Positions 1 through 34,634 of a stretch of 34,634 bases of DNA are shown here, piece by piece; the stretch's first letter is position 1; each line of letters opens with the position of its first letter. The stretch comes from an uncultured Woeseia sp. (lineage in GTDB: Bacteria > Pseudomonadota > Gammaproteobacteria > Steroidobacterales > Woeseiaceae). Below the pieces are notes generated by a model that was not told the origin of the DNA, made no database searches, and saw only the letters and a program-made list of their open reading frames with translations. Made by a program: the position numbers and the translations under genes. Location of the stretch: the NCBI GenBank assembly GCA_913031125.1, contig CAJWFK010000027.1:1-34634 (forward strand). Reading direction: 5' to 3'.

Positions 1-1
1 A

Positions 2-334
2 TTCTTTAAATTATTCAATGAAGTAAACAGCAATGACGATTTCGATGTCGTTTGCGATTATGAGGTTTTCCTCGGAAGTCGCAGGAAACATCATTTGTGT
101 ATCCCGAGATTTGCTAAAAGAATCGAAGCTGATGCGATAGTGCACGCTGGTTTGACGAGCGGTGAGTGGATGGATACCTGGGATCGGGCGAGGGTAAAGC
201 GCAAGGACGAACAGTTGTGGGCAGAAATGCGAACTCTGTTAGCGGAAACTCCGGAGCTGCGCGAGGCAATGTCAAAATTGTCTAGAAAGAAACTCGCACA
301 TGATGCTGAGCTCAAAAGACGGGCAAACGACTAA
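2..334 (+). CDS. 3' fragment of an unrecognised protein
   Basis: An open frame runs from the window edge to a TAA at 332-334, giving about 110 C-terminal residues; the start lies outside the window. I do not recognise the family. The visible part has a mixed segment with a VCDYEVFLGSRRKHH stretch, followed by a charged, helical tail rich in Lys, Arg and Glu (ETPELREAMSKLSRKK). No signal peptide, membrane segment or metal motif is visible. An ATG-like start around 95 exists, but the frame stays open upstream of it, so a longer gene is more likely. It is followed by about 230 nt without a convincing gene. No function is proposed. Confidence 0.55.
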   Translation, partial: FFKLFNEVNSNDDFDVVCDYEVFLGSRRKHHLCIPRFAKRIEADAIVHAGLTSGEWMDTWDRARVKRKDEQLWAEMRTLLAETPELREAMSKLSRKKLAHDAELKRRAND

Positions 335-563
335 CACTGCAATATCAGGAGGGCAGGAAAGGTACTGATCCTCCTCTTGTCTTAGCCAGCCTAACTAGTT
401 GCCGATGTGTGCGGATCCAAATAGGGCATACTTAATAGTGAGTTGGTCGGCTGTCCCAAGTATACCAATGCTAAGTATCATTGGATCGCTACCTTGTTCA
501 ATCACAGGTGGTTTTATACTCTTGGGTGTACTCCATTGTGCCAAAAAACAGAATAAAAAAGCT
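335..563. other. intergenic, no gene seen
   Basis: This stretch lies between the 3' ends of the left fragment and the minus-strand nitroreductase-like gene. A minus-strand open frame (395-679) crosses it, but it overlaps the 3' end of the neighbouring gene by more than 100 nt and resembles nothing I know. AGGAGG at 347-352 can pair with CCTCCT at 370-375 across an 17-nt loop, but there is no T-tract, so I do not call a terminator. Confidence 0.4.
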
Positions 564-1013
564 TTAAGCGATCGATAATTGTAGTAAGACTGATCTAGAT
601 GCTGAGGCAACAATATCTTCTTCAATCGGCATTTTGTCTTTGAATCCAACCTCCGCAAAATATGCGTGTGCTTTGTCATGCAAGCACATCGCCTTGAGCC
701 TATCTCCGATCAAATTAATGTTTTCGGATTCAACTGTAATGTTGGCATTGTGCATCTTACCCTCGAACAGAACCTGAATAGAGTTGCAACTCTTTAGATT
801 TTTCCACCACATATATTCTTTATCAGTTATGCAAAATAATTCTTTGTCGTTGCTTTTTAGATAAGAGAGAGGGATCGAATATATTTTACCTGACACTCTG
901 CCGGGAAAAATTAGAACAAGGATTTTTGAACTGATTAATCTATGCAGGGGAGACTTAAGTACTAACCTGGTTAAGGGATTTAACATTCGGAAGAATATTT
1001 GATGACTATCCAT
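564..1013 (-). CDS. Deazaflavin/F420-type nitroreductase family protein (DUF385-like)
   Basis: The 149-residue product resembles the small split-barrel proteins of the Ddn/DUF385 family, which bind F420 or other flavins and reduce nitro compounds or quinones. Family hallmarks are the opening RMLNPLTRLVLKSPLH, a GRVSGK loop at about 38-43 (family G-R-x-S-G), PLSY at about 48-51 and WWKNL at about 69-73, with the last beta strand SVLLQLSI at the C-terminus. Length is normal for the short subgroup. No F420 synthesis gene is in the window, so the true cofactor (F420, FMN, haem or none) is open. It stands alone between the left fragment and tmRNA. The call rests on motif resemblance only. Confidence 0.65.
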   Translation of the reverse strand: MDSHQIFFRMLNPLTRLVLKSPLHRLISSKILVLIFPGRVSGKIYSIPLSYLKSNDKELFCITDKEYMWWKNLKSCNSIQVLFEGKMHNANITVESENINLIGDRLKAMCLHDKAHAYFAEVGFKDKMPIEEDIVASASRSVLLQLSIA

Positions 1014-1140
1014 TACATTTTGCCTGAAGTTTTTTCTTTACGAATATGTTCGCTATTTTAATAAAACAAACAACTGACTTCTTGTTATTTCTATACTGTC
1101 GTCTTTTAATGGTTTATGCGGAAAAACTGTGGGAACTAAT

Positions 1141-1181
1141 TTTGAAATAAAAGTAAAACCCCTTAAGAAACAAGGGGTTAA
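1141..1181 (-). terminator. Rho-independent terminator of tmRNA
   Basis: Read on the minus strand just beyond the tmRNA CCA end, AACCCCTT (1172-1179) pairs perfectly with AAGGGGTT (1157-1164) around a 7-nt loop. It is followed by a T-rich run (TTTTACTTTTATTT). This is the expected 3' end of the ssrA precursor. Confidence 0.8.
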
Positions 1182-1191
1182 TACCTTACAT

Positions 1192-1553
1192 TGGTGGAGG
1201 CGGCGGGTATCGAACCCGCGTCCGCAAGCCCTCCGCTACGAGGTCTACATGCTTATTCCGTTTTTATTCTCATTACCGGCTACCCAACGGACAGGGAAGA
1301 CCTGCAACCAGTTCAGTAAGTATTTAACAGGTCAAACCCTGAACGTGTTTTCACTGCGGTCTTGTGTCGGTGACCCCTGGGTTCCAGCCGCACAAGCACG
1401 AGCCGGGCAGAGGGCGCTAGGCAGTTTTTTAGGCAGCTAGCGCGTAGTTGTCGTCGTTGGCAACTATAAGTTTTACAGTTGGTTTAACGAGGTGATCTGT
1501 TCCTCGGCATGCACTCGAAGTTTCGCGACCCACGTCGAATCCAGTTCGCCCCC
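1192..1553 (-). ncRNA. ssrA: tmRNA (transfer-messenger RNA)
   Basis: One-piece tmRNA that, with SmpB, rescues stalled ribosomes and tags the nascent chain for proteolysis. The minus-strand 5' end GGGGGCG (from 1553) pairs over 7 bp with the CGCCUCC before an encoded ACCA (ending at 1192). The tRNA-like T arm GGTTCGATACC and the 5' GGATTCGACGTGGG motif are present. The resume codon starts the tag at 1461, and the reading frame 1461-1429 encodes ANDDNYALAA followed by TAA, a typical gammaproteobacterial tag ending in the LAA degron. The length of 362 nt is normal. smpB lies about 500 nt away on the same strand, with an unrelated hxlR gene between them. Confidence 0.96.
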
Positions 1554-1570
1554 TGAGTTTCTGGAGAACA

Positions 1571-1598
1571 AGTGTAGAGTGTCTCTTAAAAAAAACAA
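1571..1598 (-). promoter_or_regulatory. Candidate sigma-70 promoter of ssrA
   Basis: On the minus strand TTGTTT (1598-1593) and TACACT (1576-1571) are separated by 16 nt. The mature tmRNA 5' end is at 1553, so transcription would start about 10 nt earlier, leaving a short leader for RNase P to remove, as is known for tmRNA. Confidence 0.45.
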
Positions 1599-1619
1599 TA
1601 AATGAGGAGAAATTAGATC

Positions 1620-1672
1620 TTGCTACGAATTGCGAAGCAATGTACGCTGTATGCTACATATTTAGTAGCATA
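1620..1672. promoter_or_regulatory. Two tandem dyads upstream of hxlR (candidate operators)
   Basis: Dyad 1 is TTGCTACG (1620-1627), 5-nt spacer, CGAAGCAA (1633-1640), with 7 of 8 pairs. Dyad 2 is TATGCTAC (1650-1657), 7-nt spacer, GTAGCATA (1665-1672), perfect. Their centres (1630 and 1661) are 31 bp apart, close to three helical turns, and both contain TGCTAC. They lie 15-67 nt before the regulator's start codon, a natural place for autoregulation by a dimeric winged-helix protein. That the HxlR protein binds here is inference. Confidence 0.5.
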
Positions 1673-1686
1673 AGGCTGAAACACCT

Positions 1687-2013
1687 ATGGCACAGCGGAT
1701 TCAGAATCTACGGCGTGAGCCCACATCAGCTTTAATGGCACAGGCTTTAAATTTCGCTGGTCGTCGGTGGGCTTTGCGAATCGTATGGGAGCTAAGGGTT
1801 GGCCCGCTCAATTTCCGAGCTTTGCAGGCCGCAAGCGGTAATATCTCGCCAAGTGTATTACAGGCTAGGTTACATGAGTTGATGGATTTAGGGATTATTG
1901 AGAAGATCCCATCACTTGGGTATCGTTTGAGTGCGAGCGGCGATCGTCTGTTTCAAGTACTTGCCAGACTTGATAAATGGTCGATAAATCTAGTGAATAC
2001 TGGGAATTATTAA
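1687..2013 (+). CDS. HxlR-family winged-helix transcriptional regulator
   Basis: 108 residues with the HxlR (MarR/DUF24-like) pattern. GRRWALRIVWEL (about 25-36) starts the wHTH, followed by GPLNFRALQAASGNISPSVLQ as the recognition helix region and LHELMDLGIIEK plus YRLSASGDRL as the wing, ending in a short dimerisation helix. HxlR regulators bind dyad DNA as dimers and often respond to aldehydes, quinones or redox stress. This copy has no cysteine that I can see, so a thiol switch like that of YodB is unlikely. It is oriented against ssrA and smpB, which flank it on the other strand. The two dyads just upstream suggest self-control. Its other targets are unknown. Confidence 0.85.
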   Translation: MAQRIQNLRREPTSALMAQALNFAGRRWALRIVWELRVGPLNFRALQAASGNISPSVLQARLHELMDLGIIEKIPSLGYRLSASGDRLFQVLARLDKWSINLVNTGNY

Positions 2014-2049
2014 ATAAAATAGATTAATTAAATAAGATAAATAACTGTT

Positions 2050-2532
2050 TTATAAATTTTTTATTTTTAAAAGTCTTTGCTTCTGTCTTTTCCACTGCCG
2101 ATCTTTAATGGTAGCTCGTTTGTCAGCGGTCTGCTTACCTTTTGCCAGCCCCATCTCCAATTTTGCGCGGCCTTTTGCCCAGTGCAGGTTTAGTGGGACT
2201 AGTGTGTATCCTTTGCGTTCAACAGCGCCAATCAGGCGGTCAAGCTCGCCTCTGTGCAATAGGAGCTTTCTTGTTCGGGTTGGATCGGCAACAGTATGAG
2301 TTGATGCTGTATTTAATGGTGTAATTAGCGCACCGATTAGCCATGCCTCACCTTCACGTAAATATACGTAGCTTTCCGTAATTTGAGCTTTACCTGCCCG
2401 AAGACTTTTTACCTCCCAACCTTGTAAAGCAAGCCCAGCTTCAATTGTTTCCTCTATATTGAAGTCAAAATACGCCTTTTTATTTTCAGCAATTCTTTGA
2501 GCAACTCGTTTTTTATCTGTAGGTCTAGCCAT
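2050..2532 (-). CDS. smpB: SsrA-binding protein SmpB
   Basis: 160-residue RNA-binding partner of tmRNA; it delivers alanyl-tmRNA to stalled ribosomes. Family features are the OB-like core with [14 protein letters not shown] (about 38-51), [17 protein letters not shown], and [17 protein letters not shown] (about 117-133). The basic tail [17 protein letters not shown] enters the mRNA channel. Length is normal. The gene is divergent from ratA. A TATAAT at 2570-2565 (minus) and a 14-bp palindrome lie just upstream. The start codon lacks a strong Shine-Dalgarno. Confidence 0.96.
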
Positions 2533-2551
2533 TGGCAGTAGCTGGTCTTTT

Positions 2552-2570
2552 TAAGCGATCGCTTATTATA
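2552..2570 (-). promoter_or_regulatory. smpB -10 box with overlapping palindrome
   Basis: On the minus strand a perfect TATAAT occupies 2570-2565; the -35 region is poor. A perfect 14-bp palindrome, TAAGCGATCGCTTA (2552-2565), begins at its last base and covers the expected start of transcription, about 26 nt before the smpB ATG. This geometry suits a repressor site, but the protein is unknown. The core GCGATCGC is also a Dam-type GATC context. Confidence 0.45.
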
Positions 2571-2672
2571 TGTCAGCATGATAGATGTAGGCTTGTTTGT
2601 AGGTAATAGATACAACAAAATTCTTTAGGTAATACTATAGTGGCTAATATCGAGGGATTAGGACGAGATATC

Positions 2673-3110
2673 GTGCGGCATGTAAAAAAAATAGCTTTGG
2701 TCCCATATAGTGCATCGGAAATGTTTAAATTAGTCGATGATATCGAGGCCTATCCCCAGTTCCTTCCTTGGTGTACTTCAGCAGAAATACTTGATCGCAC
2801 AAGTAATACAGTAGAGGCAACATTAGAACTTACTAAAGGAACCACTTCAAAAGCCTTTACCACCAGAAACACTTTGATCGCAGATACGTCAATAGCGATT
2901 GAGTTACTAGGGGGGCCGTTTAGGTGCCTTTCGGGCGGATGGTGTTTCGATTTGCTTGGTGATGATGGTTGTAAGGTAACCCTTGATCTTGAATTTGAAT
3001 TTGAAAATCGAGTTGTTGATATGATGATCGGATCTTTTTTTGAGGAAACCTGTAAATCACTAGTTAAGGCTTTTACAGATCGTGCAGAACAAGTCTATGG
3101 TCCGAGATAA
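2673..3110 (+). CDS. ratA: RatA / START-like ubiquinone-binding family protein
   Basis: About 145 residues of the polyketide cyclase/START-like (COQ10/RatA) family. Hallmarks are ALVPYSASEMFKLVDDIEAY, PQFLPWC, the TTRNTL segment, GPFRCLSGGW, and the C-terminal FTDRAEQVYG. In E. coli RatA is described as hindering 70S assembly and is linked to the smpB neighbourhood; mitochondrial relatives bind ubiquinone. I prefer the GTG at 2673 because AGGA lies 9 nt upstream and MRHVKKIALVPYS matches usual family starts. A GTG at 2640 with weaker AGGT would add 11 residues. It is followed by rnfH with overlap, so the two are translationally coupled. Confidence 0.88.
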   Translation: MRHVKKIALVPYSASEMFKLVDDIEAYPQFLPWCTSAEILDRTSNTVEATLELTKGTTSKAFTTRNTLIADTSIAIELLGGPFRCLSGGWCFDLLGDDGCKVTLDLEFEFENRVVDMMIGSFFEETCKSLVKAFTDRAEQVYGPR

Positions 3111-3417
3111 GCTTATACAGGTTGAGATTGCAGTTGCTTACCCTGAACTGCAGCAAATATTTTCTTTGATAGTTCCTGTAGGTACGACAGCACAAGAGGT
3201 GGTTTTAGGGGCTGATTTAGTTAAACTTTTTCCAGAATTAAATGTGGGTACTGTGCCATTAGGAGTATGGGGTAAGGTAGTTAGACCGGAATATTTATTG
3301 TGTGACGGTGACCGAGTTGAGGTACTGCGCCGACTGCAAATAGATCCTAAAAAAACACGTCGCGAACTTGCAGAGATTGGAGGTTATATGGGCAGTGCAG
3401 GTTTTGAGGATAGTTAA
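3097..3417 (+). CDS. rnfH: RnfH family ubiquitin-like protein
   Basis: About 106 residues of the RnfH family, a small beta-grasp protein found next to ratA in gammaproteobacteria; its function is not settled. Diagnostic parts are VEIAVAYPELQQIFSLIVP, VPLGVWGKVVRPEYLLCDGDRVEVLRRLQIDPKKTRRE. The ATG at 3097 overlaps the end of ratA by 14 nt. An in-frame GTG at 3082 would add five residues, which is less usual for the family. Its stop overlaps the bamE stop by about 4 nt on the opposite strand. Confidence 0.9.
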   Translation: MVRDKLIQVEIAVAYPELQQIFSLIVPVGTTAQEVVLGADLVKLFPELNVGTVPLGVWGKVVRPEYLLCDGDRVEVLRRLQIDPKKTRRELAEIGGYMGSAGFEDS

Positions 3418-3737
3418 AGGTCAGCGCGCAGTTCTTGATCCTTGACTAGCTCTTGTACGTTATCCTCAGCAAAGTAGACTGATATCCATCGTTTTAGCGT
3501 CGCCTTATCTCGGCCAATTTTAAGATAATATACATAGTCCCAGCGATTAGTATGAAAAGAGTCATCAATCATCGGTGTACCAAGTAGAAAGCGCACCTGT
3601 CCGCGCGTCATGCCGATTTCAATTTGGTCTATATCTTCTTGATCAAGCATATTCCCCTGCGCGAGCGGTGCGCGATAAACACATGCACTCACTAATACTG
3701 ACGCTACTATCGCTATTATTACGAGAAGTTTACGCAT
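3414..3737 (-). CDS. bamE: Outer membrane assembly lipoprotein BamE
   Basis: 107-residue lipoprotein (SmpA/OmlA family), a subunit of the BAM complex that inserts beta-barrel proteins into the outer membrane. The N-terminus is a signal peptide with lipobox VSAC, giving Cys19 as the lipidated residue. The BamE core shows IDQIEIGMTRGQVRFLLGTP and the aromatic segment NRWDYVYYLK, then a basic loop and RWISVYFAEDN. Length is normal. It converges on rnfH with a 4-nt tail overlap and is divergent from fur, a conserved gammaproteobacterial arrangement. Confidence 0.95.
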   Translation of the reverse strand: MRKLLVIIAIVASVLVSACVYRAPLAQGNMLDQEDIDQIEIGMTRGQVRFLLGTPMIDDSFHTNRWDYVYYLKIGRDKATLKRWISVYFAEDNVQELVKDQELRADL

Positions 3738-3802
3738 TTCAGTTATTGACCTTAAATATTCGCTGCAAACAAGATATTGGCGTTCCCTAACTATATCGCT
3801 CT

Positions 3803-3831
3803 TTGGCTAGCTTATTTGACCTCAATATAAT
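3803..3831 (+). promoter_or_regulatory. Sigma-70 promoter of fur
   Basis: TTGGCT (3803-3808) and a perfect TATAAT (3826-3831) are separated by 17 nt, in the bamE-fur divergent gap. Transcription would start near 3838, giving a leader of about 74 nt before the fur ATG. I did not see a convincing Fur box over it. Confidence 0.6.
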
Positions 3832-3911
3832 TGGCGCGCATGATACCGTTTTGTTTCGCGCTACGGTAGCGTCATTGGCTCCGTCGCCAGGAAAATAGAG
3901 ATTTTTACAAT

Positions 3912-4331
3912 ATGGTGCAACGTCAAGAACTCCGCAAGGCGGGATTAAAAGTTACTCTTCCGCGACTGAAGATCCTTGAAATTCTAGAGGAACATGGAGA
4001 CCAACATCTTAGTGCGGAAGATATATATCGCGAATTATTGGATGCGGGCGAAGATATAGGTCTTGCTACAGTTTATCGAGTATTGACTCAGTTTGAGGGT
4101 GCAGGCCTAGTTATCCGACACAATTTTGAGGGCGGACACTCGGTTTTTGAAATTGATAGTGGAAAACACCATGACCATATGGTCTGTATTGAAACCGGGG
4201 AAGTTGTGGAATTCGTAAATGAAGAAATCGAAAGCATTCAGCGCCAGATAGCGATAGATCATAATGTTGAACTGGTTGACCACAATCTTGTGCTTTATGT
4301 GCGGCCTCTCAAAAAACCCGAAGGTTCTTGA
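3912..4331 (+). CDS. fur: Ferric uptake regulator Fur
   Basis: 139-residue iron-responsive repressor. The DNA-binding domain (about 1-80) has GLKVTLPRLKILEIL and the recognition region IGLATVYRVLTQFEGAGLV. The metal and dimerisation domain has HHDH at 86-89 and Cys92; the second Cys of the E. coli CxxC pair is Thr here (CIETG), as in Pseudomonas-type Fur. The tail is short and lacks the terminal Cys/His cluster of E. coli. Metal-site residues in VDHNLVLYV are also retained. It converges on recN with an 11-nt gap. Confidence 0.96.
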   Translation: MVQRQELRKAGLKVTLPRLKILEILEEHGDQHLSAEDIYRELLDAGEDIGLATVYRVLTQFEGAGLVIRHNFEGGHSVFEIDSGKHHDHMVCIETGEVVEFVNEEIESIQRQIAIDHNVELVDHNLVLYVRPLKKPEGS

Positions 4332-4335
4332 ATTA

Positions 4336-4355
4336 CGCTAAGTTAAGCGCTTTTT
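4336..4355 (+). terminator. Possible weak terminator after fur
   Basis: CGCT (4336-4339) can pair with AGCG (4346-4349), followed by TTTTTATTATT. The stem is only 4 bp and the element overlaps the last codons of recN on the other strand, so this is a weak call. Confidence 0.3.
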
Positions 4356-6040
4356 ATTATTGCAACTTTGCGATTGTCTACCGCTAACATTTCAGCTGCG
4401 TGCTCTCTTGTACGTGCAGTGATTTTGATACCACCAAGCATACGAGCTATTTCTTCTATACGTTCATCATCTGTAAGCAGCGATATTTTTGTTTTTGTCG
4501 ATTTACCATCGCTAATTTTGACAATGCGAAAGTGGTTGGTGGCATAACTTGCAACTTGGGGTAGGTGGGTCACACAAAATACTTGGCGTGTTTGACCCAG
4601 GTCATATAGTCGTAACCCGACCATTTCAGCGATGCTTCCGCCCACTCCGCTGTCCACTTCGTCAAATACCATCGTTGGGATATCACTTCCCGCGCTAGCA
4701 ATTACCTGTATCGCTAGGCTCATCCGTGATAATTCTCCACCAGAAGCTACCTTGGACAACGGCATTACAGCTTGTCCAGCGTTTGCACTAATTAGAAATG
4801 TAATTTGGTCTAGGCCATGGCTCCGAGGCTCTTTAGGATCTATATCTTCAATACTTGCCACGAAAATACCGTCAGGCATTCCAAGATTTTTCATAGCTTC
4901 AGTAACCGCTTCTGAAAGTCGTTTAGCGGCTTTGCGTCGTTTTGCCGAAAGGCGTTTGGCTAGCGCCTGATACCTTTTTTCCTCACGACTTACGGATTCT
5001 CTTAGTTGAGAGTCGTATTCATTGGCATTCGTCAGGTGATGAAGCTTGTCACTTAAGTCATTGTGCAGTGCGTCTAAGTCATCTGGTTGGATTCTATGTT
5101 TCCTGGCCAGTTCTTTAATCGTGTCTAAACGTTCTTCGACAAAATCACGACGTGCTGAATCCATATCCAGTGATTGGCCGTATCGCCGCAGACTATCAGC
5201 AGCCTCACTGACTTGTATGGTTGCTTCATGCAGCATGTCAGCTAAGGGTGATAATGATTCATCGAATGTGCTGAGCGTTTCAATCGACTGCGTGACTTCA
5301 GCCAATAAGGTTTGTGCATTTGTAGGGTCAGCCTCATAAAGTAATTCCAGAGCGGTGCTAGTTCCTTCTATTAACCGTCCGCTGTTTTGCAGTTTTATTT
5401 GTTCTTCACGAAGGTCCGCAAACTCCCCGGGTTGTACATTTAGTTCTTTCAGTTCACGAATTTGGAATTGCAGTAATTCCAATTCAGCTTGTCGATCAAT
5501 ATTTGTGGCTTCCAGTACTTGGAGTTTGTCAGAACAGGCTTTCCAATCGACAAACTTTTTCATTGTAGTTAGCGCGAGATCATTAAGTTCCCCAAAGTGA
5601 TCTAGCAAGTCCCTTTGCACATTTCGGTTGCCAAGAGATTGATGGAAGTGCTGACCATGGATGTCCAGCAACATTTCGCCCAGTTTTTTTAGATTTTGCA
5701 GCGGTACCTTATTCCCGTTTATAAATGCCCGTGAACGGCCATCGTTGTTTATAACGCGTCGCAGTACACAATCGTTGTCTGCATCAAGCATCTGTTCTTC
5801 TAACCATTCTTTGGCTTTTGGTAATTGCGAAAGGCAGAACTCGGCCGTGAACTCAGCCCGCTTGGCGCCTTTCCGGACCAGATTGCTACTGCCTCGTTCC
5901 CCAAGGACGAGGCCCATCGCATCAACAAGTATCGACTTGCCTGCGCCAGTTTCTCCTGTAAGGACGGTCATTCCAGACCTAAATTCCACGTCTACTTCGT
6001 CTATGATTGCGAAGTTACGAATTTGCAAACCTTCTAGCAT
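4343..6040 (-). CDS. recN: DNA repair protein RecN
   Basis: 565-residue SMC-like ATPase acting in double-strand break repair. Walker A is GETGAGKS at 29-36 in the opening MLEGLQIRNFAIIDEVDVEF. The RecN-specific KGAKRAEFTAEF and DIHGQHFHQSL segments follow, then long coiled-coil arms (about 150-370). The ABC signature region ASGGELSRMSLAIQ is at about 432-445, and Walker B VFDEVDSGVGG at about 457. The C-terminal CVTHLPQVASYA contains the switch His. Length is slightly above the usual 553. nadK ends 9 nt upstream, so the two genes form an operon. No LexA box was recognised upstream of nadK or recN. Confidence 0.96.
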   Translation of the reverse strand: MLEGLQIRNFAIIDEVDVEFRSGMTVLTGETGAGKSILVDAMGLVLGERGSSNLVRKGAKRAEFTAEFCLSQLPKAKEWLEEQMLDADNDCVLRRVINNDGRSRAFINGNKVPLQNLKKLGEMLLDIHGQHFHQSLGNRNVQRDLLDHFGELNDLALTTMKKFVDWKACSDKLQVLEATNIDRQAELELLQFQIRELKELNVQPGEFADLREEQIKLQNSGRLIEGTSTALELLYEADPTNAQTLLAEVTQSIETLSTFDESLSPLADMLHEATIQVSEAADSLRRYGQSLDMDSARRDFVEERLDTIKELARKHRIQPDDLDALHNDLSDKLHHLTNANEYDSQLRESVSREEKRYQALAKRLSAKRRKAAKRLSEAVTEAMKNLGMPDGIFVASIEDIDPKEPRSHGLDQITFLISANAGQAVMPLSKVASGGELSRMSLAIQVIASAGSDIPTMVFDEVDSGVGGSIAEMVGLRLYDLGQTRQVFCVTHLPQVASYATNHFRIVKISDGKSTKTKISLLTDDERIEEIARMLGGIKITARTREHAAEMLAVDNRKVAIIKSA

Positions 6041-6049
6041 TAGATAAAT

Positions 6050-6937
6050 TTATTCATTAACTGACTTTCGACTATCACGGCCCCAGTATAGCTTTGATCG
6101 CAAGATCTCATAGTAATCATATCCAGGCGGATGAATGAGTGTAACTCTGTTAGATGATGCTTTTATAGTTAGTTTGTTATCCGGAGTTAGGTCGCCCAGC
6201 GCATGACCATCTGCACTGACACTCGCCTTCGTGTCGTCGCGTTTAAGCAATTGAATATCGATTTTCTGTGATGCTGGAATGACAATAGGGCGGTCACTCA
6301 GGGTATGAGGACAGATTGGTGCTAAAACAATGGCTTCAATCTCTGGTTCGAGAATTGGTCCGCCGCAACTCAAAGCATATGCAGTAGAGCCCGTTGGTGT
6401 TGCCACAATCAGGCCATCACCCATATGAGTATTCACGTAGCGTCCTGCGATTCGTGTTTCAAAGTCTAACATCCGACCTGTGTCTTGACGCTGCAAAACA
6501 ATATCATTTAATGCCAGAGCAGTTGTTTGTGAGCCATTGGTAAGCTCAAGCTTCGCATCCAAGCGGATTCGTGATTCCATTTTATAATTACCCGCAAAGA
6601 TGCTATCGAGACTATCTAGCATTTTTGTCGGGGAAACGTCCGCTAAGAAACCAAGTCGCCCGCGATTCACTCCGAGTAATGGCACATCTAGGTTCCCTAG
6701 TTGCCTGGCAGCATAGAGCATGGTGCCATCGCCACCAACGGTAATTATCAAATCGGCTTGCTGAGCTAATTTAGTTAATTTTACTGGGGTAGCCTCGAGC
6801 TCAATTGCGATTTCTGGCGAAACAATCACTGTTATTCCGGCTTTTTGCAAATGCGCGGCGATGCTCTGCATTGGCTCTGCTACGCGGGTATCTTTATAGC
6901 GGCCAACAAGCGCTACTGTTTTGAATTGTCTGGTCAC
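6050..6937 (-). CDS. nadK: NAD kinase
   Basis: 295-residue enzyme phosphorylating NAD+ to NADP+. The GGDGT ATP/catalytic motif is at 68-72 (ITVGGDGTMLYAAR), followed by GVNRGRLGFLADV, the LNDIVLQR region and the second domain motif VATPTGSTAYALSCGGPIL. Start is GTG at 6937, with GGAT about 8 nt before it. It is upstream of recN with a 9-nt gap and divergent from hrcA, a common order in gammaproteobacteria. Confidence 0.96.
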   Translation of the reverse strand: MTRQFKTVALVGRYKDTRVAEPMQSIAAHLQKAGITVIVSPEIAIELEATPVKLTKLAQQADLIITVGGDGTMLYAARQLGNLDVPLLGVNRGRLGFLADVSPTKMLDSLDSIFAGNYKMESRIRLDAKLELTNGSQTTALALNDIVLQRQDTGRMLDFETRIAGRYVNTHMGDGLIVATPTGSTAYALSCGGPILEPEIEAIVLAPICPHTLSDRPIVIPASQKIDIQLLKRDDTKASVSADGHALGDLTPDNKLTIKASSNRVTLIHPPGYDYYEILRSKLYWGRDSRKSVNE

Positions 6938-6951
6938 TTAAAATCCATATT

Positions 6952-6981
6952 GTTATATTGAGCCTACTTGATGAAATACAA
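6952..6981 (-). promoter_or_regulatory. Candidate promoter of nadK-recN
   Basis: On the minus strand TTGTAT (6981-6976), 18-nt spacer, TATAAC (6957-6952). The start of transcription would fall only about 8 nt before the GTG, so either the leader is very short or the promoter is elsewhere. Confidence 0.3.
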
Positions 6982-7009
6982 TTTATGTTTAGCAGATTTT
7001 GGCAAACTC

Positions 7010-7037
7010 TTGACGGTTCGCCAAGCCACTGTAAACT
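7010..7037 (+). promoter_or_regulatory. Candidate sigma-70 promoter of hrcA
   Basis: TTGACG (7010-7015), 16-nt spacer, TAAACT (7032-7037). It gives a leader of about 45 nt before the hrcA ATG. No CIRCE inverted repeat overlaps it. Confidence 0.45.
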
Positions 7038-7090
7038 TTGGTACCACACTAACACATTGTGCTGGCAACAAATTTTATGTAGTTTAAATA

Positions 7091-8149
7091 ATGTTAGAAG
7101 AGCCAATTCAACAATATCCAAATGAGCGTGCACAGCAGCTTTTAAAGGTTTTGATTCAGCGCTTCATTCGTGACGGACAGCCCATAGGTTCGCGCACTTT
7201 ATCGCGAAAATCAGGGTTGGAATTGAGCCCCGCGACGATACGCAATGTGATGTCGGATCTGGAAGATTGCGGTTTGATCGCGGCTCCGCACACATCAGCT
7301 GGCAGGGTGCCAACTCCCGAGGGATATCGTTTGTTTGTTGATTCGCTTATCCGGTATAAACAGCCTGACAAGGTAGATGTCGAGAAGCTTGAGAAGCAAC
7401 TAGTTCATCAGTCTGATTATCCAAATACTATGCTCGATTCCGTATCTAGTCTGTTATCCGAAATTACGAGTCTTGCTGGCATTGTTTCAGTACCTAAGGG
7501 ACAAAAAGCGATTCTAAGACAAATTGAGTTTCTATCGCTAGCCGACAATCGGGTCCTAGCCATATTGGTGATTAATGATAGTGAAGTGCAAAATCGTGTT
7601 TTGACTACAGAGCAACCTCATACGCATGATGAATTACAGCGTGCAGCAAATTATATAAACCAGCATTACGTTGGGGAAGACTTAACGCGAATAAGGCAGC
7701 GACTCATAGAAGATCTCGATAGGACTCGTGGTTCTATGAATCAAGCCATGATGGACATTATCTCAGTTGCTCAATCTGCGATGGATGGCGCAGCGGCATC
7801 AAAGGATGAGTTTGTTGTCGCTGGGGAAACTAACTTGATGGATTTCGCTGAATTGTCGGATGTCCAGACATTGCGTGGGCTGTTTGATGCATTTTCGAAG
7901 AAGCGCTTTATGCTCAATCTTTTGGACAAGAGTATCCATGCTGATGGTGTGCAGGTTTTTATCGGGCGTGAATCGGGATACCACATTCTGGATAACTGCA
8001 GTGTAGTGACCGCGCCATATCATGTAGATGATGACCATATAGGTGTATTAGGAGTAATCGGTCCTACACGGATGGCTTACGATCGCGTTGTGCCAATTGT
8101 TGATATTACGGCACGCCTTCTCGAAGCGGCGCTGAACGCAAAACACTGA
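7091..8149 (+). CDS. hrcA: Heat-inducible transcription repressor HrcA
   Basis: 352-residue repressor that in other bacteria binds CIRCE elements and is folded by GroEL. The N-terminal winged helix (about 1-80) shows DGQPIGSRTLSRKSGLELS, PATIRNVMSDLEDCGLI and TSAGRVPTPEGYRLFVD. The GAF-like core follows, with RQIEFLSLADNRVLAILV and, near the end, DDDHIGVLGVIGPTRMAYDRV. Length is normal. It is the first gene of the hrcA-grpE-dnaK-dnaJ block but has its own sigma-70-like promoter. No CIRCE copy is visible in this window, so its targets may lie elsewhere (for example groESL). Confidence 0.96.
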   Translation: MLEEPIQQYPNERAQQLLKVLIQRFIRDGQPIGSRTLSRKSGLELSPATIRNVMSDLEDCGLIAAPHTSAGRVPTPEGYRLFVDSLIRYKQPDKVDVEKLEKQLVHQSDYPNTMLDSVSSLLSEITSLAGIVSVPKGQKAILRQIEFLSLADNRVLAILVINDSEVQNRVLTTEQPHTHDELQRAANYINQHYVGEDLTRIRQRLIEDLDRTRGSMNQAMMDIISVAQSAMDGAAASKDEFVVAGETNLMDFAELSDVQTLRGLFDAFSKKRFMLNLLDKSIHADGVQVFIGRESGYHILDNCSVVTAPYHVDDDHIGVLGVIGPTRMAYDRVVPIVDITARLLEAALNAKH

Positions 8150-8162
8150 CATTGTGTAGCCC

Positions 8163-8188
8163 CTTGATATTTATTGGATGGCCCCCAA
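8163..8188 (+). promoter_or_regulatory. Sigma-32-like heat-shock promoter of grpE
   Basis: CTTGAT (8163-8168), 14-nt spacer, CCCCAA (8183-8188, continuing GA). The sigma-32 consensus is CTTGAAA and CCCCATNT, so both boxes match at five of six positions. It sits just after hrcA and ahead of the preferred grpE ATG. Its spacing equals that of the dnaK promoter. Confidence 0.6.
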
Positions 8189-8227
8189 GAAGATGAGGGT
8201 GATGCTGTGGGTGTTGGAGCCGATCAA

Positions 8228-8821
8228 ATGAATACAGATTCAGATCAGTCAGAAGATAGCCAAGAGGCGGCTGAATGTAATGTTGATGAGGTAGCTACTT
8301 CAGATGAAGAGATTTCTGGTAGCGAAGGGGTTTCGGAGGAATTAGATGAGATTGCTGAACTGCGAGCTTTATCTGAGAAAAATTGGGATAAATATTTGCG
8401 TGCGGCGGCTGAACTCGAAAACGTGCGAAAACGTGCTGCACGAGATGTTGAGAATGCCCACAAGTTTGCGGTAGAAAGGTTTGCGACAGAACTGTTAGCG
8501 GTTTGTGATAGTCTGGAGATGGCACTAAATGCCGATGAAACTGGTATCGGTATTGAAGATTTAAAAGCGGGTAATGAAGCGACGCTAAAACTCTTTACTT
8601 CTATATTGCAGCGCTTTGGTGTGAGCGAAATAAATCCGTCAGGTGAATTTTTTGATCCTGAGATGCATGAGGCAATGACAGTCCAGCATTCCGACGAATG
8701 CAAGCCGGGTAATATTCTTACCGTTTATCAAAAGGGCTATGCCCTGAATGGTCGTCTGATGCGCCCAGCAAGGGTGGTGGTAGCTGGAGACTCTGCCAAT
8801 ATCGTTGGTAAAGAAAGCTAA
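8228..8821 (+). CDS. grpE: Nucleotide exchange factor GrpE
   Basis: About 197-residue co-chaperone that releases ADP from DnaK. An acidic, disordered N-terminus (about 1-55) leads into the long helix with ALSEKNWDKYLRAAAELENV, RKRAARDVENAHKFAVERF, and then the beta domain with GEFFDPEMHEAM and LTVYQKGYALNGRLMRPARV. I prefer the ATG at 8228, which has GGAG 8 nt upstream. A TTG at 8174 is in frame but lies between the boxes of a heat-shock promoter, so an mRNA from that promoter would not include it. Confidence 0.95.
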   Translation: MNTDSDQSEDSQEAAECNVDEVATSDEEISGSEGVSEELDEIAELRALSEKNWDKYLRAAAELENVRKRAARDVENAHKFAVERFATELLAVCDSLEMALNADETGIGIEDLKAGNEATLKLFTSILQRFGVSEINPSGEFFDPEMHEAMTVQHSDECKPGNILTVYQKGYALNGRLMRPARVVVAGDSANIVGKES

Positions 8822-8857
8822 ATATTCAATAAATAAGTCGTTTGTCCTGTTTTAGTG

Positions 8858-8883
8858 CTTGAATCAGGGTGATGGGCCCCCAT
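8858..8883 (+). promoter_or_regulatory. Sigma-32 heat-shock promoter of dnaK
   Basis: CTTGAA (8858-8863), 14-nt spacer, CCCCAT (8878-8883, continuing TTA). Both boxes match the sigma-32 consensus perfectly over the core. It is about 50 nt before the dnaK ATG. This is the strongest promoter call in the window. Confidence 0.8.
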
Positions 8884-8932
8884 TTATAGTTGTATAGCAT
8901 TTTGTAAGTAATTTAGTCGGAGAGATTTAATC

Positions 8933-10858
8933 ATGGGCAAAGTTATTGGTATCGATTTAGGTACTACGAATTCTTGTGTTGCGGTAATGGAAGGAGATAC
9001 ACCTCGCGTTATTGAGAATAGTGAGGGTGATCGCACCACACCATCAATTGTTGCATTCGCCAAGGATGATGAAGTTCTTGTTGGCCAAGCAGCGAAACGC
9101 CAAGCAGTGACTAATCCGGAGAATACCCTTTTCGCAGTGAAGCGGCTTATTGGACGTCGTTTTAAGGATGACGTTGTACAGCGTGATATCAACATGGTTC
9201 CCTATACGATTACCGAGGCCGATAACGGGGATGCGTGGGTCCAAGCTAATGATAAGGCCATGGCGCCACCCGAAATATCAGCTCGTGTCTTGATGAAAAT
9301 GAAGAAGACAGCTGAAGACTATCTGGGCACTGATGTAACAGAGGCCGTTGTTACCGTGCCCGCATATTTTAATGATTCACAGCGTCAAGCTACCAAGGAT
9401 GCTGGAAAAATTGCAGGCCTGGATGTCAAACGTATCATCAATGAGCCAACGGCAGCTGCACTTGCCTACGGTATGGATAAGAAGCGCGGTGATATAAAAA
9501 TCGCCGTGTTTGATTTAGGTGGAGGTACTTTTGATATCTCTGTTATTGAAATTGCAGAAGTTGATGGAGAGCATCAGTTCGAGGTACTTGCAACAAATGG
9601 CGATACCTTTTTAGGTGGTGAGGATTTCGATATGCGGGTTATCGAGTATCTAACCTCTGAGTTCGAAAAAGAAAGTGGCGTGGATATTACGCAGGATCCT
9701 CTAGCTATGCAGCGCCTTAAAGAGGCGGCGGAGAAGGCGAAAATCGAATTATCTACCCAGCAGCAGACCGAAGTGAATTTGCCCTATATTACCGCCGATT
9801 CGAGTGGCCCCAAGCACCTTAATATTAAGCTAACCCGAGCTAAGCTTGAAGCTTTAGTGGAGGCACTCATAACGCGTGTCATCGAGCCGTGCAAGGTGGC
9901 CCTTAAAGACGCTGATTTGAAGGTCAATGAGATTAATGACGTCATTCTTGTGGGTGGTCAGACACGCATGCCTAAGGTCCAAGAAGAGGTGCAGAACTTT
10001 TTTGGAAAGGAGCCGAGAAGAGATGTTAATCCGGATGAGGCAATTGCAGTTGGTGCGGCAATTCAGGGTGGTGTGCTTTCTGGTGACGTCAAGGATGTTT
10101 TATTGCTTGACGTAACTCCGCTATCGCTTGGTATAGAAACATTGGGCGGTGTGATGACTAAGCTCATTGAAAAGAATACTACGATTCCTGCTAATGAAAA
10201 TCAGGTGTTCTCAACGGCGGACGATAATCAGACAGCTGTTACGATTCATGTCCTGCAGGGCGAACGGGAACGTTCGCAAGACAATAAATCACTTGGAAGG
10301 TTTGATTTAGCTGATATTCCTCCTGCACCGCGAGGTATGCCGCAGATCGAGGTCCAGTTTGATATTGATGCTAACGGTATCCTTAATGTATCTGCAAAAG
10401 ATAAGGCTACGGATAAGAGCCAAAATATTGTTATTAAGGCCTCAAGTGGTCTCAGTGAGGAAGAGATTGAGCAGATGGTGTCTGATGCTGCGAGTCATGC
10501 AGAAGAGGATAAGAAATTTCGTGAGCGAGTTGACGCACGTAACCAAGCTGAAAGTTTGATTCATGCTTCTGAGAAGACGCTGGAGGAAGCTGGAGATAAA
10601 GTCAGTGGTGAAGAGAGGATGGCAGTTGAAAATGCTGTTGCTGATCTAAAAGGCGTACTTGATGAGGGTGATAAGGAATCGATTGAGGCTAAGACAACAG
10701 CATTGGCAGAGGCTTCGGCTACCGTAGCTCAGAAGCTTTATGCGGAACAGGCAGCAGAGCAGGGTGAGCAAGATTCAACAGGCGAAGTTAATGATGAAGA
10801 TGTTGTGGATGCTGAATTTGAGGAAATAGATGAAGGCGAGGATAAGAAATCTGATTAA
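8933..10858 (+). CDS. dnaK: Chaperone DnaK (Hsp70)
   Basis: 641-residue Hsp70. The nucleotide-binding domain shows [16 protein letters not shown] (about 6-21), [46 protein letters not shown] and [13 protein letters not shown]. The linker [16 protein letters not shown] is followed by the substrate-binding domain and the helical lid. The C-terminal tail is acidic ([16 protein letters not shown]). GGAGAG stands about 10 nt before the ATG. Its own sigma-32 promoter is immediately upstream, so it can be induced separately from grpE, and a hairpin separates it from dnaJ. Confidence 0.98.
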
Positions 10859-10859
10859 G

Positions 10860-10893
10860 AGAGTAAACATTCATCGCTAGCGATGGTTACTCT
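10860..10893 (+). promoter_or_regulatory. Hairpin in the dnaK-dnaJ gap
   Basis: AGAGTAA (10860-10866) pairs with TTACTCT (10887-10893), and inside it CATCGCTAGCGATG (10872-10885) is a perfect 14-nt palindrome. There is no T-tract, so it is not a standard terminator; it may be an RNA-processing or stability element that lowers dnaJ relative to dnaK. Confidence 0.5.
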
Positions 10894-10922
10894 TGATCTG
10901 ATTGATTAACAAGGATCTTTAT

Positions 10923-12047
10923 ATGGCAAAACGCGACTATTACGAGATTCTAGGTTTGCCAAGAGATGCTTCAGACGCAGATATAAAAAAATCATATCGT
11001 CGTCTTGCCATGAAATATCATCCTGATCGTAATAAGGATGACGCTGACACAGAAAAAAAGTTTAAAGAGGCTAAGGAAGCCTACGAAGTCCTAAAAGATA
11101 GTGACAAACGAGCCACTTATGATCGTTTTGGTCATGAAGGGCTTCGAGCTGGCTCCCCTGGTGGCGGATTTGGCGCAGAGGGTTTCGGCGATATATTCGG
11201 TGACGTATTCGGCGATATTTTTGGTGGGGGACGACGAGGAGCCAATAAAGTATTTCGTGGGGCTGATCTCAGATACGAACTTCAACTAAATCTAGAGCGT
11301 GCTGTCTATGGTGATACCGTTACGATTGAAATTCCCTCCCAGTCAACTTGCGAAGATTGTGATGGTAGTGGTTCGGAGAAGGGATCTGACCCGGTTGAAT
11401 GTTCTACATGTAGTGGTGTTGGACAGGTTCGCATGCAGCAGGGTTTTTTCTCTATTCAGCAGACTTGTCCGGCGTGTAAGGGTGCTGGCACAGTTATTAC
11501 AAACCCCTGTTCCGGATGTCATGGGCAAGGCCGAGTAGCTCGGAAAAAAACGTTAAATGTGAAGGTTCCTGCCGGTGTCGATATTGGTGACCGCATTCGG
11601 TTATCCGGTGAAGGTGAAGCGGGAAAGAATGGTGGGCCGTCAGGAGATCTTTATGTCGAGGTTCGGGTTGCTGCACATAACATTTTCGAACGCAATGGGG
11701 CTGATCTCTCCTGTGAAGTCCCTATCAGTTACGCTACAGTCACCCTTGGAGGTGAGGTAGAGTTACCGACCCTGGATGGTCATGTTACGTTGAAAGTTCC
11801 AGCCGGCACCCAATCAGGAAAAGTTTTCAGGCTGAGGGGGAAAGGGGTAACCACTGTTCGGGATAGGCGCCAAGGCGATTTGTTCGCACGTGTTGCTGTC
11901 GAGACACCGGTAAACTTGACATCAGAGCAGGTATCTTTATTGCAGAGCTATGAAGAGCTTTTAAATAGTGGTGGAGATAGCCATAATCCTCGCGCTTCTG
12001 GTTGGCTTGATACCGTAAAGCGATTTTTTGAAAAAATAAATTTGTAA
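10923..12047 (+). CDS. dnaJ: Chaperone DnaJ (Hsp40, class I)
   Basis: About 374 residues. The J domain (1-70) has HPD at 33-35, then a Gly/Phe-rich linker ([18 protein letters not shown]). All four zinc-binding repeats are intact: [24 protein letters not shown] and CSGCHGQG. The C-terminal substrate domains follow. The ATG at 10923 is preceded by AAGGA at a spacing of about 8 nt; an upstream TTG at 10902 would add seven residues and is not needed. It ends before a structured stretch that precedes carA; dapB, often found here in Pseudomonas, is absent. Confidence 0.97.
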
Positions 12048-12080
12048 ATTCTGATTTCTTTGTGCAATTTCATCTGGCGC

Positions 12081-12160
12081 GGCAGGCGCTCCTTCAGTAA
12101 ACTGGAGCGGGTTGCCATATAGTCGGCGTTTCCGAAGCGGAAGTTGGATTTCTTCCGCTT
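12081..12160 (+). promoter_or_regulatory. Structured carA leader: hairpins with terminator-like stem
   Basis: A first stem pairs CGCTCC (12087-12092) with GGAGCG (12104-12109), extended by GGCA/TGCC (12081-12084 with 12113-12116). A second is a perfect 9-bp stem, AAGCGGAAG (12135-12143) with CTTCCGCTT (12152-12160), followed by TTGTGTATCTTC. TTCCG (12130-12134) can instead pair with CGGAA (12138-12142), excluding the terminator-like stem. It is either the dnaJ terminator or a carAB attenuator. I saw no promoter between this stem and carA. Confidence 0.5.
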
Positions 12161-12229
12161 TTGTGTATCTTCAATAGTCGTCGATTGACCACCGAGGATA
12201 GAGATGGTTCCAAGAATGAGGGATTTTTG

Positions 12230-13387
12230 TTGAGTAAACCCGCCATTTTGGCGTTGCAGGACGGAACTACTTTCTCCGGGGTATCCATAGGTGCCGAAGG
12301 TAAAACGACTGGCGAGGTGGTCTTTAATACAGCGATAACCGGTTATCAGGAAATCCTGACTGATCCCTCCTATTGTCAGCAGATTGTTACCCTTACCTAT
12401 CCGCATGTAGGTAACACCGGTACTAACACTGATGATATGGAGTCATCGACAATTTATGCAGCAGGTCTTGTGATTCGTGATGCCCCAATCATAGCGAGTA
12501 GCTGGCGTAACGAACAAACTCTGCAAGATTTTTTGATTGCAAACAACACTGTTGCGATTACTGATATTGATACTCGAAAATTAACTAGGATCCTGCGCGA
12601 GAATGGAGCCCAATCCGGTTGTATTATGACTGGGGAAGTGGCCGCAGATGTGGCGACAAATTACGCTCGCCAATTTGAAGGTATTGCGGGTGTAGACCTG
12701 GCTAAGGTCGTTACAACAGATAAAGTTTATCATTGGTCCGACAGTGGTACATTTGAACGCTCGGAGAACGAATGCAATCCTCAAGCTGAAAATTACCATG
12801 TTGTTGCGTACGACTATGGAGTTAAACAGAATATTTTGAGAATTCTTTCGGATCTTGGTTGTCATACTACAGTTGTTCCAGCGGCGATGCCGGCTAAAGA
12901 GGTTTTATCGCTAAACCCTGACGGAGTATTTTTGTCTAATGGACCTGGTGATCCGGAGCCTTGTGACTATGCTATTAAAGCAGTACAGGAGATTCTGGAT
13001 ACATTAGTACCAGTATTTGGTATTTGTCTAGGCCACCAGATTCTTGCTCTTGCTAGTGGTGCGAAAACTCTAAAAATGAAGTTTGGGCACCACGGAGCTA
13101 ATCATCCCGTTCAGGATGAGGCTACTAATGGGGTGGTTATTACAAGTCAGAACCATGGTTTCGCGGTTGATCCGGATACCTTGCCGGAAAACATTGAGGT
13201 TACTCACAGCTCACTGTTTGATGGTTCTTTGCAGGGTATAGCCTATACCGATAAGCCTGCATATAGCTTTCAGGGTCACCCAGAGGCTAGCCCTGGTCCG
13301 CATGACGTTTGGTCATTATTTGATCGTTTTATTGAAGAAATGGCTGACTACAAGAGCCATAGAAAAAATAAAAAAGTAGCTATTTAA
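12230..13387 (+). CDS. carA: Carbamoyl-phosphate synthase small subunit
   Basis: About 385-residue glutamine amidotransferase subunit that feeds ammonia to CarB for pyrimidine and arginine synthesis. The N-terminal domain has [20 protein letters not shown] and [13 protein letters not shown]. The class I GATase domain has the catalytic triad Cys266 (FGICLGHQ), His350 and Glu352 ([11 protein letters not shown]). I place the start at TTG 12230 ([12 protein letters not shown]), with GAGGG about 8 nt upstream. A TTG at 12227 and a much longer frame from 12161 are alternatives; the latter begins inside the terminator-like structure. carB follows after 65 AT-rich nt. Confidence 0.95.
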
Positions 13388-13452
13388 CTTTTTTAAAACA
13401 ATTATTTATCGGTTATTTTTAAATAAAATTTTAAGATTTTTCATAGGTGATT

Positions 13453-16400
13453 ATGCCTAAACGTAGTGACATAGAGAGTATCTTGATCATTGGTGCGGGT
13501 CCTATTGTGATAGGACAGGCATGTGAATTCGATTATTCGGGTGCACAGGCGTGCAAGGCCCTAAAGGAAGAAGGTTATCGAGTCATTTTAGTGAATTCAA
13601 ATCCGGCGACTATTATGACCGACCCGGAGACTGCAGACGCTGTATATATCGAACCAGTTCATTGGACAGCTCTTGAGAGTGTTATCGAAAAAGAGAGACC
13701 GGATGCGTTATTGCCGACGATGGGTGGGCAAACGGGTCTCAATTGTGCACTCGACTTAGTTCGTGAAGGAGTGTTACAAAAATACGGAGTTGAACTAATT
13801 GCGGCCTCACGAGAGGCAATAGATTTAGCTGAAGATCGTGAATTATTTCGTGGGGCGATGACGGAGATCGGACTCGAGGTGCCTAAAGCCCATATAGCAC
13901 ACTCGATAGAAGAGGCAATAGAAAAGCAGGCAGATATCGGTTATCCCACTATTATTAGACCTTCTTTTACGCTAGGTGGAACCGGTGGTGGTATTGCCTA
14001 CAATAAGGAAGAATTTCAACAAATAGTGTCCCATGGGCTTGAAATGTCTCCAACGACTGAGGTCCTCCTTGAAGAATCGATCATAGGCTGGAAAGAATTT
14101 GAGATGGAGGTCGTTCGGGACAAAAATGATAACTGCATTATCGTGTGTTCCATAGAGAACGTCGATCCTATGGGTGTGCACACCGGAGATTCAATTACCG
14201 TGGCGCCAGCTCAAACCTTGACCGACAAGGAATACCAAAGAATGAGGGACGCTTCAATCCGTGTGTTACGCAAAATCGGTGTGGAAACCGGCGGATCTAA
14301 TGTCCAATTTGCGGTAAATCCAGTAGATGGTCGCTTAATTATTATTGAAATGAATCCGCGCGTATCGCGCTCATCGGCTCTGGCGTCTAAAGCTACTGGC
14401 TTTCCCATAGCAAAAGTGGCGGCAAAACTTGCGGTAGGCTACACGCTTGATGAGTTGAAGAATGAGATTACGGGAGGTGCGACACCTGCATCTTTTGAGC
14501 CAACCATAGATTATGTAGTTACGAAGATCCCACGCTTTACATTCGAGAAATTTCCCGGAGCTGAGGAAAAGCTGACAACTCAAATGAAGTCAGTAGGTGA
14601 GGTTATGGCTATCGGTAGGAATTTTCAAGAATCCCTTCAAAAGGCGCTTCGAGGGTTAGAGACTGGCGTGGATGGCCTTAATGAACTGGTCGCAGAGCCA
14701 CAACAAGATGAGGACTGGGACCAGTTGAGGTTGGACTTGAGATTACCTGGGCCGGAGCGAATTTTTTGCGTTGCTGATGCGTATCGGTATGGACTTTCAT
14801 TGCAGGAGATTAATACTCTTACAGGTATCGATCCTTGGTTTCTTGCATACGTTGAAGATTTGGTAATCGAAGAGCGCAGAATTCGGGCGGAAGGTTTAAC
14901 AGCCTTGGGAAAAACTCGAATATTGGGACTAAAACGTAAAGGGTTTTCAGATAGTCGAATAGCTTCGTTATTGCACAGTGAGGAACAAGTGGTTCGGCGC
15001 CGACGGCTTGAAGCTAACGTTCGTCCAGTCTTCAAACGTGTGGATACTTGTGCTGCGGAATTCGCGACGGCTACTGCTTATTTGTATTCAACATACGACG
15101 AAGAGTGTGAAGCACTGCCCGACAATCGACCAAAGATCATAATTCTGGGCGGAGGTCCGAATCGGATTGGGCAAGGCATAGAATTCGATTATTGCTGTGT
15201 GCATGCCGCTATTGCACTTCGGGAGGCCGGCTTTGAGACCATAATGGTTAACTGTAATCCGGAAACTGTGTCGACGGACTATGACACTTCTGATCGCCTC
15301 TATTTTGAATCCCTCACATTCGAAGATGTGATGGAAATTGTTGAGCTAGAGAAACCTAATGGGGTTATCGTGCAATATGGTGGGCAGACACCCCTGAAAC
15401 TAGCCCGGGCGTTGGAGGAGGCAGGTGCAAAAATAGTTGGTACGTCGCCAGACTCAATCGATTTAGCGGAGGATCGTGAACGATTTCAAAAATTAGTTGA
15501 AGAACTGTGCCTCAAGCAACCACCAAACCGGACAGCTCGAAATCAGGAAGAAGCCCTTCTCCTAGCTAAAGAGGTTGGATATCCGATCGTTGTTCGGCCG
15601 TCCTATGTTTTAGGAGGACGAGCTATGGAAATAGTTCATGGTGAGGAAGAGCTTGGAGTATATATGGGTGCAGCAATTGGTGTTTCGAATGAGAGCCCAG
15701 TCTTGTTAGACCATTTTCTTGATTTGGCAACTGAAGTTGACGTCGATGCGATTTGTGATGGGAAGGAGGTCTTAATTGGCGGGATCATGGAGCATATAGA
15801 GCAAGCGGGTGTGCATTCAGGAGATAGCGGATGTTCCATTCCACCATTTAGTCTCAAAGGAAATATCCAAAAACAGCTGATAGGGCAAGTAGAGAAACTG
15901 GCAAAGGAGTTAAAGGTTGTTGGCTTGATGAATACGCAATTCGCTATCCAAAACGATCAGATATTTTTACTTGAAGTTAATCCGAGAGCGTCTCGCACAG
16001 TGCCTTTTGTATCCAAGGCGACAGGCATCCCATTAGCTAAGATTGCCGCACGTGTTATGGTTGGGGAGTCTCTCGAAAAGCAAGGATTCGTAAAGCAGAG
16101 AGTGCCGGATTATTTCTCAGTAAAAGAGTCTGTATTTCCCTTCCTAAAATTTTCAGGTTCAGATCCGATTCTCGGTCCAGAGATGAAGTCGACAGGTGAG
16201 GTAATGGGAATTGGTCGATCATTTGGGGAAGCTTATGCCAAAGCTCAGCTTGCATCAGGTGTTGTTTTACCGACAACAGGAATCGCGTTGCTTAGCGTAA
16301 GAGATCGTGACAAGGATGGCTGCGTGGAATTGGCTAATATACTTATTGAAACAGGCTTTGAATTGGTAGGGACACACGGTACTTCCAAATTTCTTAATGA

Positions 16401-16677
16401 CTTGGGCCTCGCTTGTCACCGGGTCAATAAAGTGCGAGAAGGCCGCCCACATATTGTAGATATGATAAAAAATGGGGAGATTGCTCTTATCGTCAATACG
16501 ACAGAAGGAAAGAAAGCCATAAAAGAGTCGCGTTCGATCAGGGCAGCTGCAGTTCGAAGCAATGTCACGTACTACACGACATTAGGAGCCGCTATTGCTA
16601 CGTGCAGAGCTATTAAGCACCTTGATGATGGAGGTGTTAATTGTCTGCAGGATCTACATAAAGAGGTAGCTGCATGA
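13453..16677 (+). CDS. carB: Carbamoyl-phosphate synthase large subunit
   Basis: About 1074-residue synthetase joining bicarbonate, ammonia and two ATP. It has the two homologous halves: [20 protein letters not shown] and [19 protein letters not shown] start the two ATP-grasp units. [15 protein letters not shown] and [14 protein letters not shown] mark the carboxyphosphate and carbamoyl-phosphate domains. The C-terminal MGS-like domain ([24 protein letters not shown]) is the allosteric region. The ATG at 13453 is preceded by AGGTGA; a GTG at 13447 lies within that signal. It overlaps greA by 4 nt (ATGA), so the two are coupled. Confidence 0.98.
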
Positions 16678-17150
16678 ACAAAGTTCCGGTGACAGTTGAT
16701 GGTGCTGATTTACTGCGCCAAGAGCTAAGTAAGCTCAAGTCTGAAGATCGTCCGCAAGTTATTCAAGCGATAGCAGAAGCACGAGCTCATGGTGATCTGA
16801 AAGAAAATGCGGAATATCATGCTGCAAAGGAACAACAAGGATTTATTGAGGGACGAATTAAAGAGATAGAGGGAAAATTGTCACACATTCAGGTGATCGA
16901 CGTTACAACTATCGATGCACAGGGGAAGATCATTTTTGGAGCTACAGTTGAGTTATTTGATCTGCAGACCAATACCGAAACCACATACAGAATTGTCGGC
17001 GAAGATGAAGCGGATATAGGACAAGGGCTTATTTCATATACATCCCCCATTGCTCGGGCGTTGATCGGAAAGTACGAGGGGGACGAGGTTACCTTTGTCG
17101 CGCCCGCGGGTACTAAGCATTACGAAATCATCGAGGTCAGATACGAATAA
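16674..17150 (+). CDS. greA: Transcription elongation factor GreA
   Basis: 158-residue factor that stimulates transcript cleavage in backtracked RNA polymerase. The N-terminal coiled coil has the acidic tip [17 protein letters not shown] (Asp and Glu at about 41-45), and the C-terminal FKBP-like domain has the [18 protein letters not shown] and [16 protein letters not shown] segments. Normal length. Start overlaps the carB stop (ATGA). It converges on yhbY with an 8-nt gap; no terminator was recognised between them. Confidence 0.97.
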
Positions 17151-17158
17151 ATCTTAGG

Positions 17159-17461
17159 TCATGACTGGGTTGGAAGGGAAATTATTGGCATGTCTTTGTT
17201 AGGCCGGTAAATTAGGGCAATATTGCCAACTCGCTGGATTAAGGTGCAATCAGCAATATCGCAGAGTTTGTCAATGACGATATTTCGCTTTTCCCTATTA
17301 CCTACGCGAGTGCGGACCTTGACGAGTTCATGGCGATCAATGGTTGATTCAAATTCCTTAATGACGGAATTCTTGAGTCCTCCAGCGCCAATCAAAATAG
17401 TAGGTTTTAATCGGTGCCCAAGCCCGCGCAAATATTTTTTTTGTTTTTCTGATAGATCCAT
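17159..17461 (-). CDS. yhbY: Ribosome-associated RNA-binding protein YhbY (CRM domain)
   Basis: 100-residue CRS1/YhbY (CRM) domain protein associated with 50S precursors. It shows LSEKQKKYLRGLGHRLKPTI, the conserved IGAGGLKNSVIKEFESTI (GxxG-like loop), ELVKVRTRVGNREKR and the last strand NIALIYRPNKD. Normal length. It is divergent from rlmE with only 23 nt between the start codons, so the promoters must overlap the coding ends. Confidence 0.95.
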   Translation of the reverse strand: MDLSEKQKKYLRGLGHRLKPTILIGAGGLKNSVIKEFESTIDRHELVKVRTRVGNREKRNIVIDKLCDIADCTLIQRVGNIALIYRPNKDMPIISLPTQS

Positions 17462-17484
17462 ACAAGGTCATTTTAGCAGTAGAA

Positions 17485-18108
17485 ATGAATAAACGGAGAA
17501 AAGCTAACCGCTCGTGGCAGAAGCGTCAGGAAAAAGATATATATGTCCAGCGTGCTCGGAGGGATGGCTGGCGGTCTCGCGCGGTCTTTAAGTTAGAGCA
17601 AATATTGGCAAAAGAGCGGTTGCTAAAGACAGATATGATTTGTATCGACCTTGGTGCTGCTCCAGGGGGTTGGAGTCAATATATAACTGTTACATTAAAT
17701 GGTAGGGTGAAAATAATTGCCGTAGATTTACTACCTATGGAGAAATTACCGTTCGTGGACTTTGTGCGGGGAGACTTTACTGATAACGATATTGTTCAAC
17801 AGATCGAAAAATTGCTTTGCGGCGGTAAAGCGGACCTTGTAATTAGTGATATGGCACCCAATATCACAGGAACAAAGGCTGTTGATCAGCCCCGTTCTAT
17901 GTATCTAGCTGAGCAGGCGCTCCAATTTTCGGTGTGCAACCTCGAAATCGGTGGAAACTTTATATGCAAAGTTTTTCAGGGGCAGGGAATAGATGAATTT
18001 GTTCGTGCGGCAAAGCAGACTTTTGGCAGGGTAAAACTGTTGAAACCAAAGGCCTCTCGAAGCAAGAGCAGTGAGACCTACTTAGTGGCGAGAAATCGTC
18101 AACTATAG
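17485..18108 (+). CDS. rlmE: 23S rRNA (uridine-2'-O)-methyltransferase RlmE (FtsJ)
   Basis: 207-residue SAM-dependent enzyme that methylates U2552 of 23S rRNA. The SAM-binding motif CIDLGAAPGGWSQY is followed by VDLLPM. The K-D-K-E catalytic set is present as Lys in RAVFKLEQI, Asp in VISDMAPN, Lys in FICKVFQGQG and Glu in SSETYLVA. Basic N-terminus as in the family. It precedes ftsH, as in E. coli, with 55 nt between them. No sigma-32 site was recognised upstream. Confidence 0.97.
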   Translation: MNKRRKANRSWQKRQEKDIYVQRARRDGWRSRAVFKLEQILAKERLLKTDMICIDLGAAPGGWSQYITVTLNGRVKIIAVDLLPMEKLPFVDFVRGDFTDNDIVQQIEKLLCGGKADLVISDMAPNITGTKAVDQPRSMYLAEQALQFSVCNLEIGGNFICKVFQGQGIDEFVRAAKQTFGRVKLLKPKASRSKSSETYLVARNRQL

Positions 18109-18163
18109 TAGGGTCTGGAATGTTAGGTGGAGTCTAAATCGAAATGCCGGAGTATTTTCCTAA

Positions 18164-20077
18164 GTGAATGATCTGACCAAAAATATTTTAGTATTCGTAG
18201 TAATAATTGTAGTGTTGTTGTCTGTTGTGCAGGGACTATCAGGTGTTCGTGGTCAAGGGCCTCAGCCAACTGACTATTCGGAATTCTTGGCCGATGTGCG
18301 TTCCGGTAAGGTACGACGTGTGGAATTTGACGGTGATCGCATCAGTTATGGTACGAGACCACCTCTCCAGTTCTACACGATTAGTCCCGAAACTGATAAC
18401 AACACACTTATCGGTATTCTAGAAGATAACGGTGTTACTTTTACTGCACAGGAGGCAGAGTCTCAGAGTTTGCTCGGTCAACTCCTAATCAGTTCGTTTC
18501 CGATTCTTTTGCTGATTGGTGTTTGGATTTATTTTATGCGGCAGATGCAGGGCGGCGCCGGGGGCCGCGGTGCAATGTCATTCGGTAAAAGTAAGGCTAG
18601 ATTGCTGGGCGAAGATCAGGTGGGCGTTTCTTTTGCGGACGTTGCAGGTATCGACGAAGCAAAGGAGGAAGTCAGCGAGATTGTTGATTTCCTTAAAGAC
18701 CCTAGTAAGTTCCAGAGACTGGGTGGAAAGATACCCAAAGGGGTCCTTATGGTGGGCCCGCCGGGTACAGGTAAAACTTTATTGGCCAAAGCTATTGCCG
18801 GAGAGGCAAAGGTTCCATTTTTTACAATTTCAGGTTCGGATTTTGTTGAGATGTTTGTTGGTGTAGGTGCTTCACGCGTTCGTGACATGTTTGACCAAGC
18901 TAAGAAACAGGCGCCATGTATTATATTCATTGATGAGCTTGACGCAGTTGGTCGTCATAGAGGCGCGGGTCTTGGGGGCGGCCACGACGAGCGCGAACAG
19001 ACTTTGAACCAAATGCTCGTTGAGATGGATGGTTTTGAGGGTAGTGAAGGGATTATTGTCATTGCGGCCACTAACCGGCCAGATGTGTTAGATCCGGCCC
19101 TTTTGCGCCCCGGTCGATTTGATCGACAGGTTGTTGTTCCTTTACCAGATATTCGTGGACGAGAATTAATTCTCAAGGTGCATATGCGTAAAGTACCAAT
19201 AGATGATGATGTTGATCCAAGCGTTATTGCGCGAGGTACTCCCGGCTTTTCTGGCGCAGACTTGGCAAACCTGATTAATGAAGCAGCCCTGTTTGCTGCT
19301 CGTGCAAATAAACGTGTTGTTTGTATGGAAGAATTTGAGCAGGCTAAAGACAAGATCATGATGGGTACTGAGCGTCGGTCTATGGTGATGAGTGAGCGAG
19401 AAAAGCTTAATACTGCATATCATGAGGCTGGGCATGCGATTGTGGGATATTGTGTGCCAGACCATGACCCCGTGTATAAGGTCACAATAATCCCGCGTGG
19501 AAGGGCACTAGGCGTCACAATGTATTTACCAGAGGAAGATAAATACAGTATTTCTAAGTCTGCTCTGGAAAGTAACATCTCGACGCTTTTCGGCGGTAGG
19601 ATTGCTGAAGAGATGACTTTAGGTCTTGATCATGTGACCACTGGCGCCTCAAACGATATAGAGCGGGCGACAGAAATCGCACGCAATATGGTCACTAAGT
19701 GGGGTTTGTCGGAGAAACTCGGGCCACTAACCTATAGTGAAGATGATGGTGAAGTGTTTTTAGGGCGTTCTGTTACACAGCATAAACAAGTTTCCGATGT
19801 TACCGTGCATATTATTGATGAAGAGGTGCGAATAATCATTGATCGGAATTACAAGAGAGCAGAAAAGATTCTGGGGGAGCATGAGGACAAACTACATGCT
19901 ATGGCTAAGGCTCTCATGAAATATGAGACGATCGACATGGAGCAGGTAAAAGACATCATGGAGGGTCGTAAACCACGCCCACCAGAAGACTGGGATGATT
20001 CTGACGACACACCGTCAGCTAAGAAGAAAAAATCAGATACGATTACCCCGATCGGTGGTCCTGCATCAGAACACTAG
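18164..20077 (+). CDS. ftsH: ATP-dependent zinc metalloprotease FtsH
   Basis: 637-residue inner-membrane AAA+ protease. TM1 is at about 7-24 and TM2 at about 104-124, flanking a periplasmic domain. Walker A GPPGTGKT is at 198-205, Walker [12 protein letters not shown], the second region of homology near [19 protein letters not shown], and the protease motif HEAGH at 420-424. A charged cytosolic tail ([18 protein letters not shown]) ends it. GTG start with GGAG about 12 nt upstream. folP follows after 90 nt. Confidence 0.98.
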
Positions 20078-20167
20078 AAAGAAAAAACATCTAGGATTTA
20101 AGGATATTTAAACTCGATGTGAGAAAATTTTTGGATCATTTATCTTCCGGGGTGTTCATTTAGAAAA

Positions 20168-21010
20168 ATGCAGCTGCGCCTCGGAAAAAATGATTTCTCG
20201 CTCGACCAGCCCAGAGTGATGGGCATCCTCAATGTCACCAATGACTCCTTCTCAGATGGGGGGGAATTCTTGGCCATTGACAATGCTGTCAGGCATGCAG
20301 TGAAGATGATTAGTGCTGGAGCAGATATTATTGACATAGGTGGCCAATCCACTCGTCCCGGAGCCATTGAGATTTCGTCCCTCCAAGAAATAGAAAGGGT
20401 AGTACCGGTAATTAGGGAGATCGTAGGTCGTAGTTCGAAGGTTGCAATTTCGATCGATACTAGTAGGCCCAAAGTGATGTTTGCAGCCGTTGAGGCTGGT
20501 GCGACCATGATTAATGATGTATTTGCATTAAGGCGTGTTGGGGCATTAGAAGCTGCTGTGGAGCTGGCAGTGCCAGTCTGTCTTATGCATATGCAAGGTG
20601 AACCGGCTAATATGCAAACTAGGCCACATTATGTTGCGCTGATTGGCGATATCATGGGGTTTCTAAATGATCGATTGGCAGTTTGCAGATCTGCGGGGCT
20701 CGACTCGCAAAAATTGATTATCGATCCGGGTTTTGGTTTTGGTAAAACCGATGAGCATAATCTTCGTTTGTTAGCAGGACTGAGTCGCTTTGCGGATATG
20801 GGTTACCCATTACTGGTAGGATTGTCACGAAAGCGAACTCTTGGAAATCTAACGGGAAGAGACGTTAAAGAACGGGTGGCGGCAGGAATTTCGGCGGCTC
20901 TGCTAGCAGTTGCTCACGGGGCTAATATTATCCGCACCCATGACGTCGAAGAGATTGTTGATGCTTTGAAGGTGCGCGAGGCTGTGTTAGAAGCTGGAAA
21001 ATTAAAATGA
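20168..21010 (+). CDS. folP: Dihydropteroate synthase
   Basis: 280-residue TIM-barrel enzyme condensing p-aminobenzoate with dihydropterin pyrophosphate in folate synthesis. Motifs: VMGILNVTNDSFSDGGEF (about 17-34), DIGGQSTRPGA, ISIDTSRPKVM, MINDVFALR, LMHMQGEP, DPGFGFGKTDEHNLRLL, GLSRKR and the final RTHDVEEIVDAL. Normal length and complete. The stop overlaps the glmM start (ATGA). Sulphonamides target this enzyme; I see no obvious insertion in the PABA loops. Confidence 0.97.
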   Translation: MQLRLGKNDFSLDQPRVMGILNVTNDSFSDGGEFLAIDNAVRHAVKMISAGADIIDIGGQSTRPGAIEISSLQEIERVVPVIREIVGRSSKVAISIDTSRPKVMFAAVEAGATMINDVFALRRVGALEAAVELAVPVCLMHMQGEPANMQTRPHYVALIGDIMGFLNDRLAVCRSAGLDSQKLIIDPGFGFGKTDEHNLRLLAGLSRFADMGYPLLVGLSRKRTLGNLTGRDVKERVAAGISAALLAVAHGANIIRTHDVEEIVDALKVREAVLEAGKLK

Positions 21011-22341
21011 GCAGGAAATACTTTGGAACAGATGGTGTAAGGGGAACCGTTGGTGAGGAGCCAATGACTGCTGAATTTGCCCTGCGACTTTCTAGTGCTG
21101 CGGCACAAACCTTAGTGCCGGAAGGTGGGAAAGTTCTTATTGGCAAAGATACGCGATTGTCTGGCTACATGTTCGAATCCGCGCTTGAGGCCGGTTTTGT
21201 AGCGGCCGGAGCTGATGTGTTATTGCTGGGGCCCTTACCAACCCCCGCTATTGCCAATTTGACTAAAGTGTTTAATGCGGATCTTGGAGTTGTCTTGAGT
21301 GCCTCACACAATCCGTATTATGACAACGGCATCAAATTTTTTGATCGTAATGGGGCGAAGCTCTCGGATGAGGTTGAGGCTAAAATAGAAAGTCTGCTTG
21401 GAAATTCAGCAATTACACTTGAATCTAGCAAGATAGGTAAAGCTATTCGTATCGATACTGCGCTCGATCGCTATCAGGCATTTTGTAGATCGACGTTCCC
21501 AGTTGGCCTTGATTTGAATGGTGTAACTATTGTTTTTGATGGTGCCAATGGCGCGGGTTATAAAGTTGGGCCAAGAACACTAAATGAACTCGGAGCAGAA
21601 GTAATTACGATTGGTTGCTCTCCTAATGGGAGAAATATTAATCATGGATGTGGCTCGACTCATCCTGAACTCTTGCAGAAAACCGTTATCGCAGTTGGAG
21701 CTGCTGTTGGTATTGCTTTGGACGGTGATGGTGATCGAGTAGTCATGGTCGATGAGTGTGGTGAAATCGTAGATGGCGATCAAATGTTGTACGTGCTTGC
21801 TATGGCCCTCAAGGCTGAAGATAAGCTTGTAGGTCCGGTTGTTGGGACTGTTATGTCGAATCTTGGTCTGGAGCATGCCCTTGAAGATGAGGGTGTGAGT
21901 TTCCGCAGGGCAGCGGTAGGCGATAGGTATGTTTTGGAGGAGCTGCGAGATTATGGTGGCATTGTAGGAGGTGAGACCTCAGGACACCTTATTTATTTAG
22001 ATAAAACAACGACAGGTGATGGTTTAGTTGTTGCGCTGCAGATTCTTGCTGTAATGCGCCAACGTGGTAAACAATTGTCTGAGTTAACTTCGGGTATGTT
22101 CCGTTATCCTCAGACTATGCTTAACGTTAAGACTAAAAAGCACTTAGACCCGGATAGTTACCCGGAAATTTGTGAGGCTGTGACCGATGCAGAAATTGAA
22201 CTTGCAAAGGCAGGCAGGGTTGTACTACGTGCATCAGGGACGGAGCCTGTAATTCGGGTGATGGTTGAAGGTAGGGATCAACGCCAGGTCTTAAAGGTTG
22301 CAAAATCCCTTGCCGCTGTTGTAACTCAAGTCGCGGGTTAG
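21007..22341 (+). CDS. glmM: Phosphoglucosamine mutase
   Basis: 444-residue enzyme converting glucosamine-6-P to glucosamine-1-P for peptidoglycan and LPS. The N-terminus KYFGTDGVRGTVGEEPMT is typical; the phosphorylated Ser is Ser100 in SASHNPYYDNGIKF. The metal-binding loop is DGDGDRVVMVD, the sugar-binding loop GGETSGHLI, and the phosphate-binding RASGTEPVIRVMVEG. It overlaps folP by 4 nt, the conserved ftsH-folP-glmM order of gammaproteobacteria. Confidence 0.98.
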   Translation: MSRKYFGTDGVRGTVGEEPMTAEFALRLSSAAAQTLVPEGGKVLIGKDTRLSGYMFESALEAGFVAAGADVLLLGPLPTPAIANLTKVFNADLGVVLSASHNPYYDNGIKFFDRNGAKLSDEVEAKIESLLGNSAITLESSKIGKAIRIDTALDRYQAFCRSTFPVGLDLNGVTIVFDGANGAGYKVGPRTLNELGAEVITIGCSPNGRNINHGCGSTHPELLQKTVIAVGAAVGIALDGDGDRVVMVDECGEIVDGDQMLYVLAMALKAEDKLVGPVVGTVMSNLGLEHALEDEGVSFRRAAVGDRYVLEELRDYGGIVGGETSGHLIYLDKTTTGDGLVVALQILAVMRQRGKQLSELTSGMFRYPQTMLNVKTKKHLDPDSYPEICEAVTDAEIELAKAGRVVLRASGTEPVIRVMVEGRDQRQVLKVAKSLAAVVTQVAG

Positions 22342-22413
22342 CCTTGGATTGCGTTGTGCCGGCCCCCTCGGTATCCTTGCGCGCCTTTCAAACTTCTTTT
22401 ATTAACTGACATT

Positions 22414-23175
22414 ATGCGTGGATACCTGGTAGCTGGAAATTGGAAGATGCATGGGGATACTGCAGCCAATGCTGAACTTGTAGGTGGAATAATGCGCGAT
22501 GCTCCGCGATCTAGCCGTGTCGGCTTGTTGGTATGCCCACCATCTTTATATCTCCATCAGGTACGGGAGATGCTTAGGGGTAGCGAGATCAGTCTTGGTG
22601 CTCAAACTATGTCGGAGCATCAGTCAGGGGCTTATACTGGTGAAATAGCAGGGTCAATGCTAGCGGGTTTAGGTTGCAGGTATGTGATTGTTGGTCACTC
22701 GGAAAGAAGAGCATTGTTTGCAGAATCAAGTGAAATAGTTGCCCGCAAATTTTCTGCAGCACAATCCGCTGGATTGATTCCCATACTATGCGTAGGTGAA
22801 ACGTTACAGCAACGTGACAACGGAGAAACACAGACCGTTATTGATGAACAGTTAGGGGCTGTTTTTGATTTGGTGGGTGTTGAGGCTTTTTCGGAGGCCG
22901 TAATTGCCTATGAGCCGGTATGGGCGATTGGGACAGGAAAGGTAGCAACTCCGGAGCAGGCGCAAGCGGTACACAGACACATCCGATCAGAGTTGGAAAT
23001 TAGAAATCCCAGTGTGGCTGATCGTATAAAAATACTTTATGGTGGCAGTGTTAAAGGGGAGAATGCCGGCGGGCTATTTTCGAAACCGGATATTGACGGC
23101 GGATTGATCGGCGGAGCATCTTTAAGTGCGGCTGATTTCTTGGCTATTGCTGAGGCGGCAGTCCAATTAAATTAA
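22414..23175 (+). CDS. tpiA: Triosephosphate isomerase
   Basis: 253-residue glycolytic TIM barrel interconverting DHAP and glyceraldehyde-3-P. Catalytic Lys11 (GNWKMHG), the His in VIVGHSERRALF, Glu in AYEPVWAIGTGK and the phosphate loop YGGSVKGENAG plus GGLIGGASL are present. The ATG at 22414 (MRGYLVAGNWKMHG) matches family starts; a GTG at 22354 would add 20 unrelated residues. No clear Shine-Dalgarno. It lies 15 nt before secG and is probably co-transcribed. Confidence 0.97.
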   Translation: MRGYLVAGNWKMHGDTAANAELVGGIMRDAPRSSRVGLLVCPPSLYLHQVREMLRGSEISLGAQTMSEHQSGAYTGEIAGSMLAGLGCRYVIVGHSERRALFAESSEIVARKFSAAQSAGLIPILCVGETLQQRDNGETQTVIDEQLGAVFDLVGVEAFSEAVIAYEPVWAIGTGKVATPEQAQAVHRHIRSELEIRNPSVADRIKILYGGSVKGENAGGLFSKPDIDGGLIGGASLSAADFLAIAEAAVQLN

Positions 23176-23190
23176 GGTGGTGGCAATAAG

Positions 23191-23619
23191 ATGCAAACAA
23201 CAGTTCTAATAATCCACACGTTGATAGCGCTTGGTATAACTATTTTAGTGCTGCTGCAACGTGGAAAAGGCGCTGAAGCAGGGGCAGCTTTTGGCGGAGG
23301 TGCATCTGGAACCGTATTTGGTTCAAGGGGCTCTACGAATTTTTTCTCTCGGACAACTGCAATTTTGGCGGCCGCATTTTTTGCTACGAGCTTGACACTG
23401 GCCTGGATTAGCAGTGAATCAACCATCACTCCCGATAGTTTGATAGAAGAAATAGCCGTGGAAGAGGTTGAGCAACCAATGCGATCCGAAGAGTCTATCG
23501 CAGCGCCTGTACCTGAACTCTTAGATACAGGGAGCACGGCCTCTGATATGGAACCGAGTGATGTGCCTCCACTTGATGACCAGGTCCTTGATCTTGAAAC
23601 TAGCCCTCCTGAAAGTTAA
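23191..23619 (+). CDS. secG: Preprotein translocase subunit SecG
   Basis: 142-residue subunit of the SecYEG channel. TM1 (about 3-19), the conserved cytoplasmic loop [35 protein letters not shown] and TM2 (about 52-70) match the family. The long acidic C-terminal tail (about 75-142, rich in Glu, Pro and Ser) is longer than in E. coli but common in other proteobacteria. AAGGTGG stands about 12 nt before the ATG. tRNA-Leu follows 21 nt downstream. Confidence 0.94.
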
Positions 23620-23640
23620 AACTACACCGAACGAATCTTT

Positions 23641-23725
23641 GCCGACGTGGTGGAATTGGTAGACACGCTGTCTTGAGGGGGCAGTGGCGCGAGCCGTGCC
23701 GGTTCGAGTCCGGCCGTCGGCACCA
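23641..23725 (+). tRNA. tRNA-Leu (anticodon GAG)
   Basis: 85 nt including encoded CCA. Acceptor GCCGACG pairs with CGTCGGC. The D arm TGGAATTGGTAGACA is typical of leucine tRNA. The anticodon stem CTGTC/GGCAG encloses TTGAGGG, with GAG at the anticodon. A long class II variable arm (TGGCGCGAGCCG) and the T arm CCGGTTCGAGTCCGG follow. It lies between secG and the nuo operon, as in several gammaproteobacteria. Confidence 0.97.
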
Positions 23726-23729
23726 AATC

Positions 23730-23759
23730 AAAGGTCAGCCACTGTGCCGGCCTTTTTTT
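23730..23759 (+). terminator. Rho-independent terminator after tRNA-Leu
   Basis: AAAGGTCAGC (23730-23739) pairs with GCCGGCCTTT (23746-23755) with one mismatch and one G-T pair, loop 6 nt, followed by a total of seven T. It ends the secG/tRNA-Leu transcript. Confidence 0.85.
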
Positions 23760-23764
23760 GCTGA

Positions 23765-23797
23765 TATTTGCATTTTTATTTAATAAAAATGCAAATA
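23765..23797. repeat. Perfect AT-rich inverted repeat between tRNA-Leu and nuoA
   Basis: Arms of 15 nt, TATTTGCATTTTTAT (23765-23779) and its exact complement (23783-23797), separated by 3 nt. It lies just after the terminator and before the nuo promoter candidate. It could be a back-up terminator for either strand or a protein site. Confidence 0.7.
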
Positions 23798-23814
23798 GAG
23801 GGCCCTAAGGGGTG

Positions 23815-23842
23815 TTAAGTCGGTAATACACCCTGATACAAT
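23815..23842 (+). promoter_or_regulatory. Candidate nuo operon promoter
   Basis: TACAAT (23837-23842) is a good -10; a weak -35 TTAAGT (23815-23820) lies 16 nt upstream. A dyad GGGTGT (23810-23815) with ACACCC (23828-23833) overlaps it and could be an operator. Leader about 40 nt before nuoA. Confidence 0.4.
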
Positions 23843-23889
23843 TTCGAGCTGACTTGGGACCTATGTAGAACCACTTCAGATCTTCCACG

Positions 23890-24246
23890 ATGTTGCAAGA
23901 ATATATTCCGATCCTGATTTTTTTGGCTGTTGCGACCAGCATTGGTGTGCTGTTGCTAGTGCTCGGTTTTCTTTTGGGCAGAGGCCGTAAGGACGAAGAG
24001 AAATTGTCGCCATACGAATGCGGGTTCGAGGCGTTTGAGGATAGCCGCATGAAGTTTGATGTGCGTTACTACCTAGTTGCAATTTTGTTTATTATTTTTG
24101 ATTTGGAAATAGCTTTTCTTTTTCCATGGGCTGTTTCACTAGACGCCATTGGGGTTTTTGGACTCATAGCGATGGGTATTTTTCTAGCAATACTGGTGGT
24201 CGGGTTCATATATGAGTGGAAAAAAGGAGCACTGGAGTGGGATTAG
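23890..24246 (+). CDS. nuoA: NADH-quinone oxidoreductase subunit A
   Basis: 118-residue membrane subunit of complex I. Three TM segments (about 7-29, 61-80 and 88-108). The conserved loop [26 protein letters not shown], including the Cys-containing quinone-side loop, links TM1 and TM2. It opens the nuo operon and its stop overlaps the preferred nuoB start by 10 nt. Confidence 0.97.
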
Positions 24247-24758
24247 CAGAGACGTCGCCAAGTCAGGTTGATCAATCTGATCAGACAGCCTTAAGTCTTC
24301 AAAGCAAGGGTTTTGCTGTTACCAGTGTCGACGCGGTCATGAATTGGGCTCGAACAGGATCTATGTGGCCGATGACTTTCGGGTTGGCCTGTTGCGCTGT
24401 AGAAATGATGCAGGCTGGTGCTTCGCGTTATGATTTGGATCGTTTTGGCATAATTTTTCGACCCAGTCCACGGCAGTCCGATGTCATGATTGTAGCCGGC
24501 ACGTTGTGCAACAAAATGGCACCCGCTTTACGTAAGGTTTATGACCAAATGCCAGAACCACGATGGGTTGTATCAATGGGTTCTTGCGCAAATGGCGGGG
24601 GCTATTATCATTACTCATATTCGGTCGTAAGGGGTTGTGACCGTGTTGTGCCGGTTGATGTATATGTTCCGGGTTGTCCGCCAACAGCCGAAGCACTGAT
24701 CTACGGATTGATCCAGTTGCAGAAGAAAATTCGGCGTACAAGCACTATTGCGCGGTAA
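24237..24758 (+). CDS. nuoB: NADH-quinone oxidoreductase subunit B
   Basis: About 173-residue subunit carrying the N2 [4Fe-4S] cluster that reduces quinone. Ligands: Cys52 and Cys53 ([11 protein letters not shown]), Cys117 (GSCANGGG) and Cys147 ([10 protein letters not shown]). The GTG at 24237 has AGGAG 7 nt upstream; the GTG at 24216 would overlap nuoA by 31 nt and bury that signal in the coding region. The first 30 residues are a divergent Ser/Gln-rich lead. Confidence 0.96.
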
Positions 24759-24767
24759 GTACCAGTG

Positions 24768-25472
24768 ATGACTGAATCCTATGAGGCACTGCTAGCTCGG
24801 ATCGACACGCGGTTTGGCGACCAGATGGCTGTTCTCCCAACTGTTTGCGGCGAACTAACTTTTGAAGTTGACAAAAAGAATGTGCGAGGTATTGCGGAGA
24901 TACTGAAAGATGACCCTGAATTTGCGTTTGAGCAACTGCTTGATGTGTGCGGTGTCGATTACTTAACTTATGGTGAGGCCGAGTGGAAAACTGAATCCGC
25001 AACAGAAACGGGTTTTAGTCGAGGTGTTGAACGCGAGCCAGTTATTCTTGATGAAAGTGAAACGTTTGATCCGTGTAGATTTGCTGTTGTCTACCATCTT
25101 CTGTCGGTAACAAGGAATTACCGTTTGCGTTTGCGAGTATTTGCCGGGGAAAGTAATCCACCAATTGTCCAATCTTTAGTGCCGGTCTGGAATTCTGCCA
25201 ACTGGTTTGAGCGTGAGGTGTTTGATCTGTTTGGGGTTTTGTTCGACGGGCATCCGGATCTTCGTCGCATTATGACAGATTATGGTTTTATCGGGCATCC
25301 TTTCCGCAAAGATTTTCCCCTTTCAGGAAATGTTGAAGTTAAGTATGACCCTGAGAAGGGCCGGGTAGCTTACCAGCCCGTGACCATAGAAGAGAGAACA
25401 CTAGTGCCGCGGGTTATCCGCGACGATAACCGTTACTCAGGTGCTCTAAAGGAGTCGTTCAACGATGACTGA
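24768..25472 (+). CDS. nuoC: NADH-quinone oxidoreductase subunit C
   Basis: About 234-residue 30-kDa subunit. Core motifs are [31 protein letters not shown] and the signature [40 protein letters not shown] proline/acid-rich loop of about 25 residues (near 80-105) is longer than in the shortest homologues. Start is ATG 24768; a GTG just before it would add one residue. nuoC and nuoD are separate genes here, unlike the fused nuoCD of E. coli. It overlaps nuoD by 8 nt. Confidence 0.95.
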
Positions 25473-26718
25473 AATTCAAAACTTTACGATGAATTTCGGT
25501 CCACAGCACCCCGCGGCGCATGGAGTATTGCGCCTCGTTCTTGAAATGGATGGAGAAGTTATCCAGAAAGCAGATCCGCATGTCGGGCTCTTGCATCGCG
25601 GGACAGAAAAATTAGCTGAATCAAAGCCTTACAACCAAAATATCGGATACATGGACCGTCTTGATTACGTTTCTATGATGTGTAATGAGCACGGCTATGT
25701 AATGGCAATTGAAAAGCTTCTCGGTATTTCGCCTCCAATTCGTGCCAAATACATACGTGTAATGTTTGACGAGATTACCCGAGTTCTGAATCACCTCATG
25801 TGGCTCGGTGCTCATGGCCTTGATATTGGTGCAATGACGATGTTTTTGTATTGCTTCAGGGAGCGGGAAGACCTGATGGATTGTTACGAAGCTGTGTCTG
25901 GTACGAGGATGCATGCAACATATTATCGGCCGGGCGGTGTTTATCGTGATTTACCGGAGACAATGCCTAAATACCGGTCCAACCAATACCGGAGCAAAAA
26001 AGAAGTTAATCGAATGAACCAAAACAGGGAGGGTTCGCTTCTCGATTTTATAGATGCTTTTTGCGAAAAATTTCCAGGGTGTATTGATGAGTATGAAACA
26101 TTACTAACCGATAACCGCATATGGAAACAACGCACAGTGAATATTGCTGTTGTATCACCAGAACGAGCACTTAATTTAGGCTTCACAGGTCCGATGCTAC
26201 GTGGCTCTGGTATTGAATGGGATCTTAGAAAAAAGCAGCCATATGAAGTATATGATCTCGTGGATTTTGATATTCCAGTAGGAATAAATGGTGACTGTTA
26301 CGATCGATATTTAGTACGTGTAGAGGAAATGCGACAATCTACGAAGATCATCGAACAGTGTGTTGATTGGCTCCGCAAGAATCCAGGTCCAGTGATGCTG
26401 GGAGACCACAAGATCGTTCCACCGGACCGGGTAGAGATGAAAGATGATATGGAATCTCTTATTCACCACTTCAAGCTTTTCACCGAAGGTTATAACGTCC
26501 CGGTTGGGGAGGCCTACGCTGCCCTAGAACATCCGAAAGGTGAATTTGGAGTTTATTTGATATCTGATGGAGCGAACAAGCCCTATAGAGTGAAGATTCG
26601 GGCACCTGGATTCTCACATTTGGCGTCATTATCGGAGATGGTTGAAGGCCATATGTTGGCCGATGTGGTCGCTGTTATAGGTACCCAGGATATCGTATTT
26701 GGTGAGATTGACCGATGA
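25465..26718 (+). CDS. nuoD: NADH-quinone oxidoreductase subunit D
   Basis: 417-residue 49-kDa subunit forming the quinone pocket with NuoB. Motifs: [72 protein letters not shown], and the end [16 protein letters not shown]. The family's quinone-pocket His (HPAAHG) and Tyr (near [13 protein letters not shown]) are present. Overlaps nuoE by 4 nt. Confidence 0.98.
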
Positions 26719-27206
26719 GCCAAACTAGCCTTCTTCCGGACAATGTATGTGAAGAAATAGATCGATGGAAAGCGAGATTTCCGGCTAACCAGCAGCGATC
26801 AGCAGTAATTGGGGCATTGCATGCAGTACAACACCATAACGAGGGTTATTTAACAGCCGAACTTATGAACGGCGTGGCAGAGTATCTTGATTTGCCTACG
26901 ATTCAGGTTTATGAGGTGGCAACTTTTTATTCGATGTTTCAGACGCAGCCGGTTGGCCGGCACAACGTGGCTATATGCACAAATGTATCTTGTATGTTGA
27001 GAGGTGCTGACAACATTGTCGAGCATGTTGAAAACAAACTCGGCATTAAAACTGGTGCAAGTACTGAGGATGAGCGGATATATCTGAAAAAGGAAGAGGA
27101 GTGTTTGGCTGCCTGTTGCGGAGCACCAATGATGATGGTCGATCACAAGTACTACGAAAACCTGACCCTTGAAAAAGTAGATGAGATTTTGGATGGTCTT
27201 GAATGA
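26715..27206 (+). CDS. nuoE: NADH-quinone oxidoreductase subunit E
   Basis: 163-residue thioredoxin-fold subunit with the N1a [2Fe-2S] cluster. Ligands are Cys88-x4-Cys93 (CTNVSC) and Cys130-x3-Cys134 ([11 protein letters not shown]). The N-terminal helical part [19 protein letters not shown] and [11 protein letters not shown] are typical. Overlaps nuoF by 4 nt. Confidence 0.97.
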
Positions 27207-28510
27207 ATAGCTATTCGGAAAATTTGACCTGCTTTAATGTTTTTGGCGAGGATAACTCCTGGTTGCTCGACGTCTATAAGAAGCATGGTGGTTATAAAGC
27301 TTGGCAACGGATTATTGATGGGGAGATTACAACCACCCAAATTATCGACGAAGTTAAGGCTTCCGGACTTCGTGGACGCGGCGGTGCTGGATTTCCAACA
27401 GGTTTGAAGTGGAGTTTTATGCCACGTGACACAGATGGGCAGAAATACTTGGTATGCAATTCTGATGAGAGTGAGCCGGGCACTTGTCATGACAGGGAAG
27501 TATTGCGTTATAACCCGCATAGCCTGATAGAGGGCATGGCAATTGCTGGCTATGCAATGGGTGCAACGGTCGGCTACAACTATATCCGAGGGGAATTCAT
27601 AGATGAACCTGTGCCCCGGTTTGAAGCCGCATTAAAGGAGGCTTATGCGGCCGGATTACTGGGTCGGAATATTAAAAACTCGGGTATTGATTTTGATTTA
27701 CATACCTTTGTAGGAGCAGGCGCTTACATTTGCGGTGAAGAAACAGCTTTGCTGGAGTCATTAGAAGGGAAACAAGGTAAGCCGCGCTTTAAGCCGCCAT
27801 TCCCAGCGAATTTTGGCTTGTATGGCCAGCCCACCACAATTAATAACACACAGAGTTTGGCGAGCGTGCCAGCGATTATTCGCAATGGTGCTAAATGGTT
27901 TGCAGACCTCGGACCGGAAGGTTCTGGTGGCACCGCACAATTTTCAGTTTCGGGCCACATCGAGAAACCTGCTAATCACGAGTTGCCTATGGGTATTCCG
28001 TTTAAAGATTTGCTTGAGTTGTCTGGGGGTGTTTGGAAGGGCCGAAAATTGAAAGCTGTTATTCCGGGGGGGTCTTCTGTGCCAGTGTTGCCGGCAGAGA
28101 TCATTATGAACTGCACAATGGATTACAACTCTCTGCAGAAGGCGGGTTCATCATTTGGTACCGGTGCTGTGATGATCATGGATGATACGACCTGCATGGT
28201 GCGTGTTTTGCAGAGAATTTCCCGTTTCTATATGGCGGAGTCATGTGGGCAATGTACGCCCTGCAGGGAAGGTACAGGTTGGATATATAGAATGTTGACT
28301 CGAATTATTGACGGCCAGGGAGACGAATCTGATCTAGATAAACTGATCGATGTGGCAAACAAAATTGAAGGACACACAATTTGTGCTTTGGGAGATGCCG
28401 CGGCGTGGCCTGTACAGAGCTTTCTTAAGTATTTTCGGCATGAATTTGAGTTTATGGTTCGAAATAATGGGCAGAGTGTTGTAGATGCTGCATCTGAGGC
28501 TGCTGCATGA
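27203..28510 (+). CDS. nuoF: NADH-quinone oxidoreductase subunit F
   Basis: 435-residue NADH- and FMN-binding subunit, the electron entry point. FMN loop GLRGRGGAGFPTG (about 55-67), NSDESEPGTCHDRE and the NADH region GAGAYICGEETALLESLEG are intact. The N3 [4Fe-4S] ligands are Cys348, Cys351, Cys354 (SCGQCTPCREG) and Cys394 (TICALGD). Its stop overlaps nuoG (ATGA). Confidence 0.98.
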   Translation: MNSYSENLTCFNVFGEDNSWLLDVYKKHGGYKAWQRIIDGEITTTQIIDEVKASGLRGRGGAGFPTGLKWSFMPRDTDGQKYLVCNSDESEPGTCHDREVLRYNPHSLIEGMAIAGYAMGATVGYNYIRGEFIDEPVPRFEAALKEAYAAGLLGRNIKNSGIDFDLHTFVGAGAYICGEETALLESLEGKQGKPRFKPPFPANFGLYGQPTTINNTQSLASVPAIIRNGAKWFADLGPEGSGGTAQFSVSGHIEKPANHELPMGIPFKDLLELSGGVWKGRKLKAVIPGGSSVPVLPAEIIMNCTMDYNSLQKAGSSFGTGAVMIMDDTTCMVRVLQRISRFYMAESCGQCTPCREGTGWIYRMLTRIIDGQGDESDLDKLIDVANKIEGHTICALGDAAAWPVQSFLKYFRHEFEFMVRNNGQSVVDAASEAAA

Positions 28511-30669
28511 CTGACGATATCGTTAACATTGAAATTGATGGCAAGGCAGAAAAAGCTCTTAAAGGCGAGATGATAATTTCTGTAACCGACAAAATCGGAA
28601 CTTATGTGCCACGATTTTGTTATCACGAGAAATTGTCGATCGCTGCTAATTGTCGCATGTGTTTAGTAGAAGTCGAAAATGCGCCGAAACCTATGCCGGC
28701 TTGTGCTACGCCGGTTATGGAGGGGATGAGAATTTTTACGCGTTCGCCGGCGGCAATTGCAGCGCAGAAGGCAACTATGGAGTTTCTCCTGATTAATCAC
28801 CCATTGGATTGCCCTATTTGTGATCAAGGTGGGGAATGTGAGTTGCAGGATCTGGCGCTTGGCTATGGACGTGATATTTCCCGTTATACCGAACGTAAGC
28901 GTGTTGTAAAGGACAAGGATATTGGTCCACTAGTATCAACGGATATGACGCGTTGTATCCACTGTACGCGTTGTATTCGTTTTGGGGAGGAAATTACTGG
29001 GTTGCAGGAACTCGGAACGACGGAACGCGGAGAGGATATGAAAATCGGTACTTATGTAGAGAAAAGTATTGATCACGAAATGTCGGCAAATATTATTGAC
29101 CTATGTCCAGTCGGTGCCCTGAATAATAAGCCCTATCGTTACAGTGCGAGGGCATGGGAGATGATGCAACGACCAACTATATCGCCCCATGATTGTGTTG
29201 GATCTAATATGAATGCGCATATCCTTCGTGGAAAAGTAAAGCGCATTGTCCCACGTGAAAATGAGGCCATTAACGAAACCTGGCTCTCTGACCGTGATCG
29301 TTTTAGTTATGAGGGTATATATAGCGGCGAACGTTTACTTAATCCCCGTTTGAAGACTGGTAAAAAATGGAGAGATGTGAGTTGGGATGAGGGGCTAGAA
29401 CGGCTGACGGTGGAATTGCAAAAAGCTTCTGGAACAGATGTAGGAATTATTGCTTCTCCGACTTCTACACTAGAAGAATTTCACCTGTTGTCGAACCTTG
29501 CTGATCATTTGGGGTCTTCAAATATTGATTATCGGACACGGCAAAAAGATTTTTCCGATCAAGAAAATGATCCACTATTTCCGTGGCTCGGATGTAAAAT
29601 TGAAGATATAGAGGCCGCGGGGGCAATTCTTTTGGTTGGCTCTAACTTGCGAAAAGAAGCGCCAATGATTGCACACCGATTTCGGAAAGCCGCATTGGCT
29701 GGTGCGCAGGTTAGCATCATCAGTGCTGAGAAATACGAATATTATTTTGATGTCTGTCACCATATTGATGACTCGAATTTGGTAGAAGATTTAGCAGGCA
29801 TTGCCGTTGCTGCTGCGGATGGTGGTGCTGTTCCAGACGTGATTTCTGATATTTGTGAAGGTGTGGAGCCGACAGAAGTTCACAAACAAATATCGGCCGT
29901 GCTTAATAAAACGGAAAACGCTCTCGTTATTTCTGGCCTTATTGCCAGCCGGCATAGCGCTTTTTCTGTAATCAGGGCGCTGGTTGCCTCGATCGGTGAG
30001 ATGACGGGTGCAAGTTTTGGTGGGTTGTCAGAGGGTCCCAATAGTGCTGGAGGACATCTCGCAGGGGTAATCCCCCATCGTCAGCAAGCCGGTATGGCGA
30101 GGTCCCGACAAGGGTGGAATGCACAGGATATTATTAATAACTCGCCTGAAGTTACTTTGCTCTTTGGTTTGGAGCCGATTGACGTGACTTGTGTGGACAA
30201 CGTAGGTAAAAAGCTTGCTTCTCATCGATTTGTTTGTGCTATGACACCATACTCCAACGAAAGTATGGAAGAATCTTGTAACCTGTTGCTGCCGATCGGA
30301 ACATTCGCAGAAACATCGGGAACATATGTTAATTGCGAGGGCCGATGGCAAAGTTTCGGTGGCATCGCTAAATCGATCGGGGCAGCAAGGCCTGGTTGGC
30401 GTGTTCTTAGGGTGCTGGGTAATTTGCTCGATGCCGGCGGATTCGAGTATGTGTCTAGTGAAGAGGTACTGAAAGAGATTCGTGCGAATATTACAAATAT
30501 CACAGCGGACAATACCTACAAGGGTAGTAAGCCATTACCTAAGACAACTGGTGCGACCGATGGCGGTTTAGCCATTGATGTTCCAATTTACCAAATTGAT
30601 GCTGTGGTGCGTCGGGCGACGGCTTTGCAGCTTACACCTGAGGCTAATCGAAGTAGGTCGAATAATTAA
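28507..30669 (+). CDS. nuoG: NADH-quinone oxidoreductase subunit G
   Basis: 720-residue 75-kDa subunit. The N-terminal [2Fe-2S] ligands are Cys38, Cys49, Cys52 and Cys66. The His-cysteine cluster N5 has His98, Cys102, Cys105 and Cys111 ([14 protein letters not shown]). Cluster N4 has Cys150, Cys153, Cys156 and Cys200. The C-terminal molybdopterin-oxidoreductase-like domain keeps the fold but has no recognised cofactor site, as in all NuoG. The extra N7 cysteine set of some NuoG proteins was not seen. It overlaps nuoH by one base (TAATG). Confidence 0.97.
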
Positions 30670-31757
30670 TGGAGTGGCTGATCCCACAATTTTTTCTTGG
30701 TGCATGGGACCAGTTTCCGCCGCTACTCCAATATCTGATTGAAACAACATTTTGGATTCTTGTTGTCACGATCACTGTCATATTAGGGGTGGCCTTCACC
30801 ACCTATTTCGAAAGAAAAGTGATTGGTTATATGCAAGGCAGGATTGGTCCGAATCGTGTTGGGCCGAAAGGCCTGGGGCAACCTTTTGCTGATGTTCTGA
30901 AGATGTTGATAAAGGAAGTCGTTGTACCTGCTAAATCAAATCGCTTTTTGTTTGTCATCGCTCCACTACTTACTTTGGTGCCCGCACTAGCCACGTGGGC
31001 TGTAGTACCGTTCTCAAATACCTTCGTTATTGCTGACATTAATGCAGGCCTATTGTATGTATTAGCCCTTACATCTGTTGGTGTTTATGGTGTGATTCTT
31101 GCTGGTTGGGCAACTAACTCAAAATATGCGTTTCTCGGTGCGATGCGCTCAGCTGCGCAAATTGTTGCTTATGAAATAGCAATGGGGTTTGCATTAGTTG
31201 GAGTTTTGATGGCTAGTGGTAGTTTGAACCTGGGTGTTATTACGGAAGCACAGGGTGGAGGCGTAACTAATTGGTTTGTTCTTCCACTACTACCCTTATT
31301 TTTCGTTTATTTTATAGCGGGTGTTGCGGAAACAAATAGAGCTCCTTTCGACGTGGCTGAGGGAGAATCTGAAATCGTTGCTGGTTTTCATGTTGAATAT
31401 TCCGGGATTGCTTTTGCGCTATTTTTTCTAGGAGAGTATGCAAATATCATCTTGATATCGGCGTTAACATCAATTCTTTTCATGGGTGGCTATTTATCGT
31501 TTTTCGAGGGCTGGACGATTCTGGAAGGCACCATGTTGAGTTTCCTACGTGAACCCTCACTTGGCTGGTTGGTGCTGAAGATATGTTTTTTTGTGTATGT
31601 GTTTTTTTGGATCAGAGCCACATTCCCGCGTTACCGTTATGACCAAATAATGCGCCTTGGGTGGAAGGTGTTTATTCCGGTCACGATCGTTTGGATAGGG
31701 GTGGAGGCTGTGATGGCGTGGATGCAGGTTGGGCCGTGGACAAATTTGTATGGGTAA
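30669..31757 (+). CDS. nuoH: NADH-quinone oxidoreductase subunit H
   Basis: 362-residue membrane subunit joining the quinone pocket to the proton channel. About eight TM segments. Conserved loops: AYFERKV-like [20 protein letters not shown] (about 38-57), [20 protein letters not shown], and the acidic [19 protein letters not shown] loop followed by FHVEYSG. Complete. Confidence 0.98.
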
Positions 31758-32250
31758 AATGACGAAAAGATTGTCAAGTTACATAAAGACATTTGTCCTG
31801 TGGGAACTATGGCGTGGCTTGTCGGTAACGTTGCGAAATTTCTTCAAACCCCCAGTAACAGTGTTTTATCCAGAAGAAAAGACACCACAATCATCGCGTT
31901 TTCGGGGTCTGCATGCTCTTCGGCGATATCCAAATGGGGAAGAGAGATGTATTGCATGTAAATTGTGTGAGGCAGTGTGCCCGGCACTAGCTATAACTAT
32001 CGAATCAGATGTTGGTGATGATGGCACCAGGCGAACTACTCAATACGATATTGACTTATTTAAATGCATTTACTGTGGCTTCTGTGAGGAGGCTTGTCCG
32101 GTAGATGCAATAGTCGAGACCCGAATACATGAATACCACATGGAAGCACCGGGTGAGAATATTATGACCAAGGACAAGCTCCTAGCGATTGGTGACAAAT
32201 ATGAAGAGATGATATCCGTAGATAAAGAAGCGGATGCTAAATACAGGTAA
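31750..32250 (+). CDS. nuoI: NADH-quinone oxidoreductase subunit I
   Basis: About 166-residue ferredoxin-like subunit with clusters N6a and N6b. Ligands Cys67, Cys70, Cys73, Cys77 ([12 protein letters not shown]) and Cys106, Cys109, Cys112, Cys116 ([12 protein letters not shown]). It resembles the short alphaproteobacterial/mitochondrial-type NuoI ([17 protein letters not shown]) rather than the longer E. coli form. Start is ATG 31750, overlapping nuoH by 8 nt; ATG 31759 is also possible. Confidence 0.96.
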
Positions 32251-32259
32251 GGGGCTGGT

Positions 32260-32871
32260 TTGTTTCAAGCGATTTTCTTTTATATTTTTGCGGTAATCCT
32301 TATCGGGGCGGCTGTGGGTGTTATTTTTTCTCGTAATCCAGTGCATGCAGTGATGTTCTTGGTTCTTGCATTTTTTCAAAGTGCGCTCCTTTGGTTGATG
32401 GCCGAAGCTGAATTTTTGGCGATTGTCCTAGTACTGGTTTATGTCGGCGCGGTAATGGTTTTATTCCTATTCGTGGTGATGATGCTGGACATCAACGTAG
32501 AAAGTGTATCCGTACCCTATACCCGTTATTTGCCATTGGGAATTATGGTTGCGGGTTTGATGGTTGTTGAATTGTTGATGATCATATGGAACAGGCAGGC
32601 GGCTGAGCCATTGACCGGATCATTCTCTAGGATGCCTGAGGGTTATAGTAATACTGAAGCTCTTGGGGCTGTTTTATATACAGAGCATGTCTACGCGTTT
32701 GAGATTGCGGCTGTCATCCTGCTTTTAGCTATCATTGCAGCGATCACGCTAACGATGCGCAAGCGTCCTGGCTTAAAACAACAGAATATCGCGAGACAGG
32801 TTGCGGTACAGGCAAAAGATCGTGTTCGCTTAGTGAAGATGGCAGCAGAATCATCGGAGAAAGACCAATGA
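32260..32871 (+). CDS. nuoJ: NADH-quinone oxidoreductase subunit J
   Basis: 203-residue membrane subunit with five TM segments. It has the conserved [20 protein letters not shown] and the pi-bulge TM3 region [20 protein letters not shown]. The start is TTG 32260 with AAGGGG about 5-6 nt upstream; no ATG fits this N-terminus. The basic C-terminal tail extends beyond TM5. Overlaps nuoK by 4 nt. Confidence 0.96.
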
Positions 32872-33173
32872 TTGGGTTGCAACATTACTTGACGGTGGCA
32901 GCGGTTTTATTTGCCCTTTCTATCGCAGGTATCTTTATTAATCGGCGTAATTTGATTTTGCTTTTGATGTGTATCGAGCTGATGCTGCTTGCCGTCAATT
33001 TTAACTTCATCGCATTTTCACGGTACCTTGGTGATGAAACAGGCCAAGTTTTTGTATTTTTCATATTAACAGTCGCGGCTGCCGAAGCAGCAATTGGCTT
33101 GGCTATCCTTGTCGTTTTATTCCGAAACCGACTTTCAATCAATGTCCAGGAATTGGACTCCATGAAAGGCTGA
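32868..33173 (+). CDS. nuoK: NADH-quinone oxidoreductase subunit K
   Basis: 101-residue, three-TM subunit. The conserved glutamates for proton transfer sit in [13 protein letters not shown] (TM2) and [17 protein letters not shown] (TM3). Complete and of standard size. nuoL follows after 3 nt. Confidence 0.97.
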
Positions 33174-33176
33174 TCC

Positions 33177-34634
33177 TTGGAACACATCCATTTAACCATT
33201 GTTCTCGCACCTTTGTTTGCGGCAGTTGTCACAGGCCTGTTTGGTCGGCAGGTCGGAAGGGCGGGGGCCCATTGGCTCACGATCCTAGCAGTAGGTTTGT
33301 CCTTTGTTTTGTCATGCCTGGTATTGAAGCATTTATATTTAGATGGCGGTGTTGCTGAAAATTATAGTGTCTACACTTGGGCAGTTAGTGATGGCTTGAA
33401 GATGGAAGTCGGCTTTTTAATCGATCGTCTCACCGCATTAATGATGGTAGTAGTTACTTTTGTATCTTGGATGGTCCACATCTACACAATTGGCTATATG
33501 CACGAAGATCCGGGTTACCAGCGTTTCTTTAGCTATATCTCGCTGTTTACATTCGCGATGTTGATGCTAGTGATGTCGAATAACTTTTTACAGTTGTTCT
33601 TTGGTTGGGAAGCAGTTGGTTTGGTTTCCTATCTATTAATAGGATTTTGGTTTAAACGTGAAACGGCGATTTTTGCGAATTTGAAAGCTTTTCTGGTGAA
33701 TCGGGTGGGAGATTTCGGTTTCATCCTGGGTATCGCTGCTTTGGTTATGTTTACCAACTCGCTGGATTATGCGACGGTTTTTTCTAGCGGCGAATCAATT
33801 GCGATGCAAGAAATTGAGATAATCCCAGGCAATCCATGGAATGCGATGACGGTGATTTGCATACTCCTTTTTATAGGTGCTATGGGGAAGTCAGCACAAG
33901 CACCACTGCACGTATGGTTACCTGATTCCATGGAAGGTCCCACACCAATTTCTGCCTTGATTCATGCCGCAACAATGGTGACGGCGGGAATTTTTATGGT
34001 TGCACGGATGTCACCACTCTACGAGCTTTCAGAGATGGCACTAGCTGTGGTCCTGACTATTGGTGCAATTACGGCATTTTTCATGGGACTTCTTGGAATT
34101 GTACAAAATGATATTAAACGGGTAGTGGCCTATTCGACCCTATCTCAGCTAGGTTATATGACAGTTGCGCTCGGTATTAGTGCATACAGCGCAGCGATGT
34201 TTCACCTTATGACGCATGCGTTTTTTAAGGCGCTCCTGTTCTTGGCAGCGGGTTCCGTGATCATTGCTATGCATCATGAGCAGGCGGCTTCTTACGCAGC
34301 GGAAGGCTACGCCCGTATTTCAGGTAAGCCGGGGGTCGCGCTTGTCACCACCGGGCCTGGGGGCACCAATGCTGTTTCGGGTGTGTATGGTGCTTGGATT
34401 GACTCAATTCCTACTATTTTTATCGCTGGGCAGGTGCCTCGGAATCAGATGATCAATGACACGGGTCTTCGTCAATATGGAGTCCAAGAATCGGATATGG
34501 TGACCCTTGTCAAACCAATTACTAAGTATGCGGCGGTTGTTGATGATCCAGCTATGATAAGGTTTCATATGGAAAAAGCACTTCATTTGGCGACTTCTGG
34601 ACGGCCCGGCCCCGTGTGGTTGGATATCCCCTTG
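33177..34634 (+). CDS. nuoL: NuoL N-terminal two-thirds joined in frame to a TPP-enzyme domain (chimeric, 3' partial)
   Basis: TTG start at 33177 with AAAGG about 9 nt upstream. Residues 1-369 are a normal NuoL antiporter-like proton-pumping subunit: FLIDRLTALMMVVVTFVSW, QLFFGWEAVGLVSYLLIGFW, the Lys-bearing MGKSAQAPLHVWLPDSMEGP, THAFFKALLFLAAGSV. At MHHEQ (365-369; 34269-34283) the frame continues as AASYAAEGYARISGKPGVAL, VTTGPGGTNAVSGVYGAW and later RPGPVWLDIPL. That is the N-terminal domain of a thiamine-diphosphate enzyme close to acetolactate-synthase-like proteins, beginning at the HEQ that carries the TPP-activating Glu. The remaining NuoL helices and any TPP N-terminus are missing. 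The frame is open at the window edge. A functional protein is unlikely; an assembly chimera or rearrangement is my reading. Confidence 0.9.
   Translation, partial: MEHIHLTIVLAPLFAAVVTGLFGRQVGRAGAHWLTILAVGLSFVLSCLVLKHLYLDGGVAENYSVYTWAVSDGLKMEVGFLIDRLTALMMVVVTFVSWMVHIYTIGYMHEDPGYQRFFSYISLFTFAMLMLVMSNNFLQLFFGWEAVGLVSYLLIGFWFKRETAIFANLKAFLVNRVGDFGFILGIAALVMFTNSLDYATVFSSGESIAMQEIEIIPGNPWNAMTVICILLFIGAMGKSAQAPLHVWLPDSMEGPTPISALIHAATMVTAGIFMVARMSPLYELSEMALAVVLTIGAITAFFMGLLGIVQNDIKRVVAYSTLSQLGYMTVALGISAYSAAMFHLMTHAFFKALLFLAAGSVIIAMHHEQAASYAAEGYARISGKPGVALVTTGPGGTNAVSGVYGAWIDSIPTIFIAGQVPRNQMINDTGLRQYGVQESDMVTLVKPITKYAAVVDDPAMIRFHMEKALHLATSGRPGPVWLDIPL
34272..34634 (+). other. Foreign segment: TPP-binding enzyme N-terminal domain, 5' truncated
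   Basis: This part codes only for acetolactate-synthase-like sequence: HEQ (catalytic Glu), EGYARISGKPG, TTGPGGTN, the FAD/domain-linking GQVPRNQM region, GVQESDMVTLVKPITKYA and SGRPGPVWLDIPL. The wording resembles TPP enzymes from surface-sugar gene clusters as much as true IlvB/IlvI, so I leave the function open. It lacks the first 40-50 residues and its own start codon. Confidence 0.8.

Follow-up and report, generated by a model that had tools for sequence, protein, structure and literature searches.

The reading frame that runs from nuoL into the gene of an unrelated, vitamin-B1-dependent TPP enzyme at the 3′ end of the window (the whole 34634-base stretch of DNA analysed, which is the complete contig C27 of its bin) is very probably a chimeric contig end. 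It is very likely not a gene: because other assemblies hold an identical nuoL part that runs on to full length, we regard it as a probable artefact of metagenome assembly or library preparation and not as a new protein. A false join over a short identity at the HHEQ codons would best account for it. The bin from which the contig derives comprises 105 contigs and 2.98 Mb and is listed as 94.14% complete and 4.4% contaminated.

The frame (33177..34634) opens with a TTG start, spans 486 codons, and is still open at the window end. Its NuoL part ends at Gln369 (base 34283), directly after the HHEQ codons at 34272-34283, and the part belonging to a TPP-enzyme N-terminal domain continues from 34284 in the same frame, with GCG at 34284-34286 as the first TPP-only codon. 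The residue after HHEQ is Asp in all 16 motif-carrying NuoL genes of relatives and Ala in the window. Measured over 300 bases on each side of the join, DNA identity to these 16 NuoL genes was 0.70-0.76 to the left and 0.22-0.28 to the right; identity to the best 20 of 40 TPP loci was 0.56-0.61 on the right and 0.25-0.32 on the left, with some of the remaining 20 loci down to 0.42 on the right. This switch in DNA identity at the join, together with the profile matches on either side of it, bears out an earlier note on this DNA, which described a NuoL frame turning into a TPP-enzyme N-terminal domain at HHEQ. As window and contig are one and the same, 351 bases separate the join from a contig end (34634..34634, unstranded; total length 34634 bases).

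The 5′ part of nuoL (33177..34283, + strand) encodes residues 1-369 of 655 and was assigned by the NuoL models NF005141 (566.5 bits, cut-off 556) and TIGR01974 (551.5 bits), which matched residues 4-370. Both expected domains were present, namely Proton_antipo_N (PF00662, 81.5 bits) and Proton_antipo_M (PF00361, 221.1 bits), the latter reaching only profile position 231 of 294. The full length of ~655 residues with a C-terminal part was not recovered: the alignment to the intact protein P0244 stops at Q369, leaving NuoL without 286 of its 655 residues in the window. A search with window residues 150-365 recovered P0242-P0245, which are intact 655-aa NuoL proteins from four protein clusters of other assemblies, each with 100% identity over residues 150-365. 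In a full-length protein comparison, window residues 2-369 were identical to all four, and residue 1, where the start codon is taken either as L or as M, was the sole difference to P0244 within residues 1-369. Past residue 369, P0242-P0245 continue as normal NuoL, ...HHEQDVRKMGGL (also given as DVRKMGGLKKYMP and DVRKMGGLKKYMPITY), and 5 of 117 residues agree by position between them and the window 3′ of the join. An intact left parent, as expected for a chimera, is therefore present in near-identical genomes. Compared with the NuoL of Woeseia sp. (NF005141, TIGR01974), the window is alike over residues 1-369, whereas an unrelated piece stands in place of residues 370-655. The four clusters derive from JGI and Tara (contig 7,914), from ENA (8 contigs, the longest 126,815), from NCBI and others (named Woeseia sp., longest contig 170,011), and from Tara; they were compared as proteins and may have Tara reads in common, so their independence as samples is not proven. 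Among 40 genomes, the 40th being the window's own, the NuoL orthologue was matched through residue 366 in a single frame of 631-770 aa in 27, was cut by contig ends in four (G011, G014, G018, G022), and gave a weak or absent match in eight (G004, G006, G009, G010, G015, G016, G023, G026).

Upstream of nuoL, 11 ORFs with Pfam matches represent nuoA to nuoK in the usual order (23890..33173, + strand); subunit letters were taken from Pfam names and from the customary gene order of complex I, and nuoI was called from its ferredoxin domains and position only. Downstream, nuoM and nuoN do not follow nuoL, and a profile search of the entire 105-contig bin, window included, found neither of them. PF00361 matched a single gene across all 105 contigs, nuoL on C27, and a query with the intact relative P0126 returned nothing past its residue 370 elsewhere in the bin. 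Thus, although nuoA-K are present, the bin searches detected neither the remainder of nuoL nor nuoM or nuoN, which extends to all 105 contigs the earlier observation that the last part of NuoL, nuoM, and nuoN are missing from the window.

The right-hand part (34284..34634, + strand) encodes an internal stretch of the N-terminal domain of a TPP enzyme and breaks off where the contig ends. PF02776 (TPP_enzyme_N) matched residues 361-426 with 82.7 bits, covering profile positions 41-106 of 119, and the match includes the HEQ glutamate, a residue with a role in TPP enzymes, though HEQ is common to NuoL too. Its nearest TPP enzymes, at 74-78% identity, are mostly ~600 aa and carry names from several phyla; the piece corresponds to residues 44-168 of ~599, and the likeness extends to RPGPVWLDIPL. 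Unlike ~600-aa enzymes such as P0004, it has no start region and, with the contig ending first, neither a central nor a C-terminal domain; a search of the bin with P0004 found no continuation of the gene, other matches being 26-31% identical. The description of this part as acetolactate-synthase-like is loosely right. The fragment scored 131.2 against the biosynthetic acetolactate synthase model TIGR00118 (curated cut-off 538.35), and the full-length relative P0004 also fell below the cut-off at 427.8. The ~600-aa enzyme (L049, L052) is widespread, and its best NCBIfam matches are acetolactate synthase models, under cut-off. Two neighbourhoods were read, L049 (Elusimicrobia) and L052 (Omnitrophica), and in both of them NeuB, sugar epimerase, and radical-SAM genes are located close to the enzyme gene, which suggests that the enzyme belongs to a surface-sugar cluster.

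This piece probably comes from another organism, since its best identity across 39 other genomes was 45%, no match at E<=1e-32 was obtained in 106 other family genomes, and no continuation of it was found in the bin; alternatively, it may be a gene of a rare strain. Its GC content is high at 52%, a value attained by 3 of 378 segments of 351 bases on the left side of the join, but GC at third positions is ordinary, with 16 of 177 in-frame pieces at or above its level; composition was therefore rejected as a proof that the piece is foreign. Contig C49 of the same bin, which ends inside ilvB at SGRPGPV, the same motif near which C27 ends, was considered as a continuation and rejected: the TPP piece and the last 2754 bases of C49 have no run of more than 9 bases in common, and the C49 product is 30% identical to P0004, compared with 74% for the window piece. 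The C49 gene (L209, G000:C49:14000-16753) is an ilvB with its 5′ end cut by the contig end, and is followed by frames that resemble ilvN and ilvC when read by eye. No IlvB of the 39 other genomes searched is more than 42% identical to that of C49, and GC of the stretch is 52%; thus, C49 may itself be a contaminant.

To compare the two families at the join, 16 of 19 NuoL loci (L030-L048) that carry the motif were used, and motif and edge filters reduced 152 TPP loci (L049-L200) to 40 for the identity comparison and 41 for the k-mer comparison, the latter covering 17 NuoL genes (the 16 and the window) against 41 TPP genes on both strands. Of the shared k-mers, 53 of 344 12-mers, 9 of 24 14-mers, and all three 16-mers fall in register at the HHEQ codons, and no 18-mer was common to these 17 and 41 genes. 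Most of the shorter shared runs (12-mers and 14-mers) fall away from the join; the join site is nevertheless where NuoL and TPP genes share their longest sequence. All three 16-mers trace to a single TPP gene, L145, paired with the window, L034, and L044, and the same gene, one of the 41, gives the longest natural identity at the join, 17 bases at 34268..34284 (+ strand), which we take as the interval holding the join. The string MHHEQ, which the earlier note held to be common to both families, is normal in NuoL but uncommon in TPP enzymes: among 116 listed TPP proteins with HEQ, 34 have THHEQ, 30 NHHEQ, and 8 MHHEQ, and the longer NuoL string IAMHHEQ occurs in one of 120 listed TPP proteins (P0033).

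Short-read assemblers commonly start from 21-mers, and the 17-base identity at the join is shorter than this. Up to 22 bases, sufficient for a 21-mer path, could be common to nuoL and the true TPP parent, provided that the latter encodes IAMHHEQ with the same codons. In the proposed course of events, the first 369 codons of an ordinary nuoL would have been joined, in assembly or library preparation, to an unrelated piece of a TPP-enzyme gene, presumably taken from another organism, across a short run of bases at the HHEQ codons, one that would be common to both genes. The join may have been made by a k-mer path or, as an alternative route, by a chimeric library fragment, and the 351-base tail would fit either alike. 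The k-mer graphs of metagenome assemblies can contain paths without any matching real genomic sequence (PMC8172020); the misassembled or chimeric contigs treated in the relevant part of that study resemble the window in this respect, although no case at nuoL is given there.

A search for the same fusion elsewhere was centred on the join (query residues 335-405; candidates share exact words with the query), and no NuoL-TPP fusion was present among the best 120 of 7999 scored proteins. In agreement with this, the earlier note had placed the architecture in no known family and had named the same fusion in independent genomes as a finding that would overturn its reading. P0122 and P0123, which had raised scores, were rejected as fusions since on reading they show a doubled NuoL stretch without a TPP part, and P0208, listed with 100% coverage, reads as plain NuoL; the remaining listed proteins carry NuoL domains, and their matches span about half of the query. 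P0122 and P0123 are NuoL entries from ~5 kb contigs in which the core stretch around HHEQ is doubled, and they are probably assembly artefacts at nuoL. An exact scan of viral contigs with the 24-base join gave 0 matches, and a light literature search found no published nuoL-acetolactate synthase chimeric fusion protein.

A different join was observed in the relative G018, where nuoL from residue 275 (L214, G018:C25, bases 1637-3106) is preceded in frame by 109 non-NuoL residues that no Pfam model names; the same contig also carries a metK-like frame, read by eye, and the nuoL 5′ part of G018 stops at residue 308 at the end of contig C63 (L213). This is a second apparent in-frame join inside nuoL, and as its partner and place differ from those in the window, it is not the same fusion. 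The second join suggests a tendency of nuoL to break in this way in these bins, although two cases prove no trend.

The rearrangement could instead be real, a deletion or recombination in one strain that fused nuoL to the TPP-enzyme gene, with nuoM, nuoN, and the remainder of nuoL lost or moved elsewhere. In its favour, the frame remains open across the join as far as the contig end, and the bin search detected no nuoM or nuoN; strains with the intact gene are also compatible with a rearranged strain. However, other assemblies hold an intact nuoL identical over residues 2-369, the TPP piece has no close relative in 106 other family genomes, and no second example was seen among the best 120 of 7999 scored proteins; the event would also shorten one complex I pump subunit and lose two more while leaving nuoA-K intact. 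We consider it very improbable, and the same slim chance is given to its specific form, an in-cell rearrangement at HHEQ in a Woeseia strain between nuoL and a horizontally acquired sugar-cluster TPP gene that cut off the distal pump genes.

Further still from probable, to the point of being negligible, is a functional fusion protein in which a truncated NuoL membrane part carries a TPP-enzyme domain. The in-frame join is all that speaks for it, whereas the TPP domain match begins at profile position 41 of 119, only enzyme residues 44-168 of ~599 are present in the window, NuoL is without 286 of 655 residues, and none of the best 120 of 7999 scored candidates shows this architecture. The chimera is supported by the intact, identical NuoL elsewhere, the sharing hotspot at the join, the nearby contig end, and the lack of any other fusion in the best 120 of 7999 scored proteins, and the preference of the earlier note for a false join at short homology is upheld by the same observations.

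No fusion protein is expected in the cell. Where two unrelated families have a codon string in common, as with HHEQ, a likely false join can fall on it and leave the frame unbroken, and automatic annotation would then accept the fusion; in catalogues of fusions drawn from metagenome bins, joins near contig ends need testing.
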